A stretch of DNA of 64,000 nucleotides from positions 1 through 64,000 of the IMG/VR virus record IMGVR_UViG_3300025128_000015; one strand, given 5' to 3'. The first letter of the stretch is position 1. The number at the start of each line of letters is the position of its first letter. Source of the DNA: a virus. The notes beneath the pieces were generated by a model. It did not search any database, was not told the DNA's origin, and saw only the letters and a list, made by a program, of their open reading frames with translations. Positions 1 through 64,000 of this stretch are shown piece by piece. The position numbers and the translations under genes were made by a program.

Positions 1-96
1 GATAACGATCGTCCGAATACCAAACGACGTCGAAGTCCAAAAGCTCCATCTGTTAAAAAGCTAAACGAAAGAGGCAATAAAAGGACAAAAAGGTAA
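1..96 (+). CDS. 3' end of a basic protein (5' end outside window)
   Basis: An open frame runs from the first base to a TAA at 94-96, giving 31 residues. The tail is very rich in Lys and Arg (for example TKRRRSPK and NKRTKR). Its stop lies 5 bases before the next ATG, so it is probably the last part of a gene in the same virion-gene operon. Basic C-terminal tails are common in phage structural proteins, but nothing in this fragment identifies a function. Confidence 0.65.
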   Translation, partial: DNDRPNTKRRRSPKAPSVKKLNERGNKRTKR

Positions 97-101
97 TATA
101 A

Positions 102-1313
102 ATGTCATTTTTTGATCAAAAACAAGAAGTATTTGATATTCAACTAACTTCTCATGGTAAAAAGCTCCTAGCTCAAGGAAAGCTAGAGCCGGAATACTAT
201 GCTTTTTTTGACGATGATATTCTATATGATGCAAGATATGCCGGATCTCCTGACGAAGAACAAAACTACATTGCTAAAAGAATCAAAGAAGAAACACCAA
301 GATTAAAAGCCCAGTATAATTTTACAAGATTGGAAAAGAAAGATCGATCTGGTACAAAATATGTTCTGAATGAAGATATTAATTTTGACCCTAAAGATAT
401 TTACGGCGCCGGCCCCGCTCAAGCTGGTAATGCCGGCTTTGGTCAACCTACCCTCCCAGATTTTGCGAATAATCTTAAAGATATAATCATTCAAGGCGCC
501 TTCGATTCAGGACTTATGGATCCAGATGAAGCGGGAATGAAAGAAGTCCTGGGCGCGACTTACAGCTACAATAACGAGTTTGGTATTCTCAACAATTACA
601 TTATGCAAGAACCAATCGGCACTTCAGACTTAGGCAATCAATTCGCTCCGTCTTGGGATATTCAGTGTTACAAAGGACAAATTAGCAGTTCTGTTGATCA
701 ACTATATACGAATCGATTTCCTACACTAAAAATACCTCAAATTGAATTAGAGTGTAATTTTACAACAATAGAAAAGTATGACATAAATTTTGCCAAAGAT
801 ATTACTCAAGCTATTGCAGTCAACAACGCATTAGCACACATCGGCGCCGACGAAATTATTCCTTTTGAAGATGGAACTTATTATGAGATAAAGCGGGGAG
901 AGATTATACTAGAAGTAGAAGAAGAAAACACTCCTTACGGAAAAGAAAATTATGAAGTGGAGGCTTTCTTTATTGAAGATTCAGGATTAGACACTGAAAG
1001 GTGGATTAAATTATATTTCAACCCGGAAACAAAAGCAGAAAATGCGTTTTATGCTCCCTATGTTAATGATGAGGAGAAAAATAAAGTTTATTTACCACCT
1101 CAAATGCAAAATATTTTGGCTAACTTTTTGGAAATTACTTTCGATGAAGAGATATCTGAAGATGTAATATGCAATACCAGAGCAGAATTAAAAGCAAAGA
1201 ACTTATTTTCTGATGTTGAAATTGATTGTGAAGATGTTGAAGTGTTCTCTGCAGATATCACCGATTCAGATATGTATGGAGATTCCCTTGAAGATACAGG
1301 AGAAATTTGTTAA
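102..1313 (+). CDS. Virion structural protein, probably baseplate or tail
   Basis: 403 residues, acidic, with no signal peptide or membrane segment. The N-terminus carries the pattern LTSHGKKLLAQGKLEPEYYA (residues about 16-35). This resembles the LTDAGRLALARGDG segment of the protein at 8250, so the two may share an N-terminal assembly domain. The C-terminal 60 residues are strongly acidic. The stop overlaps the next start (TAATG), which suggests translational coupling within a run of large virion genes. A role in the baseplate or a tail appendage is inferred from context only. Confidence 0.6.
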   Translation: MSFFDQKQEVFDIQLTSHGKKLLAQGKLEPEYYAFFDDDILYDARYAGSPDEEQNYIAKRIKEETPRLKAQYNFTRLEKKDRSGTKYVLNEDINFDPKDIYGAGPAQAGNAGFGQPTLPDFANNLKDIIIQGAFDSGLMDPDEAGMKEVLGATYSYNNEFGILNNYIMQEPIGTSDLGNQFAPSWDIQCYKGQISSSVDQLYTNRFPTLKIPQIELECNFTTIEKYDINFAKDITQAIAVNNALAHIGADEIIPFEDGTYYEIKRGEIILEVEEENTPYGKENYEVEAFFIEDSGLDTERWIKLYFNPETKAENAFYAPYVNDEEKNKVYLPPQMQNILANFLEITFDEEISEDVICNTRAELKAKNLFSDVEIDCEDVEVFSADITDSDMYGDSLEDTGEIC

Positions 1314-4300
1314 TGAGTGTTGTATCAAACAGATTTGGACAATCAGTACCTGACGTCTTTATAGGAAATATAAGAATATCAAAAGGTTACGATTCTATAA
1401 AAGAGAGAGAAAATACTCGAAACAATAGAGTCACATCTGATAGGAGAACATCAGATCGCTATAACGATGACTTTGCTTCTAGAGTTAAGAGTGAAGAAGG
1501 ATCACAATTAATTGTGACAGTAAATTTATATATTAAAGAAGTTGTAAATTCTTCACAGCGCACATCTTGGTTTAATGGCTCTAAAATAAGCAGAAACTTG
1601 AAAATAAGAGTAGTGCAAAGCTTGTCAGAAGCGTCCACAAAAGAAATATCTCGTGCACCAAGACAGATTTATCCTGGTGGCTACTATGATAATATCTCTA
1701 AAACTGCCGCCCATGGCGCCGCAACTAGTGTCATATGCAAAGATATACCTCTCAGACAATCAAACAACTTTAAAATAGAAAATTATTTGACAACAGAAAC
1801 AAGTGATTATAGAGTATATGATATACCATATCAGATAATTTTTTCTATTCCAAATGATGCGCCACCTCACTTAACTTATTTTGCAGCATGCTATTATGAT
1901 CCAAATCTTACAGATGGAAATCGTAACAAAAGAAGCAAGATACCTCTGCTTTCATCTTTAGGGAGATTGGCAGTAGAACAAGTTATAAATAAAAGCAAGA
2001 CTGTAAAGAAATCAAAATATTATTCTGTTGAAGATACTGGAGATGCTTATTTTGGACCAATATATCATAAAGAAACCGGTGAGGTTTTTACCGGACTAAC
2101 AAAAAATACTGGACCAAATCAAAAATTGACAACTAAAGTTGTTCCAAATACTAAAATTGTAGATTATAGAATATTTGAAAAATTTAAAAAAATTGATATT
2201 TCTTTTAAAGATTCTGATAAAGATGCGATCAAAGGATCCGGCAGATCTAAATCCAGAGTGACATATAATAAGAAAAATGATGATGTGTTTTTTACAGACT
2301 TATACCTAAATCGAAGTCAAAACGGTGTAGTTGATATGGTTTTTGGTATAAAAATGGAAAAGATATTTAAAAACTACAGTCATTATGCAAAGTTGTTTCA
2401 AAACACAGACAATACAATTGTAGAGACCATCCTTGGCGCCTCTAAATTAAGAAAATTAAAAATAATTCGACGTCGAATTGACAACAACAAAACTAGTTTT
2501 GATCGTCTCGGCGGAGTAAAAATGACACCATTTGTCAATCCAGATGGTTCATATGATGAACATGTCGTCGTCGAGGCTTATAACAGACCTCTTTTAACAA
2601 AAGCCGGCAGTGTAAATATCAAAGCAGCCACAGAAGACAGATATACAAAGGAAACCGTTGGCACAATCGATAAGATTGATTTATCTTTGGGTTCTGCAGG
2701 CGATGTTCTCTTTTTACATATAAGCGACAAGCAAATTGCAAAAGTTACAGAGGGTTTATATCAATATGGAATAGAATTAGATATTGAAGACAGAACACAA
2801 AATTATCTAATTTCAAGATTATATAATTTTGAGAGCGCTATTAGAAATTATGATTCATTAGCAAATATAGCAAGAATGGCCGGCTACAACAAATATAATA
2901 AAAAATATACACAAAGCTTTATGTCGGTTTCGTCGCTGGTTAATTACAGCTCATCCGGAACTACACCATGGTCAAACTTAATAACTCAGTTCGTTCAGAT
3001 TATAAATTTGTTCATGGGACATAATTCTGCACTCACCGAAGAATTACAATCTAATTTAGTCAAGTCTTTATTCTCTTTGTCGTGTCCAATAAGTAATAAT
3101 CCAAAAGATATGGATTTTGTTATGACAATGATGATAGAGTGCGCAAATAAGATCAGAAGTAAGATGTTGTTTGATTCTAACGACACGAGAAGGAAGAAGA
3201 TAACCTCTGCGCTGCGCACTAAAAAAGAAGCTTCTCCTAAAGTTGCAGTATTTAAGTTAGAAAAATACTTTGGCGCCTCGTATAAAGGATATAGTAATAA
3301 TAATGTAACATCTGAAATCGTCAATGCTTCACTGGATCCAAATTATGGTTATGATTATTTCGATTCTGGCGATAGTGCAGAAGGCTTAAAAACATATAAT
3401 GCTTCTGATATAATTAGCAGATCACAAATTGAAACATTAAGATACTATAAATCAGAAGATCCAGTCCTATCTTTAAAGGTTGATGATAAAATTTACACGA
3501 ATAGAGATTTTGCATTGTCAAATAAATATCAATTTTTTGCACCTTCATTTGTAACACTCGGTGGAAATAAAAAATTAAACCTAATTGATGAAGAAGAAAA
3601 CATTTTTAATAAAAATAAAAACACAGCGCTCTTATTAGATATCATGGGATATAATATGGCACAAGAAGAAAATAACATGACAGACTACACAAGATATTCT
3701 TATTCGCAAAAGCTAGATTCTTACTTGGCATTTAGAGATGTTAACAGAGTCGCTAATAGAGATCCGGTATCAGAATTAGAAAGTTCGAATTACAATATTG
3801 CCGATGATTATTTTGGCAAAACAACTAAAATTATTATTAATAAAGATATTACGGACGATCAAGAAATAATTGATATGATTAATCGTGAAAGCGACAGTAG
3901 ATATAAATCTAATAATAACAACCTTCGAAGAGGGGCGGAAACCCAAACGGCCGGAACTGGAATAATGTTATCACTTCTTGGCGCCCATTATTTAAAAACA
4001 CTAGAACCTGTTAAGGATTTAGAAAGATGGAACTTGAGAAATCCTGAAAATATCATCGCATTTCTTGATGGTGTCAAGAGTCAAGGAACTTCTAGATCTG
4101 AAGTTATTGACACTAGCAGAACATCTAAATTACAAAAAAGACAAGCAAATCAAGTATCTCCGGAAAAGCAAAGAATTATAAAAGAGATGCCAATGCAATT
4201 AAAGTCTTTATTGCATCAAGGTGTTGGTAATGTATCAAAAAACAATTTTAGAAGAGAGTTGTTTGCTTCCAATTTTAACCCCTTACAAGATGCTAGTAAG

Positions 4301-4870
4301 TTTATAATGTTCTGGTTGATGCATGGACAACTAGTAGAACTACAAGCATATGTTGGGCATAGTATGTCAAATAACGATGCCAACATGAAAATGCCTTCTT
4401 GGCGTCCAGTAACACCAGATGTGTGGAGCAATATTGTTAATAGAAGTACTACTTTGTGTCGACTTGTGCGGTACAGAAATCCAATGTTATTAGGTACTTA
4501 TCCAGAAACTTTAGACCTGCCAATATACAATGAATATTTTATAATAAGAGGAAATACCACTGCCCCTGGAAAAGATTCTAAGTTAAAGACAAGAATATCC
4601 AAAAGAGTACAAAAAGTTGTCAGAGATGCCGATAAAACGTATAGAAGTGGCATACAGCCAGAATATATGTTTAATTCACAAATTAGATCTGGCCGAACTA
4701 GTATCGAAAGAAAGAATCGTCCCAGACCAGCGGATATCACATCTCGAAATAGAGACTCCAGAGTAGGAAGCGCAGAGAGCGCACCCCAACCACAGAGAGG
4801 CAATACTCCACGCTCAGGCGGAAATATGGGACGAGGTACCGGTGGCAATAGAGGTGGAGGAGGCTATTAA
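1313..4870 (+). CDS. Very large virion protein (baseplate or tail candidate)
   Basis: 1185 residues. The frame extends six bases further upstream to a TTG, but the ATG at 1313 overlaps the previous stop (TAATG) and has AGGAGA ten bases upstream, so I start there. I recognise no enzymatic motif. The chain is polar and rich in Lys, Asn, Ser and Tyr, and the last 60 residues are Arg/Gly-rich and look disordered. It ends in TAATG, coupling to the next gene. Size, lack of catalytic motifs and position suggest a baseplate or other virion component. Confidence 0.6.
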   Translation: MSVVSNRFGQSVPDVFIGNIRISKGYDSIKERENTRNNRVTSDRRTSDRYNDDFASRVKSEEGSQLIVTVNLYIKEVVNSSQRTSWFNGSKISRNLKIRVVQSLSEASTKEISRAPRQIYPGGYYDNISKTAAHGAATSVICKDIPLRQSNNFKIENYLTTETSDYRVYDIPYQIIFSIPNDAPPHLTYFAACYYDPNLTDGNRNKRSKIPLLSSLGRLAVEQVINKSKTVKKSKYYSVEDTGDAYFGPIYHKETGEVFTGLTKNTGPNQKLTTKVVPNTKIVDYRIFEKFKKIDISFKDSDKDAIKGSGRSKSRVTYNKKNDDVFFTDLYLNRSQNGVVDMVFGIKMEKIFKNYSHYAKLFQNTDNTIVETILGASKLRKLKIIRRRIDNNKTSFDRLGGVKMTPFVNPDGSYDEHVVVEAYNRPLLTKAGSVNIKAATEDRYTKETVGTIDKIDLSLGSAGDVLFLHISDKQIAKVTEGLYQYGIELDIEDRTQNYLISRLYNFESAIRNYDSLANIARMAGYNKYNKKYTQSFMSVSSLVNYSSSGTTPWSNLITQFVQIINLFMGHNSALTEELQSNLVKSLFSLSCPISNNPKDMDFVMTMMIECANKIRSKMLFDSNDTRRKKITSALRTKKEASPKVAVFKLEKYFGASYKGYSNNNVTSEIVNASLDPNYGYDYFDSGDSAEGLKTYNASDIISRSQIETLRYYKSEDPVLSLKVDDKIYTNRDFALSNKYQFFAPSFVTLGGNKKLNLIDEEENIFNKNKNTALLLDIMGYNMAQEENNMTDYTRYSYSQKLDSYLAFRDVNRVANRDPVSELESSNYNIADDYFGKTTKIIINKDITDDQEIIDMINRESDSRYKSNNNNLRRGAETQTAGTGIMLSLLGAHYLKTLEPVKDLERWNLRNPENIIAFLDGVKSQGTSRSEVIDTSRTSKLQKRQANQVSPEKQRIIKEMPMQLKSLLHQGVGNVSKNNFRRELFASNFNPLQDASKFIMFWLMHGQLVELQAYVGHSMSNNDANMKMPSWRPVTPDVWSNIVNRSTTLCRLVRYRNPMLLGTYPETLDLPIYNEYFIIRGNTTAPGKDSKLKTRISKRVQKVVRDADKTYRSGIQPEYMFNSQIRSGRTSIERKNRPRPADITSRNRDSRVGSAESAPQPQRGNTPRSGGNMGRGTGGNRGGGGY

Positions 4871-7800
4871 TGTCTATTGAGAGAAGTTATATAAGCACAA
4901 ATTTGTTTGGTCACGGGAAAGGAAAGCCTGTATCCGGAGACTCTCTTGCGACTGGTAGGGGATATTACTATAGTTCTCAAAACAATGATGCTCCTAAAGA
5001 TAACGAGTTCGCTAAAAAAGGTATTAGTATTACCTTTGGGCAACCAACAGAAGAAGATGAGAATCTTGGAGGTTGTTTTGAATTTAATGATATATTCAAA
5101 GTATATCCAGTTGTTATCAGGTCTAGTACACTTAAATATAAAAATGCTCTCGGACAAGATCTTATAAAGCCTGTGACGCAGGAAAACAAATCTCTTAATG
5201 TTTGGCGCTTCAGTCTTTTCGGAGGAGATGTAGAAGGGCAACAAAATGATCCTCTTGTCGAAGTAGAGACCCCATATGGCACTCAGCTTATTCCTTTTTC
5301 CTCCGATGGAATGATACCAAAGAAGCTTTTTAGCACAAGGTATTATGATCATTCGTTTAAGCAAGTGTTGCCGGCCAGACCTGAAATTGCTTTAGAGAAT
5401 CAAGATTTATTAGGAAATTCTAGTCCTGCTAAAGACTTATCATCTTTCTATTCGTTTCATGTTCCTGAGTATGAAGAATATACAGACAGCAATATAGAAA
5501 ACTATCAAGAAACATCCTTTCCTTACATTTATAATTTTATCGACGAGATACATAATTCTGATTTAAACAACTTGTTTTCTTCTTTAGAGCAGGCAAAGAC
5601 ATTCTTTTGGGACGATCCGAAATGTAACATGTTCTTAGGGGGAAGTAACACACCTTCTACTCGAACAAGCACTGCAACAGGAGATCAATATGCTAATAAT
5701 ACTCCTTCAAGTATTAACGCTCAATTTGTTAATTATGCTCCCTCTATACATGAGCCTTTTTCTGACATAGCACAATTTGAAAGAAGGATGCATGGCAATG
5801 CTTTGGACGCTGATTTAGACACACTATATGAAGGTCAATATAAGAAAGAAAAAGATTCCGCCCTTAAGCAATATTTTCTAAAGTGGACAGTAGAGTCAAC
5901 GTTCCCTTCAGATCCAATTGTAGTAGACGAAGTTAAGCCGGCACCTACACCATATACAACAGAAATAACAAAAAATGTTAGAAAGCTTCTTGAGCACAAA
6001 TACAAGAACATCTTTTTTAGACAGCCTGAATTAATGGATTATAACAATACTCAAAATTTATTTCCTATGAGTAGTAGAATTAAAATTGAAAATATACCAA
6101 ATATTAATTCTGGTTTTGGTTGGCAAAAATCTTATGGTGGGATTGATACAATCAAAAAGACATTGAAGAAGTATACTTTGTTTGAAAACATATTTGATAA
6201 ATTTGCCGAAACAACGTCACAACCATATTTCAGACCTGTTGTTTTAGGTGAACAACAAAACTCTTTTTATGCATTAGAGAAGTTATATCCTAGAACCCTA
6301 AACCAAGAGAATGAATATTATGATTCTATAACAAATTATACGCCACTTGATTATGATAAAGCATCCAATCAGAGCATCTTAGAACTTCCCTTTAATGCCA
6401 AGGTCATTGATTTTAAAGAGTTTGTAAAAGAATTTAAAGATCCTAATGGTGATTTTGTTTATGACGTACCCGGCTCAGCGCTTGATCCAACAGATCCAAA
6501 TTATTCACCAGAAGAAGGCGCCGGGTATAACATACATTTAGAACTTACTAAATCACAAAGATATGCTTCTGTAGGTATTAATAGGGAATTAGGTGAGGGG
6601 GATGAATTTGTTGAGGGAAAAATAGCGAATCCTGCCAACGCAGGCGCAGCAATTGATGAATTGGATCCAAACTATTCGCCAGAATCAGGCGTCAGTAAAC
6701 CTTTAATGGCCGATTACTTCTCACAAGATATATACAATTTTGTAAACTATATTTTTAAAGATACCATTACAATGAAATATGATTTTAATAATGGCGCAGC
6801 TGTTATTACATCTGATGATCCACATGCTCAATTTAAATCATATAATGAAATATTAGGACTAAGAATATCCAAACATGAAATTGATGCGTCTGGCAATCCT
6901 GTCGAAAATCCAATTCAAAATGTATACTTTCCTAACAATTCTAAATTTCAATTTATCGAAGGTTCGTTTAAAAATTCTTTTCCGTCATGGACAATCGATT
7001 ATCTTGATACTCATGTAAAATATGGAAAGAGATATTTCTACAAAGCTCATTTAATAACTGCAGTTATTGGTAAAAAATATTTCTATAGAAATTTAACTTC
7101 ACCAAAAATTGTTGAAGATGGAAATGAAAGCTATTTTGAGTCGACCATGGAAATGGTTGTGGAGCCATCTGTAATAATAGCAGAAGTTCCCTATGGCAAT
7201 TTAGGTAGAACATCAGTCACCTCGCCTCCACCACTTCCTCCGCTACCCGAATTCATTCCTTCAACAGAGGTTCCTGGCTCTGTCAAAATCTTGTTAAAGA
7301 ATGATAACAATAGTGGCTTTAGAAAACCGATTCCAATTGAAGAATCTGATAAAGATTATTATGCAAAAGTATTAGAATCACAAAGTCCCAAAGGGGAAGA
7401 TGTTGGCAAAATATACTTTACAAGCGATGATCCTGTGGCTGGATATAGAATTTATCGTCTAGACGAAAAGCCAACAGCTATTGGAGATTTTGCCAATGCA
7501 TATACTTTGCTGAGTACTGATTTAGACGCAACCCACTACAATGAAGTAATGTCTCTAAATCAAAAGTACTATTACTTATTCAGAACTGTTGATGTTCATG
7601 GGGGAATATCGAATCCCTCAAACATATATGAAATAGAATTGGTATCCTTAACCGATGGATCTACTGATGTGGCCATATATCCTGTAATAAAAGTTCATTC
7701 AATCAATGAATTTTTTGTAGGAGAATCGTATCCAAACAAAAGAACTTTTAGAAGATATATTCACATAAAACCATCCAGAAACCAATCACAGATTTCTAAT

Positions 7801-8154
7801 TTAGAAAAGCTCTTATCACAAGATGCACACAAATTGAATCTAGAAGATCCTGATACAGGAGAACTCACACAGAAGTTTACGGACGAGTGGAATAAATATT
7901 CTGAAAACTATTCAGTGAAAAAAAATGAGTTCCCAACTTTCGGCTCAAGCGCCCCCGAAAGCAGGTTTATAATTGGGTCGAAAATTAGTGATGGGGTTTC
8001 GACACTTAAAAATAGAAAAATTAAAATTAGGTTAACATCTAAGTCAACAGGGCGTAAAATAGATCTAAATTTAAATTTCAAACATACACACTTTCCTTAT
8101 GACCCATCTCATCAAGGTAAGAATGAAAATGTTCCCGATCAAGATGATAATTAA
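4870..8154 (+). CDS. Large virion protein with fibronectin-III-like segment
   Basis: 1094 residues, starting on the overlapping TAATG of the preceding gene. Residues about 855-925 (VAGYRIYRLDE... YYYLFRTVDVHGGISNPS) have the look of a fibronectin type III or Ig-like beta sandwich, common in phage tail and baseplate proteins. A short internal repeat occurs: DPTDPNYSPEEGAG near residue 539 and DELDPNYSPESGV near 596. A proline cluster (PPPLPPLPEF) near residue 787 looks like a linker. No catalytic motif is visible. It closes the first cluster and is followed by a promoter-like gap. Confidence 0.6.
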   Translation: MSIERSYISTNLFGHGKGKPVSGDSLATGRGYYYSSQNNDAPKDNEFAKKGISITFGQPTEEDENLGGCFEFNDIFKVYPVVIRSSTLKYKNALGQDLIKPVTQENKSLNVWRFSLFGGDVEGQQNDPLVEVETPYGTQLIPFSSDGMIPKKLFSTRYYDHSFKQVLPARPEIALENQDLLGNSSPAKDLSSFYSFHVPEYEEYTDSNIENYQETSFPYIYNFIDEIHNSDLNNLFSSLEQAKTFFWDDPKCNMFLGGSNTPSTRTSTATGDQYANNTPSSINAQFVNYAPSIHEPFSDIAQFERRMHGNALDADLDTLYEGQYKKEKDSALKQYFLKWTVESTFPSDPIVVDEVKPAPTPYTTEITKNVRKLLEHKYKNIFFRQPELMDYNNTQNLFPMSSRIKIENIPNINSGFGWQKSYGGIDTIKKTLKKYTLFENIFDKFAETTSQPYFRPVVLGEQQNSFYALEKLYPRTLNQENEYYDSITNYTPLDYDKASNQSILELPFNAKVIDFKEFVKEFKDPNGDFVYDVPGSALDPTDPNYSPEEGAGYNIHLELTKSQRYASVGINRELGEGDEFVEGKIANPANAGAAIDELDPNYSPESGVSKPLMADYFSQDIYNFVNYIFKDTITMKYDFNNGAAVITSDDPHAQFKSYNEILGLRISKHEIDASGNPVENPIQNVYFPNNSKFQFIEGSFKNSFPSWTIDYLDTHVKYGKRYFYKAHLITAVIGKKYFYRNLTSPKIVEDGNESYFESTMEMVVEPSVIIAEVPYGNLGRTSVTSPPPLPPLPEFIPSTEVPGSVKILLKNDNNSGFRKPIPIEESDKDYYAKVLESQSPKGEDVGKIYFTSDDPVAGYRIYRLDEKPTAIGDFANAYTLLSTDLDATHYNEVMSLNQKYYYLFRTVDVHGGISNPSNIYEIELVSLTDGSTDVAIYPVIKVHSINEFFVGESYPNKRTFRRYIHIKPSRNQSQISNLEKLLSQDAHKLNLEDPDTGELTQKFTDEWNKYSENYSVKKNEFPTFGSSAPESRFIIGSKISDGVSTLKNRKIKIRLTSKSTGRKIDLNLNFKHTHFPYDPSHQGKNENVPDQDDN

Positions 8155-8184
8155 TCAAAATCGTTGGTAACGTTTTGTTAATAC

Positions 8185-8198
8185 ACTATTTATAAATA
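8185..8198 (+). promoter_or_regulatory. Candidate late promoter (ACTATTTATA merging with TATAAATA)
   Basis: The 95-base gap before the gene at 8250 contains ACTATTTATA at 8185-8194 and, overlapping it, TATAAATA at 8191-8198. The octamer is the established T4 late-promoter -10 element. The ACTATTTAT half recurs in other gaps of this window. It lies about 52 bases upstream of the start codon. Confidence 0.5.
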
Positions 8199-8249
8199 CA
8201 AATAAATATTTGAAACTAATTAATAATTAGTGAATATAGGAGCTACACA

Positions 8250-9245
8250 ATGGCATTTTTAGACAATTCAGGCGACATAATTTTAGATGCTGTGTTGACC
8301 GACGCCGGTCGACTCGCACTAGCAAGGGGCGATGGCACTTTTAAGATTGTATCTTTTGCGCTATCTGACGACGAAATCGATTACGGTCTCTACAACAAGA
8401 ATCATCCATCAGGATCAGCATATTATGATCTTGAGATTTTACAGACTCCTGTCTTAGAAGCCATAACCAACAACTCCGTTAGTTTAAAATCAAAATTAGT
8501 TTCATATTCAGATCCCAATATTCTTTACATGCCTATTTTGAAAAAGAATACTGTGGCAGATGGCAAAAATACAAAATTATCCACAGATTCTGCAACTTCT
8601 GGTCTTTACGTTATCGCTACAGACCAAACAACAATGAATAAAATTGGTACTGTAAATGCTCAACCTGGCGTATTGAATGGAGTTAATCCTTCACGTCGCC
8701 CTTCCTATGTTCGTATTGATCAAGGGCTGGATACAACAGAGCTTCCGAAAGATAGAAGACTGTCACCAGATCAACTTGAGACTCAATACACAATTGAGAT
8801 GGATAATAGATTAGGCTTTCCAGTAAGCCTTAATGGAAATCAACGACCTAATTTAAGATTCGTTGATGACGATAACATTGCTACTTACCTTCTTTCTAGT
8901 ACAAGAGATCGCGGCGGCACATTGACTTCCACTGGTGGTTTTGTGAGTGACGTTCTTGGACAATCACGAGAAGAGATATTAACTCAAGCTACAGACACAG
9001 AAAGTGTTTTATCTGGACCACCAGGTTCCAAGATTCAATTTAAGCTAGCAACAACGCTTGATCTTCAATCAGATACAAACTATTTCTTATTTAAGAGATT
9101 AGGCGGAACAAGCACCTTTACTGACTCGGCCGGTGCAACATTCAATGTTAGACACATTGATACGTTGATTCGAGTCACTGCTCTCACAACAGGTTATTCA
9201 ATCGACGTGCCTGTGAGATTTATCAAATATGACTCATCACTGTAA
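8250..9245 (+). CDS. Virion structural protein (tail or appendage)
   Basis: 331 residues beginning MAFLDNSGDIILDAVLTDAG, with a good SD (TAGGAG) upstream. The N-terminal pattern LTDAGRLALARGDG resembles LTSHGKKLLAQGKL in the protein at 102. This motif is typical of a family of phage structural proteins whose exact role is not known to me. The rest is a Thr/Ser/Leu-rich, beta-type sequence without catalytic residues. It begins a transcription unit behind a TATAAATA element and is followed by two related appendage genes. Confidence 0.6.
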   Translation: MAFLDNSGDIILDAVLTDAGRLALARGDGTFKIVSFALSDDEIDYGLYNKNHPSGSAYYDLEILQTPVLEAITNNSVSLKSKLVSYSDPNILYMPILKKNTVADGKNTKLSTDSATSGLYVIATDQTTMNKIGTVNAQPGVLNGVNPSRRPSYVRIDQGLDTTELPKDRRLSPDQLETQYTIEMDNRLGFPVSLNGNQRPNLRFVDDDNIATYLLSSTRDRGGTLTSTGGFVSDVLGQSREEILTQATDTESVLSGPPGSKIQFKLATTLDLQSDTNYFLFKRLGGTSTFTDSAGATFNVRHIDTLIRVTALTTGYSIDVPVRFIKYDSSL

Positions 9246-9265
9246 AATAAATATGGAGATTTAAG

Positions 9266-10447
9266 ATGGCATCTACTTTTAAAACTTTTGGAAATGGAGA
9301 TATCCAAAACACAAGAACTTTATTACACGAATCGATTCCGGTAACCGGATCAATCGTATCGGGTACTTATCTACCAGCTTATCCTGTCGAAGGAAATATT
9401 AAAAATTACTCTCACAATATGTTCCAGTCTGTATATGACTATCCATATTTGAGTTCTTCTGCAAATCACTTGTTTGATATTTCTTTGGGATATTCATCTC
9501 AATCTCCGGTTTCCGCATCTGCTAATAAACACAACGCTAAAAAAATCAATATTTACAATACATTTGCACAGCAACTAGTTGGATACGAGGCTACTGGGTC
9601 TTCGAAAATTATCAAGAGATTTGATAAAGACGGTGATGAAACTACAACAACTGATAAAATTAATGAAGCTTATTTCATTACGTTCTCGCGCTTACTGATA
9701 AAAGATGAAATCAAGAAAGGATCTTTTAAATTAGATCTTGGAGTAAGTGGTAATTTCTGGAAACCTTTCCGGAAAGCTCGAATTAGAATTGACGATGCTC
9801 ATGCTGCAGGCGCCGATGGTAATTTTAAAATTAATTCACCAGCAGGAGAATACGCAATTCTTAAAGCTAGAAATCTTACAACAAATGCTGGTGGAGCAGG
9901 TGGACCGATTAATCACAACTCTGGTAATGCTGATAAGAATGGTGTTAGTGTTGGATTGATTTATTATCAAGCTGGTATTGTAGTTCTTACTGCCTCTATC
10001 TTTCAATCAATTGGTGGATCCGAAGCCTTATTAAGTGCCTCTGTTGATGATGGAACACGAGGAATTGACTTAGTTGGTTCCGGTACTGCAGCTAATGCTG
10101 GTCCGCACATGAAAGCTCACCTCACTGGTACAACCATTTCTGGAGCGGCAGATGGACTAAGAAACAGAATCTATAACATGCAATTTAATAATACGACAGA
10201 ACTTCACTCAACACTTTATTTCTGTCGTGTCAATAATACTGATTTTAACTACAGTACGAATCCAACATATGTATCCTCTAGCAAGGTTGTTGTGAAAGAA
10301 AATGCTGTAGACAATCCAGTATCATATGTGACAACAATTGGGCTTTACGGAGCTAATAACGAATTGTTGGCCGTAGGAAAACTTTCAGAACCTCTCAAGA
10401 AAACTCCGAATAATGAGATGACTTTGAGAGTGAGATTAGATTATTAA
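9266..10447 (+). CDS. Tail appendage or virion protein, paralogue of next gene
   Basis: 393 residues. The C-terminal 45 residues (TTIGLYGANNELLAVGKLSE followed by PLKK and RVRLDY) match the pattern at the end of the protein at 10468 (ISKIGIYDKDKNLVGIAKLA, PVKK, KIKLDI). The two adjacent genes therefore look like diverged duplicates sharing a C-terminal module. The middle part is Gly/Ala/Ser-rich, as in phage fibres. The start has GGAG 11 bases upstream. Function as a fibre or baseplate-attached protein is inferred. Confidence 0.55.
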   Translation: MASTFKTFGNGDIQNTRTLLHESIPVTGSIVSGTYLPAYPVEGNIKNYSHNMFQSVYDYPYLSSSANHLFDISLGYSSQSPVSASANKHNAKKINIYNTFAQQLVGYEATGSSKIIKRFDKDGDETTTTDKINEAYFITFSRLLIKDEIKKGSFKLDLGVSGNFWKPFRKARIRIDDAHAAGADGNFKINSPAGEYAILKARNLTTNAGGAGGPINHNSGNADKNGVSVGLIYYQAGIVVLTASIFQSIGGSEALLSASVDDGTRGIDLVGSGTAANAGPHMKAHLTGTTISGAADGLRNRIYNMQFNNTTELHSTLYFCRVNNTDFNYSTNPTYVSSSKVVVKENAVDNPVSYVTTIGLYGANNELLAVGKLSEPLKKTPNNEMTLRVRLDY

Positions 10448-10467
10448 AGAAGAAGAAGAATGAAAAC

Positions 10468-12150
10468 ATGCCTTTCTACAAATTTGAAAAAAATGATAAA
10501 TTCTTTAATATAGTCAAAGCTCATCCTAAAAGTGCGTTTTCTATTTGGAGTGGTTCTGTTTTCTATAATAATCAAAGCGCCTCCGTGCCTCGAAGAGGGG
10601 CATTATCTGATCCTGGCGGTGTAACTGGTGCACGCCCTGATCAAAAAAGCGGTTATTTAAATCTCTTCGAGGCAAACGTCAATCGTCGTTACGGACAAGG
10701 CACAAATGCAGACGGCACTGATATATCTTTAATAACACCATTTCGAGTTAAAGACGTCGGAGATCTTGTATCATTTAAAAACATCGGACAAGATAAGTAT
10801 TTCAAAGACTATGATCAAGGAGATACTCTTGTTGGTAGTTATCCTTTAACGTCTAGTATAACCAGAATCTTTTATAATTATGGGGGAAACGATTATAGAA
10901 GCACTGGTGGGCATGAGCCATTCGACTTTCCTATCATTACTGAAACAGGAGGTAGAGCAAATCGCCTTCCCAATGGCACCGTAACACAAGTTGTTATGTC
11001 TGGAACAACAGATGGCAGAAATCAATTAAATCAATGGTGGGGACCAGGAGTAGCTAAAAGTTTATATAAGTCCATGTTCAGCGGAGAAAGCGGTAAAGGT
11101 GTTAAAAACGTTTTCTTTTCGGGATCTGTTTGGTATAACAATGAAAACGATTTTCCACTTGGAGGACCCCCGTCTGCAGGTACAAATTTAGTTTATGATT
11201 CAAAAGGCAGGCGCCGCAGGCATCTAGAAGCACTTAAAAATACACTAAACTATTATTCATATCTTAGTCCTCATTACAAATATATTTCCCATGTAAGAAA
11301 AGATGGTGAGAGAAATTTTGGTAAAGTTCGTCTCAATATGATTAACATTCCATCTATTTTCTATGGCTCGTCAATTAAAAAAGGCACTGTCTTTCTTAAA
11401 TTTTATGTAACCGGTACATTAATCGGAGAACTTGGCGATATTAAAAGAAATGGAGAACTAGTCCAGGTTGGACCTACAGGTAGTAACGGCAGTGGCTCTG
11501 TAGCTGGTGTTGTTCTGTACAACGAAGGTGTTTTGCTTCTTACAGCTAGTCACGATTTGACTGCGGCCGGCACAGCCATGGATCCTCCACATACTGAAAA
11601 ATATATATCTGAGGATCTAAAAGTCGCTGCGGACTCCCCTAGTTGGCTTTACTGGGGTGCTTCCATGCGAGAAACCACAATATATAATTCAGGCTCTGCA
11701 CCAACCGCTGCCGACTCTGATGCGATGAGCGGATCTTACGGAACATGGCTAACACAGCCTGTATTTTGCCCATCCTCAAGCTTCTCAATAGATTTTGAAG
11801 GCACTAATCACGTTAATACCATGACGATGTTTGCTCATGCGCCAAAGGGCGTTCTTAACCATTCTAATAATTTAACTTACTTGGATTACCAAAGCAGCTT
11901 GACAGGAAGTTCGCAAAAAGGACCAGAGACAAGCAAGAGAAGATATGTTGAGTACGAGAAAGTAAAAATTAAAAATACAACAAAGAGCCAATTTAAAAAT
12001 TATCAAGAAGATTTTGAAAAACAGGTTTACATTTCTAAGATAGGCATATATGATAAGGATAAGAATTTAGTTGGTATTGCTAAATTAGCAAATCCAGTTA
12101 AAAAGAAAGAAGATAGGGACTTCACTTTTAAAATAAAACTTGATATATGA
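10468..12150 (+). CDS. Tail appendage or virion protein, paralogue of previous gene
   Basis: 560 residues, larger than its neighbour but with the same C-terminal module (IGIYDKDKNLVGIAKLANPV ending KIKLDI). The N-terminal half is polar with many aromatic and Gly residues (for example NQWWGPGVAKSLYKSMFSG) and resembles a beta-rich virion protein. No enzyme motif was found. Its stop overlaps the start of the RuvC-like gene (ATGA at 12147-12150), so late virion and DNA-processing genes are co-translated here. Confidence 0.55.
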   Translation: MPFYKFEKNDKFFNIVKAHPKSAFSIWSGSVFYNNQSASVPRRGALSDPGGVTGARPDQKSGYLNLFEANVNRRYGQGTNADGTDISLITPFRVKDVGDLVSFKNIGQDKYFKDYDQGDTLVGSYPLTSSITRIFYNYGGNDYRSTGGHEPFDFPIITETGGRANRLPNGTVTQVVMSGTTDGRNQLNQWWGPGVAKSLYKSMFSGESGKGVKNVFFSGSVWYNNENDFPLGGPPSAGTNLVYDSKGRRRRHLEALKNTLNYYSYLSPHYKYISHVRKDGERNFGKVRLNMINIPSIFYGSSIKKGTVFLKFYVTGTLIGELGDIKRNGELVQVGPTGSNGSGSVAGVVLYNEGVLLLTASHDLTAAGTAMDPPHTEKYISEDLKVAADSPSWLYWGASMRETTIYNSGSAPTAADSDAMSGSYGTWLTQPVFCPSSSFSIDFEGTNHVNTMTMFAHAPKGVLNHSNNLTYLDYQSSLTGSSQKGPETSKRRYVEYEKVKIKNTTKSQFKNYQEDFEKQVYISKIGIYDKDKNLVGIAKLANPVKKKEDRDFTFKIKLDI

Positions 12151-12674
12151 TTTTAGGACTAGATGTAAGTACAAGCATTACTGGTGCGACAGTATTAAAT
12201 AATGAAGGAAAGATTATTTATAATGAGGCATGGGATACGAGAAAGTATAAAGACTTCTTTAAGAAGGCCGAGTATATTGAAAAACGTATTAGTGAGCTTC
12301 GTAGTGACAGTTTCGGAATCGAAAGAGTATGTATCGAGCAATCTCTCCAAAGTTTCAGATCTGGATTCTCCTCGGCTAAAACTTTGTCAACTCTCGCTCG
12401 TTTTAATGGGGTGGTGTCATGGTTGGTATATAGAATACTGCAGACAGAACCAGAATATATAGCAGCGACATCGGCCAGAAAATTATGTGGGATTACAGTG
12501 CCAAGAGGGACAAAAGCAAAAGAAGTTGTAATCAAGTATGTCGTTGAAAATATTCCTGAAATTGTGATAGAGAAAACAAAGCACGACAATATTAAGCCAC
12601 ACTGTTATGATAAAGCTGATAGCTGGGTTGTTGCAAGAGCAGCATACAAAAACAATAAAAAGTCACCAGCGTAA
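12147..12674 (+). CDS. RuvC-like Holliday junction resolvase / RNase H-fold nuclease
   Basis: 175 residues. MILGLDVSTSITGATVL is the first strand of the RNase H fold, with catalytic Asp6 in the RuvC-type pattern GxDxS. CIEQS near residue 62 supplies the second acidic residue, and DKADSWVVARAAY near residue 150 is the C-terminal acidic helix, as in RuvC. Poxvirus and phage RuvC-like enzymes cut branched DNA. In a T4-like phage this could do the job of endonuclease VII (gp49), resolving branches before packaging. It overlaps the preceding stop by four bases. The family call is firm; the substrate is inferred. Confidence 0.8.
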   Translation: MILGLDVSTSITGATVLNNEGKIIYNEAWDTRKYKDFFKKAEYIEKRISELRSDSFGIERVCIEQSLQSFRSGFSSAKTLSTLARFNGVVSWLVYRILQTEPEYIAATSARKLCGITVPRGTKAKEVVIKYVVENIPEIVIEKTKHDNIKPHCYDKADSWVVARAAYKNNKKSPA

Positions 12675-12707
12675 GTCTTTTGTTAATATTTCTTCTAATT
12701 AATAATG

Positions 12708-12729
12708 TACAACAAGTTATAATGTTGTA
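12708..12729 (+). promoter_or_regulatory. 7-bp inverted repeat around a TATAAT box
   Basis: TACAACA (12708-12714) and TGTTGTA (12723-12729) form a perfect inverted repeat with an 8-base spacer. The spacer runs into TATAAT (12718-12723), a consensus sigma70 -10. I see no good -35 at normal spacing. It may be a promoter with operator or a hairpin in the leader of the LamG gene. Confidence 0.3.
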
Positions 12730-12748
12730 GACAAGGGAGGAGTTATTC

Positions 12749-13531
12749 ATGAGTCAGGTCGATGGCAATTTAACTGTACAAGGAGGCATTAAGTCTCAGT
12801 ATAAGAGTGATATATATTTACCACCACCAGTGGTCTATTTGAGAATGAACGAAGGAACAGGTTCAACCGCCGCAGATTCTTCAAACGCCGGCAATGATCT
12901 TGACGGTACATTAGGAGGTACAGCTTCTTGGTCGACTGTATTCAAGAATGGGCCATATGCGGTAGCATTCGATGGAGACTCTGATTATATAGATATGGGT
13001 AACAGTACTACTTTGGTGCCAAACACTGCCTTTACAATTTCTTACTGGGCAAGAGCAAATTCTTTTACAGGATACACCAGAATGGTTTCAAAATTCCCAA
13101 CTGGCGCAGGTTCACCTTCTTATTCTTACACTATTTTAACGGGAAATGGTACGGGTCAAGTTAGATTTTTTGTTATGCAGGCATCTAACACTGGCTCTGG
13201 AACAGTCTTGATGACCAACAGCGCAGAAATGTCTGTCGACACTTGGCATCACATTGTATGTACTTATTCAGGTGGAGACAATAGAATGCGTATTTATGTC
13301 GACGGAGATCTAAAAACGGCTACGCTTACAGGGACAGTACCTTCTTCTATAAATCAAGGCACAGCAAAATTGTCTTTAGGAGCCAATCTGGCAGGTTCTG
13401 TTGCGAATCGTCAATATTGGGATGGATATATGGACGAGTTCTCTATTTGGAATGTAGAGCTTACAGCAGACCAAATTTCTTATATTTATGGAGCCGGCTC
13501 ACCACCTGATTTATCTGTTGGTATACCATAG
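12749..13531 (+). CDS. LamG / concanavalin A-like lectin domain protein (adhesin)
   Basis: 260 residues with a strong SD (GGGAGGAG). Residues about 25-250 form a Laminin-G-3 type jelly roll: VYLRMNEGTGSTAADSS, AVAFDGDSDYIDMG, TISYWARA, TWHHIVCTYSGGDNRMRIYV, and MDEFSIWNVELTADQISYIY. Such domains bind carbohydrates, and in phages they occur on virion-surface proteins. The next gene is a close paralogue with the same N-terminal MSQ(V/I)DGN tag. The shared short N-terminus probably attaches both to the virion, with the LamG domain exposed. The ligand is unknown. Confidence 0.85.
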   Translation: MSQVDGNLTVQGGIKSQYKSDIYLPPPVVYLRMNEGTGSTAADSSNAGNDLDGTLGGTASWSTVFKNGPYAVAFDGDSDYIDMGNSTTLVPNTAFTISYWARANSFTGYTRMVSKFPTGAGSPSYSYTILTGNGTGQVRFFVMQASNTGSGTVLMTNSAEMSVDTWHHIVCTYSGGDNRMRIYVDGDLKTATLTGTVPSSINQGTAKLSLGANLAGSVANRQYWDGYMDEFSIWNVELTADQISYIYGAGSPPDLSVGIP

Positions 13532-13543
13532 GAGAAAATAATT

Positions 13544-14344
13544 ATGAGTCAAATTGATGGAAACATGATAGTACGAGGAAACACAACTGTACAATATCAG
13601 AGCAGTATATATACTCCGTCTCCAATTGTATATCTTAAAATGAACGACGGGTCAGGCACAACAGCTAGCGACTCTTCTAGTGCCGGCAACAATCTGAATG
13701 GAACTTTAGGCGGTGACGCATCATGGACATCTACTAAATATAAAAATGGACCTTATGCTGTTGAATTTGACGGCACCGGAGATTATATTGATTTAGGGAC
13801 AAGCACCACGCTTAAACCTAATATTGCTATGACCATCGCGGCCTGGGTCTATGCAGATGATTTCGGTTCTGGCTTTGCTGCCATTCTTTCTTGTTGGCCT
13901 GGTTCCGGCGCCGAATCCAATTATTCTTTTTTTCTTGGCACAGGTGACAGCGGCGCCGGCAACGGAAAAGTAGATTGGCTTGTCATGAAACACCCCGCCG
14001 GCGGCTCTGGAACTTGGCTACAAACTGACAGTGCTGAACTCACAGCAGAACAATGGCATCATGTTGCTGTAACCTATTCTGGCGCAAATACTAGAATGCG
14101 TATATACATTGATGGTTCTTTGAAAGACGCTACTCATGTAAGGGAGGCGGTACCTTCTCAGATTAGCCAAGGAAGCCATAATGTTGGAATTGGGCTTAAT
14201 TATAACGGTTCTGCTTCATATCCTTATCCATGGGATGGTGCTATAGATGAATTATCGATGTGGGATGTTGAACTTACGGCAGACCAGATATCTTATCTAT
14301 ATGGCGGAGGGGTCGTTCCAGATGTCTCCAAAGGTATACCATAA
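13544..14344 (+). CDS. LamG / concanavalin A-like lectin domain protein, paralogue
   Basis: 266 residues, 12 bases after its paralogue. The domain motifs are the same: VYLKMNDGSGTTASDSSSAG, AVEFDGTGDYIDLG, TIAAWVYA, QWHHVAVTYSGANTRMRIYI, IDELSMWDVELTADQISYLY. The C-termini also match (PDVSKGIP and PDLSVGIP). This is a clear tandem duplication with substantial divergence in the middle, consistent with two receptor specificities or a hetero-oligomeric decoration. The DNA is locally GC-richer, with GGCGCC twice and GCCGGC. Confidence 0.85.
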   Translation: MSQIDGNMIVRGNTTVQYQSSIYTPSPIVYLKMNDGSGTTASDSSSAGNNLNGTLGGDASWTSTKYKNGPYAVEFDGTGDYIDLGTSTTLKPNIAMTIAAWVYADDFGSGFAAILSCWPGSGAESNYSFFLGTGDSGAGNGKVDWLVMKHPAGGSGTWLQTDSAELTAEQWHHVAVTYSGANTRMRIYIDGSLKDATHVREAVPSQISQGSHNVGIGLNYNGSASYPYPWDGAIDELSMWDVELTADQISYLYGGGVVPDVSKGIP

Positions 14345-14405
14345 ATTTTACTAGACAGACTAGAAAATGTTATTATAACTTATGTAATAGATTATAGGTT
14401 GTAAG

Positions 14406-15350
14406 TTGTCACAAAGTAAAAAGATAAATATTCTGAGAAGAGTTTTGGGTAATTTCTACAACTCTAGCGAAGAATTATTATTTTATTGCCCTAAGTGCAA
14501 TCATCATAAAAGAAAGATGTCTGTCAATATAACTAAGGATGTTTTTAAGTGTTGGATCTGTGATTACCATGGTATTTCAATTCGTAAGCTGATTAGAAAC
14601 CACGGATCCTTTAAGGATTTGGCTGCATGGTCAGAGCTTACAAATGAAGTAGATATTTCGTCTTTTGGTGATAACTTGTTTGAGAAAGAGCAAGCAGAAG
14701 AAGAACAGAAAATACCTTTACCAGAAGAATATATATCCTTAGCCAATAAAAACTCTTCTATGTCTTCGCTCAGGGCTAGAAATTATTTGGCTTCTCGTGG
14801 ACTAACAAAAAGAGATTTTGTAAGATGGAAGATAGGATACTGCGAAGAAGGTGAATATGCAGGTCGTATTATCATTCCTTCATTTGGCAAAACAGGCTAT
14901 GCAAATTATTTTATTGCTAGGACCTATACTGATAATTGGAAAAAGTATATGAACCCTCCAGCAAAACGAGATATTATCTTTAATGAGCTTTATCTGGATT
15001 TTGATAAAGATCTTGTTATTGTCGAGGGCGCCTTCGATGCTATTGTTACAGGTCCAAACTCTGTTCCCATTTTAGGATCAACGTTGCGAGAACAATCTAA
15101 GTTGTTTCAAGAGATTATTAAAAACGATTCAACAGTCTATATTGCCCTTGATCCCGATGCGGAAAAGAAAGCAACTTTCTTAATCAAGAACCTTTTAAAA
15201 TATGGTATAGAAATATATAAAACAGATATAGCTCCATATGATGATGTAGGAGAGATGTCAAAAGAAGAGTTTAAAAATAGAAAGTCTCAATCTAAACGCA
15301 TAACATCAGAAGATTATTTGTTATTGCGCCTACAAAGTATGATGCCATAA
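14406..15350 (+). CDS. DNA primase, DnaG type (zinc finger plus TOPRIM)
   Basis: 314 residues from a TTG start with weak SD (AGG seven bases upstream). The N-terminal zinc-binding module has Cys28, Cys31, Cys49 and Cys52 (FYCPKC and FKCWICDYHG), typical of primases of the DnaG/T7/T4 gp61 class. The TOPRIM core follows: DLVIVEGAFDAI near residue 203 gives the Glu, and IALDPDAEKK near 246 gives the DxD-type metal site. It makes RNA primers for lagging-strand synthesis. No fused helicase is present, so a separate replicative helicase must be encoded elsewhere. Confidence 0.88.
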   Translation: MSQSKKINILRRVLGNFYNSSEELLFYCPKCNHHKRKMSVNITKDVFKCWICDYHGISIRKLIRNHGSFKDLAAWSELTNEVDISSFGDNLFEKEQAEEEQKIPLPEEYISLANKNSSMSSLRARNYLASRGLTKRDFVRWKIGYCEEGEYAGRIIIPSFGKTGYANYFIARTYTDNWKKYMNPPAKRDIIFNELYLDFDKDLVIVEGAFDAIVTGPNSVPILGSTLREQSKLFQEIIKNDSTVYIALDPDAEKKATFLIKNLLKYGIEIYKTDIAPYDDVGEMSKEEFKNRKSQSKRITSEDYLLLRLQSMMP

Positions 15351-15377
15351 GTGTTTTAGCCTTTGCTTTTTAGTTGG

Positions 15378-15388
15378 ACTATTTATTA
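15378..15388 (+). promoter_or_regulatory. Candidate late promoter motif ACTATTTATTA
   Basis: Exact copy of ACTATTTATTA in the 65-base gap after the primase gene, 27 bases before the ATG at 15416. It is one of several near-identical elements in gaps of this window. Confidence 0.4.
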
Positions 15389-15415
15389 GTAACAGCATTT
15401 TATGGAGGTATTAAA

Positions 15416-15523
15416 ATGAAAAATTTAGTTAAAGTTTTGGTTGCTCATGCTAAGAAAAATTGGCTATGCCTGTCAACCGCAGCCCTCGTCGCACTTGTTG
15501 TGTGTCGGAGTTGTTGCTGTTAG
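15416..15523 (+). CDS. 35-residue Cys-rich membrane peptide
   Basis: A short frame with a strong SD (TGGAGG, eight bases before the ATG) encodes 35 residues: a basic N-terminus (KNLVKVLVAHAKKNW), a hydrophobic segment (LCLSTAALVALVV) and the end CRSCC. The stop TAG overlaps a GTG start of the next frame (TAGTG), a coupling seen throughout this genome. The pattern suits a small single-pass membrane peptide or a lipoprotein-like signal. The family is not recognised. The strong SD and motif-bearing leader make it more likely real than chance. Confidence 0.55.
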   Translation: MKNLVKVLVAHAKKNWLCLSTAALVALVVCRSCCC

Positions 15524-15930
15524 TGCCTTATAAGAAGAAAGGCAAATGTGTCTATAAAAAAGACACTGGTAAAAAAGTTGGATGCACTGACGGCCCTGTA
15601 GATAATTACTTGGCCGCACTGCATGCCAACGCTACTGATGAATCAAAAAAAGAGGAATCTATAATGGAAATAAAAAGATCAAGATTAAAACAAATTGTAA
15701 AAGAAGAGATGGAACGATTAGACCGATTGTTTGAAGGCAAATTAGCCGATCAAGTATACGAAGATAATACTGGGCGCCGCGGCACAATTTTATCTCAAAC
15801 CCTCTGTGAAAGTGGTGCTGTAACACATTACGATGTAGAATTTGATGACGAGATTAAATTGAATCTCCCGGCCGAAGAGCTGACAGTCATCACAGAAAAA
15901 ACAAAATCCTCTAAAGGAAGTATAAAATGA
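15523..15930 (+). CDS. Small protein with KCVYKKDTGKKVGC motif and amphipathic helix
   Basis: I start at GTG 15523, which overlaps the stop of the 35-residue frame; the longer open frame upstream would merely re-read that peptide in another frame. The 135-residue product begins PYKKKGKCVYKKDTGKKVGC then TDGPVDNYLAALHAN, a Cys-containing motif I recognise from small marine-phage proteins of unknown role. From Met at 15664 it continues MEIKRSRLKQIVKEEMERL, an amphipathic helix like the N-terminus of the next gene. The part from 15664 (88 residues) could also be translated alone, as a GAGG lies upstream. It ends by overlapping the next gene (ATGA). Confidence 0.55.
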   Translation: MPYKKKGKCVYKKDTGKKVGCTDGPVDNYLAALHANATDESKKEESIMEIKRSRLKQIVKEEMERLDRLFEGKLADQVYEDNTGRRGTILSQTLCESGAVTHYDVEFDDEIKLNLPAEELTVITEKTKSSKGSIK

Positions 15931-16310
15931 AAATTTCAAAACAAAGACTTGTTGAACTAATAAACGAAGAGCTAGAAAAAGATGCTCAAACAGCGCTAAA
16001 CGAATACGGTGCTTACACTGCTATCTCATCTGGAGTGGGCGACAACCCAGCCCTAAGAAACAACAACCATCCAGACCCGGTTAATGATTTAAAATCTCTA
16101 GAAGTAGGGCAATTAGATGATATAGCTACAACTGGAATAGAAGGATTATTTAACAATGTGCAGATTGCATCAAGAATTCTAGAAGATCTCCCCTTTGAAG
16201 AGATTTCTAATTCAAATATTGCAGACATGCTTGTTGAGGCAGCAGATTTCCTTCGAGCCGTTTTGGACAAAATCTCTATGGAACGCGAACGTGAAGAAAG
16301 AGGATATTAA
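15927..16310 (+). CDS. Hypothetical protein with MKISKQRL N-terminal helix
   Basis: 127 residues starting on ATGA. The first 17 residues (MKISKQRLVELINEELE) form an amphipathic helix resembling MEIKRSRLKQIVKEEM in the preceding protein. The rest is acidic and mostly helical, ending in a charged EREREERGY. I recognise no fold. The helix may be a targeting or cleavable leader; it contains INE, which fits the (I/L)xE rule of T4 prohead protease sites. A possible role as an internal head protein is speculative. Confidence 0.55.
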   Translation: MKISKQRLVELINEELEKDAQTALNEYGAYTAISSGVGDNPALRNNNHPDPVNDLKSLEVGQLDDIATTGIEGLFNNVQIASRILEDLPFEEISNSNIADMLVEAADFLRAVLDKISMEREREERGY

Positions 16311-16329
16311 TAATTTACCTTTTTAAGAA

Positions 16330-16353
16330 GTGTTACTATGTTTATAGCAACAC
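16330..16353 (+). promoter_or_regulatory. Hairpin in the SbcCD leader
   Basis: GTGTTACTAT / ATAGCAACAC pair over ten positions with one mismatch around a GTTT loop, in the 76-base gap before the SbcCD gene. A shorter GCTTA/TAAGC hairpin follows at about 16354-16371. No T-run follows, so a leader structure or operator is more likely than a terminator. Confidence 0.3.
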
Positions 16354-16386
16354 GCTTATAAACACGTAAGCTAGACCGGAGAATTT

Positions 16387-19300
16387 ATGCGATTTGCTCA
16401 TATAGCGGACACCCATATCCGCAACTTGAAATACCACAAAGAATATCGTGCAGTATTTCAGCAACTATATAGAAAACTTGAAGAATTAGATGTTGACTAC
16501 ATCGTTCATTGCGGCGACATAGCCCATACAAAGACACAAATAAGTCCAGAGTTCGTTGATTTGTGCAGTGATTTTTTTAGGAACTTGGCGAATATAGCTC
16601 CTACATACATAATACTGGGGAATCACGATGGCAACTTAAGAAATTCATATCGACAAGACGCGCTAACACCGATTGTTAATGCGTTAGATAATCCGAATTT
16701 AAAGTTGATTAAAAACTCCGGGGAGGTCAATCTCGATGATACTTTTACGCTTAATATCTTATCTGTGTTTGATGCTGACAATTGGATGGATCCATCCGAC
16801 AGCACCAAAATTAATATTGCTCTTTATCACGGCTCCATATCGAATTGTCAAACTGATGCTGGTTGGATTATGGAATATGGGGAAAACGACATATCTATTT
16901 TTAATAGATTCGATTATGCTTTTCTCGGAGACATTCATAAAACAAACCAACAACTTGATAAAGAAGGTCGAATTCGATATTGTGGCTCCACTGTACAACA
17001 GAATCACGGAGAAACCAACGATAAAGGCTTTCTCATATGGGACATCGAAGACAAAGAAACCTTCTCGGTAGAACATCACGTACTAGCCAATCCTAAGCCG
17101 TTTATAACGATTAATCTTACTCCGAAGGGTAGCATGCCAAAAGGCACGAAAATCCCGTCTAAGGCACGCTTACGGCTGGTTTCTGAGAATACCTTACCTC
17201 TGGATGTTATTCGTAAGGCAATTGATGTTGCAAAAGTTAGATTTAAACCAGAAGCAATTACATATTTATGTAGATCAGACGGCCGTTCAGGTTTAGATGG
17301 CTCTGTCAATTCTCTTATACAAGAAGATCTTCGTGACATCGCCGTACAAGAAAGTTTGATAGAGGAGTATATTAAAGACTATCAGGTTGATGAAGACGTC
17401 TTACAAAAGGTATATGATCTAAATAAAAGATACAAGACCCTCGTTGAAGAAGAGGAGGAGGTTAGCAGGAATGTTAACTGGAAACTAAAGAGAATCGAGT
17501 GGGACAATCTATTCAATTACGATGAAGGAAATAGTGTCGACTTTTATGATCTTAATGGGGTTATTGGTATTCTAGGAAAGAACTTTTCTGGTAAATCAAG
17601 CATCATTGACAGTCTTATGTACACTCTGTACAACACAACTTCAAAAAACAATCGCAAGAATTATAATGTGATTAATCAAAACAAAGAAGAATGTAGAGGG
17701 CTTGTACAAATTGACATTGGCACAAAGACATATTCAGTTGAAAGAACCAGCAAGAAGTATGTAAAAAAGCTGAAAGGCAAAGTTACTAACGAAGCTAAGA
17801 CTGATGTTGAATTTACTGTTTATGATAATGCCACTGGGATTGAACAAGAACTAAACGGCACTAGTAGAATGGAGACAGATAAAAACATTAGGAAGATATT
17901 TGGCACTGTCGAAGACTTTCTAATGACATCGATGGCTTCACAGCTTGGATCTCTAAGTTATATCAGCGAAGGTTCGACAAAGAGAAAAGAAATTCTTGCT
18001 AAGTTTCTTGATTTAGAAATATTTGACAAGAAGTTCAAGATGGCCAAAGATGATTCTTCTGATATTAAAGCCATGATTCGCAAAATGTCTAAACGCGATT
18101 TTGTGCAAGAGGCAAAAGATGCAAGAACAGAACTTGCAAGGAGTGAGACTGAAACGTCTCTCAAACAAAAAGAGTGCAAGAAGCTGGCTAATAAAATAAA
18201 TAAATTGAACTCTGATCTGGTTGAGTGCGATAAATTAATATCTTCAATACCAGCGCAAGTAATTGATATTACTATGGTTAATAGAAAATTGCAAGACTTA
18301 ACAAACAAGATAGACATTTTAAAGTCAGACAATGTTGGTCACGAACATGAACTAGAAGAAAAACAAAAATTCTATGACAAGATAGTTGCATTCATAGATG
18401 GGTTTGATGTTGATTCACTCAAGCAAAAACAAGAGCTTATTAAAGAACACCGAAACAGCATTGTCGCATTCGAGTCTGAAATAGAGACTGAAAGCACAAG
18501 ACTTAATCTTTTGAAGAAGAAGGTCAAGTTGCTCGATGAAGTTCCATGTGGAGAAGAGTTTTCTCATTGTAAATTTATTAAAGACGCATATACAGCAAAA
18601 AACAATATCGTCCCAGTACAAGCTGTCATTGATAAACTTGATTCAAAAGTCAATAAGATATCGAAAGGTATCGATAGTTTAAATCCAACTCAGCTTCAAG
18701 ATCATTATGAGAAGTTTCAAAAAATAACCAAGAAGAAAAACAATGCTCTCAATGAGATCAATGAGTTAAAACTTGAAATAGAAAAAACAAAGACTCATGT
18801 TTTAAGATTTGATCAAGAAAAGAGTATACTCGAAATTAAGAGAGAAGAATATGAAAACAATAAAGAAGCAATTGAAAATCTTGAAAGCTTGCTAGAACAA
18901 AAAGCAAATCATGAAGATGGGATAAAAAATCATAAAAAGAAATATGAAACATGTCAAAAAGAATCTATGGAGCTTTACAAGCAAAATGGCTTCTTGGAAC
19001 AAAAGCTAGAACAGATAAGTACAGACGAACAAGAGTATGAAGATCTTAATGCTGAGTTCACAGCTTATGATTTGTTTCAGAGATGTATGCACTCGAACGG
19101 TATATCATACAATATTATTAAGAAGCGCCTTCCAATAATCAATGAGGAGATATCAAAGATCTTAACAAACATCGTTGACTTTGATATCCTTTTTGATAAT
19201 GAAGATAATAAATTAGATATTTTGATTAAACACCCGCGCTTTGAACCTCGTCCAATTGAGATGGGTTCAGGTGCAGAAAAAACGATATGTGCAATGGCCA

Positions 19301-19536
19301 TTCGTTTGGCTCTTTTAAATGTTTCGACTCTACCAAAAGGCGATGTCTTTATCCTAGATGAACCTGGAACGGCTTTAGATGAAGATAATATGGAAGGATT
19401 TGTAAGGATTCTAGATATGATCAGTACACAATTTAAAACTGTTTTATTGATTTCACACCTAGATAGTCTTAAGGATACGGTCGAACAGCAAATTACAATT
19501 GATAAAATTGATGGCTATGCACATGTAAATCACTAA
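16387..19536 (+). CDS. Fused Mre11-Rad50 (SbcD-SbcC; T4 gp47-gp46) exonuclease
   Basis: 1049 residues. The N-terminal part is an Mre11/SbcD metallophosphoesterase: HIADTHIRN (Asp8, His10), HCGDIAH (Asp44), GNHD (78-81). From about residue 370 the chain becomes Rad50/SbcC: Walker A GKNFSGKSS near 397, a long charged coiled coil interrupted near 720 by CGEEFSHC (a CX6C variant of the zinc hook), an ABC signature-like GSGAEKTICAMA near 960, and Walker B VFILDEPGTALDEDN near 987. Together these give ATP-dependent DNA end processing for recombination. T4 and most bacteria encode the two subunits separately; here both are in one uninterrupted frame. Confidence 0.92.
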   Translation: MRFAHIADTHIRNLKYHKEYRAVFQQLYRKLEELDVDYIVHCGDIAHTKTQISPEFVDLCSDFFRNLANIAPTYIILGNHDGNLRNSYRQDALTPIVNALDNPNLKLIKNSGEVNLDDTFTLNILSVFDADNWMDPSDSTKINIALYHGSISNCQTDAGWIMEYGENDISIFNRFDYAFLGDIHKTNQQLDKEGRIRYCGSTVQQNHGETNDKGFLIWDIEDKETFSVEHHVLANPKPFITINLTPKGSMPKGTKIPSKARLRLVSENTLPLDVIRKAIDVAKVRFKPEAITYLCRSDGRSGLDGSVNSLIQEDLRDIAVQESLIEEYIKDYQVDEDVLQKVYDLNKRYKTLVEEEEEVSRNVNWKLKRIEWDNLFNYDEGNSVDFYDLNGVIGILGKNFSGKSSIIDSLMYTLYNTTSKNNRKNYNVINQNKEECRGLVQIDIGTKTYSVERTSKKYVKKLKGKVTNEAKTDVEFTVYDNATGIEQELNGTSRMETDKNIRKIFGTVEDFLMTSMASQLGSLSYISEGSTKRKEILAKFLDLEIFDKKFKMAKDDSSDIKAMIRKMSKRDFVQEAKDARTELARSETETSLKQKECKKLANKINKLNSDLVECDKLISSIPAQVIDITMVNRKLQDLTNKIDILKSDNVGHEHELEEKQKFYDKIVAFIDGFDVDSLKQKQELIKEHRNSIVAFESEIETESTRLNLLKKKVKLLDEVPCGEEFSHCKFIKDAYTAKNNIVPVQAVIDKLDSKVNKISKGIDSLNPTQLQDHYEKFQKITKKKNNALNEINELKLEIEKTKTHVLRFDQEKSILEIKREEYENNKEAIENLESLLEQKANHEDGIKNHKKKYETCQKESMELYKQNGFLEQKLEQISTDEQEYEDLNAEFTAYDLFQRCMHSNGISYNIIKKRLPIINEEISKILTNIVDFDILFDNEDNKLDILIKHPRFEPRPIEMGSGAEKTICAMAIRLALLNVSTLPKGDVFILDEPGTALDEDNMEGFVRILDMISTQFKTVLLISHLDSLKDTVEQQITIDKIDGYAHVNH

Positions 19537-19547
19537 GGAGAAATAAG

Positions 19548-19745
19548 ATGGAAAAAGTAAAATCGTTTTTAGATAGAATGACAGAGAAAGTTATTAGTCG
19601 CAAGTTTCTTGCGTGGGTCACCGCAACTGTGTTAGCACTAGAGGGTGTCGTAATTTCTGAAGACTGGGTTGCCGTAACAGTTATGTACATCGGGTCCGAA
19701 GCTTTGGTTGATCTAGCAACACGATGGAAGCATGGAAGCAACTAA
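19548..19745 (+). CDS. Small two-segment membrane protein, possible holin
   Basis: 65 residues with SD GGAG. A short charged N-terminus is followed by two hydrophobic stretches (FLAWVTATVLALEGVVI and WVAVTVMYIGSEALVDLA) and a basic end. This pattern (SRKFLAW, then VYxG..ALVD) resembles a class of small phage holin-like proteins with two membrane segments. It is followed at once by two membrane-anchored coiled-coil proteins, a layout that would fit a holin and spanin cassette. No endolysin is seen next to it, so the lysis role is only a suggestion. Confidence 0.5.
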   Translation: MEKVKSFLDRMTEKVISRKFLAWVTATVLALEGVVISEDWVAVTVMYIGSEALVDLATRWKHGSN

Positions 19746-19746
19746 A

Positions 19747-20130
19747 ATGTTGTTTTTGAAAAAAGCCTGGGCTTGGTTAAAGACTCATTGGTATTTTCCA
19801 ATCTTACTTATTCTTTTAGCAATAACTTATTTTTCAGGTAGAGCTAGAGTAAACAAGGTTCTTAAGATGTTCGAGATTTCTAAAGAGAGTTATGAGAAAC
19901 AAATTGATGTTATCAATAAATCTCACGAACAAGAACTCAAAAAACAAGAAGAGCTTTATAGTACCTATATAAGCACAATGAAGAAGTTAGAGAAAGACCA
20001 TGAAACTAACTTGGACTCATTAGACAAAGAAAAAAAGAAAAAGCTTGATGAAATGGTAAAGAAATATAAAGGAACACCAGAGGAATTGGCTGAAGATCTA
20101 AGTAACATGTTTGGAGTTAACAATGGTTAA
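19747..20130 (+). CDS. Membrane-anchored coiled-coil protein (i-spanin-like?)
   Basis: I start at ATG 19747, which has GGAAG eight bases upstream; an in-frame ATG at 19732 has no usable SD. The 127-residue product has one N-terminal hydrophobic segment (WYFPILLILLAITYFSG) followed by about 80 residues of Lys/Glu-rich coiled coil. This topology matches inner-membrane spanins (Rz type). It overlaps the next gene. Alternatively it could be any membrane-tethered coiled-coil protein, and similarity to Rz cannot be shown by eye. Confidence 0.5.
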   Translation: MLFLKKAWAWLKTHWYFPILLILLAITYFSGRARVNKVLKMFEISKESYEKQIDVINKSHEQELKKQEELYSTYISTMKKLEKDHETNLDSLDKEKKKKLDEMVKKYKGTPEELAEDLSNMFGVNNG

Positions 20131-20608
20131 GAATATAGTTGCTCTCTTTATGAGCGCTTTAATGATATTGATACCTTTCCACTCTTATGCAGGACAACAA
20201 GATCCGGATAATTCTTTGGGCATTGAAGGCCGACTTTTGTATATTGGTAAAGGCGACAAGACCCCATTTGCAGGAATCTTATTTGACATCCCTGCAGCCA
20301 CTAAGTTGAAAATAGACAAGCAGTTTATGTTGTTGAAGTTCGATTTGGAAAAAGATTTTTTAAGAAAGAAGTTGAACGCAGAACACACACTAGCGATATC
20401 TAAGATACAAATAAAATACGACACGCTACAGTCTAAGACAGATTCATTATTAAAAATAAAAACTGAAGAAATAAACCGTTTACAGACCCTAGTTAAGAAA
20501 GAAACGCGAAGCAATTCGCACTGGTGGTTTGTGGGAGGCATTATAGCAGGGTGTCTATTTTCTCTTGGTATTTACTACGCCGCCGTTGAAGTTAATAAAA
20601 ATCAATAA
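20123..20608 (+). CDS. Exported coiled-coil protein with C-terminal membrane segment
   Basis: Start chosen at ATG 20123 (GGAG at 20113-20116), which overlaps the previous stop. The N-terminus (MVKNIVALFMSALMILIPFH then SYAG) looks like a Sec signal peptide with a possible cleavage after SYA. A coiled coil covers residues about 60-125, and a hydrophobic segment (WWFVGGIIAGCLFSLGIYYA) lies near the C-terminus. It is the third membrane protein in a row. It could be a unimolecular spanin or another envelope protein; no lipobox is evident. Confidence 0.5.
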   Translation: MVKNIVALFMSALMILIPFHSYAGQQDPDNSLGIEGRLLYIGKGDKTPFAGILFDIPAATKLKIDKQFMLLKFDLEKDFLRKKLNAEHTLAISKIQIKYDTLQSKTDSLLKIKTEEINRLQTLVKKETRSNSHWWFVGGIIAGCLFSLGIYYAAVEVNKNQ

Positions 20609-20620
20609 GGAAGTAAAAAC

Positions 20621-21397
20621 ATGTCTAGAAGCAGTCGTCGCGGTGCCGCCAGAAACTTTTCTTTTAAGAAATTAAAGCGTCATATTAAAAAGCATTCCGG
20701 CGCGAACCTGCAATTCATATTAGAAGATGACGACGGAACTGAAGTATCAGTAAGTCCAGACAAAGAAGTTAAGTATATTTCTGGCGGCGGCCTTAAAATT
20801 GATTGGACGAATACAAGTAACGGTACAGATGCTGATCCATACGATCTAACTTTAACTGTTGATCCAACTGACGCTGCAGAAGTAAGTATTGTAGCCAACG
20901 ACTATGTTTTAATATCCGATTCTTCAGATAGTAACGCTGTGAAGAAAGCCCAAGTTGGATATGCGTGGGATGGAAACAGGTTTTATGTCAATGGTAAAAT
21001 TGGAATTGGTGTTGATTCTCCAACATATGCTTTAGATCTTCCTAATACTAGCGGAGTGGCAGGACAAGCAAGAGCGAATGCTTTTGTGACCTATTCATCT
21101 AAAAGATTAAAGAAGAATATTAATCAAATTAAAGAACCTTTAAACATAGTAAACAATCTTACCGGTGTAACATTCGACTGGAAAGATACAAACAAAACAG
21201 AAATAGGTTTGATAGCAGAAGAGGTACATAAAGTTTTACCTGAGATTGTTGCCTATCATAATAACCAACCAGCTGCTTTGGATTATCCAAAGTTAACAGC
21301 GTTGTTAATCGAATGTGTGAAGGAACTACAAGCTAAAGTAAACTTTTTAGAAAAAAAGTTTTTGCCTCACGATACTGATATTAAAGAAGAAAGATAA
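20621..21397 (+). CDS. Short tail fibre with S74 intramolecular chaperone domain
   Basis: 258 residues. The basic N-terminus (SRSSRRGAARNFSFKKLKRH) precedes a beta-rich section. The C-terminal 100 residues match the Peptidase S74 / endosialidase chaperone domain: VTYSSKRLKKNINQIKEPL, NNLTGVTFDWK, EIGLIAEEVHKVLPEIV, LDYPKLTALLIECVKELQAK. The family folds trimeric fibres and then cleaves itself off using a Ser-Lys pair near the S-(x)n-K-x-NI motif, which is present here. It lies directly before a much larger fibre with the same C-terminal domain. Confidence 0.85.
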   Translation: MSRSSRRGAARNFSFKKLKRHIKKHSGANLQFILEDDDGTEVSVSPDKEVKYISGGGLKIDWTNTSNGTDADPYDLTLTVDPTDAAEVSIVANDYVLISDSSDSNAVKKAQVGYAWDGNRFYVNGKIGIGVDSPTYALDLPNTSGVAGQARANAFVTYSSKRLKKNINQIKEPLNIVNNLTGVTFDWKDTNKTEIGLIAEEVHKVLPEIVAYHNNQPAALDYPKLTALLIECVKELQAKVNFLEKKFLPHDTDIKEER

Positions 21398-21462
21398 TTT
21401 GTAATTAATTTTTCATTTTTGTAGCAGAAGAATCCGGTCTGTGCATACTACTTAAATGCGAC

Positions 21463-21480
21463 AGGCGCACTCGTGCGTCT
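21463..21480 (+). other. Small GC hairpin before fibre gene
   Basis: AGGCGCAC / GTGCGTCT can pair around TC (8 bp with one G-T pair; the innermost pairs must open to make a loop). It lies in the 129-base gap between the two fibre genes. There is no T-run, so it may be a weak terminator or a leader structure. Nothing else was recognised in this gap apart from the SD GGAGGG. Confidence 0.3.
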
Positions 21481-21526
21481 TGTGTTCTTGCTATAGAATA
21501 AACATAACTTATGGAGGGATTAATTT

Positions 21527-24500
21527 ATGGCTACAACTTATGGATTAGCGGCCGAATTTCAGGCGCTATTGAATACAGAGATTCCAACTGGAGCAAATGA
21601 TAAGGCGTTTTTATACGCTTCAGGCTCCGGAGCGGACGCAGCTTTGTATGCTAAACTTGGGGACAATACCCAGGTAGCGCTCATGACATCCGGATTTTCG
21701 CTACAAGATACTGCTAATGGCGGTATCGCAGATTTTACTTATGACGGTACTGCAGACGTAACTGTCAAGGTCGACCCAACTAACGCTACTGCTATTACGG
21801 CAGTTGCTGATGGCGACCTTGTTCTTGTCGCTGACGCATCTGACAGCAACAATCTTAAAAAGATTACTCGTGCTCACTTTATCGAGTCTGCCGCTCTTGA
21901 TTCTATCAATATTGACGGTGGCGCAATTGACGGCACACCGATTGGAGCCAGTAGTGCAGCTGCTGGTACGTTCACTACAATCGTTGGTACCAAGATGAGC
22001 GCTTCTAGTGACTTAAACGTCGTTGGAAATGCTTTCGTAGAAGGTACAATGAATGTCACTGGAGCCGCTAGCTTCGCTGGCAGCGTAGATCTCGGTGACG
22101 CTACAGGTGATACTATCACTGCTACAGGTCGTTTCGATTCTGACTTAGTACCAAGTACTGACGGAGCCCGCGATCTCGGAGCATCTTCTCTTGAATGGAA
22201 AGATCTTTACATAGATGGTGTTGCTTACATCGATAGTCTTCAAGCTGACTCCCTTGGTGCAGCTCTTGATGCTAACAACCAGGCGATCACCAATATTAAT
22301 GTAGACTCCGGTGCTATTGATGGCGCCACCATCGGCGCTAACAGTGCCGCAGCCGGCACTTTTGCTGCTCTTGTGGCAACTTCTATGTCAGCTTCAGCCG
22401 ACCTTAACGTTGTCGGAAGCGCTTTCGTTGAAGGTTCTCTTAACGTTACTGGTGCTTTAAATCTTGCAGGCGCTCTCGCCGCTTCTGCACTTAGCGCCTC
22501 TGGCGACCTTAACGTTGTCGGTTCTGCTTTCGTGGAGACCAACATGAATGTCACAGGCAATCTTGTTGTTAACGGTGACGTTGATTTAGGTAATGCAACC
22601 AGTGATACAATTACGGCCACTGGACGCTTCGATTCGGATCTTGTTCCAAGCACTGATGGAGCCCGTGACCTCGGTGCATCCAGTCTTGAGTGGAAAGATC
22701 TCTACCTCGACGGTGTTGCTTACATCGATGACCTTCGTGCCGACGCACTTGGTGCTGCACTCAACTGTGCAAGCCAAGCGATGACAAACATCAATGTCGA
22801 CTCCGGCGCAATTGATGGTGTTACAATTGGTACAAACTCGGCTGCAACTCGTGGAGTATTTACTCACCTAACTGCTTCACACATGAAAATTGATAACAAC
22901 TTAATTGTTGTTGGAGATCTTCAGGTACAAGGTAATATTGATAGCATTACTGTTACTCAAAATACTTTAGAAGTTACAGATAAGCTTATTATCGCTGGTG
23001 CATCTGGATCGTCTGCTGCTGTAAGCGGTGGTGGTCTTATGATTGGTGGTAGTGATCTTGCAAACGATGAAGTTGCTTCTGTTCTTTGGGATCACGGCAA
23101 TAGTGCACTTGACTTCAATATCGGTACTACAACTGAAATGCGTCTTCAAAATGGTGTACTCCGCCCTGAGACAGACAATGACATTGATTTAGGTGCATCT
23201 GGTGCTGAGTTTAAGGACCTTTACCTTGATGGCGTTGCTTACATCGATGACCTTCGTGCTGACGCTCTCGGCGCCGCCTTAGACTGCGCATCGCAAGCTA
23301 TGACTAACATCAACGTAGACTCAGGTGCTATTGATGGAACTACCATCGGCGCTAACAGTGCTGCAGCCGGTACATTCGCTGCCGTTGTAGCAACTTCGAT
23401 GAGTGCCTCGGCCGACCTCAATGTCGTCGGAAGTGCTTTCGTTGAAGGGTCGCTTAATGTTACTGGTGCTTTAAATCTTGCTGGTGCACTTGCTGCTTCC
23501 GCACTTAGCTCTTCTGGTGATCTTAACGTTGTTGGTTCTGCTTTCGTAGAAACTAACTTAAACGTCACCGGTAACGCTGTTGTACAGGGCAGCTTAACAG
23601 CAAACGGTACAGTCCAGCTCGGTAATGCCTCATCTGATGTTGTTACTGTGACTTCACAGTTAACAGCTTCTGAAGGTGTTGGGTTTGGTGCTAATAGCTC
23701 GGCTGACATGACTGCAGGTGCAGTTGATATCCTCATGAAAGATAACGAAGCCGCCGCACTAGAGATTAAACAAGGTTCGACTAACTACCTGACGTTCCGA
23801 ACAACTAACAGCCAAGAGGCTATCGTTTTCGGTTCTAATGACGTCACTTCGGTTATTCCATCTGTCGACAGCGCTGTTGCTCTTGGCCACTCTTCTTACG
23901 CTTGGTCCAGCCTTACTGTAGATGCAATTGATCTTAATGGTCAAGGAAACATTAGTATGGGTGGTACCGGTCGTATTGATCTCGATGCTGATGATGATAC
24001 TTCTATCCGCGCTTCTGCTGATGATGTTATTACTTTCGAAGTTGCTGGTGCTGATGAATTCCAGATGAGTGCAAATATGTTCGGTCCTGCTTCGGCAGAC
24101 GGAGCTTCTCTCGGTGGAGCAAGCAACGAGTGGTCTGACCTTTACCTTGCAGACGCAGGTGTGATCTACTTCGGTAGTGACCAGGATATCCTCCTGACAC
24201 ACGATGCTGATCAGGGGCTCACAATTGAGCAGGGTACAGATGCTGCTGGTGATCCAATTCTTACTCTTAAGACTGTTGGTGATCTTGCTAGCGGTGCTGA
24301 GCTTAAGTTTGCTCTTGATAATGGTGCAGGCGAAGCTGACGATGATCAACTTGGTGTGATTTCGTTCTACGGTGACGACGATGGTGACAACGCGACTAAG
24401 TACGCTCAAATCAAAGTCTTAGCTGAAGACGTAACTGATACTGAAGAAGATGGTAGTATTACTCTTTCTGCTTTGGTTGCAGGTACACTGCGTGATATCA

Positions 24501-24883
24501 TGGTCATTGGAGATATTGCCGCCAATAGTGCAGGTGTTACATTACCTAACAACAGCACGTATGGTACTATGAAGGCACACTCCTACGTCACTTACTCGGA
24601 TGAAAATCTTAAGACTAATATCCAGCCAGTTGAGAATGCTCTTGATAAGGTTAAGAACCTTCAAGGTGTGACATACGACTGGAAGAGTGACGGATCCAGT
24701 GATATTGGTTTCATTGCTCAGGAAGTTGAAAAAGTTATACCTCAGATTGTTAAATCTAGTGGCACCGAAGGTAGCTACGCGATGAACTATTCTCGCGTAA
24801 CCGCCCTCCTCGTCGAAGGTATTAAAGAACAGCAGGCTCAAATTGAGAACTTGAAAAATGCTCTTGCTAGCATTAAAAAGTAA
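21527..24883 (+). CDS. Long tail fibre with internal repeats and S74 chaperone domain
   Basis: 1118 residues. The N-terminal 130 residues resemble the body of the preceding short fibre (both contain DLTLTVDPT/VTVKVDPTNA and LVADASDS.. segments). The shaft has imperfect repeats: LEWKDLYxDGVAYID (starting near 22190, 22686 and, as EFKDLYLDG, 23206), TNINVDSGAIDG, and the block SADLNVVGSAFVEGSLNVTG occurring twice. The C-terminus from residue about 1020 is an S74 chaperone (YSDENLKTNIQPVENALDKV, GVTYDWK, IGFIAQEVEKVIPQIV, YSRVTALLVEGIKEQQAQIE). It probably forms the main receptor-binding fibre. Codons are C-rich, like those of the capsid gene. Confidence 0.88.
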   Translation: MATTYGLAAEFQALLNTEIPTGANDKAFLYASGSGADAALYAKLGDNTQVALMTSGFSLQDTANGGIADFTYDGTADVTVKVDPTNATAITAVADGDLVLVADASDSNNLKKITRAHFIESAALDSINIDGGAIDGTPIGASSAAAGTFTTIVGTKMSASSDLNVVGNAFVEGTMNVTGAASFAGSVDLGDATGDTITATGRFDSDLVPSTDGARDLGASSLEWKDLYIDGVAYIDSLQADSLGAALDANNQAITNINVDSGAIDGATIGANSAAAGTFAALVATSMSASADLNVVGSAFVEGSLNVTGALNLAGALAASALSASGDLNVVGSAFVETNMNVTGNLVVNGDVDLGNATSDTITATGRFDSDLVPSTDGARDLGASSLEWKDLYLDGVAYIDDLRADALGAALNCASQAMTNINVDSGAIDGVTIGTNSAATRGVFTHLTASHMKIDNNLIVVGDLQVQGNIDSITVTQNTLEVTDKLIIAGASGSSAAVSGGGLMIGGSDLANDEVASVLWDHGNSALDFNIGTTTEMRLQNGVLRPETDNDIDLGASGAEFKDLYLDGVAYIDDLRADALGAALDCASQAMTNINVDSGAIDGTTIGANSAAAGTFAAVVATSMSASADLNVVGSAFVEGSLNVTGALNLAGALAASALSSSGDLNVVGSAFVETNLNVTGNAVVQGSLTANGTVQLGNASSDVVTVTSQLTASEGVGFGANSSADMTAGAVDILMKDNEAAALEIKQGSTNYLTFRTTNSQEAIVFGSNDVTSVIPSVDSAVALGHSSYAWSSLTVDAIDLNGQGNISMGGTGRIDLDADDDTSIRASADDVITFEVAGADEFQMSANMFGPASADGASLGGASNEWSDLYLADAGVIYFGSDQDILLTHDADQGLTIEQGTDAAGDPILTLKTVGDLASGAELKFALDNGAGEADDDQLGVISFYGDDDGDNATKYAQIKVLAEDVTDTEEDGSITLSALVAGTLRDIMVIGDIAANSAGVTLPNNSTYGTMKAHSYVTYSDENLKTNIQPVENALDKVKNLQGVTYDWKSDGSSDIGFIAQEVEKVIPQIVKSSGTEGSYAMNYSRVTALLVEGIKEQQAQIENLKNALASIKK

Positions 24884-24903
24884 GTTGTTCTAGTTTCTTA
24901 GTG

Positions 24904-24934
24904 AAAAGGTCGGTAGCTCGCTGCCGGCCTTTTC
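24904..24934 (+). terminator. Intrinsic terminator after long fibre
   Basis: AAAAGGTCGG... pairs with ...CCGGCCTTTT (left arm 24904-24917, right arm 24920-24933 with two G-U pairs; inner bases open as a loop). The right arm ends in a T-run. It sits 20 bases after the fibre stop codon. Confidence 0.75.
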
Positions 24935-24943
24935 TATTTACTA
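24934..24943 (+). promoter_or_regulatory. Candidate late promoter motif CTATTTACTA
   Basis: Variant of the recurrent ACTATTTAYTA element, directly after the fibre terminator and 16 bases before the next ATG. The short distance would leave a very short leader, so this copy is less certain. Confidence 0.3.
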
Positions 24944-24959
24944 TAAAGGATAGTATACT

Positions 24960-25232
24960 ATGTCGCTTACGCTTAAAGAAAGAAACAGAGAATTAATCTT
25001 GAGTGTTATTAAGCAAGCAGATCCAAATTACGAAGTAAAAGATAATGTTTATTATGTTGGCTCTAAAGCTTTTGTAGCGAATTCTGTGATACAGTGGTTA
25101 CTAGATAAGGTGGACACCGGCGAGTTTAAAGCAGAAAGTGCACAATTTTACATCGATGCGGTTAACAAATACATCGTTGGTGAGGTAAACTTACGTTGGG
25201 TTGATGATGATCTGATAATAGAGGGAATATGA
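24960..25232 (+). CDS. Hypothetical protein, packaging operon
   Basis: 90 residues, mixed alpha/beta and acidic, with no recognised motif. It overlaps the next gene by four bases (ATGA) and opens the packaging and head-gene operon. Position upstream of terminase suggests a late function, but nothing in the sequence shows what it is. Confidence 0.6.
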   Translation: MSLTLKERNRELILSVIKQADPNYEVKDNVYYVGSKAFVANSVIQWLLDKVDTGEFKAESAQFYIDAVNKYIVGEVNLRWVDDDLIIEGI

Positions 25233-25615
25233 AAGATAAAGATTGGGACTATATAGCAAAAGTTGAAAAAGCCATAGCAAAGAAATATGGCAAAGAAGCT
25301 GTACAAAATCCAAAAGCCTTATGGGATGAGGAAAAAGAAAAGGAATATATCGAACAGCTTAAAGAAATGGTTGCGAAAGAGCAGATATCTGAAGAGTCGG
25401 CCGAAAAGGCTGAAATCAATGGTTTTTTAGTTACCAAAAAACTACTTACTAAGGAAACAAACAGAAAATGTCCTGTATGCGACAATTTTTCATTTAAGAT
25501 TAAAGATGATGTATATATGTTAAAATTTGAATGCTGCTTCAATTGTTATGTAGAACATATCGAAGGTAGAGAAGAACGATGGCTTTCTGGTTGGAGACCA
25601 AAAGGAGATAAATAA
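25229..25615 (+). CDS. Zinc-ribbon protein conserved near terminase
   Basis: 128 residues. The N-terminus DWDYIAKVEKAIAKKYGKEA followed by VQNPKALW is a pattern I associate with small proteins next to terminase in marine T4-like phages. The C-terminal half has a zinc ribbon, CPVC (about residue 79) paired with CCFNC (about 108). The likely role is nucleic-acid or protein binding in packaging or late expression; this is inference. It starts by ATGA overlap and ends by TAATG overlap. Confidence 0.65.
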   Translation: MKDKDWDYIAKVEKAIAKKYGKEAVQNPKALWDEEKEKEYIEQLKEMVAKEQISEESAEKAEINGFLVTKKLLTKETNRKCPVCDNFSFKIKDDVYMLKFECCFNCYVEHIEGREERWLSGWRPKGDK

Positions 25616-26178
25616 TGTCACAAGCAAACTTAGAAATTATACGTGGTGTCGCTCAGGCTGCTGCCGGTTGTTACGACGGCGCCCTTGACGATGAGGGAAA
25701 TCCAGTCAAGATTGGGCTCAAAAGAGAAGAGGGGAATCCTATCTTAAGCTCCAGAAACGTCGATGGATTCAAGGTTAAATTTCATGGAGATAAACTAATG
25801 TGTACCTATCAGTCAGATATTAAATTAAAAGACGTTTACAAAGGTAACTTAGAAAATGAAATGGAACAAACAATGAATGATATTGTTAGCCACCTTAAAA
25901 AGCAATACAAAAAAATCACCGGCAGTGCATTGACACTAACACCACAAGGTGAGGTTGATTGTTTGGTTCAGTCTACTTCAAGAGTTAGAGTATTTGTGAC
26001 AGCTAACAAATCCTACAAAGTAGGTGGATTAGACTCTGTTGGCTCTGTAGCAGACGATTCTAAAGACAGCCTTGACTCTTCGTTTAGAAGCTTTCTGGAC
26101 CAAGGTGGTTTTGGAAACGCTCCTAAAAACAAAAACCAAAAAGGTGGACAAGGTAAAGACAGTCAGAAGGACGGTTGA
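25615..26178 (+). CDS. Hypothetical protein upstream of terminase
   Basis: 187 residues. The first 115 form a compact alpha/beta region (FHGDKLMCTYQSDIKLKDVY, MEQTMNDIVSHLKKQYKKIT); the last 30 are Gly/Lys/Gln-rich and disordered. Position directly before the large terminase would suit a small-terminase-like or packaging accessory protein, but the length and sequence do not show a gp16 helix-turn-helix. I leave the function open. Confidence 0.55.
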   Translation: MSQANLEIIRGVAQAAAGCYDGALDDEGNPVKIGLKREEGNPILSSRNVDGFKVKFHGDKLMCTYQSDIKLKDVYKGNLENEMEQTMNDIVSHLKKQYKKITGSALTLTPQGEVDCLVQSTSRVRVFVTANKSYKVGGLDSVGSVADDSKDSLDSSFRSFLDQGGFGNAPKNKNQKGGQGKDSQKDG

Positions 26179-26183
26179 TACAC

Positions 26184-27767
26184 ATGAGTTATCAACTCTC
26201 TAAAGAAGAAGTTGTTAAGGAGATAATTAAGTGCGGAAAGGATGCAACTTATTTTATAAATAATTATGCTAAGATATCACACCCGCTTTTGGGACTGATA
26301 CCTTTCAACACTTATGATTTTCAAGACGAGCTTATAAATGATTTTAATGATCACCGATTCAATCTTATCCTTAAAGCACGCCAGTTAGGTATATCTACAA
26401 TTACAGCAGCATATGTTGCGTGGTTGATGATGTTTCGTCGAGATAAGAACGTGCTAGTTATGGCCACTAAATTTGGTACGGCCTCTAACTTAGTTAAGAA
26501 AGTTAAAAGTATTCACAAAAACTTACCGGACTGGATGAAGATTGCCAAGATTATAATCGATAACAGGACTTCGTTCGAACTTTCTAACGGTTCACAAATT
26601 AAAGCATCGTCGACGTCTGCAGATGCAGGTCGTTCTGAGGCTCTTTCTTTACTAGTAATTGACGAGGCCGCGCACGTTGAAGGCTTAGATGAACTATGGA
26701 CTGGTCTGTATCCTACACTCTCAACTGGTGGACGATGTATCGCTCTTTCTACTCCAAATGGCGTTGGTAATTGGTTCCACCAGTCTTGTGTTGACGCACA
26801 AGCATCTAAGAACGATTTTAAAATCACAACACTGCCTTGGGACGTACATCCTGATCGAGATCAAGCTTGGTTTGAGAATGAGACTAAAAACATGTCGCGA
26901 CGACAGATCGCTCAGGAATTAGAATGCAACTTTAATATGTCTGGAGAAACAGTTTTTCATCCGGAAGATATGATATTCTTGGAAGCAAATATTAAAGATC
27001 CAAAGCACAGAACTGGTTTTGACAGGAACTTTTGGATATGGGAAGAGCATGATCCTAAATTTACTTATCTTTTATCTGCCGATGTTGCAAGAGGAGACGG
27101 CAATGATCACTCTGCTTTTCATATATTCAAAATAGAAACAATGGAGATTGTCGCTGATTATCAAGGTAAGGCAACACCAGACATTTTTTCTAATTTAATT
27201 GATAGTGCCGGCCGAGAGTACGGAGAGTGTATGATCGCCGTTGAAAATAACTCTGTCGGCTTTGCTGTACTTGAGAAACTAAGAGACAAAGGATACCCAA
27301 ATATATACTATTCTTATAAATCCTCTCATGAGTATGTTGACCCTATAACAGCAGAGTATTCTAGTGGTACCGTTGCAGGTTTTTCTACCACCCAAAAAAC
27401 TCGCCCTCTTATCGTTGCGAAGATGGAAGAATTTATACGCAACAAACTAATTAAGATATATTCTAGTAGGTTATTTAATGAAATGAAAACTTTCGTATGG
27501 CACAATGGACGCCCCCAGGCGATGAAAAAATATAATGACGATCTAATCATGTCCTGTGCCATCGGATGTTGGGTTAAGGACATTGCTTTTACAGTTAATC
27601 AAAGAGACCTACAATATAAAAAAGCTTTCTTAAATTCTATGACAAAATCTGATAATATACTCAGTACTGCAATAAAAGGTATGGAAGGTTATAAAACCAA
27701 CAGTACTAAAGAATTAGAGAAGAAAAAGAAAAAGCAGGATAAATATATTTGGCTTCTAAAAGGATAG
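26184..27767 (+). CDS. terL: Terminase large subunit (T4 gp17 type)
   Basis: The ATG at 26184 is preferred over an overlapping TTG at 26175 because AAGGA lies 12 bases upstream of the ATG and only 3 from the TTG. The product has 527 residues. The N-terminal packaging ATPase has Walker A KARQLGIST (about 64-72) and Walker B LLVIDEAAH (about 156-164), with coupling motif ALSTPNG. The C-terminal RNase H-fold nuclease begins LLSADVARGDGNDHS (about 299), with further acidic residues in VENNSVG and NDDLIMS. It cuts concatemers and pumps DNA through the portal encoded next door. Confidence 0.95.
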   Translation: MSYQLSKEEVVKEIIKCGKDATYFINNYAKISHPLLGLIPFNTYDFQDELINDFNDHRFNLILKARQLGISTITAAYVAWLMMFRRDKNVLVMATKFGTASNLVKKVKSIHKNLPDWMKIAKIIIDNRTSFELSNGSQIKASSTSADAGRSEALSLLVIDEAAHVEGLDELWTGLYPTLSTGGRCIALSTPNGVGNWFHQSCVDAQASKNDFKITTLPWDVHPDRDQAWFENETKNMSRRQIAQELECNFNMSGETVFHPEDMIFLEANIKDPKHRTGFDRNFWIWEEHDPKFTYLLSADVARGDGNDHSAFHIFKIETMEIVADYQGKATPDIFSNLIDSAGREYGECMIAVENNSVGFAVLEKLRDKGYPNIYYSYKSSHEYVDPITAEYSSGTVAGFSTTQKTRPLIVAKMEEFIRNKLIKIYSSRLFNEMKTFVWHNGRPQAMKKYNDDLIMSCAIGCWVKDIAFTVNQRDLQYKKAFLNSMTKSDNILSTAIKGMEGYKTNSTKELEKKKKKQDKYIWLLKG

Positions 27768-27773
27768 TAAAAA

Positions 27774-29726
27774 ATGGCCGACAACAAAAGAAACCCTAGA
27801 AATAACGACAGTACATTATTCAGACAGTTAACACGATTGTTTTCTGGACCAATTGTCAATTACAGGAAGCAAATTCCTCGACAGTTAAAAAGAAGACAGC
27901 TAGATAATTATAAATTTAGATCATCCGGTGGACAGAACTTTAAAAAATCTGGTTATAGTCCATATGACAAGATGCAGGCTAATTTCTTTGCGGCTCAGGC
28001 AAGGGCTGATAGATACGTTGACTTCGACCAGATGGAATACACACCAGAAATTGCCTCTGCATTAGACATATATGCTGATGAAATGACAACAGCCACGGTT
28101 CTTCGTCCAATGATGGATATTAAATGCAACAACGAAGAGATCAAATCAGTGTTGGACGCTTTATACAACAATGTATTAAATCTAGATTCTAATTTGTTTG
28201 GATGGTGTCGTACCATGTGTAAATATGGCGACTTCTTTTTGTATCTCGACATCGATGATAAACAAGGAATTAAACACGCCACCGGACTTCCTTCTACTGA
28301 GGTAGAAAGATTAGAAGCAGAAGACAAAACAAATCCAAATTATGTACAATTTCAGTGGAACTCCGGAGGAATTACATTTGAAAATTGGCAGGTCGGACAT
28401 TTTAGAATCTTAGGTAATGATAAGTATTCTCCATATGGAACTTCGGTTCTTGAGCCTGCAAGAAGAATATGGCGCCAGCTAACTCTTTTAGAAGATGCTA
28501 TGATGGCTTACAGAATCGTTCGCTCACCAGAGAGAAGAGTATTTTATGTTGATGTTGGAAATATTGCACCAGAAGATGTCGAACAATATGTGCAAAAAGT
28601 CATGACTCAAATGAAACGAAACCAAATCGTCGATATTGATTCTGGACGTGTTGATCTTCGTTATAATCCTATGAGCGTTGAGGAAGATTATTTCATCCCG
28701 GTAAGAGGAAACCAATCCTCTAGGGTTGAAAGCCTTCCAGGAGGTACATATACTGGCGATATTGATGATGTTAAGTATCTAAGAGACAAACTCTTTGCAG
28801 CACTTAAGATTCCTGCCTCATATCTATCTAGAGCGGATGGAGCAGAGGAAGATAAAACAACTCTTGCACAAAAAGACATTCGTTTTGCTAGAACGGTCCA
28901 GCGTCTTCAGAGAGCTGTTGTTGCCGAGCTAGAAAAGATTGGCATTATTCACTTATTTACTTTGGGTTATCGCGGAGCAGACTTGCTTTCTTTTAAACTA
29001 AAGCTTAATAACCCTTCTAAGATTGCAGAGTTACAAGAATTAGAACACTGGAGAACTAAGTTTGACGTCGCTGCAGCGGCCACAGAAGGATTCTTTAGTA
29101 AACATTGGATCGCTGATAACATTTTCGGTATGTCAGAAGAATCATTGTTGAAAATGCAAAGAGAGATGTATCACGACAAGAAGTTCGAAGCTTCTCTTTC
29201 TAAGGCTGTTGAAGCGATGGCATCGGCACCTCCACCCGGTATGGATGCCGGAGGAGGAGGTGGAGGGCTTCCTCCGATGCCAGGATCCGACGCACCGCCC
29301 ACTGACGCTCCTCTGCCTGCAGATCCAGCCGCAGCCCCACCAGGCGAAGGTCCACCAGCAGAAGGCGGCGATAGCCCGCTTCTCGTAGCACCTCCGGGAG
29401 AACCAACAGCCCCCCCAGGAGGAGCAGAGGGAGGAGACGTTCCACCACCACCGGCCAAAAGAGATGATGGCAGTTATTTAACTGCAGGATCAAACGGCAA
29501 ATACTATAAGAAAAAAACACATTCCGATCACTATCGAGGAAGAAGGCTTATGTCTATGAAAGCTCAAGGAACCCCCGGCTATAAAGATTTAAATTCGCTA
29601 GGTAAGGGAATATATGAGAATTTAGATTCTACTTATATAATGGAAGAACAAAAAATTATTCAAAGCTCGCAAGAAATTAAAGCTCTAATTGAAAGGATGG
29701 AAGCAAAAGATGATGATGAAGTATAA
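27774..29726 (+). CDS. gp20: Portal vertex protein (T4 gp20 type)
   Basis: 650 residues, with SD AAAGGA. The core has portal motifs: YVDFDQMEYTPEIASALDIY followed by ADEMT, FRILGNDKYSPYGTSVLEPA, RRVFYVDVGN, VDLRYNPMSVEEDYFIPV, and ASYLSRADG (about residues 80-365). It forms the dodecameric ring through which DNA passes. Residues about 485-560 are an unusual Pro/Gly/Ala-rich linker (runs such as GGGGGGLPPMPG), followed by a basic tail. This extension is absent from T4 gp20 (524 residues) and is probably disordered. Confidence 0.93.
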   Translation: MADNKRNPRNNDSTLFRQLTRLFSGPIVNYRKQIPRQLKRRQLDNYKFRSSGGQNFKKSGYSPYDKMQANFFAAQARADRYVDFDQMEYTPEIASALDIYADEMTTATVLRPMMDIKCNNEEIKSVLDALYNNVLNLDSNLFGWCRTMCKYGDFFLYLDIDDKQGIKHATGLPSTEVERLEAEDKTNPNYVQFQWNSGGITFENWQVGHFRILGNDKYSPYGTSVLEPARRIWRQLTLLEDAMMAYRIVRSPERRVFYVDVGNIAPEDVEQYVQKVMTQMKRNQIVDIDSGRVDLRYNPMSVEEDYFIPVRGNQSSRVESLPGGTYTGDIDDVKYLRDKLFAALKIPASYLSRADGAEEDKTTLAQKDIRFARTVQRLQRAVVAELEKIGIIHLFTLGYRGADLLSFKLKLNNPSKIAELQELEHWRTKFDVAAAATEGFFSKHWIADNIFGMSEESLLKMQREMYHDKKFEASLSKAVEAMASAPPPGMDAGGGGGGLPPMPGSDAPPTDAPLPADPAAAPPGEGPPAEGGDSPLLVAPPGEPTAPPGGAEGGDVPPPPAKRDDGSYLTAGSNGKYYKKKTHSDHYRGRRLMSMKAQGTPGYKDLNSLGKGIYENLDSTYIMEEQKIIQSSQEIKALIERMEAKDDDEV

Positions 29727-30546
29727 ACACAATAAAAAAAGAAATACTGCGTTTTTGTTTGAGACTCTCATAAGAGAGCTTACAAAAACTGTTATCGATG
29801 AGGATGGTGAAAGAAAAAAGACAGTCCTTTCTATAGTAAAAGAGCATTTTGCAAAAAATACTATTCTTTCTAGGGAGCTAGAACTCTACAAAGCACTTTA
29901 TAAGAGCGAAGAAATAACAGAAGGCTTTGCTGAAAAGCTACTGAAAGAAGTAAAGAGTGAATATAAAACACTAGATCAGAAAAAGATCTTTGAGGCACAG
30001 TCTAAGCTTATAAAAAAAATCAATATGAAATTAACAAGTAAAGTATTTGGTAATTTTGTTCCAAATTATAAAAACTTGGCCACTATACAACAAATTTTTA
30101 GCACAAAGGTTCGAAACCCACGTACTAGAATGGTCCTAGAACAAAATTATGTCAAAACATTATCTTCTAAAGATACTTTAAACGAAAACAAACTCAAGCC
30201 CGTGGACAAATTAACATTTAATACATTCATCAACAAGTTTAACGACAGATATTCATCTGGATTATTAAAAGAGCAAAAGTCTCTTTTAAAATATTACGTA
30301 ACTTCTTTTACTGATAGAGGGCTGGAACTAAACATCTTCTTAAACGAAGAAATTGGAAGAATCAAAGGAAAACTTAATGAGTTGGTCATGACAGAAGAAG
30401 TTCAGAATGACCAAAACACACTTAATAAAACTAAAAAAGTTTTAAATATTATTGAGGAATTCAGAAACAGAGAAGTTGATGATAAAATGATAGAAATTGT
30501 TTTAAAGATTCAAGAACTCGTAAGCGAGACACCAGAAAATGGCTAA
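29710..30546 (+). CDS. Hypothetical protein between portal and head genes
   Basis: Three ATGs in a row (29710, 29713, 29716) lie inside the end of the portal gene; I use the first, 278 residues. It is helical and highly charged (Lys/Glu), with HNKKRNTAFLFETLIRELTK at the N-terminus. There is no known domain. Overlap with the portal gene and with the next gene places it in the head-assembly block. A core or vertex role is possible but not shown. Confidence 0.6.
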   Translation: MMMKYKHNKKRNTAFLFETLIRELTKTVIDEDGERKKTVLSIVKEHFAKNTILSRELELYKALYKSEEITEGFAEKLLKEVKSEYKTLDQKKIFEAQSKLIKKINMKLTSKVFGNFVPNYKNLATIQQIFSTKVRNPRTRMVLEQNYVKTLSSKDTLNENKLKPVDKLTFNTFINKFNDRYSSGLLKEQKSLLKYYVTSFTDRGLELNIFLNEEIGRIKGKLNELVMTEEVQNDQNTLNKTKKVLNIIEEFRNREVDDKMIEIVLKIQELVSETPENG

Positions 30547-31132
30547 AAAGAAACTAGTAATTACAATCAAGAAAGGTCCATCCACTCCATCAGTTGAGGA
30601 AGCTCCTCCTGTAGAAATGAAGCCAGAGAAGGAGCCGCAAGCCCAGGTGTCTCTAAAAATTAGAAAGACGCTAGATGGTAATTACATAGTATCTGACCAT
30701 ACAGACATTGAAATTGTTATTTCTCCTAGTCAAAATAAAGTTATTGCTTTTGCAAAAGATACTTTTGACGATTATGTTTACGAAATTCAAGATAAATTAT
30801 TTAAATTTCTTGTAAAGAAGGGTATAATAGATCCAAATACGGTTCAAGGCGGTAATGTTTTTATGTCCTTGGAGGGAACTATAACCACTCCTAAAGACCC
30901 ATCTCACAATGCCGTACAGATGACAATACTAAATGTTGGCAGATTTATTGAAAATGAAAAACCAAAATATTTATTGCGAAAAGCTTACGAAGAAGAAGAT
31001 GAAAGAAGACTTACTGAACCTGGACCAAAAGATTCAACAGAATTCGATCCAGAAAGGCTACACAAAGCTCAGAAAGGCGCACACAGACCTATTATGCGCC
31101 CTTATGGTATCAGTTCAATTTACCGAGTTTGA
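30539..31132 (+). CDS. Hypothetical head-operon protein
   Basis: 197 residues, overlapping the previous gene by eight bases. It has a basic start (MAKKKLVITIKKG), a Pro/Glu-rich linker, a central alpha/beta domain (residues about 40-140) and a C-terminal charged segment ending RPYGISSIYRV. I do not recognise it. Its place between portal and protease genes suggests a structural or assembly function. Confidence 0.6.
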   Translation: MAKKKLVITIKKGPSTPSVEEAPPVEMKPEKEPQAQVSLKIRKTLDGNYIVSDHTDIEIVISPSQNKVIAFAKDTFDDYVYEIQDKLFKFLVKKGIIDPNTVQGGNVFMSLEGTITTPKDPSHNAVQMTILNVGRFIENEKPKYLLRKAYEEEDERRLTEPGPKDSTEFDPERLHKAQKGAHRPIMRPYGISSIYRV

Positions 31133-31144
31133 TAAGAGGCTACA

Positions 31145-31480
31145 GTGGATTTAATATATTTTGTTTTGATAGCGTATGGCATGACGCAAATAATTGTCAC
31201 CGGAACTATATTTGATAAGATTAGACCAACCAAAGAATCGTTTCGTGGCTACGGGCAATTATTTCATTGTGCATTGTGCATGGGCTTTTGGGTTGGTGTA
31301 TTTTTGTGGAGTATTAATGGGTTAACAGAACTATTTAACTTTGAATATAATTTAATTAATCCACTATTACTTGGCTGCTTATCATCAGGCGCCTCATATT
31401 TGCTTTATGCAATTATGGGTGATTTCGGAATTCGTTCCGAACAAATAACAAATGTTTATCATAGACAAAAAGGAAGGTAA
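31145..31480 (+). CDS. Membrane protein, DUF1360-like
   Basis: 111 residues from GTG with AAGAGG five bases upstream. There are three hydrophobic segments: LIYFVLIAYGMTQIIVTG, MGFWVGVFLWSI and LLLGCLSSGASYLLYAI. The central CALCMGFWVG resembles the CxxCxxFWxG motif of DUF1360 membrane proteins found in phages and bacteria. The function is unknown. A membrane protein between portal and prohead protease genes is odd; T4 proheads assemble on the inner membrane, so an anchoring role is conceivable but speculative. Confidence 0.65.
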   Translation: MDLIYFVLIAYGMTQIIVTGTIFDKIRPTKESFRGYGQLFHCALCMGFWVGVFLWSINGLTELFNFEYNLINPLLLGCLSSGASYLLYAIMGDFGIRSEQITNVYHRQKGR

Positions 31481-31482
31481 AA

Positions 31483-31548
31483 ATGAGAAGACGAAATATA
31501 GCAGAAGTAAGACGTTGCTGCAAAGGTAGTATAACCAGGCAGGGGTGA
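31483..31548 (+). CDS. 21-residue basic micro-ORF ending in a hairpin
   Basis: ATG at 31483 with AAGGAAGG upstream gives a short basic peptide (RRRNIAEVRRCCKGSITRQG after Met). The TGA stop lies in the loop of a strong hairpin. It may be a leader peptide whose translation controls the hairpin, or a chance frame behind a good SD. Confidence 0.4.
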   Translation: MRRRNIAEVRRCCKGSITRQG

Positions 31549-31558
31549 GCCCTGCCTG
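31536..31558 (+). terminator. Strong GC hairpin, terminator or attenuator
   Basis: CAGGCAGGG (31536-31544) and CCCTGCCTG (31550-31558) form a perfect 9-bp stem with loop GTGAG, followed by only CTTTAT. The T-run is weak. Because the protease and scaffold genes lie downstream on the same strand, partial termination or RNA processing is more likely than full termination. Confidence 0.55.
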
Positions 31559-31578
31559 CTTTATCGGAAAACACTAAT

Positions 31579-31680
31579 ATGAAAAAACAAGTAAAAAATA
31601 ATCCAGCTTCATATGTTTGGGGCGTGAAGAATCCCGCAAGAGTGGCCAATAAATATAATGGATTTGGAGTGAAAAAATAA
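31579..31680 (+). CDS. 33-residue hypothetical peptide
   Basis: ATG at 31579 to TAA at 31680, encoding a basic peptide (MKKQVKNNPASYVWGVKNPA, then RVANKYNGFGVKK). It fills the space between the hairpin and the protease gene. The SD is weak (CGGAAA). Composition is coherent for a small protein, but no homologue is known to me. Confidence 0.4.
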   Translation: MKKQVKNNPASYVWGVKNPARVANKYNGFGVKK

Positions 31681-31683
31681 ACA

Positions 31684-32337
31684 ATGACTAAGAAGCTTTT
31701 AACAGAATATTTTGAATTGTGTCCTGAAGGTAATTGTGTTCTTGACGTTCTTTCTGAAGGCGAAAAGAAATCTTTCCAAGAAGGCGCCGTCTTTATGGTT
31801 GGTGTCTGTCAAAGGGCCGGCGTAAAAAATGGAAATGGAAGGATTTATAAAAAAGAGACCCTCCAGCGTGAAGTAGAAAACTATCAAACACTCGTCAAAG
31901 AAAGGCGAGCGCTTGGTGAACTTGACCACCCAGATGATTCTGTTATCAACTTAAAAAACACCTCACACCTGATTACAAAGATGTGGTGGAACGGTGACGA
32001 TGTGATGTGTAAATTAGAAGTCTTGTCGACTCCAAGTGGACAAGTACTTAAAGAACTAGTTAAATCAGGCGTAAAGCTTGGCATATCCTCCAGAGGATTA
32101 GGATCTGTGAAAAACCAGAATGGACAAACAATCGTCGAAGATGATTTTAAATTGATTGGTTTTGATATGGTTTCCGACCCATCAACACCTGGCGCATTTG
32201 TAGCTCCTGAAAAAACAATAAGCTCAAGCCCCGAGTTGGCTAGCTTTTTATCAAAAGTTTCAGAAGGTAAATCAATTACAGAAAATACTAAAAACGACAA
32301 ATTTAATAATGTCTTGGATGACATTTTAAAAAGCTAG
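31684..32337 (+). CDS. gp21: Prohead protease (T4 gp21 type, S-21 family)
   Basis: 217 residues, near the 212 of T4 gp21. Conserved features are NGNGRIYKKETLQREVENY, RALGELDHPDD with the catalytic His (about 81), VKLGISSRGLGSV with the catalytic Ser (about 135), and DDFKLIGFDMVSDPSTPGAF containing the conserved Asp. This serine protease sits inside the prohead, cuts scaffold and capsid proteins at (I/L)xE sites and then destroys itself. It lies before the scaffold and capsid genes, as in T4. Confidence 0.92.
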   Translation: MTKKLLTEYFELCPEGNCVLDVLSEGEKKSFQEGAVFMVGVCQRAGVKNGNGRIYKKETLQREVENYQTLVKERRALGELDHPDDSVINLKNTSHLITKMWWNGDDVMCKLEVLSTPSGQVLKELVKSGVKLGISSRGLGSVKNQNGQTIVEDDFKLIGFDMVSDPSTPGAFVAPEKTISSSPELASFLSKVSEGKSITENTKNDKFNNVLDDILKS

Positions 32338-32348
32338 AGAAGTAATAA

Positions 32349-32750
32349 ATGAAAAAAAGTGAAATTAAAAAAATTATCAAACCAATTGTAAAAGAGTGCA
32401 TTAACGAAATCTTATTACAGAAAGAAGGTGTTCTTGCTTCTGTTGTATCTGAAGTCGCTCGTGGTTTACAGCAAGGTGGTACCCCAATTGTGGAAAACAA
32501 GGCCAATGTTCAAAACAATACAGAGATTAGAGAGCTAGAAAAAAAGTACGAACAAGAAAGGCAAGAGCGTATAAAGAAGTTGAATGAGTCCATCGGCTCA
32601 GATTTTTTTAAAGGAACAGCCCCCGCCCCCGCAGCTCCTGAATCTTCTACCAGTGGACCTCTATCTGGCGTAAGTGCTAAGGACCCTGGAGTTGACATCA
32701 GAGGCTTGATGGCAGTTGCTGGAAACAGATGGAAAAAACACACAAAGTAA
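32349..32750 (+). CDS. Hypothetical head-associated protein
   Basis: 133 residues. The N-terminal helix MKKSEIKKIIKPIVKECINE is amphipathic and contains INE, which fits the prohead protease rule (I/L)xE. A coiled region and a Pro/Ala/Ser linker follow, and the end is GVDIRGLMAVAGNRWKKHTK. Position between the protease and scaffold genes suggests a prohead core component, but this is inference. Confidence 0.6.
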   Translation: MKKSEIKKIIKPIVKECINEILLQKEGVLASVVSEVARGLQQGGTPIVENKANVQNNTEIRELEKKYEQERQERIKKLNESIGSDFFKGTAPAPAAPESSTSGPLSGVSAKDPGVDIRGLMAVAGNRWKKHTK

Positions 32751-32756
32751 ATAAAG

Positions 32757-32999
32757 ATGAGTAGAAAAAGACCTGTTAACGTCGAAGTTAAACTTCGACA
32801 CCCAAAAGATGATTCTAATAAACTTATTAGAAAATTTATAAAAAAAGTTAAAAAACAAAAAATCATAGAAGAGCTTCGTGAAAGAAGATACTATGAAAAA
32901 CCTGCAACCAAAAGAAGAAAGGCTAAGATTAAAAAATTAAAAAATGCCAGAAAGGGGCAGGCAGAGAGAGATAAAAAAATAAAGCTACAGACCAAGTAG
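32757..32999 (+). CDS. rpsU: Ribosomal protein bS21 homologue
   Basis: 80 residues, extremely basic. The segment IIEELRERRYYEKPATKRRK followed by AKIKKLKNARK matches the bS21 signature (VRRREFYEKPTTERKRKKA in bacteria), with the first 35 residues giving the usual beta strand and helix (VEVKLRHPKDDSNKLIRKFI). bS21 sits on the 30S platform near the anti-SD and is loosely bound. Phage-encoded bS21 is known from pelagiphage HTVC008M and many metagenomic phages and is thought to replace the host copy and favour phage mRNA. Here it is embedded in the head operon, which would imply late expression. Confidence 0.85.
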   Translation: MSRKRPVNVEVKLRHPKDDSNKLIRKFIKKVKKQKIIEELRERRYYEKPATKRRKAKIKKLKNARKGQAERDKKIKLQTK

Positions 33000-33011
33000 G
33001 AGAGGTAAGAG

Positions 33012-33485
33012 ATGGCGTCAAAAATAAAAAAAGGTACCTTAACGGTGAGGTTATCTGAAGATATCGTTCTCAACGGACAACAACAAGGCGGAACAAATAT
33101 TCTTACCATTCCAAGTATCAACGAGACATCAAAAAGAATCTTGACAATAACAACATCTAAGCATGATGTAATGAGTTTCTCTAGTATTGTCGGTAAAGGC
33201 AATTATAGCTTAGCCGATATGAGATACATAAGATTTACAAATTTAGATGACACGAACCATTTATTCTTAATTTTTAAGAATGAAGACAATGACGAATTTA
33301 TTGTTAAACTAGACAAGGGACAGTCTTTTATTTACAATGGTGACCTTGCAGGTGGTACAAACGACACTATGGAAGCCTTAACTGCAGGAACGGCCAGTGT
33401 AAGCAACGTTGGATATCTTTTAAGTGTTTCTGCTCAAGCAGACACCGCTTCGTGCGATTTAGAACTATTTATAGCTTCAGCATAA
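33012..33485 (+). CDS. Small virion protein, head operon
   Basis: 157 residues with SD TAGGAGAGG, predicted all-beta (alternating hydrophobic and polar residues, for example MRYIRFTNLDDTNHLFLIFK). It lies together with two further beta-rich proteins before the scaffold gene. Likely a head decoration, vertex or fibre-attachment protein, but I recognise no specific family. Confidence 0.6.
   Translation: MASKIKKGTLTVRLSEDIVLNGQQQGGTNILTIPSINETSKRILTITTSKHDVMSFSSIVGKGNYSLADMRYIRFTNLDDTNHLFLIFKNEDNDEFIVKLDKGQSFIYNGDLAGGTNDTMEALTAGTASVSNVGYLLSVSAQADTASCDLELFIASA
33464..33474 (+). promoter_or_regulatory. Possible late promoter motif ACTATTTATAG
   Basis: A copy of the ACTATTTAT element at the 3' end of the preceding gene, 76 bases before the ATG at 33551. 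A looser variant (ACTAAATATTAATAACAG) lies in the gap at about 33509-33526. Because it overlaps coding sequence it may be chance. Confidence 0.3.
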
Positions 33486-33550
33486 AAAAGTTTTTTTAAT
33501 AATAAACAAACTAAATATTAATAACAGAGTGATTTTTTTGGAGAATTAGA

Positions 33551-34030
33551 ATGGCAGTACACAAATATTCAGCAGGATTGAGCAACGTAGGCTCATATCA
33601 AGTATCTGGTCGACCATGGATAACCGGATCTTCAGATTTAGATGCTAACAGAGTTCATATGCTTGAGTTTCCCCGCGTAACTAAGTCTATCACCGTTATT
33701 AATAATAATACAAGTAACGGAGAAGATATTCGAGTGCACTTTCAAAGTGGTACAGCCGCGGCCGTCACTGTCGTTGGCGCTGAAGGTGCAACAGCGATTG
33801 ATTCTGCTGCGTCTGACGTTATTGTGCACAATCACTACATTACAGTTCCTTCCGGATACGGGAGTCTGACAATGGACGTTAAATGCAAGAAGATGTATAT
33901 CTCTAATGGTACTGCCACAAGCAATTTAAAATATCAAGTATTTGCAGAGTTAACTCAGATACCTTCAGGTTCAATGTTTAATTTAACTGGATCCGGCGTA
34001 TGTGGCGGTGTACCGTACAGTGAATCATAG
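33551..34030 (+). CDS. Small beta-rich virion protein
   Basis: 159 residues starting MAVHKYSAGLSNVGSYQVSG RPW. The sequence is Gly/Ser/Thr-rich and beta-type (SITVINNNTSNGEDIRVHFQ; HYITVPSGYGSLTMDVKCKK). It is probably displayed on the head or tail. The next gene is read from 10 bases downstream, so the two probably form one complex or one operon segment. Confidence 0.6.
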   Translation: MAVHKYSAGLSNVGSYQVSGRPWITGSSDLDANRVHMLEFPRVTKSITVINNNTSNGEDIRVHFQSGTAAAVTVVGAEGATAIDSAASDVIVHNHYITVPSGYGSLTMDVKCKKMYISNGTATSNLKYQVFAELTQIPSGSMFNLTGSGVCGGVPYSES

Positions 34031-34040
34031 GAGATAATTA

Positions 34041-34982
34041 ATGGGTAGTTTTAAAGCAAATGCATCACCAACTGTTTTAACAGACTTACAAGTTGATGGA
34101 ACGACAGTTGTTGTCGACGAGACAAACAATAGAGTTGGGATCGGTACTGATGCTCCTGGGACAATGCTCCAGGTTGAAGGCGCCGATGCTTATCTTACAC
34201 TTAAGAACACTACTGCTGAAAATGGCGACGGTGGTGCTGAAACAAAGATTATCTTTGAAGATCACGCAAATGCAAGTTTGGCAGTTATTCAAGCAAGTCA
34301 CGACGGCACTGCTGATGATACCAAAGGCGACTTAATTTTCTCCACAAATAATGGCTCTGGACTTGTTGAAGCATTTAGGGTCGCTTCTGATAAGCATGTT
34401 ACATTTGCTGGCGAGACTACTTTTGCTGGACCAATAAATTTTGATAGCTTTTCTGATGACCTTGTTTTCGCTTCAGCGAATAACGTGTTTAGTTATAATT
34501 TTTGGAAAGCATCTGCATCTGGCGGACTTACAGTACAAAACAATACTGGCGGAATTATTTTAGATGCGACAGACATTATCAGAGGCGATGCAAAGGCTTT
34601 TACTATCGCCCCAGCTGCAACATCCTCAGACAATACTGCGGGACAAACAATCTCAGCAGCAAATTTAATTGGTGGATTATGGTCTGCTATGAATAGAAAC
34701 GCTAGTCAAGATGACACTACAGATACTGCCGCTAATATTGTAGCTGGTATCCCAAGTTGTGCAGTGGGTGATACTTTCGAGTTTACATTTATTAATGTTA
34801 GCTCCAATTCTGTCGATTTGGTCGGAGGTACCGGCGTTACTCTCCTTGCCGGCTCCGCCGCATCATTTGCCATCGCTGCCGGCAAAGGACGTCGTTTTAT
34901 GTTTCGTGTAACTAACGTGTCAGATAGTTCTGAAGCAGCACATATCTTTGCGGTAACTGATTCATTTAATCACTCTTCATAA
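34041..34982 (+). CDS. Fibre-like virion protein
   Basis: 313 residues. The N-terminal part (LTDLQVDGTTVVVDETNNRV, GIGTDAPGTMLQVEGADAYL) is the repeat style of phage fibre shafts that also appears in S74-type fibres, but no S74 domain is present. The C-terminal 100 residues form a beta domain (GDTFEFTFINVSSNSVDLVG...GKGRRFMFRVTNVSD), similar to domains at the tips of head fibres. It may be a head fibre, given its place before the scaffold and capsid genes. Confidence 0.6.
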   Translation: MGSFKANASPTVLTDLQVDGTTVVVDETNNRVGIGTDAPGTMLQVEGADAYLTLKNTTAENGDGGAETKIIFEDHANASLAVIQASHDGTADDTKGDLIFSTNNGSGLVEAFRVASDKHVTFAGETTFAGPINFDSFSDDLVFASANNVFSYNFWKASASGGLTVQNNTGGIILDATDIIRGDAKAFTIAPAATSSDNTAGQTISAANLIGGLWSAMNRNASQDDTTDTAANIVAGIPSCAVGDTFEFTFINVSSNSVDLVGGTGVTLLAGSAASFAIAAGKGRRFMFRVTNVSDSSEAAHIFAVTDSFNHSS

Positions 34983-34989
34983 GAGAAAT

Positions 34990-35006
34990 AAGACAATTTG
35001 TCTTTT
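34990..35006 (+). terminator. Weak hairpin with T-run after fibre-like gene
   Basis: AAGAC(AATTT)... pairs with GTCTT followed by TT. It is a short stem in the 79-base gap before the scaffold gene. Low strength, so it may be only partial. Confidence 0.3.
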
Positions 35007-35019
35007 ATGTAAAAAAGTT

Positions 35020-35030
35020 ACTATTTATTA
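35020..35030 (+). promoter_or_regulatory. Candidate late promoter motif ACTATTTATTA
   Basis: Exact ACTATTTATTA, followed by ACAG, 31 bases before the scaffold start. It lies just after a weak hairpin, a terminator-then-promoter order seen at other copies. Confidence 0.45.
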
Positions 35031-35061
35031 ACAGTATATACTGAATCAGGAGTAAATTTTA

Positions 35062-36345
35062 ATGTCTTCAATGTTAGAACAAGCGATCGTTGACGCAAAT
35101 GCGTTAAGAGAAGTGGCGATAAAAACGGCCGAATCAAATTTGATAGAAAAATATTCAGGTCAAATCAAAGAAGCAGTTGAAACTTTATTGGAGCAACCGT
35201 TACCTGGCGAAGATGATCCTTTTGCCGCTTTACAGGACCAAGCCGCCGACATGGCTACTCCTGGTCCAATGCCAATGCCAGGCGAAGAACCCATGGATGC
35301 AGAAGAAGACGATATAGAAGCTCCACTAGCTGCTACCGAGGGCGAAAAGCTTTGCCCATGTCCAGACGAAGAGGAAGTTGTTGTTGTTAATCTAGATGAT
35401 TTAATTAAGCAAGCCTCCGAAGACGATATGGGTATGGGAGACGAAGAAGGAATCTCTCCAGAAGAAGTAGAAGATCTCGGTGAACCTGTCGAAGATGAAA
35501 TGATGGACGATATGGAAGATGAGGAAGAAGATCTAATGGAATCTAGTTGTGGTAAAGACGACGATGACGAAATGGACGAAGCTCATTGTCCAGGTAAAGA
35601 TGACGACGAGATGGACGAAGCTCATTGCCCAGGCAAAGACGACGATGACGATGACGAAGATCTTAACGAATCAGTTGAGCTTGAAGAAAACGACTTAATT
35701 GATCTTTTAGAGACGCTTAAAGTTGACGTTAGCCCTGATTCTGTCCGCGGAGGTTGGGCCGGAATGCCAAGTGCTTATTTAGATGAAGCAGAAGAACTTG
35801 AGCTAGCTCGCCGTCGCGACGATGAAGTCTCAGAAGACTTAGAAGAACTATTAGCTGCAGCAGAAGAGTTGCAGGAATCAAACGAACACTACGAGAATAT
35901 GTTACTTGAAGCCAAGAAGTACATCGCGAGCCTAGAAAAGCAAAATCAAAATAAACTTGATAAAGCCGCTCAGACCTTGGAAGAAGTAAAAGAAGTAGCA
36001 TACGCTCTTAAAAACAAATTAGACGAAGCAAACAAATCGAATGCTCGTCTTTTGTACACGAATAAAGTATTATCAAACAGCTCGTTGAATGGGCGGCAAA
36101 AAAATCAAATTGTCGAAGCTTTGATCAATACTGATTCTGTTGAAGAAGCAAAAACAATATATGAGACGCTTCAAAGCGCAGTGGGCAGCACCGGTAAATC
36201 AACAAAAAGACAGCCAGAATCACTGAGCGAGGTGGTAAATAATTCTTCAGCACCAATGTTACCTCGATTGAATGAGGGACAACAAAATAAGCAAGATACA
36301 TCGGTTTCTAATCGATGGAAACTCTTAGCTGGTATTAAAAATTAA
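35062..36345 (+). CDS. gp22: Acidic prohead core scaffold (T4 gp22 type)
   Basis: 427 residues (T4 gp22 has 269). The first half is extremely acidic with Asp/Glu runs and contains a tandem 13-residue repeat DEMDEAHCPGKDD (35566-35604 and 35605-35643). The second half is helical coiled coil (residues about 255-345), followed by a Ser/Asn tail. Identity as the scaffold rests on its composition and on its position between the protease and the major capsid gene, as in T4. It should be degraded by the gp21 protease during maturation. The Cys residues in the repeats are unusual. Confidence 0.8.
   Translation: MSSMLEQAIVDANALREVAIKTAESNLIEKYSGQIKEAVETLLEQPLPGEDDPFAALQDQAADMATPGPMPMPGEEPMDAEEDDIEAPLAATEGEKLCPCPDEEEVVVVNLDDLIKQASEDDMGMGDEEGISPEEVEDLGEPVEDEMMDDMEDEEEDLMESSCGKDDDDEMDEAHCPGKDDDEMDEAHCPGKDDDDDDEDLNESVELEENDLIDLLETLKVDVSPDSVRGGWAGMPSAYLDEAEELELARRRDDEVSEDLEELLAAAEELQESNEHYENMLLEAKKYIASLEKQNQNKLDKAAQTLEEVKEVAYALKNKLDEANKSNARLLYTNKVLSNSSLNGRQKNQIVEALINTDSVEEAKTIYETLQSAVGSTGKSTKRQPESLSEVVNNSSAPMLPRLNEGQQNKQDTSVSNRWKLLAGIKN
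35566..35643 (+). repeat. Tandem 39-bp repeat in scaffold gene
   Basis: Two in-frame 39-base units encode the same 13 residues DEMDEAHCPGKDD but differ at several third positions (for example TGT/TGC, GGT/GGC). The duplication is therefore not very recent or is kept by selection on the protein. Confidence 0.8.
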
Positions 36346-36388
36346 AGACAAATAAATTTCAATTAATAATATAAGGAGGAAAATTAAA

Positions 36389-38188
36389 ATGTCTGTTTTA
36401 CAAAAGTTGACTGAAGGTCTTGTCAAACGCGACCTCCAGAAAGAAGGTGCTGCTCTCTTAGATAAGTGGGAAGCTACTGGACTTCTTGAGGGTCTTGATA
36501 ATGACCATGGTAAAAATACAATGGCTCGCTTGCTTGAAAACCAAGCATCTGAGCTTCTTAGAGAGGCCAGCTCAATGGCAGCTGGTGACGTCGAAGGTTT
36601 TGCTTCCGTAGCATTCCCTATCGTTCGTCGTGTTTTTGGCGGACTTATCGCCAATGATCTAGTGTCGGTCCAGCCGATGAGCTTGCCTTCGGGACTCATC
36701 TTCTTCATGGACTTTCAATATAATACGGGCCGAATGGGTGTTGACGCAAACGATTCCCTCTTCGGTGGAGGACGTGTCGGTAAAGGCATCATCAGTGGTA
36801 CTGCGGACATCACTGAAGAAGGCGGCGGATTCTACAATCTTGCCAACCACTACTCGTCTCCAACAGGTTCTACGTCTGATCAAGGTTTGGAATTTGACGG
36901 TGATGGTGCACTTATTTCAAGTAAATTGGTCAGCGCACTTACAGAGGCTGAAAAGAAAATCGTTCGTTTTGATCCGGATCTTTTAGCTAACACAACTAAG
37001 TATGTCGCAGTTATTCGTAGTCAAGGAAGCGCTCTTACCGGTACATATGGTACTGGAGATGAGGCCGCATCAGGACTAGTAGGCTTGAACACTAATGCTC
37101 TTGGTGGTATCGAGTGGACAGGCGCCAATGCAGGCACCGATCCAGTAGACCTCGGAGCCGCAACGAACCCTGTAATTATTCGTCGTTTGACCAGTATCGA
37201 TTCTTCAAACCGAATCACTCTTGTTGTTCAAACCGATGGCGCACTTACGGTAGATGCAAATGCAAAGAGAATTCCTCTTGTTTACCCACTTAGGGACACC
37301 TTTGTTAAGGGCCCAGATGGTCTCGGTAATGTTGTTGGATCTACCCCATGGGGACTTGAAGGCGCAACAAACTCGGCTACAGCCGATGGCGACTTCGCCG
37401 GCGTCAAAGATGCGATCCCAGAGATTGACATCAAAGTTGACAGCACACCGGTCACAGCCGTGACCAAAAAGCTCAAAGCTAAGTGGACTCCGGAACTCGG
37501 TCAAGACCTCAATGCTTACCACAACCTCGACGCTGAAGTTGAGCTTACCTCGATTCTTTCCGAGCAAATCGCTCTTGAGATCGACCGTGAGATCCTCAAT
37601 GACCTCGTTCAAGGTGCAACTGCTGGTACATACTACTGGTCGCGTTCACCTGGTCTCTTCGTCAAGAAGGACACTGGCGTCGAGCTTGGTGCTACTGCTG
37701 CTGCTCCGGACTTTACCGGTACTGTCAGCGAATGGTACGAGACGCTCGTTGAAACAATCAACGACGTATCGGCCCAAATTCACCGCAAGACACTTCGCGG
37801 TGGAGCTAATTTCCTTGTAACTTCGCCTGAAGTTGCCAACATTCTTGAGTTCACCTCTGGTTTCCGTGCCAATGTCACTGCTGATGCTGACAAAGGTACA
37901 GTCGGAGCCGTTAAGACAGGTGCACTTAGCAAGAAGTGGGACATCTATGTTGATCCTTACTTCCCACGTAATGTTGTCCTCGTCGGCCGCAAGGGAGGAA
38001 GCTTCCTTGAAAGCGGATTTGTTTACGCTCCTTACGTGCCTCTGCAAGTCACTCCTACCATCTTCGGTACGGAAGACTTCACACCACGTAAAGGCGTGAT
38101 GACCCGTTACGCGAAGAAGATGGTTAGACCTGATATGTACGGTCTCGTCATTGTACGCGGATTGCTTGGTGAAGCTGGCGCTAGCTAG
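36389..38188 (+). CDS. gp23: Major capsid protein (T4 gp23 type)
   Basis: 599 residues (T4 gp23 has 521) behind a very strong SD, AAGGAGGA. Diagnostic segments are ENQASELLREASSMAAGDVE, FPIVRRVFGGLIANDLVSVQ and PMSLPSGLIFFMDFQY, then near the end YVPLQVTPTIFGTEDFTPRK and MTRYAKKMVRPDMYG. GLLE at residue 31-34 fits the (I/L)xE protease rule and may be the maturation site, but this is a guess. Codon choice is clearly richer in C-ending codons than in neighbours, as expected for the most abundant virion protein. A strong terminator follows. Confidence 0.95.
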   Translation: MSVLQKLTEGLVKRDLQKEGAALLDKWEATGLLEGLDNDHGKNTMARLLENQASELLREASSMAAGDVEGFASVAFPIVRRVFGGLIANDLVSVQPMSLPSGLIFFMDFQYNTGRMGVDANDSLFGGGRVGKGIISGTADITEEGGGFYNLANHYSSPTGSTSDQGLEFDGDGALISSKLVSALTEAEKKIVRFDPDLLANTTKYVAVIRSQGSALTGTYGTGDEAASGLVGLNTNALGGIEWTGANAGTDPVDLGAATNPVIIRRLTSIDSSNRITLVVQTDGALTVDANAKRIPLVYPLRDTFVKGPDGLGNVVGSTPWGLEGATNSATADGDFAGVKDAIPEIDIKVDSTPVTAVTKKLKAKWTPELGQDLNAYHNLDAEVELTSILSEQIALEIDREILNDLVQGATAGTYYWSRSPGLFVKKDTGVELGATAAAPDFTGTVSEWYETLVETINDVSAQIHRKTLRGGANFLVTSPEVANILEFTSGFRANVTADADKGTVGAVKTGALSKKWDIYVDPYFPRNVVLVGRKGGSFLESGFVYAPYVPLQVTPTIFGTEDFTPRKGVMTRYAKKMVRPDMYGLVIVRGLLGEAGAS

Positions 38189-38207
38189 AAACTAAGTGGC
38201 TAATTTT

Positions 38208-38237
38208 AAGCCCCACCTTCGGGTGGGGCTTTTTTTT
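38208..38237 (+). terminator. Strong intrinsic terminator after capsid gene
   Basis: AAGCCCCACC (38208-38217), tetraloop TTCG, and GGTGGGGCTT (38222-38231) form a perfect stem with a very stable UUCG loop, running into T8 (38230-38237). It lies about 20 bases after the capsid stop. Confidence 0.95.
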
Positions 38238-38266
38238 GATTTATTTGGATTTAACAAATCCAACAA

Positions 38267-38277
38267 ACTATTTACTA
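38267..38277 (+). promoter_or_regulatory. Candidate late promoter motif ACTATTTACTA
   Basis: ACTATTTACTA lies 30 bases after the capsid terminator and 44 bases before the next start codon. Because the terminator should stop capsid transcripts, a promoter is expected here, which supports a promoter role for the motif. Confidence 0.5.
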
Positions 38278-38321
38278 CTGATTGATAAGGCAACAAAGCC
38301 TTTAGAAAAGGAGAAACGAAC

Positions 38322-38741
38322 ATGAGTAAGTTAGGAAGATATTCAGCAGACAGAAAGAAGGTAGCTACCTTGACCAACGCCGTGTCAACAGCAGGCACAG
38401 TAGCTCAGTGTGGCACTGTTTTTATTGCCACAGGCGCTTCGGGTACCACTACATATGTGTTACCTGCAATTGCCGACGCCGGAAAAGGCTGGTGGTGTAA
38501 AGTTGTCAAAAGCGCCGCAGCAGGCGGCGGAGGAACGATTGTTGTGGCCGGACACGCGGACGATGGAGGAAGTTGTATGGTGGGTATTGAAAGCTCGTTA
38601 ACTTCTGTTGCTATCGCCGGCGATGATATTACGCTAGCTAACGGGACAGATCCAGGCGCCCTTGTTGAAGTTATTTGCGATGGAAGCCAATGGCTTGTAC
38701 ACGCTGTCGCTTCGACCGCCGCCGATATTCAAATCGCGTAA
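38322..38741 (+). CDS. Small virion protein, possible head decoration
   Basis: 139 residues, Gly/Ala/Ser/Thr-rich and beta-type (GTVFIATGASGTTTYVLPAI; SSLTSVAIAGDDITLANG; VEVICDGSQWLVHAVAST). It sits alone between two terminators with its own promoter-like motif, directly after the major capsid gene. Independent strong expression would suit an abundant decoration protein. No specific family is recognised. Confidence 0.6.
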   Translation: MSKLGRYSADRKKVATLTNAVSTAGTVAQCGTVFIATGASGTTTYVLPAIADAGKGWWCKVVKSAAAGGGGTIVVAGHADDGGSCMVGIESSLTSVAIAGDDITLANGTDPGALVEVICDGSQWLVHAVASTAADIQIA

Positions 38742-38768
38742 AACCTTAGCCTTATCAAAAGCATCAAG

Positions 38769-38798
38769 CCTCATGTCCAAATGGACATGGGGTTTTTT
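38769..38798 (+). terminator. Intrinsic terminator
   Basis: CCTCATGTCC (38769-38778) pairs with GGACATGGGG (38783-38792, one G-T) around AAAT, followed by T6. It ends the single-gene unit of the decoration-like protein. Confidence 0.9.
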
Positions 38799-38867
38799 GT
38801 TATATCTAAACAAACTCAAAATGCTGATCTGCCAAAAAATTATCGCAGGCAATTTTTGAGATTTTTG

Positions 38868-38878
38868 ACTATTTATTA
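38868..38878 (+). promoter_or_regulatory. Candidate late promoter motif ACTATTTATTA
   Basis: Exact ACTATTTATTA after the preceding terminator, 19 bases before the ATG at 38898. The leader would be short. Confidence 0.45.
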
Positions 38879-38897
38879 CTAACCAAGGAGACCTAAA

Positions 38898-39287
38898 ATG
38901 GGTAAACGCAAAAGAAGACTTAATAGTAAAAAATACGCTAAAAAGTACGCTAGTGTAAGAGCAACAATCGCCAAACTAAAAGGCGAAGTTGTCGAAGCTT
39001 TAGAAGATGGAGTAGTAACTCCAGTTGAAGAAAAGAAGATTGAAAAAGCTGCACAGCAAGTTGTTGATGTCGTAAAAGAAACACAAGAAAAAACAACTCG
39101 TACTTTATATGCAGAGCCTGTCGTTGAGAAAGTAGAAACTCAAGCAACTAAGCCTGAAGTCAAGAAAGTCACTACCACAACTCCAGTGGCCAAAAAGACT
39201 AATCGCACAAGCACAACAACTGCAAAAAAAGCTACGACAAAGACGACTCGCTCTACTGATCGACGCTCCTCTAGATCCTCTAAGTAA
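38898..39287 (+). CDS. Lys/Thr-rich basic protein (histone H1-like composition)
   Basis: 129 residues. The N-terminus (GKRKRRLNSKKYAKKYASVR) and the C-terminal 50 residues (Lys/Thr/Ser/Arg repeats such as KKATTKTTRS) are strongly basic, with an acidic helix between (residues about 30-60). The composition resembles histone H1-like or DNA-condensing proteins. In a head-gene cluster it could be packaged with DNA or bind the scaffold. Low complexity means composition alone cannot establish homology. Confidence 0.6.
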   Translation: MGKRKRRLNSKKYAKKYASVRATIAKLKGEVVEALEDGVVTPVEEKKIEKAAQQVVDVVKETQEKTTRTLYAEPVVEKVETQATKPEVKKVTTTTPVAKKTNRTSTTTAKKATTKTTRSTDRRSSRSSK

Positions 39288-39327
39288 GCAATGCTTGAGG
39301 AATGATATGGGTTTTCCATCTATGAGA

Positions 39328-39338
39328 ACTATTTACTC
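39328..39338 (+). promoter_or_regulatory. Candidate late promoter motif ACTATTTACTC
   Basis: One-base variant of ACTATTTACTA, 19 bases before the ATG at 39358, in a 70-base gap before the neck genes. Confidence 0.35.
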
Positions 39339-39357
39339 TAGATAGGAGAACTTATGC

Positions 39358-40656
39358 ATGTCAGCGCCTACTTTAAAACCAAAACAAAGAGCTAGCGTCA
39401 CAGTATTACCAATAACTGGTACGCTCGTCGAAGCCAAGAGTCAAATAAATTATGCTTTTGGTGTTTATTCTGTTCACGGACAGCCATTATACGATGACAA
39501 TTTTGTTCAAGGTGCTGTTGACCAAGTGTCTTACACGTACAAAAAGCTTGGCGGAGATGTATTAGATATTGAGCTTACTCCAGGAAACGTTTATACTGCC
39601 TATGAGGAAGCCGTTCTAGAGTACTCATACATTGTCAACATACATCAGGCTAAAAATGCTCTTCCAAGCATGTTAGGCGCCACTACAGGCACGTTTGACC
39701 ACGATGGAAATCTATCCGGCCAAGACGGGCAAGCACTACTTGATGACTTAGATGGAAAAAGAGTGGAATTGGCTTATCCGAAGTATAAATTTACTTACTG
39801 GAAAAGAGTTGCAGAGGGATATTCAACAGAAGCCAACATCGGAGGTACAGAAACGATCAGATCTGCCTCATTTGAGCCAACAAACAGTGTTCAAGATTAT
39901 GACTTGCAAGCTATATTAACAAGTTCACTTGGTGGTGATGGAAATCTTTTAGAAAAAAACAAGAAAGTTTCAATTAAAAGAGTATTCTATAAGACTCCGC
40001 ATGCAATGTGGAGATTTTATGGATATTATGGCGGAATCAATACAATTGGTAATTTATCGACATACGGAATGTACTCGGACGATTCAACTTTTGAGGTAAT
40101 TCCAGCTTGGCAAAATAAAATGCAAGCCATGGCATATGAAGATGCAATTTACACTAGAAACTCGCATTATTCTTACGAGATCAAAAACAATAAATTAAGA
40201 ATATTTCCTTCCCCAGTAAATAACTCACCAGATAAGTTTTGGTTTGAATACGTTGTTCAGACAGATCCTTGGGAAGAGGATGCATCTTCAGGCGGAAAAG
40301 CAAACACGGATGGTGTCAACAACATGAATACTCTTCCTTTTGCCAATATTCCTTATAAGAACATAAACTCAATCGGAAAGCAGTGGATTCGTCGCTTTGC
40401 TCTTTCCTTAACAAAGGAAATGCTTGGACAAGTTAGAGGGAAATTTTCTACAATCCCTATTCCTGGTAATGATTTAACTCTCAACGCAAATGATTTACTT
40501 TCACAGGCTCAGGCAGAGCAACAAACACTTAGAGAAGAGCTAAAAGCTACTTTAGACGAGTTGACCTATAAGCAAATAGTCAACGATCAGTCTGCCATGG
40601 CCGCCCAAGTTAATGAGACAAACAAACACATACCAATGGGCATATATCACGGTTAA
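39358..40656 (+). CDS. Probable neck or head-completion protein (gp13 position)
   Basis: 432 residues. There is an out-of-frame ATG at 39354; the correct one is 39358, with GGAGAA about nine bases upstream. The N-terminal DNFVQGAVDQVSYTYKKLGG and a conserved YxFxYWKR segment precede a C-terminal helical stretch (RRFALSLTKEMLGQVRGKFS; LLSQAQAEQQTLREELKATL). It lies directly before gp14-like and gp15-like genes, where T4 has gene 13. I assign it to the neck by order. It is longer than T4 gp13 (309), so the homology is unproven. Confidence 0.6.
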   Translation: MSAPTLKPKQRASVTVLPITGTLVEAKSQINYAFGVYSVHGQPLYDDNFVQGAVDQVSYTYKKLGGDVLDIELTPGNVYTAYEEAVLEYSYIVNIHQAKNALPSMLGATTGTFDHDGNLSGQDGQALLDDLDGKRVELAYPKYKFTYWKRVAEGYSTEANIGGTETIRSASFEPTNSVQDYDLQAILTSSLGGDGNLLEKNKKVSIKRVFYKTPHAMWRFYGYYGGINTIGNLSTYGMYSDDSTFEVIPAWQNKMQAMAYEDAIYTRNSHYSYEIKNNKLRIFPSPVNNSPDKFWFEYVVQTDPWEEDASSGGKANTDGVNNMNTLPFANIPYKNINSIGKQWIRRFALSLTKEMLGQVRGKFSTIPIPGNDLTLNANDLLSQAQAEQQTLREELKATLDELTYKQIVNDQSAMAAQVNETNKHIPMGIYHG

Positions 40657-40669
40657 AAGGAGAGCTTAA

Positions 40670-41158
40670 ATGGCCGACAACAAATGGAAACAGCCAAAAT
40701 CGCCTCCGCCACCTCTCTTTGCTGGCGAAAAAGAGCGAAATTTGGTAAAACAAGTCAATGATGAGCTTATTGAGCGAGTTGTCGGGCAACAAGTACTATA
40801 TTATCCAATCGATATGGAAACAACCAACTTTCATCCTTTATATGGCGAGTCATTGAACAAAAGTTTCTTGCCTCCCATTCAAATATACGCTTTAGTCGAC
40901 TTTGAAGGCTTCCAGACAACAACAGAGAACTATGGACTAGACAAAACTGCTAGTATAACCGTTCATTTTCATAAAAGACGTCTAACTGAAGATCAGAACT
41001 TGTATGTTCGCGAAGGTGACTTCGTTTTATATGGCGAACAATATTATAAGATAGTATCTTTGGCCGAGCCAAGAGAAATATTTGGACAAGCAGACAGAAG
41101 AGTAGAAATATCAGCAAAATGTATCAAGGTAAGGGAGGGAATGTTCGATGCCAACTAA
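40670..41158 (+). CDS. gp14: Neck protein, gp14-like
   Basis: 162 residues. Conserved features of the T4 gp14 pattern are QQVLYYPIDMETTNFHPLYG, SFLPPIQIYALVDFEGFQTT, TENYGLDKTASITVHFHKRR and EGDFVLYGEQYYKIVSLAEP. In T4, gp13 and gp14 complete the filled head and provide the tail-joining site. It is shorter than T4 gp14 (256), mostly because the terminal extensions are missing. It overlaps the next gene by 11 bases. Confidence 0.7.
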   Translation: MADNKWKQPKSPPPPLFAGEKERNLVKQVNDELIERVVGQQVLYYPIDMETTNFHPLYGESLNKSFLPPIQIYALVDFEGFQTTTENYGLDKTASITVHFHKRRLTEDQNLYVREGDFVLYGEQYYKIVSLAEPREIFGQADRRVEISAKCIKVREGMFDAN

Positions 41159-42026
41159 CGAAACAGAAATACCTTTTGGACCATCAACGATTGAAACTAT
41201 AGACTATGCAGTTTTTAATTGGGTCAATGAAGTATTGAACGTTCACTCGGAAACTAACAGAGGCTTTAAAAAAGTGCCTGTGGTATGGGTCTCTGCAGAA
41301 CGTTCTTTTCAAATAAAGAATAACGTTGATTTAAGAGAAACGACAGGCGTATTTTCTTTACCTGTAATTACACTTGAGAGAACCAATATGGTTAAATCAC
41401 TAAGTTCAAAAGGAAGTATATACGGTAATGTGTATCCAGTTAATGATGATCAGGGTGGTTCGATTGCCATAACAAAGCAAATTAATCAATACAAGAGCAG
41501 TAACTTTATTAATGCAGACTCAGCCAGAAGCACTTCAGACCCATATCACAAATCAAAAAGAACTGGTATTAGATACGCAATCAAAACAGAAGAAAAGCCC
41601 AAAATAGTTTACGAGACGATTACAATACCAATTCCAGTATATGTAAACGTATCTTACACAATTGGCATCAAAGCAGAGTTTCAACAGCAATTCAATCAGA
41701 TCATAACACCTTTTATGACGAGGCCAGCTGGACTAAATTACGTCTCCTTAAACCACGAGAGGCACGTTTTTGAAGGCTTCTTGGGAGAAAACTTTGCTCA
41801 ATCCACTAATGCTTCTGCACTAGAAGAAGAGGAGCGAAGATACGAAAGCAACATCGATTTTAAAGTCCTTGGTTACCTTATTGGAGACGATAAAAACCAA
41901 ATTACTCCGAGAGTGGTTAGAAGGCAAAATTTCGTCGATGTTAAAATCCCTAGAGAGCATGTTATTCTTGGAGACATTCCAGAACATACAGGTTCATTAA
42001 GTAGTGAACCTTTCTATAGAGAATAA
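41148..42026 (+). CDS. gp15: Tail completion / sheath terminator protein, gp15-like
   Basis: 292 residues (T4 gp15 has 272). GFKKVPVVWVSAERSFQIKN near residue 39 and VYVNVSYTIGIKAEFQQQFN followed by QIITPFMTRP near 166 match the T4 gp15 pattern. A later EEERRYESNIDFKVLGYLIG corresponds to the conserved last beta region. gp15 caps the tail tube and sheath and binds the neck. It overlaps the gp14-like gene and has GGGAGG upstream. It ends before a gap that carries the candidate late promoter for the sheath gene. Confidence 0.75.
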   Translation: MPTNETEIPFGPSTIETIDYAVFNWVNEVLNVHSETNRGFKKVPVVWVSAERSFQIKNNVDLRETTGVFSLPVITLERTNMVKSLSSKGSIYGNVYPVNDDQGGSIAITKQINQYKSSNFINADSARSTSDPYHKSKRTGIRYAIKTEEKPKIVYETITIPIPVYVNVSYTIGIKAEFQQQFNQIITPFMTRPAGLNYVSLNHERHVFEGFLGENFAQSTNASALEEEERRYESNIDFKVLGYLIGDDKNQITPRVVRRQNFVDVKIPREHVILGDIPEHTGSLSSEPFYRE

Positions 42027-42060
42027 GATTGCTAAAAGATGTCGTTTTGAGATTAAAATT

Positions 42061-42071
42061 ACTATTTATTA
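42061..42071 (+). promoter_or_regulatory. Candidate late promoter motif ACTATTTATTA
   Basis: Exact ACTATTTATTA in the 110-base gap before the sheath gene, 65 bases upstream of its ATG. The longer leader contains no other recognisable element besides the SD TAGGAG. Confidence 0.5.
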
Positions 42072-42136
42072 AAGAAGTTAGTATAAATCTAAACTCTATT
42101 GAAAAACCAAGTTTCGCATAAATAGGAGAAAAATCC

Positions 42137-45100
42137 ATGGCTGAGAAAAAGTTTAAATTCGTATCTCCAGGAATCTTTATCGATGAAATCGACGATTCTG
42201 GAGTACCAAATTCCGGTGGTGACATTGGTCCCGTCGTTGTTGGTCGATCGACCCGAGGGCCGGGAATGCGCCCCACAAGAATCGAATCTTTCTCTGAATT
42301 CGTTCAAGTTTTCGGTGCACCGACACCAGGAAACGACACAGAAAAAGATGTTTGGAGAAGCAACAACCCTGTTGGTCCGACATACGCTGCCTACGCTGCT
42401 CAGGCATGGCTTAAAAACAATACACCCCTTACGTTCGTTCGTTTGATGGGTGAGGAGCATCCTGCTTCTTCTACTTCAGGTAAGGCTGGTTTTAAAACAA
42501 CTAACACGTTTAATGAGACTAACTCTAGTAACGGCGGCGCCTATGGCCTTTTCTTGATTAATTCTGCATCTATTAATGGCGGAGACCAAGCGGGTCCCTT
42601 TAATCTTCCTACTGGAACCCTTGCTGCTGTTTGGTACATCCAACGCGGCGGAATGGCCCTCTCTGGAAACGTGCCAGTTGGCGCCCGCGGACACGATATA
42701 AGTGCCGTTGCAACCGTGGGACACTCAGCGGAAACAGCTTCAGCAGGTGGATTAATTCAGAATGCTGCTAGCAATACATGGACAGTTGTACTTAACGATG
42801 GCGCCTCAACAGACAGCACCAACGGAGTTATTTCCGGTAAAAAATACACTTTCAACTTTGATAGAAATAGCTCAAAGTTTATCCGAAACGTTTTTAATAC
42901 AAATCCGGTTTTAACTAATTCAAATATTGCTAGCACACAGCAGTATCACTGGCTTGGTGAAACATTCGAAGGATCCGTTGCGAAACATATTACAAGCGGA
43001 TCCACTGCAGGAACAGTTTTTGGATTCATCGCTGGATTAGGTACATCAACTACGGTAGGACATCACCACCGTCAGATGCCAGCCCAGCCTTCTAAGACTG
43101 GTTGGTTTATTTCGCAAGACCCGAGAGCCACAAATGCCAACTTTACTCCGGACGGACAAGCTTATGTAAAACAACTTTTTAGGTTTGTTTCTCTTGACGA
43201 TGGTGAGTGGGCTCAGAGCAATCTTAAGATTTCTATTGCAGACATTAAAGCACCAAGAAACAACTACGAAAAGTACGGTTCTTTCAGTGTTCTAATTCGT
43301 GATATTCGTGATGCTGACAATGCTCCAAGTATTGTTGAAAAATTCACAAATCTTAACTTAAACCCTTCTTCTGAAAACTTTATTGCAAAGAGAATCGGAG
43401 ATCAGCATCTAGTTTGGGATGATGAATTAAGTGTCCCAGGTGGAAAAGCCCGTTATAAACTACGTGGAGATTACCCGAACGTTTCTAGATTCTTTAGAGT
43501 AGAACTAAATGATGAAGTCAAGCTCGGATTAGACAACACAGAGCTACTTCCGTTTGGTGTCAGAGGACCATTACGCTACAAAGGCTGGTCTTTCAAAGGA
43601 CGTGACACACAGGCTTACCAAATTAATCAAAAAACTTCCATCGCTGCAGCACCCGCCGTAGCAATGTTTCAATTTTCTGATAACATCAACGATGAATCTA
43701 TATTTACATTTACAGATGCACTAGGGACGTCAGCAACGTTTGAAGTTGATCGCGCCTCCGCCGATGGGGCAGCGACCGCCGGCGCAGTCGCCCTGGCAGG
43801 CTATGCAAACAACGGAGAGGGACTTGCAACCGCGCTTAAAACTGCACTTGATGCATCTGCTCTACGAATTGATACAGTCCGTTCCACCGCAAAATTGACC
43901 CTTACAATGCAGGACGCCGGCGCCTCTGGTAATACACAGATCATAACTACTGCTGGCGTCGATTATAATGTTAATGAATCCCATCAAGGGGTCAAGCCTC
44001 TCGACGCAATGCCGACTCAATTTGAAGACGGCGCCGATGCTTTGGGACCAGTGCACACGGCTGCTACTTTATTCCTTGAAGCCGACCCGGCAGTAATACC
44101 TTATAAACATGGTGTACACAAGGGCGCAGGCGCCGAACAAGCTGCTGGAAAAAATCCAATCGCACCAGAAAGTATCCCTGCTCACAGTGCTTCCGCGGCC
44201 GGCTATTCGGCCAAGCCAATACAAGCACTATCTGGAGCATTTGTATTCCCAGCTATCTCCATGAGATCTTCTTCTTTAGACGGAAATCTTTCTGATAGAA
44301 CAGATGCTTACTTTGGCGCAACTTATAATCGATTAGGTGAAGCAACAAAATCTAATCTATTTGATGAGAGTTCGATCGATGTCGTCCGCGCTCTCGCAGC
44401 TAGTTATTCCAAGAACACTTGGGATCCCGCCGCCGAAGATACCGCAGTCGAGCATTCTTGGACGTTTACCTTGGATGACTTACAGAAAGCTTCTGGAACA
44501 GACTTCTTGTCGGCCATATATGTCTCTGGCTCTAGAGCAAGTGGAGAATCTTTTACAGCTGTCTCTCAATCCTATAGAGAGATTTTGAGCAATGGTTACG
44601 ATAGATTTACCGCCGCTCTTTATGGTGGATTCAATGGTCTCGATGTAACAGAAGCTGAGCCATTCGGAAACCATAGACTGGATGACAGCAGTAATGTAAA
44701 AGATAACTATGCTTACTACTCAGTTAAGAAAGCTATCGACACTGCTAGCGATCCAGAAGCTGTCGAAATGGACCTTCTCACTGTTCCAGGTGTAACCGAC
44801 TCTAGCCTCACAGAACACATGATTAATGTTTGTGAAGATAGAGGCGATGCTCTAGCAGTTATTGATATCGTCAACGACTACATTCCGCGTTACGAAAGTA
44901 ATTCTTCGGAAGCATCTAGAATCGGAACGGTAGTATCGGCTGTCAACACATTCAAGGATAGAGGGCTCAATTCCAGTTACGGATGTGCATTCTATCCATG
45001 GGTACAGGTAAGAGATTCTGCCTCTGAGACCGTCCCTGGTAAGCTTGTATGGCTTCCACCTTCGGTTGCAGCCCTTGGTACGTTCTCTAGTACTCAGCGC

Positions 45101-45631
45101 AACGCAGAATTGTGGTTCGCCCCTGCAGGCTTCAACCGCGGTGGGCTTTCCGAAGGAAGCTCCGGACTTAATGTTGTAAACGTGCGACAGAGATTGACTT
45201 CTGTTGACCGTGATCGCCTCTACGGCGCCAACATTAACCCAATTGCCAAGTTCCCATCGGAAGGAATTGTAGTCTTCGGACAGAAGACACTACAAGTAAC
45301 ACCTTCTGCACTTGACAGAATTAATGTTAGAAGACTTCTCATCTTCCTTAAGAAGAGAATTTCTAGAATCGCTGCAGGCATCTTGTTTGAGCCAAATGTT
45401 CAGACAACATGGGATCGTTTTGTTGGCCGTGTCAATCCATTATTAGAGAGTGTCAAGGCTCGCTTCGGATTAACAGACTTCAAAGTTGTCTTGGATTCCA
45501 GCACAACAACAGATGATCTTATCGATCAAAATATTCTTTACGCCAAGGTCTTCTTGAAGCCCACTAAAGCTATCGAATTTATCGCACTCGACTTTGTAAT
45601 TACAAATAGTGGTGCATCGTTTGAGGATTAA
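42137..45631 (+). CDS. gp18: Tail sheath protein (T4 gp18 type), enlarged
   Basis: 1164 residues, nearly twice T4 gp18 (659). The N-terminus FVSPGIFIDEIDDSGVPNSG is the sheath start motif. The C-terminal 250 residues are highly conserved in type: WLPPSVAALG, GINPIAKFPSEGIVVFGQKT (as NINPIAK), RINVRRLLIFLKKRISRIAA, LFEPNVQTTWDRFVGRVNPL and FIALDFVITNSGASFE. Between lies extra material, including residues about 510-615 (FTFTDALGTSATFEVDRASA ... LTLTMQDAGASGNTQIIT), a domain type found in various virion proteins. The insert is probably displayed outside the contractile tube. Confidence 0.93.
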   Translation: MAEKKFKFVSPGIFIDEIDDSGVPNSGGDIGPVVVGRSTRGPGMRPTRIESFSEFVQVFGAPTPGNDTEKDVWRSNNPVGPTYAAYAAQAWLKNNTPLTFVRLMGEEHPASSTSGKAGFKTTNTFNETNSSNGGAYGLFLINSASINGGDQAGPFNLPTGTLAAVWYIQRGGMALSGNVPVGARGHDISAVATVGHSAETASAGGLIQNAASNTWTVVLNDGASTDSTNGVISGKKYTFNFDRNSSKFIRNVFNTNPVLTNSNIASTQQYHWLGETFEGSVAKHITSGSTAGTVFGFIAGLGTSTTVGHHHRQMPAQPSKTGWFISQDPRATNANFTPDGQAYVKQLFRFVSLDDGEWAQSNLKISIADIKAPRNNYEKYGSFSVLIRDIRDADNAPSIVEKFTNLNLNPSSENFIAKRIGDQHLVWDDELSVPGGKARYKLRGDYPNVSRFFRVELNDEVKLGLDNTELLPFGVRGPLRYKGWSFKGRDTQAYQINQKTSIAAAPAVAMFQFSDNINDESIFTFTDALGTSATFEVDRASADGAATAGAVALAGYANNGEGLATALKTALDASALRIDTVRSTAKLTLTMQDAGASGNTQIITTAGVDYNVNESHQGVKPLDAMPTQFEDGADALGPVHTAATLFLEADPAVIPYKHGVHKGAGAEQAAGKNPIAPESIPAHSASAAGYSAKPIQALSGAFVFPAISMRSSSLDGNLSDRTDAYFGATYNRLGEATKSNLFDESSIDVVRALAASYSKNTWDPAAEDTAVEHSWTFTLDDLQKASGTDFLSAIYVSGSRASGESFTAVSQSYREILSNGYDRFTAALYGGFNGLDVTEAEPFGNHRLDDSSNVKDNYAYYSVKKAIDTASDPEAVEMDLLTVPGVTDSSLTEHMINVCEDRGDALAVIDIVNDYIPRYESNSSEASRIGTVVSAVNTFKDRGLNSSYGCAFYPWVQVRDSASETVPGKLVWLPPSVAALGTFSSTQRNAELWFAPAGFNRGGLSEGSSGLNVVNVRQRLTSVDRDRLYGANINPIAKFPSEGIVVFGQKTLQVTPSALDRINVRRLLIFLKKRISRIAAGILFEPNVQTTWDRFVGRVNPLLESVKARFGLTDFKVVLDSSTTTDDLIDQNILYAKVFLKPTKAIEFIALDFVITNSGASFED

Positions 45632-45639
45632 TAAAAAAT

Positions 45640-45663
45640 GAGGGCGAAATATCTTTCGCCCTC
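45640..45663 (+). terminator. Perfect 10-bp hairpin between sheath and tube genes
   Basis: GAGGGCGAAA (45640-45649), loop TATC, TTTCGCCCTC (45654-45663). It is followed by TAATTAAAAA rather than a T-run. It may be a terminator of low efficiency or an mRNA-processing or stability hairpin that separates expression of sheath and tube. Confidence 0.6.
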
Positions 45664-45705
45664 TAATTAAAAATATAGAACTTATATTATTTGGAGGATT
45701 AAAAA

Positions 45706-46260
45706 ATGGCATCAGGTTACTGGGCAGATCAAGGCATTCAGCCGAAAAGACAATATAAATGGATACTACAATTTAGTGAGCTTGGTAGTGCCACTGGAGC
45801 AGGAGCAGTGCTCCCACAGTGGATTGTAAAAACAGTAAGCAAGCCATCTTTTACTATTGGTGAAGCTTCACATGCTTTCATTAATCACACCTTTCACTTT
45901 CCAGGTAAATTAACATGGTCGGCAATCGACGTGACAATGGTTGATCCTATTACTCCAAACGCTTCTGATGCTCTTATACAAGCTATCCGTGCTTCGGGAT
46001 ACCAATACCCCAATGAAGGACAAAATGGCACTTCTGCTGGTACCTCCTTCAGCAAGGCTGCAGCTACAAGCGTATTAGGCGAAGTTAAGTTAATTCAACT
46101 TGGTAACACAATCAATGAGAGAGTTGAAGAGTGGAATCTAAAGAATGCTTGGATTAAAGATGTTAACTTTGGAAGTCTTTCTTACGACACAGAAGAATTG
46201 ACAACTATCAGCATGACATTGCGTTATGACTGGGCTCAATACGAAAAGTTGTTGGGTTAA
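45706..46260 (+). CDS. gp19: Tail tube protein (T4 gp19 type)
   Basis: 184 residues (T4 gp19 has 163) with SD TTGGAGGA. The layout follows tail tube proteins: RQYKWILQFSELG, VKTVSKPSFTIGEASHAFIN, FHFPGKLTWSAIDVTMVDPI, then GEVKLIQLGNTINERVEEWN and LTTISMTLRYDWAQYEKLLG at the end. It polymerises into the inner tube through which DNA passes and lies directly behind the sheath gene, as in T4. Confidence 0.92.
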   Translation: MASGYWADQGIQPKRQYKWILQFSELGSATGAGAVLPQWIVKTVSKPSFTIGEASHAFINHTFHFPGKLTWSAIDVTMVDPITPNASDALIQAIRASGYQYPNEGQNGTSAGTSFSKAAATSVLGEVKLIQLGNTINERVEEWNLKNAWIKDVNFGSLSYDTEELTTISMTLRYDWAQYEKLLG

Positions 46261-46341
46261 TACATTTTTTTCAATTAAACTATTAACGCAAAATCGAACA
46301 TAAAGTATAATTATAGTATAACTACTTTATCGAGGTGACTA

Positions 46342-47229
46342 GTGTCTAGAAGAAATAGCCGTGCTCGTTCGGGCGGCACGGAGAAAAAAACGCCCGCTGA
46401 TTCCTCTGCTGAAGCAGCACTTAGCTTGCAAAAAGAAGAAGGCTCTGGACTTCTTTCTTTTGTTGCTCCAACAGAGTTTGTTAATTTGCCATCACAAGGC
46501 AAATTTTATCCACCAGAACATCCTTTGCACAATGAAGGTGTCGTAGAAATTAAATATATGACAGCAAAGCATGAAGATATTCTTACTTCACAAACTTTAT
46601 TGCGTAAAGGCGTTGCAATCGATCGCTTAATAGAAAACTTGATTATTGATAAGAGCATCAAATTAGATAGTCTTCTTTTAGGTGATAAAAATGCAATTAC
46701 AATTGCAGCTAGAAAAACTGGCTATGGCAGTGAATACACTACTGGCATGACATGTCCTAGTTGTGGTAATAAGCAAGATCATTCTTTTGACTTGGATGAG
46801 CTTGGCCATAATTTTCCGTCTAAAGAAGAGTTGGATGAGTTTGGGATTGAATTAACAGAGACAGGTACTTTCCTTATTGCGCTCCCACAAACAAAAGTTG
46901 TTCTTGAAACAAGACTTTTAACTGACGCAGACGAGAAGATGCTAGAAAAAACTAGCAAGATGCGTAAAAAGCATAATCTTGGACGCGGTGAGATTACACT
47001 GACAGATCGTCTTAAATCTGTAATCGTATCAGCAAATGATGAAACCAAGAGATCTATGATTGAACAATTTGTTGATAATATGCCAGCCTTGGATGCTAAG
47101 TTCTTTAGAACTGCATACGCTGCATTAACTCCTAACGTTGACATGAAGCAAGAGTATCGATGTGAAGCTTGCGGACACGAAGAGGAGGTTGATGTGCCGC
47201 TCTCGGCAGACTTTTTTTGGCCTGGGTGA
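46342..47229 (+). CDS. T4 gp26-type baseplate hub/tail chaperone protein
   Basis: 295 residues from GTG with GAGGT five bases upstream. After a disordered N-terminus, residues about 50-290 match the T4 baseplate gp26 family pattern: FVNLPSQGKFYPPEHPLHN, VEIKYMTAKHEDILTSQTLL, a zinc pair CPSCGNKQDH and CEACGHEEEVDVPLSADFFW. The position between tube and tape measure genes is that of tail assembly chaperones in other phages. The last codons run through T7 (47212-47218), where the next frame overlaps, so a +1 shift could join the two (see findings). Confidence 0.75.
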   Translation: MSRRNSRARSGGTEKKTPADSSAEAALSLQKEEGSGLLSFVAPTEFVNLPSQGKFYPPEHPLHNEGVVEIKYMTAKHEDILTSQTLLRKGVAIDRLIENLIIDKSIKLDSLLLGDKNAITIAARKTGYGSEYTTGMTCPSCGNKQDHSFDLDELGHNFPSKEELDEFGIELTETGTFLIALPQTKVVLETRLLTDADEKMLEKTSKMRKKHNLGRGEITLTDRLKSVIVSANDETKRSMIEQFVDNMPALDAKFFRTAYAALTPNVDMKQEYRCEACGHEEEVDVPLSADFFWPG

Positions 47230-47416
47230 AAAATATATTGAATCTGTTTATGAACAATTCTTCTTGCTTAAATATCATGGCGGCTGGAGTTTTATCGAAG
47301 CATACAACCTTCCAATCCCCTTGAGAACTTGGTTTGTCAACAGACTAGCCAAGCAATTTGAAATTGAAACAGAGGAAATAGAAAAAGCTTATAAGAAAGC
47401 AAAAAGCTCTAAATAA
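47192..47416 (+). CDS. Small protein overlapping gp26-type gene
   Basis: 74 residues from ATG 47192, whose AGGAGG lies only three bases upstream. It overlaps the previous gene by 38 bases in the +1 frame. The conserved-looking part starts after the overlap (GEKYIESVYEQFFLLKYHGG WSFIEAYNLPIPLRTWFVNR). A similar small frame follows the gp26-type gene in marine T4-like phages. The first residues (CRSRQTFFG) are forced by the overlapping reading. It may be made independently or as a frameshift extension of the upstream protein. Confidence 0.65.
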   Translation: MCRSRQTFFGLGEKYIESVYEQFFLLKYHGGWSFIEAYNLPIPLRTWFVNRLAKQFEIETEEIEKAYKKAKSSK

Positions 47417-47417
47417 C

Positions 47418-47449
47418 AAGCCGGCTCTATGCCGGCTTTTATTTTTTTT
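47418..47449 (+). terminator. Intrinsic terminator before tape-measure unit
   Basis: AAGCCGGC (47418-47425), loop TCTAT, GCCGGCTT (47431-47438), then TTATTTTTTTT. It is a clear terminator immediately after the stop codon of the overlapping small gene. Confidence 0.9.
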
Positions 47450-47487
47450 AATTAACTACTTATTTATATGATGTGAGGATGCGCTTT

Positions 47488-47823
47488 ATGAAAGAAAATA
47501 CAATTGAAATTGACTTAGATTATAAAAAAACTAAAAATTTAGAAGAAGGTGTTGTGCACACCGCTCCTGCAGCCCTTGGAGACGCTGTAAAAATAGCTCT
47601 ATGGGATATGTTTGGATATCAGTCAGCACCTTCAATTGATCTTAAGGGTACACCTCAACAAATTAGCGCATTTGTCACTGCTTTAAGCGGAGAAAAGAAA
47701 TACTTGGACAGCATTATGAGAAACGGACTAGATAGTCCTATGACCTATAAAAGCAAGTATTCTTTAGAGAACGCAATAAGTAATTTTGAAAGAGAAACTG
47801 GTATAGAGTGGCCAGTTAAGTAA
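47488..47823 (+). CDS. Hypothetical protein before tape measure
   Basis: Start at ATG 47488 with GAGG nine bases upstream; earlier in-frame GTG/ATG codons lie within or before the SD. The product has 111 residues (KENTIEIDLDYKKTKNLEEG ... NAISNFERETGIEWPVK), a small soluble alpha/beta protein. It lies directly before the tape measure gene and could be a tape-measure chaperone, but no motif supports this. Confidence 0.55.
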   Translation: MKENTIEIDLDYKKTKNLEEGVVHTAPAALGDAVKIALWDMFGYQSAPSIDLKGTPQQISAFVTALSGEKKYLDSIMRNGLDSPMTYKSKYSLENAISNFERETGIEWPVK

Positions 47824-47834
47824 GAGGACCTTGA

Positions 47835-50441
47835 ATGGATGAAGAACTGAAAAGTTTATTAAGGGATTTGATTTCTAAAATGAATCAAAACCAGAATAAC
47901 CAAGGCGGACCCGCGCCCCAAGGCACTCCCATGGGTCCTAGTCCTGTACAGGATTATCAAAGCCGAGCACAAGCTGTTCAACAAGAAGCTGCAACTCTAA
48001 CTCAAATCGAACAAATGAATATACGACGTCGCTCCGCCGAAGACGCAATCACTCGCAATCTAGAGACACAAAAAGCTGCAGCAAAAAACATTGAGAGCAC
48101 AGTAGCGCGGATTGTAAAAGAAAGAAGGCTTGAAGCAGATGCAGCAAGATCCTCTTACAGTGAACAAGAAAAAATTGTTAACGCTCTCCAGAGAGACCTA
48201 GAATTAACTCGTCAAAGCGGAGAATTTACTCAAGGAGAAATACGATACAAGGAACGACAATTAGTATTAGGCAAAGAGGTTCTTCGCGACTTGCAACAGA
48301 AAGTGCAACTAACACAGGCTGCAGCCCAAGAAGCACAGCGAGAAGCTGCCCTTGTAGCTCAAGTTCGCGATAGAACGCAGTCTTTGGTATCAACGTTGAC
48401 ACAGGGTGTCTTAACGGCTAACGCAGCTAGCAAAACTGGCATGTTTGGTGCCTTATTCGGTTCCGGGTCAGGAGCAGGGTTCTTCGAAAAGTTAAAAACA
48501 GGTGGTCAAGCAATTGGACAGATCATTTCTCCTTTAAACGCTTCTTTGAGCGTTGTGGGTTATTTGACAGATGCGTTCAAGAAGCTTTTCTTTGCAACAG
48601 ATCAATCTGCAGCCCAATTTAGACGAGCAACTGGCGCAGGGCAAGAATATACAAAAGTTCTAACTCAAACAATTCAGAGAAACACCAAATTTGCTGTTAT
48701 GTCTGACGAAGCTGGAAAAGCGATGACCACACTTTTCAATCAAGTCCGCTTGTTCTCAGGAATGACCGACACAGCACAAAAATCTGTTTTAGATTTAACA
48801 GTTCGCATGAATCGCTTAGGTGTTGCAGAACAACAAACTGCTCAAATGACAGATATGCTCACGAAAGCCATGGGAATGAACATAAATCAGGCCATCGGCG
48901 CCATTGATAAATTGGCTGTATACGCTCGTCAGATTAAAATAAGCGAAGGCGAGGCTACTCAAGCATTTATGCAGTTTTCTGGTGTTCTTGCTGCTCACGG
49001 ACCAAACATGATGAATGTTTTTAAAGGTTTATTGCAAACCGTTAAGAACACTGGTATTGAGATGAGCAGCTTGATGCAGATTGCTAGTCGGTTTGACACA
49101 TTTGATCAAGCTGCAGCTTCAGTCGGTACTTTGAATGCTCTATTGGGTGGTAATTACTTAAATAGCATTAGAATGGTTAATGCTACGGAACAAGAAAGAC
49201 TGAGCTTGGTCGCACAATCGATCCGAGCGTCTGGAGCCAATCTAGATGCAATGGGAAGGTTTCAACAAAAAGCCATTGCACAGGCTATTGGAGCAAAAGA
49301 TGCAGCCGAAGCTATGAGACTTCTCAGAGGCGAACTTGGCATGCTAACTCCAGCAGAATTAGAAGCTGCTCGCGCTGCCGAACTTAACAAACAAAAAGCA
49401 CAAGAAAACATGGATATCCAAATGAAATTAAGAACGATATTCATGTCACTTGTACACTCACTAATGCCTTTAATCGAGAAGCTTCATGAAAATAGAGACG
49501 CAATTGTTAGATTGGTTGACAGAGTAGCCAAGTTTATGCAAGAAAATGGAAAATTGATTGCACAGTTTGCCGTATTATATCCTATCTTGCGAACAGCCGC
49601 CACTGCTATCGGAGGAGTTACTACAGCTTTTAGGGTCATGGGTGCTGCCTCGGGAGCCGCCCGATTGGGTATAGTAGGACTGGCCGGCGGATTTACTTAT
49701 CTAGCAATGCAGTTATTCAAACCACTCTTTTCGCCACCTCTTTATTTAGGAATGAGGGATTTTGGAGATTCGATTAAAAGGACTGGTTCAGCTGCCAATT
49801 CTGCGGCACCCAATTTTCGTAATTTAGGACAATCAACCGGAGAGCTAGCTAAAAACACTTCAGTTGCTTCACAAACCACTGCACAACTTGGAAGTGCAAT
49901 AGGTCTTATAGGCAAAAATTCTTCTGCAGCCGCCACCGGTATAAGAAACATCGCCACTGCAGGAATCACAGCTAGCAGGGGCATGAGTGATGCAGCCAAT
50001 AGCACAGCACAGCTAGCTTTTGGAGTTCAATCGATACAGAAAAACGTTGACAATTTAAATACTGCCAAACTAGCTGATTTTGGTGAAAAGATAAAACGTG
50101 TCAACGAAAACATGAACTTAAGCGCGACAGAAAATGAAAACGTCGAGAGAACAATAACTAATATTAATAGAGTTGCTATTGTTGGACAACAAGCAACTGA
50201 AGCTGCTTCTGCTGCTGGTGTAGAACGCCTTGCTGCAGCCGCACACAAGTTTAGTCTAACACAGGTCAATCAGTCAACTCAGGTCGCCGCAGCAGCCTCT
50301 GGGGGTCAAGGTTCGAGCGTGCACGTTGTCGAAGCACCTAGATCTGTACAGATCGACCTTGATGGAGTGTTGGTTGGTGAAGCGGCCTTAAACTTTGTAA
50401 ATAGAGAAAGAGACTCACAGACTTTGGTCGGTAGAGCATAG
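47835..50441 (+). CDS. Tail tape measure protein
   Basis: 868 residues, mostly helical. It has a Gln/Ala-rich coiled coil (residues about 30-190), a Gly-rich turn, a long Ala/Met/Gln helical region with TMP-like patterns (AGKAMTTLFNQVRLFSGMTD; AEQQTAQMTDMLTKAMGMNI), hydrophobic helices near residues 580-640 (LIAQFAVLYPILRTAATAIG; LGIVGLAGGFTYLAMQLF), and an Ala/Ser/Asn-rich end with a final beta segment PRSVQIDLDGVLVGEAAL. Tape measure proteins set tail length and thread through the tube; T4's counterpart is gp29. The assignment rests on length, composition and place after tube and chaperone genes. Confidence 0.8.
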   Translation: MDEELKSLLRDLISKMNQNQNNQGGPAPQGTPMGPSPVQDYQSRAQAVQQEAATLTQIEQMNIRRRSAEDAITRNLETQKAAAKNIESTVARIVKERRLEADAARSSYSEQEKIVNALQRDLELTRQSGEFTQGEIRYKERQLVLGKEVLRDLQQKVQLTQAAAQEAQREAALVAQVRDRTQSLVSTLTQGVLTANAASKTGMFGALFGSGSGAGFFEKLKTGGQAIGQIISPLNASLSVVGYLTDAFKKLFFATDQSAAQFRRATGAGQEYTKVLTQTIQRNTKFAVMSDEAGKAMTTLFNQVRLFSGMTDTAQKSVLDLTVRMNRLGVAEQQTAQMTDMLTKAMGMNINQAIGAIDKLAVYARQIKISEGEATQAFMQFSGVLAAHGPNMMNVFKGLLQTVKNTGIEMSSLMQIASRFDTFDQAAASVGTLNALLGGNYLNSIRMVNATEQERLSLVAQSIRASGANLDAMGRFQQKAIAQAIGAKDAAEAMRLLRGELGMLTPAELEAARAAELNKQKAQENMDIQMKLRTIFMSLVHSLMPLIEKLHENRDAIVRLVDRVAKFMQENGKLIAQFAVLYPILRTAATAIGGVTTAFRVMGAASGAARLGIVGLAGGFTYLAMQLFKPLFSPPLYLGMRDFGDSIKRTGSAANSAAPNFRNLGQSTGELAKNTSVASQTTAQLGSAIGLIGKNSSAAATGIRNIATAGITASRGMSDAANSTAQLAFGVQSIQKNVDNLNTAKLADFGEKIKRVNENMNLSATENENVERTITNINRVAIVGQQATEAASAAGVERLAAAAHKFSLTQVNQSTQVAAAASGGQGSSVHVVEAPRSVQIDLDGVLVGEAALNFVNRERDSQTLVGRA

Positions 50442-50452
50442 GAGGATAATAG

Positions 50453-51220
50453 ATGTCAGTTTGGAGTAGTACAGATGCGAGTAACCAAAAAGAGTTTACC
50501 GATATTGAATTTACATATGCCTCTATAGGGACTAAAAACAAGAACTTTTATAAAGTTCGCTTTAGTGCTTTTGTTACAGCTTTTTCTGATAACTTTTCAC
50601 AACAATGGTCGTCTACTGCCGTATATGGTAAGCCTGATGCAATCGAGACTTATCAAGGTACACGACGTTCGATCGATTTGGCATGGGATGTTCCCTCGAA
50701 CGGGCCAAAAGAAGGCTACAACAATATGATCAAGCTCGAAACACTTCTTAAGATGCTGTATCCAATGTATGATATACAATCAAAAAAATCCACTTCCAAC
50801 GTTGCAACGATAAATAAGCCACCTTTGTTGAGATTAAAGTTTGCAAACTTGATTCACAACAATTTAAACGGAAGAGGACTTTTAGGACATGTCAACGGCT
50901 TTAGTTTTAATCCTGCCATGGACCAAGGCATGTACAACACAAAAGAGCCAAGGCAAAGAGCAATTGGAATTCCAGATGTCGGCTTGATCCCAAAAGTCTA
51001 CAGCATGCGCTGCACTTTTACCGTACTTCACGAACAAGATTTAGGATTCAGTGCATCGAGAAATAGATTCTTTAACAATAGCTTTCCATATGGCTTTACT
51101 AAAGGTGTTGATGATATCACGGCCGCAAATAAAGGCACAGCAGTGTCTAAGCCCGAAACCGGAGCAACTGTCGACAAAAGCGCTGAGGCCGCAGTAACAA
51201 AAGCCAACAACGGGAGTTAA
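50453..51220 (+). CDS. Baseplate or tube-initiator protein
   Basis: 255 residues with SD AGGAGG. FSDNFSQQWSSTAVYGKPDA then IETYQGTRRSIDLAWDVPS is a pattern I associate with baseplate hub or tube-end proteins that resemble tube proteins (gp48/gp54 role in T4), but I cannot choose between these. The last 45 residues are Ala/Lys/Thr-rich and flexible. It lies between the tape measure and a LysM-type baseplate gene. Confidence 0.55.
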   Translation: MSVWSSTDASNQKEFTDIEFTYASIGTKNKNFYKVRFSAFVTAFSDNFSQQWSSTAVYGKPDAIETYQGTRRSIDLAWDVPSNGPKEGYNNMIKLETLLKMLYPMYDIQSKKSTSNVATINKPPLLRLKFANLIHNNLNGRGLLGHVNGFSFNPAMDQGMYNTKEPRQRAIGIPDVGLIPKVYSMRCTFTVLHEQDLGFSASRNRFFNNSFPYGFTKGVDDITAANKGTAVSKPETGATVDKSAEAAVTKANNGS

Positions 51221-51222
51221 AA

Positions 51223-51567
51223 ATGTCATTTATCAAAAGAGATCTCAACAGAAGCATAATTGTCAACGATAAAAGGTTTTATAAGTCTTTTTTTATAAAA
51301 AGAGATATAAATGGTGTTGAACAATATGACACACCTGTTTTATACTATCCTGAACAAGAGGAGATAAATGATTTTGAAATCGAACGTGTTGTATGGAAAG
51401 TTGGCGATAGATTCTCAAAATTGGCTCACGAGCACTATGGAAATGCAAAAATGTGGTGGGTCATCGCCTGGTATAACAAAAAACCAACAGACTCAGACGT
51501 TGAATATGGAGAGGTTATTGAAGTCCCTTTTCCTCTTCGCGACGTTCTCTCCGCTTTCGGCTACTAA
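51223..51567 (+). CDS. LysM-type baseplate protein (gp53-like)
   Basis: 114 residues. Residues about 55-110 contain VWKVGDRFSKLAHEHYGNAK MWWVIAWYNKKPTD and GEVIEVPFP, the LysM-like pattern found in small baseplate proteins of contractile phages and in the T4 wedge protein gp53 (YxLAxxxYGxxxxWWVI). It probably locks hub and wedge parts together. Spacing to both neighbours is tight. Confidence 0.8.
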   Translation: MSFIKRDLNRSIIVNDKRFYKSFFIKRDINGVEQYDTPVLYYPEQEEINDFEIERVVWKVGDRFSKLAHEHYGNAKMWWVIAWYNKKPTDSDVEYGEVIEVPFPLRDVLSAFGY

Positions 51568-51583
51568 AAAGATGATATAGATT

Positions 51584-54500
51584 ATGTCGAGTTTAAATTT
51601 TACAAACATTATTGATAAGATCAAGTCTGACCCAGTAGTCGGAGATTGCGCCACAAAATTGAGCGCACAGCAGCTTTTAGAGGCAGAAAACGGCGCCCAC
51701 CTTGAAACATTGGCAGCGATTAGTTCGAAAATGGGTCATTATTTTCGCCTATTTAAAGTTTTTAAAAGGGGAAGATCTGCAATCTTGAAAAAAATAAAAG
51801 CCGATGAAGAAATCACACTTGAGGGGCTCGTAGGATTAGGTTTTCGTGCAGGCGGGGAATTTAATGCAAAGCATTTCAAAGATGGCAAATATGAGCAGGT
51901 AACAAGTCAAGAACTGCTTAAAAGCTTTGGTGAAGATATAAATGACAGAGCAGACTTGGCAAAGAATGTTTCTTTTGGCGAGATTATCGAGAAGCTTAAT
52001 GACTATGCCTATTTGGGAGCCAGAATCCTTGGGGCTCATCAAAATCTCCAACAAAGGGTCGAGCCCGGAGGCACTGATTTGAGAAAATCCGCCTCTATTA
52101 TTGGCATGCCCACCCTCTATAGAGGCCCAGCTTCTAGGCCGACGGATGAAGATAAAAAAGTCTTAAAAGGTATAAAAAAACTTATAAATGAGCGAAATAG
52201 CACCGTGGTGGGACAACTAGCAGTTGATAATAATAGCGAAACAAAAATAAGACAGGACAAATTTAAATTTGCTTTGTTCAAAAGTATACAAGATTTATTG
52301 GAGTCCAATATCGGTAAAATGTTTCTTTTCTATACAAATCCAAATCAGACTGCTCCACTTTCGGCAGGAACAAGCCTATTTGAAAGCATACACGCCCCTC
52401 TTTATTTATCTCCCTCTAGAGGAAAAGTAACATCGGAAGATGTTTCAGCAAAAACAAAAGCTTTTATCAAAGAAATACTTAACGTAAAATTAGTTGTATC
52501 TGATAAGAAGGTAGAAAAAACTTATAAAGAATTATTTCAAGAAAGATTTCTCGTAAGATGTAGAGCTTTCATATCCGGAGATGTTGAGACCACTGAAGAT
52601 AAGTTTCCTCAAATTAATAGTGAACTTGAACTTAAGAGAAAGAGACTCCAGAATGTAAGATGCGTCCTGCCCTTGTTTGAAGATTTATATTCTTCAAGTA
52701 ACATTGCGACTTTTACTGACAGCGGAATGACAGGTGTTTATTCAAAGAACTATAAACACACACTAAACTCATTAGGACTCAAATCAGCTAGTTCTAAGAA
52801 AAAGTTTTTCACTAGCCAACATCATCCATTGATTTTTGCCTATACGAAAGATTCTCATTTTTTTGTTAATAAATTGTTTAATAAAGGTGATTCAAGATCA
52901 ACTTTGAAGTCGTTTTTAGAAGCTACAAATACTGATATTTCTTTTTTGCAGCCAAGAATTAGAGTCTATAAAGTTTTTGAAACACAAGAAGGCAAAGAGC
53001 AAGAAATACCGATAGAGTTTTCAAATAAAATTGAGCTTACCAAGTCTTCTGGTGTGTATGAGCGAGAAAATGCCGGCATCGAACGAGTTAGAATAAGAAG
53101 AACTGGACAAACACCCGCAACCTTTGATAAATTAATTGACGTCAATATTCGTCTTATTTTTGACAGCATTAATGCTTTTACAAAGTGTAGGACGACTTCT
53201 ATTGGCAAGAAAAAGTATTCATATGTTGATCTTTTGAGAAGACCAGTAGAACTAAAACAAACAGACAAGCAAATTGGTGATGTAAAAAGAGGAGCTTCAG
53301 AGTTAGAAAGATTTGGATCGAAAGAGTTAGAAAAGTTTATTGATAAGGCTCAAGAAATAAACATTGATAGTTATAGTCCAGACAAGTTTCAAATTAAACT
53401 AGAAGTGGGCTGGTCTTTTAATGATCAAGTATTCCAAAATCAGACTGCAGCGTCTAAGCGTGCACGCCTCGAAAAATTTATTTCAGAAACAAATTTGGTT
53501 ATGTATTTAACACTTCAGACACACGATTTTACGTTCAGAAACGATGGCACAGTTAGTTTAGATGTTAGGTACATGGGACGTGCAGGTGGCCAACTTATCG
53601 ACGCATTTCAGACAAATATTTTTCATACTCCCAACCTTGGACGACTTAGCAAAGCGGTCACTGTCGTTGATGATATATTGAGATTCTCTGCAGATAACAA
53701 AGATTTTTCTGTAAATCGGAATGTTATGCAGCAGAGAAAAAACCAATTAGTACATAAACTGAATACTGAAAGATCTAATTTAACTAGTCAAGTATGGAAG
53801 CGCTTGGTTGATGCATCTGTAGACCCAAATAATTCTAATGGAAGCACGCTTCTATCTTCAGCTTCAGGCAACGAAGCCCCTACTCATTTTTTAAGACTAA
53901 ATGTGCCTAAATCTTTTTTATTTTTTGACGCTGAATTTTTTACGAAGCTCGGGGTAAAAACTGATGAATCAACCACTGATAAACTCAAGGAGACTGCCAG
54001 CAGCCGCGTAACAAACACTGATCTCCTTCTTAGTTATTATAGAAATAAATTCCTAGAAGGGTCCGCCTCTGAGACCGATAATTTAAAGCTTGAAGTTGTA
54101 GCAAAAAAAGACAGCCCAACCAGCGCTGAAGGTACAAACAAAAACTTAAAAGGAGAAGATGCAATTAAGGATCCAGACCTTGCGCAAGATCCATTAAGGC
54201 CAGAAGATTTTGAAGAACAACTAGATGATGGCACCTTCGACTCACAAGTTTTTAAAAATACTTATTTAACAATTCCAGGTGGAGGCGATAAAAAAACAAG
54301 TATGTATTGTCTTAGGTATGGATCCGTTGTGCATTCCGCAATACAAAACATTTGGCAGTTTAACCCAGAAGGGCTAAAAGATATTGTCGTTATATTGGCT
54401 TCCTCACGATTTGAATCAATATCTGGGGGGGTTCGACATTTTAATTTTGCTGATATTCCAATTTTGTTTGAGGATTGGAAAAGGTTTATGATCGACAAAG

Positions 54501-55297
54501 TTGTTAATAAAAAGAAGGTCAATTATGCGCTCATTGATTTTATAAGAGATTCGATGATGGAGCTTTTAATCCCAGCAATGGGTGCAATTAATACAGGTTG
54601 CAAAGACGGCACGCAGATCGCTTCTCCTCTTAAAGCAGTAAAGCCTCGACTAACTTCTTTTAGTGCTCGTCGCCAACAAGGTTTAAGTCCCAATGATGGC
54701 AGTATATCTGTTAGTTTAGATAAAAAAGAGGCTGCTTTATTGGTTGGTAATAAACTGATAGGTAATGAAAATATTGTCGACGGTAAAGAACATTTGAAAC
54801 ATTTTTTGGTTATTTATGATGCCGGCTTTTCGACAGCAGCTAGCTTGGAAAAAGGGAGAAAGCCAAAGCTTTATGATACAAACCTTAAGCATAATATTCC
54901 TCATGTTTTTATCGGTGCCAACAGAGGAATTATGAGATCAGTCAGCTTTAGAAAAAGCACTGTTCCATTTTTGCAGGAATCTAAGGTGCTTGACAGGGGT
55001 GACACTGATTTCGGACTCTTGAGAGAAAAATACGATGTTACTCTAGAAACTGTAGGTAATCCTCACTTTCACCAAGGAATGAGATTCTATTTAGATCCAA
55101 CATTTACTGGTATGTCTAGCCACAACATCGACGTCGTTCAAGGAGTCTTAGGTTTAGGCGGATATTATGATATTGTAGATGTAACATCTGATATAAGCAA
55201 TTCCGGATTCAAAACCAGCATTGTTGGCTCTTGGCAGGCTTTTCATGAGGGCTATGATTCCAAAAAACGCCATGTTGACCCCTGTAAGGACAAATAA
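51584..55297 (+). CDS. Very large baseplate-region virion protein
   Basis: 1237 residues, starting 17 bases after the LysM gene with a weak SD. Mostly mixed alpha/beta with no catalytic motif that I recognise. A middle part (LEVGWSFNDQVFQNQTAASK ... LTLQTHDFTFRNDGTVSLDV RYMGRAGG, residues about 605-670) is a beta domain of the sort found in baseplate hub proteins. The region after residue 820 is a charged linker. Position after the gp53-like gene suggests a hub or wedge protein that replaces several T4 proteins, which is inference. Confidence 0.6.
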   Translation: MSSLNFTNIIDKIKSDPVVGDCATKLSAQQLLEAENGAHLETLAAISSKMGHYFRLFKVFKRGRSAILKKIKADEEITLEGLVGLGFRAGGEFNAKHFKDGKYEQVTSQELLKSFGEDINDRADLAKNVSFGEIIEKLNDYAYLGARILGAHQNLQQRVEPGGTDLRKSASIIGMPTLYRGPASRPTDEDKKVLKGIKKLINERNSTVVGQLAVDNNSETKIRQDKFKFALFKSIQDLLESNIGKMFLFYTNPNQTAPLSAGTSLFESIHAPLYLSPSRGKVTSEDVSAKTKAFIKEILNVKLVVSDKKVEKTYKELFQERFLVRCRAFISGDVETTEDKFPQINSELELKRKRLQNVRCVLPLFEDLYSSSNIATFTDSGMTGVYSKNYKHTLNSLGLKSASSKKKFFTSQHHPLIFAYTKDSHFFVNKLFNKGDSRSTLKSFLEATNTDISFLQPRIRVYKVFETQEGKEQEIPIEFSNKIELTKSSGVYERENAGIERVRIRRTGQTPATFDKLIDVNIRLIFDSINAFTKCRTTSIGKKKYSYVDLLRRPVELKQTDKQIGDVKRGASELERFGSKELEKFIDKAQEINIDSYSPDKFQIKLEVGWSFNDQVFQNQTAASKRARLEKFISETNLVMYLTLQTHDFTFRNDGTVSLDVRYMGRAGGQLIDAFQTNIFHTPNLGRLSKAVTVVDDILRFSADNKDFSVNRNVMQQRKNQLVHKLNTERSNLTSQVWKRLVDASVDPNNSNGSTLLSSASGNEAPTHFLRLNVPKSFLFFDAEFFTKLGVKTDESTTDKLKETASSRVTNTDLLLSYYRNKFLEGSASETDNLKLEVVAKKDSPTSAEGTNKNLKGEDAIKDPDLAQDPLRPEDFEEQLDDGTFDSQVFKNTYLTIPGGGDKKTSMYCLRYGSVVHSAIQNIWQFNPEGLKDIVVILASSRFESISGGVRHFNFADIPILFEDWKRFMIDKVVNKKKVNYALIDFIRDSMMELLIPAMGAINTGCKDGTQIASPLKAVKPRLTSFSARRQQGLSPNDGSISVSLDKKEAALLVGNKLIGNENIVDGKEHLKHFLVIYDAGFSTAASLEKGRKPKLYDTNLKHNIPHVFIGANRGIMRSVSFRKSTVPFLQESKVLDRGDTDFGLLREKYDVTLETVGNPHFHQGMRFYLDPTFTGMSSHNIDVVQGVLGLGGYYDIVDVTSDISNSGFKTSIVGSWQAFHEGYDSKKRHVDPCKDK

Positions 55298-55333
55298 ATG
55301 CCTTGTTTTTCAACAATAAACAATAATTAAAGT

Positions 55334-56809
55334 ATGGCCAATACGATAAAAATATTTAATGCGGCACAAGCAGAAGAGATTGAAAGATATATAGCTCCTG
55401 CCACTCAGAACGCCAGCCTGTATGTGCAAAATATAATTGATTTTTCTCAAATGAATCATTATGGGCTCGTTGATCCTTCTGGACAAACAATAATGCCAAA
55501 GATTTCAAACGACACTTTGTTATCTTTAGAAAACGCGCAGACATACGGAATAAGTTCCGTTGGCGGATCTGCTCAGGTTTTAGATTTCGTTGCCGATGCA
55601 TTCACAGATATGTCAAGTTATTTACAATCGGTTAGATTCCGCGCAGGAGAGTATTCACCAAAAACTTACACAAACAAAGCCGGCCAAACCACAGAAACAT
55701 TCATACAAAGTTTGGTTCCCGCAAGCGGATATGTAAATCCTGTTTCGCTGCACAAAGAGCATGTTAATATTATCTATGACCATTTTATAAGATCGTATCT
55801 AGAGCAAAACAATCGTCACAAGAGCATAAACAATCATCGTGATTTTATAAAAATGTTTGTGAATTATGTTTTTAGCGACTTGTATACAGATATTGCCAAT
55901 ATAAACCTTTCTTCTCACATAAGAAGATCTCTCATTCCGATTGAGTGTAACGGTATTACAATTAAGCTGTCATCAATAGACACTAATGATCAAGCTGAAA
56001 TAGATGAGATATACTATGGAGATCCTAATTTTAACTTATATGCCTCTACTGTGCACAAGTTCGGATTTTATATTGATGAAAAGAGACCTTTTATGCTTGT
56101 GGCCAATCTACGCTCTAAGAAAATGAATGAATATGCTCAAAATAGAGGATCCTTCTTGGTAAATTCGACACCAGATTCAGGATATACTTCTGCTGGTGGA
56201 TTAGGGCATGTGCATGAATACGAGATAGACGCAAATGGAAATGGTAAAACAGGATATACCTCTGCTGGTCCTTATCACGAACACGTTATTGAAAGTTATT
56301 GTGTTAAACACGCGCAAATCGGAGCATCTCACAAGCACGAATTGCCAAGACAGGACGTGTTCACTAAGTATTATGTCCGGGCTCAAGAAAATGAACTCGA
56401 TCGACTCAAATCACTTCTTTTTAGAATGTACGATAGCTATATTAAGCAGAGTCCACAAAATATAGTCAATACTTTTCCTAAAGGAGCCCTCGTAAAGAAG
56501 GCGAGAATAAGAAAACCAGTAACCGAGAAAGATTTTGCTTTATCCATGTCAAATCAAAAATGGATTCGTCTGTATTTTGACCTTAAGATCAATGAAGAGA
56601 GAGTTATCTTAAAAAGAAGCAAGTATTTAAATATTGTCCGAAAAGCTCAAGAAATGTTGAAAGTCGCCACTGTACAAGAAGCGGTCGAGTATATCAATAA
56701 AGAAATCTATAAAAGGGTTCAAACTCTTGTGCAGGGTCCAAATGTAAACAGTAGCTACCATAATCTCCCTGGTAGCAATACTTTAAAGAAACTGTCTGAG
56801 TATTTTTAA
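55334..56809 (+). CDS. Baseplate-region protein with three HxH motifs
   Basis: 491 residues, with no evident SD. The centre (residues about 285-345) has GLGHVHEYEIDANGNGKTGY, then GPYHEHVIESYC and GASHKHELPR. The three HxH elements with a nearby Cys look like metal-binding loops, as in the iron-binding HxH sites of T4 fibre and spike proteins. A short duplication SGYTSAGGLGH / TGYTSAGPYHEH is visible. The flanking parts are helical. It is the last virion-type gene before the replication block, probably a tail appendage or hub protein. Confidence 0.6.
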   Translation: MANTIKIFNAAQAEEIERYIAPATQNASLYVQNIIDFSQMNHYGLVDPSGQTIMPKISNDTLLSLENAQTYGISSVGGSAQVLDFVADAFTDMSSYLQSVRFRAGEYSPKTYTNKAGQTTETFIQSLVPASGYVNPVSLHKEHVNIIYDHFIRSYLEQNNRHKSINNHRDFIKMFVNYVFSDLYTDIANINLSSHIRRSLIPIECNGITIKLSSIDTNDQAEIDEIYYGDPNFNLYASTVHKFGFYIDEKRPFMLVANLRSKKMNEYAQNRGSFLVNSTPDSGYTSAGGLGHVHEYEIDANGNGKTGYTSAGPYHEHVIESYCVKHAQIGASHKHELPRQDVFTKYYVRAQENELDRLKSLLFRMYDSYIKQSPQNIVNTFPKGALVKKARIRKPVTEKDFALSMSNQKWIRLYFDLKINEERVILKRSKYLNIVRKAQEMLKVATVQEAVEYINKEIYKRVQTLVQGPNVNSSYHNLPGSNTLKKLSEYF

Positions 56810-56823
56810 TTGTCTTTTGACAA
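56810..56823 (+). other. Small hairpin before polymerase gene
   Basis: TTGTC TTTT GACAA forms a short stem-loop directly after the stop of the HxH gene. No T-run follows. It marks the border between the virion and DNA-metabolism blocks. Confidence 0.3.
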
Positions 56824-56854
56824 TGTGTGATTATCTTACTTGAAGAGGTTTGTT

Positions 56855-58048
56855 TTGTATTTTCAGATTATTGATGATAAGACAGAATGCATTGGAATAT
56901 ATGCAAATGAAAAAATCTATTATGATGAAGTTCCATCATCGATCGCAGCAACCTGGAAATACGCGCCAATCCTCCGTGATCGTAATGATATAAAATACGC
57001 TAGCTTATATTGCGGAGATCACGACTTAACTCGTTCTTGCCCAGAACACTTGGAAAAGAGGCTAAGCAACATTTTAGATAGATTCCGAGCTTATCTGACA
57101 TCGTTCAAAGAAGCAAAGATATCTTTATATGATAACTGTTTTTATGATTTAGTTCCAGAGCGTTTTGTGTTAGAATATTGCGATGTTAAAAACGAGATTA
57201 CAAAACACATACTAGAAAACAACGACAAACCAAAAAACTACAATTTTCTCGTCTCACTCAGCAAAGTTTTGGAGGACATAAAATATTTGCCTTTAAATTT
57301 AGACTTTGCTGATTTTAACTTTGGATCAACAAGAGGTAGAATGTTCCACAAGAAGATCAAGCAAAAAGGACCAAACATTGTATATGATCTATTTGGTTCG
57401 AAGACTGGCCGCTTGACAACAAAGAAGAACAGCTTTCCAATACTGACTATGGACAAGAAATACAGAAGCATTATCAAACCAAAAAACGACTGTTTCTTAG
57501 AGCTTGATTTCAATTCAGCCGAGATCAGGACTTTTTTAGCCCTACAGGGACTTGAGCAGCCAAAACAAGATATCCATGCGTGGACAGGCAAAAATGTCTT
57601 TAAGGGGCAATTAACAAGGGATGAGGTGAAGAAAAAGTTCTTTGCATGGCTATATAATCCAGAAGCAAAAAATGATAAACTTGAAAGCATCTTCGACAAG
57701 AACAAGATTCTAGAGAAATATTGGAACGGATATAATGTCGAAACACCCTATAATAGAAAAATGGAAGCAGGAAAGAAGCACGCATTGAATTACTTAATTC
57801 AGAGTACAACCAGTGACTTGTTTTTACGACGAATGATCGACGTATGGCATCTTCTAAAAAATAGAACATCTCATGTGTCTTTCTGTATTCATGATTCTTT
57901 GGTGATAGACTTTTCTGTCGAAGATCGATCGCTCTTACAAGAAATTGTAGACAAGTTTTCAAATACAGAATTAGGATTCTTTAAGATCAACCTAAGTGCT
58001 GGCAAGAATTATGGTGAAATGAGGAAATTAGAATGGAAACAATCATAG
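56855..58048 (+). CDS. Minimal family A DNA polymerase
   Basis: An upstream TTG at 56840 has no SD, while TTG 56855 has AAGAGG six bases upstream, so I start there (397 residues). The polymerase motifs are present: motif A CFLELDFNSAEIRTFLA (about 216), a motif B-like stretch RDEVKKKFFAWLYNPEAKN, the NYLIQSTTSDLF helix (about 311, compare PIQGTAAD), and motif C FCIHDSLVI (about 345, compare VHDE). TGRLTT near residue 186 matches the family TGRLSS motif. There is no 3'-5' exonuclease signature and only a short N-terminal part; Pol I Klenow is about 600 residues. RM378 phage also splits Pol A functions between genes. Confidence 0.85.
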   Translation: MYFQIIDDKTECIGIYANEKIYYDEVPSSIAATWKYAPILRDRNDIKYASLYCGDHDLTRSCPEHLEKRLSNILDRFRAYLTSFKEAKISLYDNCFYDLVPERFVLEYCDVKNEITKHILENNDKPKNYNFLVSLSKVLEDIKYLPLNLDFADFNFGSTRGRMFHKKIKQKGPNIVYDLFGSKTGRLTTKKNSFPILTMDKKYRSIIKPKNDCFLELDFNSAEIRTFLALQGLEQPKQDIHAWTGKNVFKGQLTRDEVKKKFFAWLYNPEAKNDKLESIFDKNKILEKYWNGYNVETPYNRKMEAGKKHALNYLIQSTTSDLFLRRMIDVWHLLKNRTSHVSFCIHDSLVIDFSVEDRSLLQEIVDKFSNTELGFFKINLSAGKNYGEMRKLEWKQS

Positions 58049-58896
58049 GCTTAGGTTCTGCAGGGTGTAAAATAACAGAGAAGTTTGCTGAGTATCCGCA
58101 ATACGCTACATATAGAATTGATTCAGAGAAGCGACCTGGCCCAAAATTCAAACAACTCAAGAAATCTAGCTCACATGAAGAATACGAAAAGAACTGCCCT
58201 TCATTCAAGAGATTCTTTAAAGATGCGAAGCCACCGTATCTTTTTATTGTCTCAGGTGCAGGCGCGATATCTGGAGCCGCATTGAGAATCTTGGAACAAC
58301 TTAACTCTAAAGAAATATATGTCTTATATATAAGACCTGACGTATCTCTTCTTTCTGAAATGAAAAGAAAGCAAGAACGCGCTGGTTTTCACATATTACA
58401 ACAATTTGCGAGATCTGGGCTGTTGAAAAGAATCTTTCTTGTTAATAATTCCAATTTAGAGCAAATTATTCAAGACACTCCCGTGATAGGATATTACGAT
58501 AAATTAAATGAGTTGGTAGTTTCAGTAATTCATATGATTAACGTTTGCACTAATTCAGAACCAGTTTTAGAGACTTTCGATGATCCTGTTGAAGCTGCGA
58601 GGATATCAACTTTAGGAATTGTTGAGCTAGAAACTGGCCAAGAAACTTTATTTTTTGATTTAAAAATGCCTCGGGAAAAGGTATACTTCTATATGATTCA
58701 CGAAGACAAGTTGAAAAGCGACGGAGAGCTTCTGAAGAACATTACAGGACAAGTTCGTTCTCGTATGGAGGGCGGTAAAATACAAACATCTTTTGGTATA
58801 TATTCTACAGAATATCAGCAGAATTACGTTTATGTTTTAGCGCATACTTCTTTAATACAAAATGAACTTTTTTTCTTGTCTGACGAAGAATCGTGA
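58033..58896 (+). CDS. Tubulin/FtsZ-like GTPase fold protein (candidate)
   Basis: 287 residues, starting 16 bases inside the end of the polymerase gene. METIIGLGSAGCKITEKFAEY resembles the first strand, loop and helix of tubulins and FtsZ (IIxxGxxGCxI...F). FIVSGAGAISGAALRILEQL (about 72-90) lies where the tubulin signature GGGTGSG is expected, but it is degenerate (SGAGAISG). RIFLVNNSNLEQI (about 133-145) matches the FtsZ guanine-contact strand and Asn, and YYDKLNELVVSVIHMINV the following helix H7. TFDDP could correspond to the catalytic T7 loop. The overall length equals the tubulin core. GTP hydrolysis is uncertain because the signature is altered. Confidence 0.6.
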   Translation: METIIGLGSAGCKITEKFAEYPQYATYRIDSEKRPGPKFKQLKKSSSHEEYEKNCPSFKRFFKDAKPPYLFIVSGAGAISGAALRILEQLNSKEIYVLYIRPDVSLLSEMKRKQERAGFHILQQFARSGLLKRIFLVNNSNLEQIIQDTPVIGYYDKLNELVVSVIHMINVCTNSEPVLETFDDPVEAARISTLGIVELETGQETLFFDLKMPREKVYFYMIHEDKLKSDGELLKNITGQVRSRMEGGKIQTSFGIYSTEYQQNYVYVLAHTSLIQNELFFLSDEES

Positions 58897-58924
58897 TTAT
58901 ATTATACAATGATAACTAAACAGA

Positions 58925-58946
58925 TACTTGGAATATTTGCCAAGTA
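58925..58946 (+). promoter_or_regulatory. Hairpin in the SSB leader
   Basis: TACTTGG (58925-58931) and CCAAGTA (58940-58946) form a perfect 7-bp stem with loop AATATTTG, 22 bases before the ATG of the gp32-like gene. A TTGGAA / TATACA pair 16 bases apart (58928, 58950) could be a weak promoter. T4 gene 32 has a structured leader used for autogenous translational control, so a similar role is possible here. Confidence 0.4.
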
Positions 58947-58967
58947 TACTATACAAGGAGAAATTTT

Positions 58968-59723
58968 ATGGCTATCAATATGGATAAAATGAAAGCAAGG
59001 CGAGAAGCCTTACAAAGCCGCGGCAGCGGTGGGAGCAACAAGGAAATGTTTTGGCGTCCACAAGACGGTGAGAGTACAATTCGAATTGTTCCAAGCGAAG
59101 ACGGTGATCCGTTTAAAGATTACTGGTTTCACTACAACGTAGGTAACAATCCTGGCTTTCTGAGTCCCAAGAAAAACTTTGGTGAGGAAGATCCTTTGGA
59201 TAATTTTGTCCGCTCCCTTTTCAAAGAAGGATCCGAGGACAGTATTAAAATGGCTAAGAGTTTAATGGCTCGTCAAAGGTTTTTTGCACCGGTTCTTGTT
59301 CGAGGAGAAGAAGAAAAAGGTGTAAGAGTCTGGGGATTTGGTAAAATGGCTTACCAAGAACTTTTGAATCTTGTTTTAAATCCGGATTATGGAGACATCA
59401 CAGATGTTGACGACGGTACTGATTTGGTAATTACTTATGGAAAGCCTCCAGGGGCACAATTTCCTCAAACCACAATCACACCACGTCGCAAGTCTTCACC
59501 GCTTACAAAGACAAAGAAGCAAACAAAAGATTATCTAGAGCAGGTACCTGATGTTACTACTCTTTTTGAGAAGAAATCACCTAACCAGGTACAAGAAATG
59601 CTAGACCAATTTTTGCTTGGAGAAGAAGACGCGGAAGAAGTGTCGACAGAGACTAAGAAGTACCAGAATAAATCTGATACTCCAACGTCTGTTGATCAAG
59701 CTTTTTCTGAGTTTGGACTCTAA
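58968..59723 (+). CDS. 32: Single-stranded DNA-binding protein (T4 gp32-like)
   Basis: 251 residues (T4 gp32 has 301), SD AAGGAG. The N-terminus is basic and helical (the cooperative B domain in T4); EMFWRPQDGESTIRIVPSED, FHYNVGNNPGFLSPKKNFGE, RQRFFAPVLVRGEEEKGVRV and WGFGKMAYQELLNLVLNPDY are typical gp32-family segments; the end is acidic (EEDAEEVSTE) with a final EFGL, as expected for the protein-interaction tail. The zinc-binding Cys residues of T4 gp32 are absent. It coats ssDNA for replication and for UvsX recombination. A terminator follows. Confidence 0.88.
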   Translation: MAINMDKMKARREALQSRGSGGSNKEMFWRPQDGESTIRIVPSEDGDPFKDYWFHYNVGNNPGFLSPKKNFGEEDPLDNFVRSLFKEGSEDSIKMAKSLMARQRFFAPVLVRGEEEKGVRVWGFGKMAYQELLNLVLNPDYGDITDVDDGTDLVITYGKPPGAQFPQTTITPRRKSSPLTKTKKQTKDYLEQVPDVTTLFEKKSPNQVQEMLDQFLLGEEDAEEVSTETKKYQNKSDTPTSVDQAFSEFGL

Positions 59724-59741
59724 TAAGAGCAAGCATGTTTT

Positions 59742-59777
59742 TAGACTCTTCATGTTAACAAAAAGAGTCTATTTTTT
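59742..59777 (+). terminator. Intrinsic terminator after SSB gene
   Basis: TAGACTCTT (59742-59750) and AAGAGTCTA (59763-59771) form a perfect 9-bp stem with a 12-base loop, followed by T6 (59772-59777). Confidence 0.88.
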
Positions 59778-59793
59778 ATAAACCTCATCTCGA

Positions 59794-59821
59794 TTGCCAC
59801 CGGCGCTTGAGATGCTATAAC
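59794..59821 (+). promoter_or_regulatory. Sigma70-like promoter for ParB-Dam operon
   Basis: TTGCCA (59794-59799), 16 bases, then TATAAC (59816-59821) preceded by TG one base away (extended -10). Five of six bases match consensus in each box. It lies just after the SSB terminator and 26 bases before the ATG at 59848. Nested inverted repeats CATCTC/GAGATG (59786-59814) overlap the spacer and could be an operator. This suggests early or middle expression by the host polymerase. Confidence 0.6.
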
Positions 59822-59847
59822 ATGCCGACTGGCAAAAGGAGAAAAAA

Positions 59848-60891
59848 ATGGTTTTACAAAAAGTACAAAATAATAGCGATATTAAGCCTGGGTTTAACGG
59901 GCAAGGCTATATCAATTTAAAAGATTATGATAAATTAAAGCCCATAGCTTTTAAACAAGCAGAATATTCACATCATGTCTTTGTTGATCTCAATGACATT
60001 GATACCGAAGATTCTCAATTCTGGAACATGGGTATTCGAGGAGAGGGTACTGATGAAGACGAAAGGATTGAGTCTTTCAGGGTTTCTTTTGGCCGCCATG
60101 GATGGATGACCTCATTCTGGTCACCTAGTATGGATGTTGAAGGAAATTGGCTAGGAGGACGTGGAAGGCTCCGTGCAGCAAAGAAGAACGGGGAAAGATG
60201 GGTACCCGTCGCCGTATATCGTAGAGCTGACATGTCAAAAAGAAACACTATTACAAACGGATTAATCGAGAATAAACACTTACCCCAATACGCCTCTACA
60301 TTTAAAGATTATATTGGCGCCGGCGTAGGACTCATAGCTGCCGGAGAGCTAAAAGCTGATGAAAAGTCCGTCCAGGTCTGGCTAAGAGAGGATGTTGGGA
60401 TCGATGATATATATGACAACTCTCGTGGCGGCGCCGTAACTCAGCTGGTCAAAAAAATCCTTGCAAAAGCAGCAGAGGATAAGTCTCTTGTCAGGGTACA
60501 ATCAGACAAGGCATGGAAAGACTGGATCGAATCTAAATTGGATCTGAAGAAGAACGAGTATGTGTTAATGAATACGAAAGACAACACTCGCTCTGTGAGG
60601 CTTTGGTGCAATCAGATATTGCCGGCAGTCGCAAATAAAAAAGATCCTGTCAATATTATTTTTTACGCTTCTGATTATAGTCCAAAAGAGTTGAGGAAGA
60701 ACTTAAAAGATAGAATTACCGAGCTTGATACGTTCTATAAGCAGTCCTATCAGCTTGTCAATAGTGGTATCACAGGCATTAATATTGATACGCCAGAAAA
60801 CAAGCACTATAAGATTCTAGGCGCCCTCCCTCAGATTGAAAAAGATCATGACATAGAAGGTAATCGTCTAGTAAAGATCGAGGAATATTAA
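59848..60891 (+). CDS. ParB-like nuclease-domain protein
   Basis: 347 residues. Residues about 48-130 follow the ParB/sulfiredoxin fold: VFVDLNDIDTEDSQFWN, then RIESFRVSFGRHGWMTSFW, and NWLGGRGRLRAAKKNGERWV PVAVY, where GRGRLRAA matches ParB box II. The rest is helical with no recognised domain. Its stop overlaps the start of the Dam methylase (TAATG), so the two are translated together. ParB-like proteins in phages are often linked to DNA modification or act as nucleases or regulators. There is no ParA, so partition is unlikely. Confidence 0.75.
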   Translation: MVLQKVQNNSDIKPGFNGQGYINLKDYDKLKPIAFKQAEYSHHVFVDLNDIDTEDSQFWNMGIRGEGTDEDERIESFRVSFGRHGWMTSFWSPSMDVEGNWLGGRGRLRAAKKNGERWVPVAVYRRADMSKRNTITNGLIENKHLPQYASTFKDYIGAGVGLIAAGELKADEKSVQVWLREDVGIDDIYDNSRGGAVTQLVKKILAKAAEDKSLVRVQSDKAWKDWIESKLDLKKNEYVLMNTKDNTRSVRLWCNQILPAVANKKDPVNIIFYASDYSPKELRKNLKDRITELDTFYKQSYQLVNSGITGINIDTPENKHYKILGALPQIEKDHDIEGNRLVKIEEY

Positions 60892-61703
60892 TGAAGACTC
60901 CACTAAGATATCCAGGCGGTAAATCACGCGCCGTTAAAACGATATTGGAGTTTGTCCCTGAAGACTGTGGGGAGCTATGCTCCCCCTTTCTTGGGGGCGG
61001 ATCTGTTGAACTAGCACTGGCCGAGAAGGGCGTCAAGGTTCATGGATACGAAGGGTTTAAACCTGTAGTTTGGTTTTGGCAAGCTATCTTAAAAGATCCT
61101 GAAAAACTCGCAGATCTAGCGGATTCATTCAGAAAGAAAAAGGTTTATGAGCATCAAGGCAAAAAGCTCAAAGAACGCGGATTACCCGAAAGAACATTTC
61201 ACAAATTAAAGAGAGATTTAGTTCGTGCTCTTAGAAAAGGCGAAGGTTTTAGTTTTGAACTAGCAGCCAAATTCTATGCGCTCAATCGAAGTAGCTTCTC
61301 TGGAGCGACTCTATCAGGCGGATTTTCTGAAAGAGCGTCCTACGCACGCTTTACAGATAGTCGATTAGAATATATAAGGAATTTCAAAGCTCCGAATCTC
61401 ACTGTACAACACGCAGACTTTAAAAAGTCGATAAAGAATCATGATTGCTTGTTATATCTTGATCCTCCATACTTTCTTGGAGAAGCTCGCAGCAAGCTAT
61501 ATGGAAATCTTGGCGATATGCATAAATTCTTTCCTCATTTATCTTTATATTCTGAGTTAAAAGAGAAAAAGAATTGGATTTTATCTTATAATAATTGCGA
61601 TGAAATTCGACATCTTTATAGAGATTATGATATTCATGATGCATCTTGGACTTATTGCATGACAGCTAAGGAATCTTCAGAGATTATTATTACCAATTTA
61701 TAA
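60891..61703 (+). CDS. dam: DNA adenine methyltransferase (Dam / D12 class)
   Basis: 270 residues. MKTPLRYPGGKSRAVKTILE is the D12-class start; SPFLGGGSVEL (about 31-41) is the AdoMet motif I; LYLDPPYF (about 188-195) is the catalytic DPPY motif. The target-recognition part has NRSSFSGATLSGGFSERASY, also typical of the class. It would methylate adenine N6 in a short site, probably GATC by family, protecting phage DNA from restriction or regulating replication. There is no cognate endonuclease next to it. Confidence 0.92.
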   Translation: MKTPLRYPGGKSRAVKTILEFVPEDCGELCSPFLGGGSVELALAEKGVKVHGYEGFKPVVWFWQAILKDPEKLADLADSFRKKKVYEHQGKKLKERGLPERTFHKLKRDLVRALRKGEGFSFELAAKFYALNRSSFSGATLSGGFSERASYARFTDSRLEYIRNFKAPNLTVQHADFKKSIKNHDCLLYLDPPYFLGEARSKLYGNLGDMHKFFPHLSLYSELKEKKNWILSYNNCDEIRHLYRDYDIHDASWTYCMTAKESSEIIITNL

Positions 61704-61759
61704 AACCGCAGGGAGGCACGGGTTACAGGCGCCTCAACTCACAAATATAAGGAAAAAAC

Positions 61760-62194
61760 ATGAGTTTGATTAAAGAGGGACACAATGTGAAGGTCCATTA
61801 TAAAGGCACATTAACTGACGGAACAGAGTTTGATAATTCGAAAAATAGAGGCACACCTCTAGAATTTAAGGTTGGTTCTGGTCAGGTTATTAAAGGGTTT
61901 GATAGTGCCGTAATGGGACTGGGACTTGGAGAGGTGAAAACCTTCACTTTGGACCCTACAGAGGCTTACGGAGAAGTAAATCCGGACGCCATTCAGGAGA
62001 CGCCTAAAGCTATGTTTCCACTTGGGTTTGATTTCCAAGTTGGATCAACAGTTCAAGGACAAGGACCGGGTGGACAACCTTTGGTCGCAAAAATTCTCTC
62101 TGAATCAAATGATTCGGTCGTTTTGGATCATAACCATCCTTTGGCTGGTGAAGAATTGACTTTTGAGATTGAAATTATTGAGTACGATGAATAG
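61760..62194 (+). CDS. FKBP-type prolyl isomerase, SlyD-like
   Basis: 144 residues, SD AAGGA. The FKBP half-domains are NVKVHYKGTLTDGTEFDNSK, GSGQVIKGFDSAVMGLGLGE and EAYGEVNPDAIQETPKAMFP at the N-terminal side and LTFEIEIIEY at the end. Between them, about 70-125, is an insert-in-flap region ending VVLDHNHPLAGEELTF, diagnostic for SlyD. The insert gives chaperone activity in SlyD. The His/Cys-rich metal tail of E. coli SlyD is absent. It catalyses proline cis-trans isomerisation and may help phage proteins fold. Its place between Dam and UvsX genes gives no direct partner. Confidence 0.92.
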   Translation: MSLIKEGHNVKVHYKGTLTDGTEFDNSKNRGTPLEFKVGSGQVIKGFDSAVMGLGLGEVKTFTLDPTEAYGEVNPDAIQETPKAMFPLGFDFQVGSTVQGQGPGGQPLVAKILSESNDSVVLDHNHPLAGEELTFEIEIIEYDE

Positions 62195-62217
62195 AGCCAA
62201 AAACACATGGAGGGAAC

Positions 62218-63318
62218 ATGGCAAGGAAAGCTAAAAAATTAGGAAAACTTAGTCTGGACGATATGCGAAACCTTATTAATCGTAAGGCAGGATTAGAAGT
62301 CGCCCACGATCTAAGAGAAGAGAACCCAACTGAGGTAAAAGAGTGGATCTCCACTGGATCAACTTGGTTGGACAACATTGTTTGCAGAGGAAAAAAGGCC
62401 GGCATTCCAGTAGGTAAAATTACTGAGATTGCTGGTCTAGAAGGAGCGGGTAAATCGTGGATGGCTGCAGAGATTGCTGCCAATGCTCAAAAAATGGGTA
62501 TTGACGTTGTTTACTTCGATTCAGAGTCTGCTATCGATCCAAGTTTATTGTCTAGGTTAGGCATCGACTTGGAAAGATTTCTTTATGTGCAAGCATCAAG
62601 TGTTGAATTTGTTTTAGAGACGATCGAAGAACTATTAGGCTCTAACGATAGTCAAATGTTATTTATCTGGGACTCTCTGGCTCTTACGCCGGCCATAACA
62701 GATGTAGAAGGTGATTTCAACCCTCAGTCATCGATGGCTGTGAAGGCTCGAATCTTGGCGAAAGGGATGTCAAAACTTACTGTCCCTATCGCCAACACAC
62801 AGTCAACATTTTTGGTATTAAACCAGCTTAAAACAAATATCGCTTCAAATCCTGCGCAGAGAATGGAGATTATGACAACACCGTATGTCACTCCAGGTGG
62901 AAAAGCTATGCACTATGCATATTCACTGCGCATTTGGTTAACCGGCCGAAAAGCTAAGTCTTCGTTTATTATGAATGGAGACGACCGCGTAGGATACCAA
63001 GTACAAGTTAAACTAGAAAAATCACGCTTTGGAACATCAGGACGAAGGTGTCATTTTAAAATTATGTTTGCTGGTGAAGTTGGTATTCGTAATGAAGAGA
63101 GTTGGCTCGAAGCTTTAATAGGCTCAGAAAACCTAACTCAATCAGGTGCGTGGTACACACTACACTTTGAAGATGGGACATCACAAAAATTTCAATCAAA
63201 AAATTGGCTTGAAAAATTAAAAAGTAGTGAACAGTTCCGTGAAAGAGTGTTAGAGTTAATGCATGAAGAGATTGTTTTGAAATACGAAAGAAAGACAGAA
63301 CAATCTTCTTCTACATAA
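62218..63318 (+). CDS. uvsX: UvsX/RecA-like recombinase
   Basis: 366 residues (T4 UvsX has 391), SD GGAGGG. Walker A GLEGAGKSW (about 72-80), the FDSESAIDPS element with the catalytic Glu, Walker B MLFIWDSLAL (about 147-156), and TTPYVTPGGKAMHYAYSLRI followed by WLTG are characteristic of UvsX. It forms a presynaptic filament with the gp32-like SSB for strand exchange and recombination-dependent replication, together with the SbcCD fusion at 16387. A terminator follows. Confidence 0.95.
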   Translation: MARKAKKLGKLSLDDMRNLINRKAGLEVAHDLREENPTEVKEWISTGSTWLDNIVCRGKKAGIPVGKITEIAGLEGAGKSWMAAEIAANAQKMGIDVVYFDSESAIDPSLLSRLGIDLERFLYVQASSVEFVLETIEELLGSNDSQMLFIWDSLALTPAITDVEGDFNPQSSMAVKARILAKGMSKLTVPIANTQSTFLVLNQLKTNIASNPAQRMEIMTTPYVTPGGKAMHYAYSLRIWLTGRKAKSSFIMNGDDRVGYQVQVKLEKSRFGTSGRRCHFKIMFAGEVGIRNEESWLEALIGSENLTQSGAWYTLHFEDGTSQKFQSKNWLEKLKSSEQFRERVLELMHEEIVLKYERKTEQSSST

Positions 63319-63332
63319 GTCCCTCCCGTGTT

Positions 63333-63371
63333 AAGCCCCCGATGTTTAATTTAAGCAAAGGGGGCTTTTTT
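63333..63371 (+). terminator. Intrinsic terminator after UvsX gene
   Basis: AAGCCCCC (63333-63340) pairs with GGGGGCTT (63360-63367), with a 19-base loop, and runs into T6 (63366-63371). The loop is long but the GC stem and T-run are clear. Confidence 0.85.
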
Positions 63372-63405
63372 AAACTAATTAATTAATACTATCTAGGAGA
63401 GAGTT

Positions 63406-63777
63406 ATGTCCAAAAGAATTAAGAAATTGATTGTGGAAGCAATATCGGATAAAGTTCAAGAAGCCGAATGCATGATCCACACATCAGCAAAAGTAAACCT
63501 TACAGATGTTTTGACATCTATCCGAGCAATCGCCGGCGTGACAATTGTAAATTTAGTTGGATCGTCGAATAGAGTTTCAGATGATAGAGATGCGTCTTAT
63601 TTGAAAATTAAATTTATTCCAAATGTAACCTCTGCAGATGCATACATGAGAAACCTTGTTTCTTACGTGAGAAATCTGCCAAGCGTATTTACATTTGAAA
63701 TTAAAAAAGTTGAAAACCTAAAACAAAAGCTAGCCAGAAGAAGGCAGCAAAAAGATTTAGTAAAAATTGATATATAG
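63406..63777 (+). CDS. Hypothetical protein, ACT/ferredoxin-like pattern
   Basis: 123 residues, SD AGGAGAG. After a basic helix (SKRIKKLIVEAISDKVQEAE) comes an alpha/beta pattern (VNLTDVLTSIRAIAGVTIVN; SYLKIKFIPNVTSADAYMRN) with the LxxIRAIxGVTxV core often seen in small ferredoxin-like or ACT-like domains. The end is basic (KLARRRQQKD). I do not recognise a function. Its start overlaps in style with the N-terminal helices of other proteins here. Confidence 0.6.
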   Translation: MSKRIKKLIVEAISDKVQEAECMIHTSAKVNLTDVLTSIRAIAGVTIVNLVGSSNRVSDDRDASYLKIKFIPNVTSADAYMRNLVSYVRNLPSVFTFEIKKVENLKQKLARRRQQKDLVKIDI

Positions 63778-63786
63778 AGGAAAACA

Positions 63787-64000
63787 TTGAAAACTAAGAG
63801 ATTATTATTAATCGATCAGCTAAACTTATTCTTTAGATCGTATATTGTCGATCCATCGTTATCAACAAATGGACAACCAATTGGCGGATTAAAGGGAGTA
63901 ATTAAATCTTTACAAAAGATTATCAGAGAGTCAAAGCCAGACCAAGTTATTATCTGTTGGGATGGACAAGGAGGCTCAACCCGCCGCAAAATCTTAAATA
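63787..64000 (+). CDS. 5'-3' exonuclease / flap endonuclease, N-terminal part
   Basis: TTG start with GAGG six to seven bases upstream; the frame stays open to the window end (71 residues). RLLLIDQLNLFFRSYI is the first strand with catalytic Asp (family pattern LLxxDxxNxxxR), then NGQPIGGLKGVIKSLQKII and PDQVIICWDGQGGSTRRKIL with the second Asp and the RR of 5' nucleases (Pol I 5' domain, T4 RNase H, T5 exonuclease). It removes RNA primers. In this genome it may supply the 5' nuclease that the minimal polymerase at 56855 lacks. Confidence 0.88.
   Translation, partial: MKTKRLLLIDQLNLFFRSYIVDPSLSTNGQPIGGLKGVIKSLQKIIRESKPDQVIICWDGQGGSTRRKILN

Follow-up and report, generated by a model that had tools for sequence, protein, structure and literature searches.

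A divergent tubulin/FtsZ-superfamily protein encoded in the replication module of uncultured T4-related phages

In FtsZ, the division GTPase of bacteria and archaea, loops T1-T4 touch the phosphates of the nucleotide, T5 the ribose and T6 the guanine, and loop T7 of the next subunit supplies two catalytic aspartates; the T7 mutations N208L, D210N and D213N suppress assembly (PMC8936486). Two other members of the superfamily, PhuZ of the nucleus-forming jumbo phages and TubZ, a segregation tubulin of plasmids and phages, form dynamic filaments (PMC10299810; PMC13282480), and PhuZ homologues were also reported in huge phages by Al-Shayeb et al. (PMC7162821). In the literature searched, subscription papers and preprints lying outside its scope, we found no account of a gene for a tubulin fold in T4-related phages. 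Here we describe such a gene in a 64,000-nucleotide stretch of viral DNA, hereafter the window, which makes up positions 1 to 64,000 of the 189,594-base record IMGVR_UViG_3300025128_000015.

A sequence-only reading of the window had placed a tubulin/FtsZ-like gene at 58033-58896, and the observation proved to be real, as the frame starts with ATG, encodes 287 aa and has exactly these ends. The opposite strand carries stops throughout. Comparison with the 92%-identical gene of locus L001 gave a dN of 0.037 and a dS of 0.66, indicating that the frame encodes a protein under strong purifying selection. The adjacency to a DNA polymerase and the SSB downstream, both part of the same reading, were confirmed; the polymerase ORF and the tubulin-like gene overlap by 16 nt (58033-58048), and the SSB is gp32-like (Table 1). 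The T4-like context was borne out as well by PHROG matches of the gp23, gp20, gp17, gp32 and UvsX-like types, and a DnaB-type helicase gene lies just past the window end. Upstream of the polymerase, positions 47835-56809 hold large ORFs of 868, 1237 and 491 aa with no PHROG match, the latter two recurring at the corresponding place in related loci, mostly with 17-35% identity.

Table 1. Features of the tubulin-like gene and its surroundings in the window
Feature	Position	Strand	Basis or remark
Family-A DNA polymerase, 402 aa	56840..58048	+	Pfam DNA_pol_A 1.7e-12; 16-nt overlap with tubulin-like gene
Shine-Dalgarno-like AGGA	58022..58025	+	Sequence; 7 nt ahead of ATG, within polymerase gene
Tubulin/FtsZ-fold protein gene	58033..58896	+	ORF (ATG 58033, stop ending 58896, 287 aa), AF2 model, Foldseek, family
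T1 loop and start of H1, residues 6-14 (GLGSAGCKI)	58048..58074	+	Aligns with FtsZ GVGGGGGNA; G6, G8, G11 100% conserved
D30, T2-loop acid position (IDSE)	58120..58122	+	91% conserved; aligns with PhuZ IDTS, FtsZ VNTD
Degenerate T4 loop, residues 75-81 (GAGAISG)	58255..58275	+	Aligned to FtsZ GGGTGTG region
N139, T6 guanine-side Asn position	58447..58449	+	Aligned to FtsZ IPND Asn; 92% conserved
Central helix H7, residues 154-173, with Y155, N159	58492..58551	+	Helix in model; alignment to FtsZ
T7/H8 position, residues 177-189	58561..58599	+	FtsZ catalytic motif absent; model shows no helix H8
Conserved RNA hairpin, 8-bp stem, 8-nt loop	58924..58947	+	Between tubulin-like gene and SSB gene
gp32-like single-strand DNA-binding protein	58968..59723	+	PHROG 1192 6.3e-28; Pfam gp32 3.1e-12
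UvsX/RecA-like recombinase, same module	62218..63318	+	PHROG 97 2.4e-57

Searches with the single 287-aa protein against Pfam (above cut-off), PHROG and the PDB sequences returned nothing useful, including no match of the window protein itself to PF00091 above the gathering score. Likewise, tblastn with three different members against the 50,697 phage records of INPHARED detected zero homologues, and PDB searches with alignment profiles of the family yielded chance matches only. The family is absent from Pfam and PHROGs, though weak Pfam Tubulin matches occurred in 7 members (best E 0.0055). Relatives were found in uncultured viral contigs, 6 by a single-sequence search and 179 by an alignment search. 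We retrieved 80 of the latter; with a further set obtained via the polymerase, the loci carrying the tubulin-like gene amounted to 160. Open frames of the family span 272-317 aa, and the conservation counts below refer to 102 distinct members less than 90% identical to each other. One locus (L083) lies in the chromosome of a MAG labelled 'candidate division WOR-3 bacterium' (CP070664.1), where polymerase, tubulin-like gene, SSB and UvsX sit together between runs of N. A bacterial origin was therefore rejected, and the block probably represents a piece of phage DNA that scaffolding had joined to the MAG.

The neighborhood of the gene was then compared across 149 loci with a family-A polymerase, which comprised the 80 polymerases nearest the window's, out of at least 586 relatives, plus the loci found via the tubulin-like gene, and hence are not a random sample. 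The tubulin-like gene was present on the same strand at all 149, and the two ORFs overlapped in 99. An SSB gene followed within 1.5 kb at 115 of the 124 loci that had room for it. Because the best 80 of at least 586 polymerases were used, this linkage rule has been established for this clade only. In this clade of uncultured T4-related phages, the tubulin-like gene is part of the replication module. By capsid, polymerase and SSB, the nearest isolates are Flavobacterium phage immuto and Microcystis phage Mel-JY01. Neither they nor the uncultured huge phage LR756508 showed such a gene in the stretch read around polymerase and SSB, both of which are present in all three. These three phages share a small protein (..VHRKKESNTLYTIN..; L202:1346-1801, L203:3675-4064, L204:5764-6171), which occupies the polymerase-SSB region where the window's clade has the tubulin-like gene.

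To establish the fold, the protein was modeled by AlphaFold2. A model from a 7-sequence alignment was poor (pLDDT 56), yet FtsZ already came first in its fold ranking, and a model from 51 sequences reached a pLDDT of 90.8 and a pTM of 0.90. The latter displays a Rossmann GTPase domain, the central helix H7 and a second domain. When it was compared with the PDB by Foldseek, FtsZ, TubZ or tubulin took all 50 top places over the whole chain, with a best E of 1.3e-12 (range about 1e-12 to 1e-10) and query TM scores of 0.62-0.74. The tubulin Rossmann fold with its second domain, on which the earlier assignment hinged, was thereby recovered. Profile-profile alignment, which is independent of structure, pointed the same way. 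The hhalign score to FtsZ was 33.8 over residues 3-167, against a column-shuffled maximum of 22.4 (n=30), and that to PhuZ was 44.1, covering residues 4-100 only, against a shuffled maximum of 18.0; a global hhalign against FtsZ was uninformative. The profile comparison placed T1, T6 and H7 onto their FtsZ counterparts, including the Phe and Asn positions at the guanine. Taken together, the Foldseek matches and the profile alignment support superfamily membership well, and by fold and homology the window protein is almost certainly a tubulin/FtsZ superfamily member. It is a highly divergent one, and its chain stops about 15 residues past the last strand, lacking the C-terminal linker and tail peptide of FtsZ.

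We next examined the motifs around the nucleotide. The N-terminal stretch GLGSAGCKITEKF, taken earlier as tubulin-like, corresponds to residues 6-18 and comprises the Gly-rich T1 loop after S1, with the family form GLGxAGC and glycines G6, G8 and G11 invariant. SGAGAISGA (residues 74-82), read as the T4 signature GGGTGSG in position and spacing, does align with GGGTGTG, but the spacing is two residues shorter upstream, and other residues stand in for the Thr and the fifth Gly, the family consensus being G-[SAG]-G-x-[IV]-S-G. LVNNSNLEQI (residues 136-145), which together with the helix after it had been read as the N-contact strand and H7, is T6 and the start of H6, whereas H7 proper lies further on, at residues 154-173. 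In FtsZ the Asn of IPND and the Phe and Asn of DAFGAAND contact the guanine, as do Tyr224 and Asn228 in tubulin. In the alignment, Y155 falls on the Phe and N159 on the Asn of DAFGAAND in E. coli FtsZ; N139 is kept in 94 of the 102 members, N159 in 96 and Tyr/Phe155 in 84. In contrast, the canonical T4 motif GGGTG[ST]G was found in 0/102 members versus 27/30 FtsZ comparators, and the FtsZ T7 motif N.D..D in 0/102 versus 28/30. Residues 177-189, at the T7 position, vary across the family, and an acid occurs somewhere at 180-189 in 89/102 members, so that a shifted T7 acid may remain. Judging from these motifs, the family has likely lost GTPase catalysis; the weakened GTPase activity suggested by the sequence-only reading is supported only by inference from the missing T4 and T7 motifs.

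The guanine-side residues were lost in concert. Both N139 and N159 are missing in 6 members, N139 alone in 2 and N159 alone in none, and this association (Fisher 2e-8) ranks first of the 190 column pairs with equal conservation. All 6 double-loss members carry Asp or Glu at T4 position 77 and a changed A10. These pocket-less members (L132, L135, L136, L161, L189 and L198) have the rest of the family signature intact. A quick tree built without the pocket columns required three changes at position 159, of which well-supported branches dictate two; this corresponds to two to three lineages. A second, intact copy was absent from the fetched loci of these lineages, the gene being single-copy at every fetched locus. 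Meanwhile, Y24, Q123, R127, H167, M168 and Y261 are retained in the pocket-less members. The joint loss, together with the persistence of other invariant residues, provides comparative support for the view that, in most lineages, the predicted pocket functions as one unit; the same comparison supports the view that the obligatory function of the protein would lie outside it. As Q23/Y24, R127/S128 and the end of H7 follow helices, they are placed on the side away from the nucleotide; from the topology and the secondary structure of the model, Q23, Y24, Q123, R127, S128, H167 and M168 are predicted to form a conserved face there.

A strongly covarying RNA hairpin precedes the SSB gene throughout the clade and, at most related loci, stands on the 3′ side of the tubulin-like gene; its loop has the pattern [AG]A.A[TG]T... 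Such a hairpin was detected in 101 of 109 distinct SSB-upstream regions versus about 6 in shuffles, a count independent of the loop pattern. Among 46 distinct copies, 99.5% of the cells were paired and 160 cells had changed on both sides, compared with only 31-49% paired in slid controls; the 99.5% is inflated, since the copies had been picked by the loop pattern and at least 6/8 pairs. The hairpin occurs once in the whole 189,594-base record and matched no Rfam family at any useful score. Given that gp32 of T4 and RB69 represses its own mRNA via a structured leader (PMC535899), the hairpin is likely, by analogy, a translational operator, to which the SSB, the polymerase or the tubulin-like protein could bind.

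What might this protein do? Because its coupling to the polymerase is constant, the T4 and T7 motifs are missing and pocket-less lineages exist, in which the pocket was lost as a unit while a second invariant set stayed, we prefer to see in it a structural, nucleotide-optional replisome partner rather than a dynamic filament of the PhuZ kind. That it acts as such a partner, nucleotide-gated in most lineages and nucleotide-free in some, has in our estimate an even chance of being correct. On this proposal, the protein would be synthesized by translation coupled with that of the polymerase, and in most members T1, T6 and H7 would hold a guanine nucleotide. These members would be unable to form the normal composite active site of FtsZ and so would not drive a fast hydrolysing filament. 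Instead, the protein may support the phage replisome as a structural partner or as a short scaffold, contacting its partner probably via the conserved face opposite the nucleotide. It should be cautioned that linkage between genes alone is no proof of a physical link to the polymerase. We offer more tentatively the wider claim that a tubulin-superfamily protein became an obligatory, nucleotide-optional replisome subunit tied to one family-A polymerase lineage, lacking the T7 and T4 motifs everywhere and losing the pocket in two to three lineages with the other conserved face kept.

A cytomotive filament of the PhuZ/TubZ type, which would polymerize with GTP and position, segregate or center replicating phage DNA or capsids, is a possible but not a probable account. 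It has the fold in its favor, as well as PhuZ as the nearest profile match (44.1), guanine-side positions kept in about 92% of members, and the functional precedents of PhuZ and TubZ noted above. Against a filament of this type speak the 102/102 members that have neither the T4 signature nor the T7 motif of FtsZ, the loss of the pocket as a unit in some lineages and a chain that ends about 15 residues after its last strand, without the C-terminal helix and acidic tail of PhuZ. Furthermore, PhuZ is accessory, being missing in one third of Chimalliviridae (PMC10299810), whereas the tubulin-like gene was present at every polymerase locus examined.

The degenerate T7 side on an FtsZ fold could also fit a decoy or capper of host FtsZ, a one-sided mimic that blocks host division during infection, and phage proteins that bind FtsZ exist, Gp0.4 of phage T7 forming a complex with it (PMC13423816). 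Such a role is improbable, as identity to FtsZ structures is only 10-16%, the gene is a core member of the replication module instead of an accessory early gene, and the T6/H7 residue positions are retained in most lineages. Still less credible is some other Rossmann nucleotide-binding protein of the TrkA-N or CoA-binding type, not tubulin. Weak Pfam matches to TrkA_N (best 0.00068, 13 members) and CoA_binding_2 (0.017) hinted at it, but the latter is under its curated cut-off, the guanine-side residues align with FtsZ, and the tubulin superfamily filled the Foldseek top 50 with matches that span the whole chain, H7 and second domain included; the fold search led us to reject a TrkA_N or CoA_binding identity. 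Two questions become testable here, as a tubulin-fold gene sits between polymerase and SSB and natural lineages exist without the nucleotide site: can a tubulin function without its GTPase, and have the replication machines of phages taken up cytoskeletal folds?

Compared with the known systems, the window family shares with FtsZ the two-domain fold with H7 (TM 0.65-0.74 normalized to the query) and aligned T1, T6 and H7 positions, but differs in its 10-16% identity, in lacking GGGTG[ST]G, N.D..D and a C-terminal linker or tail, in its shorter frames (272-317 aa versus 383 aa in E. coli) and in being a phage replication-module gene. TubZ resembles it in fold (Foldseek ranks 27 and 33), although the TubZ chain is longer (TM 0.65) and the window family lacks the T4 and T7 motifs. 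The best viral structure match was A0A6J5RW92 of an uncultured Caudovirales phage in BFVD, annotated 'FtsZ Cell division GTPase' (TMq 0.78, E 3.2e-12), which has 452 aa versus 287 and 16% identity. As BFVD holds, beside this one, further phage proteins that carry an FtsZ or tubulin annotation and are not PhuZ, the window family is not the sole non-PhuZ phage tubulin; the idea of a new branch stands at the sequence level, where no Pfam or PHROG family and no INPHARED tblastn match exists. PhuZ is likewise phage-encoded and is the closest profile, in the N-terminal region (GGAGINI, IDTS), but it keeps the T4 signature (PMC10299810; GGGSGS) and a C-terminal tail, both of which the window family lacks. 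The window phage is T4-related with a record of about 190 kb, in which a chimallin query (phiKZ PHIKZ054) found no match in a search run without a positive control on a possibly incomplete record. Whereas PhuZ, the well-studied phage tubulin, is a dynamic accessory filament, the window family is apparently obligatory and occurs in smaller, T4-related phages. Its tubulin fold without the usual catalytic motifs, encoded right beside the DNA polymerase, suggests that a cytoskeletal protein was converted into a core component of the replication machinery of a phage.
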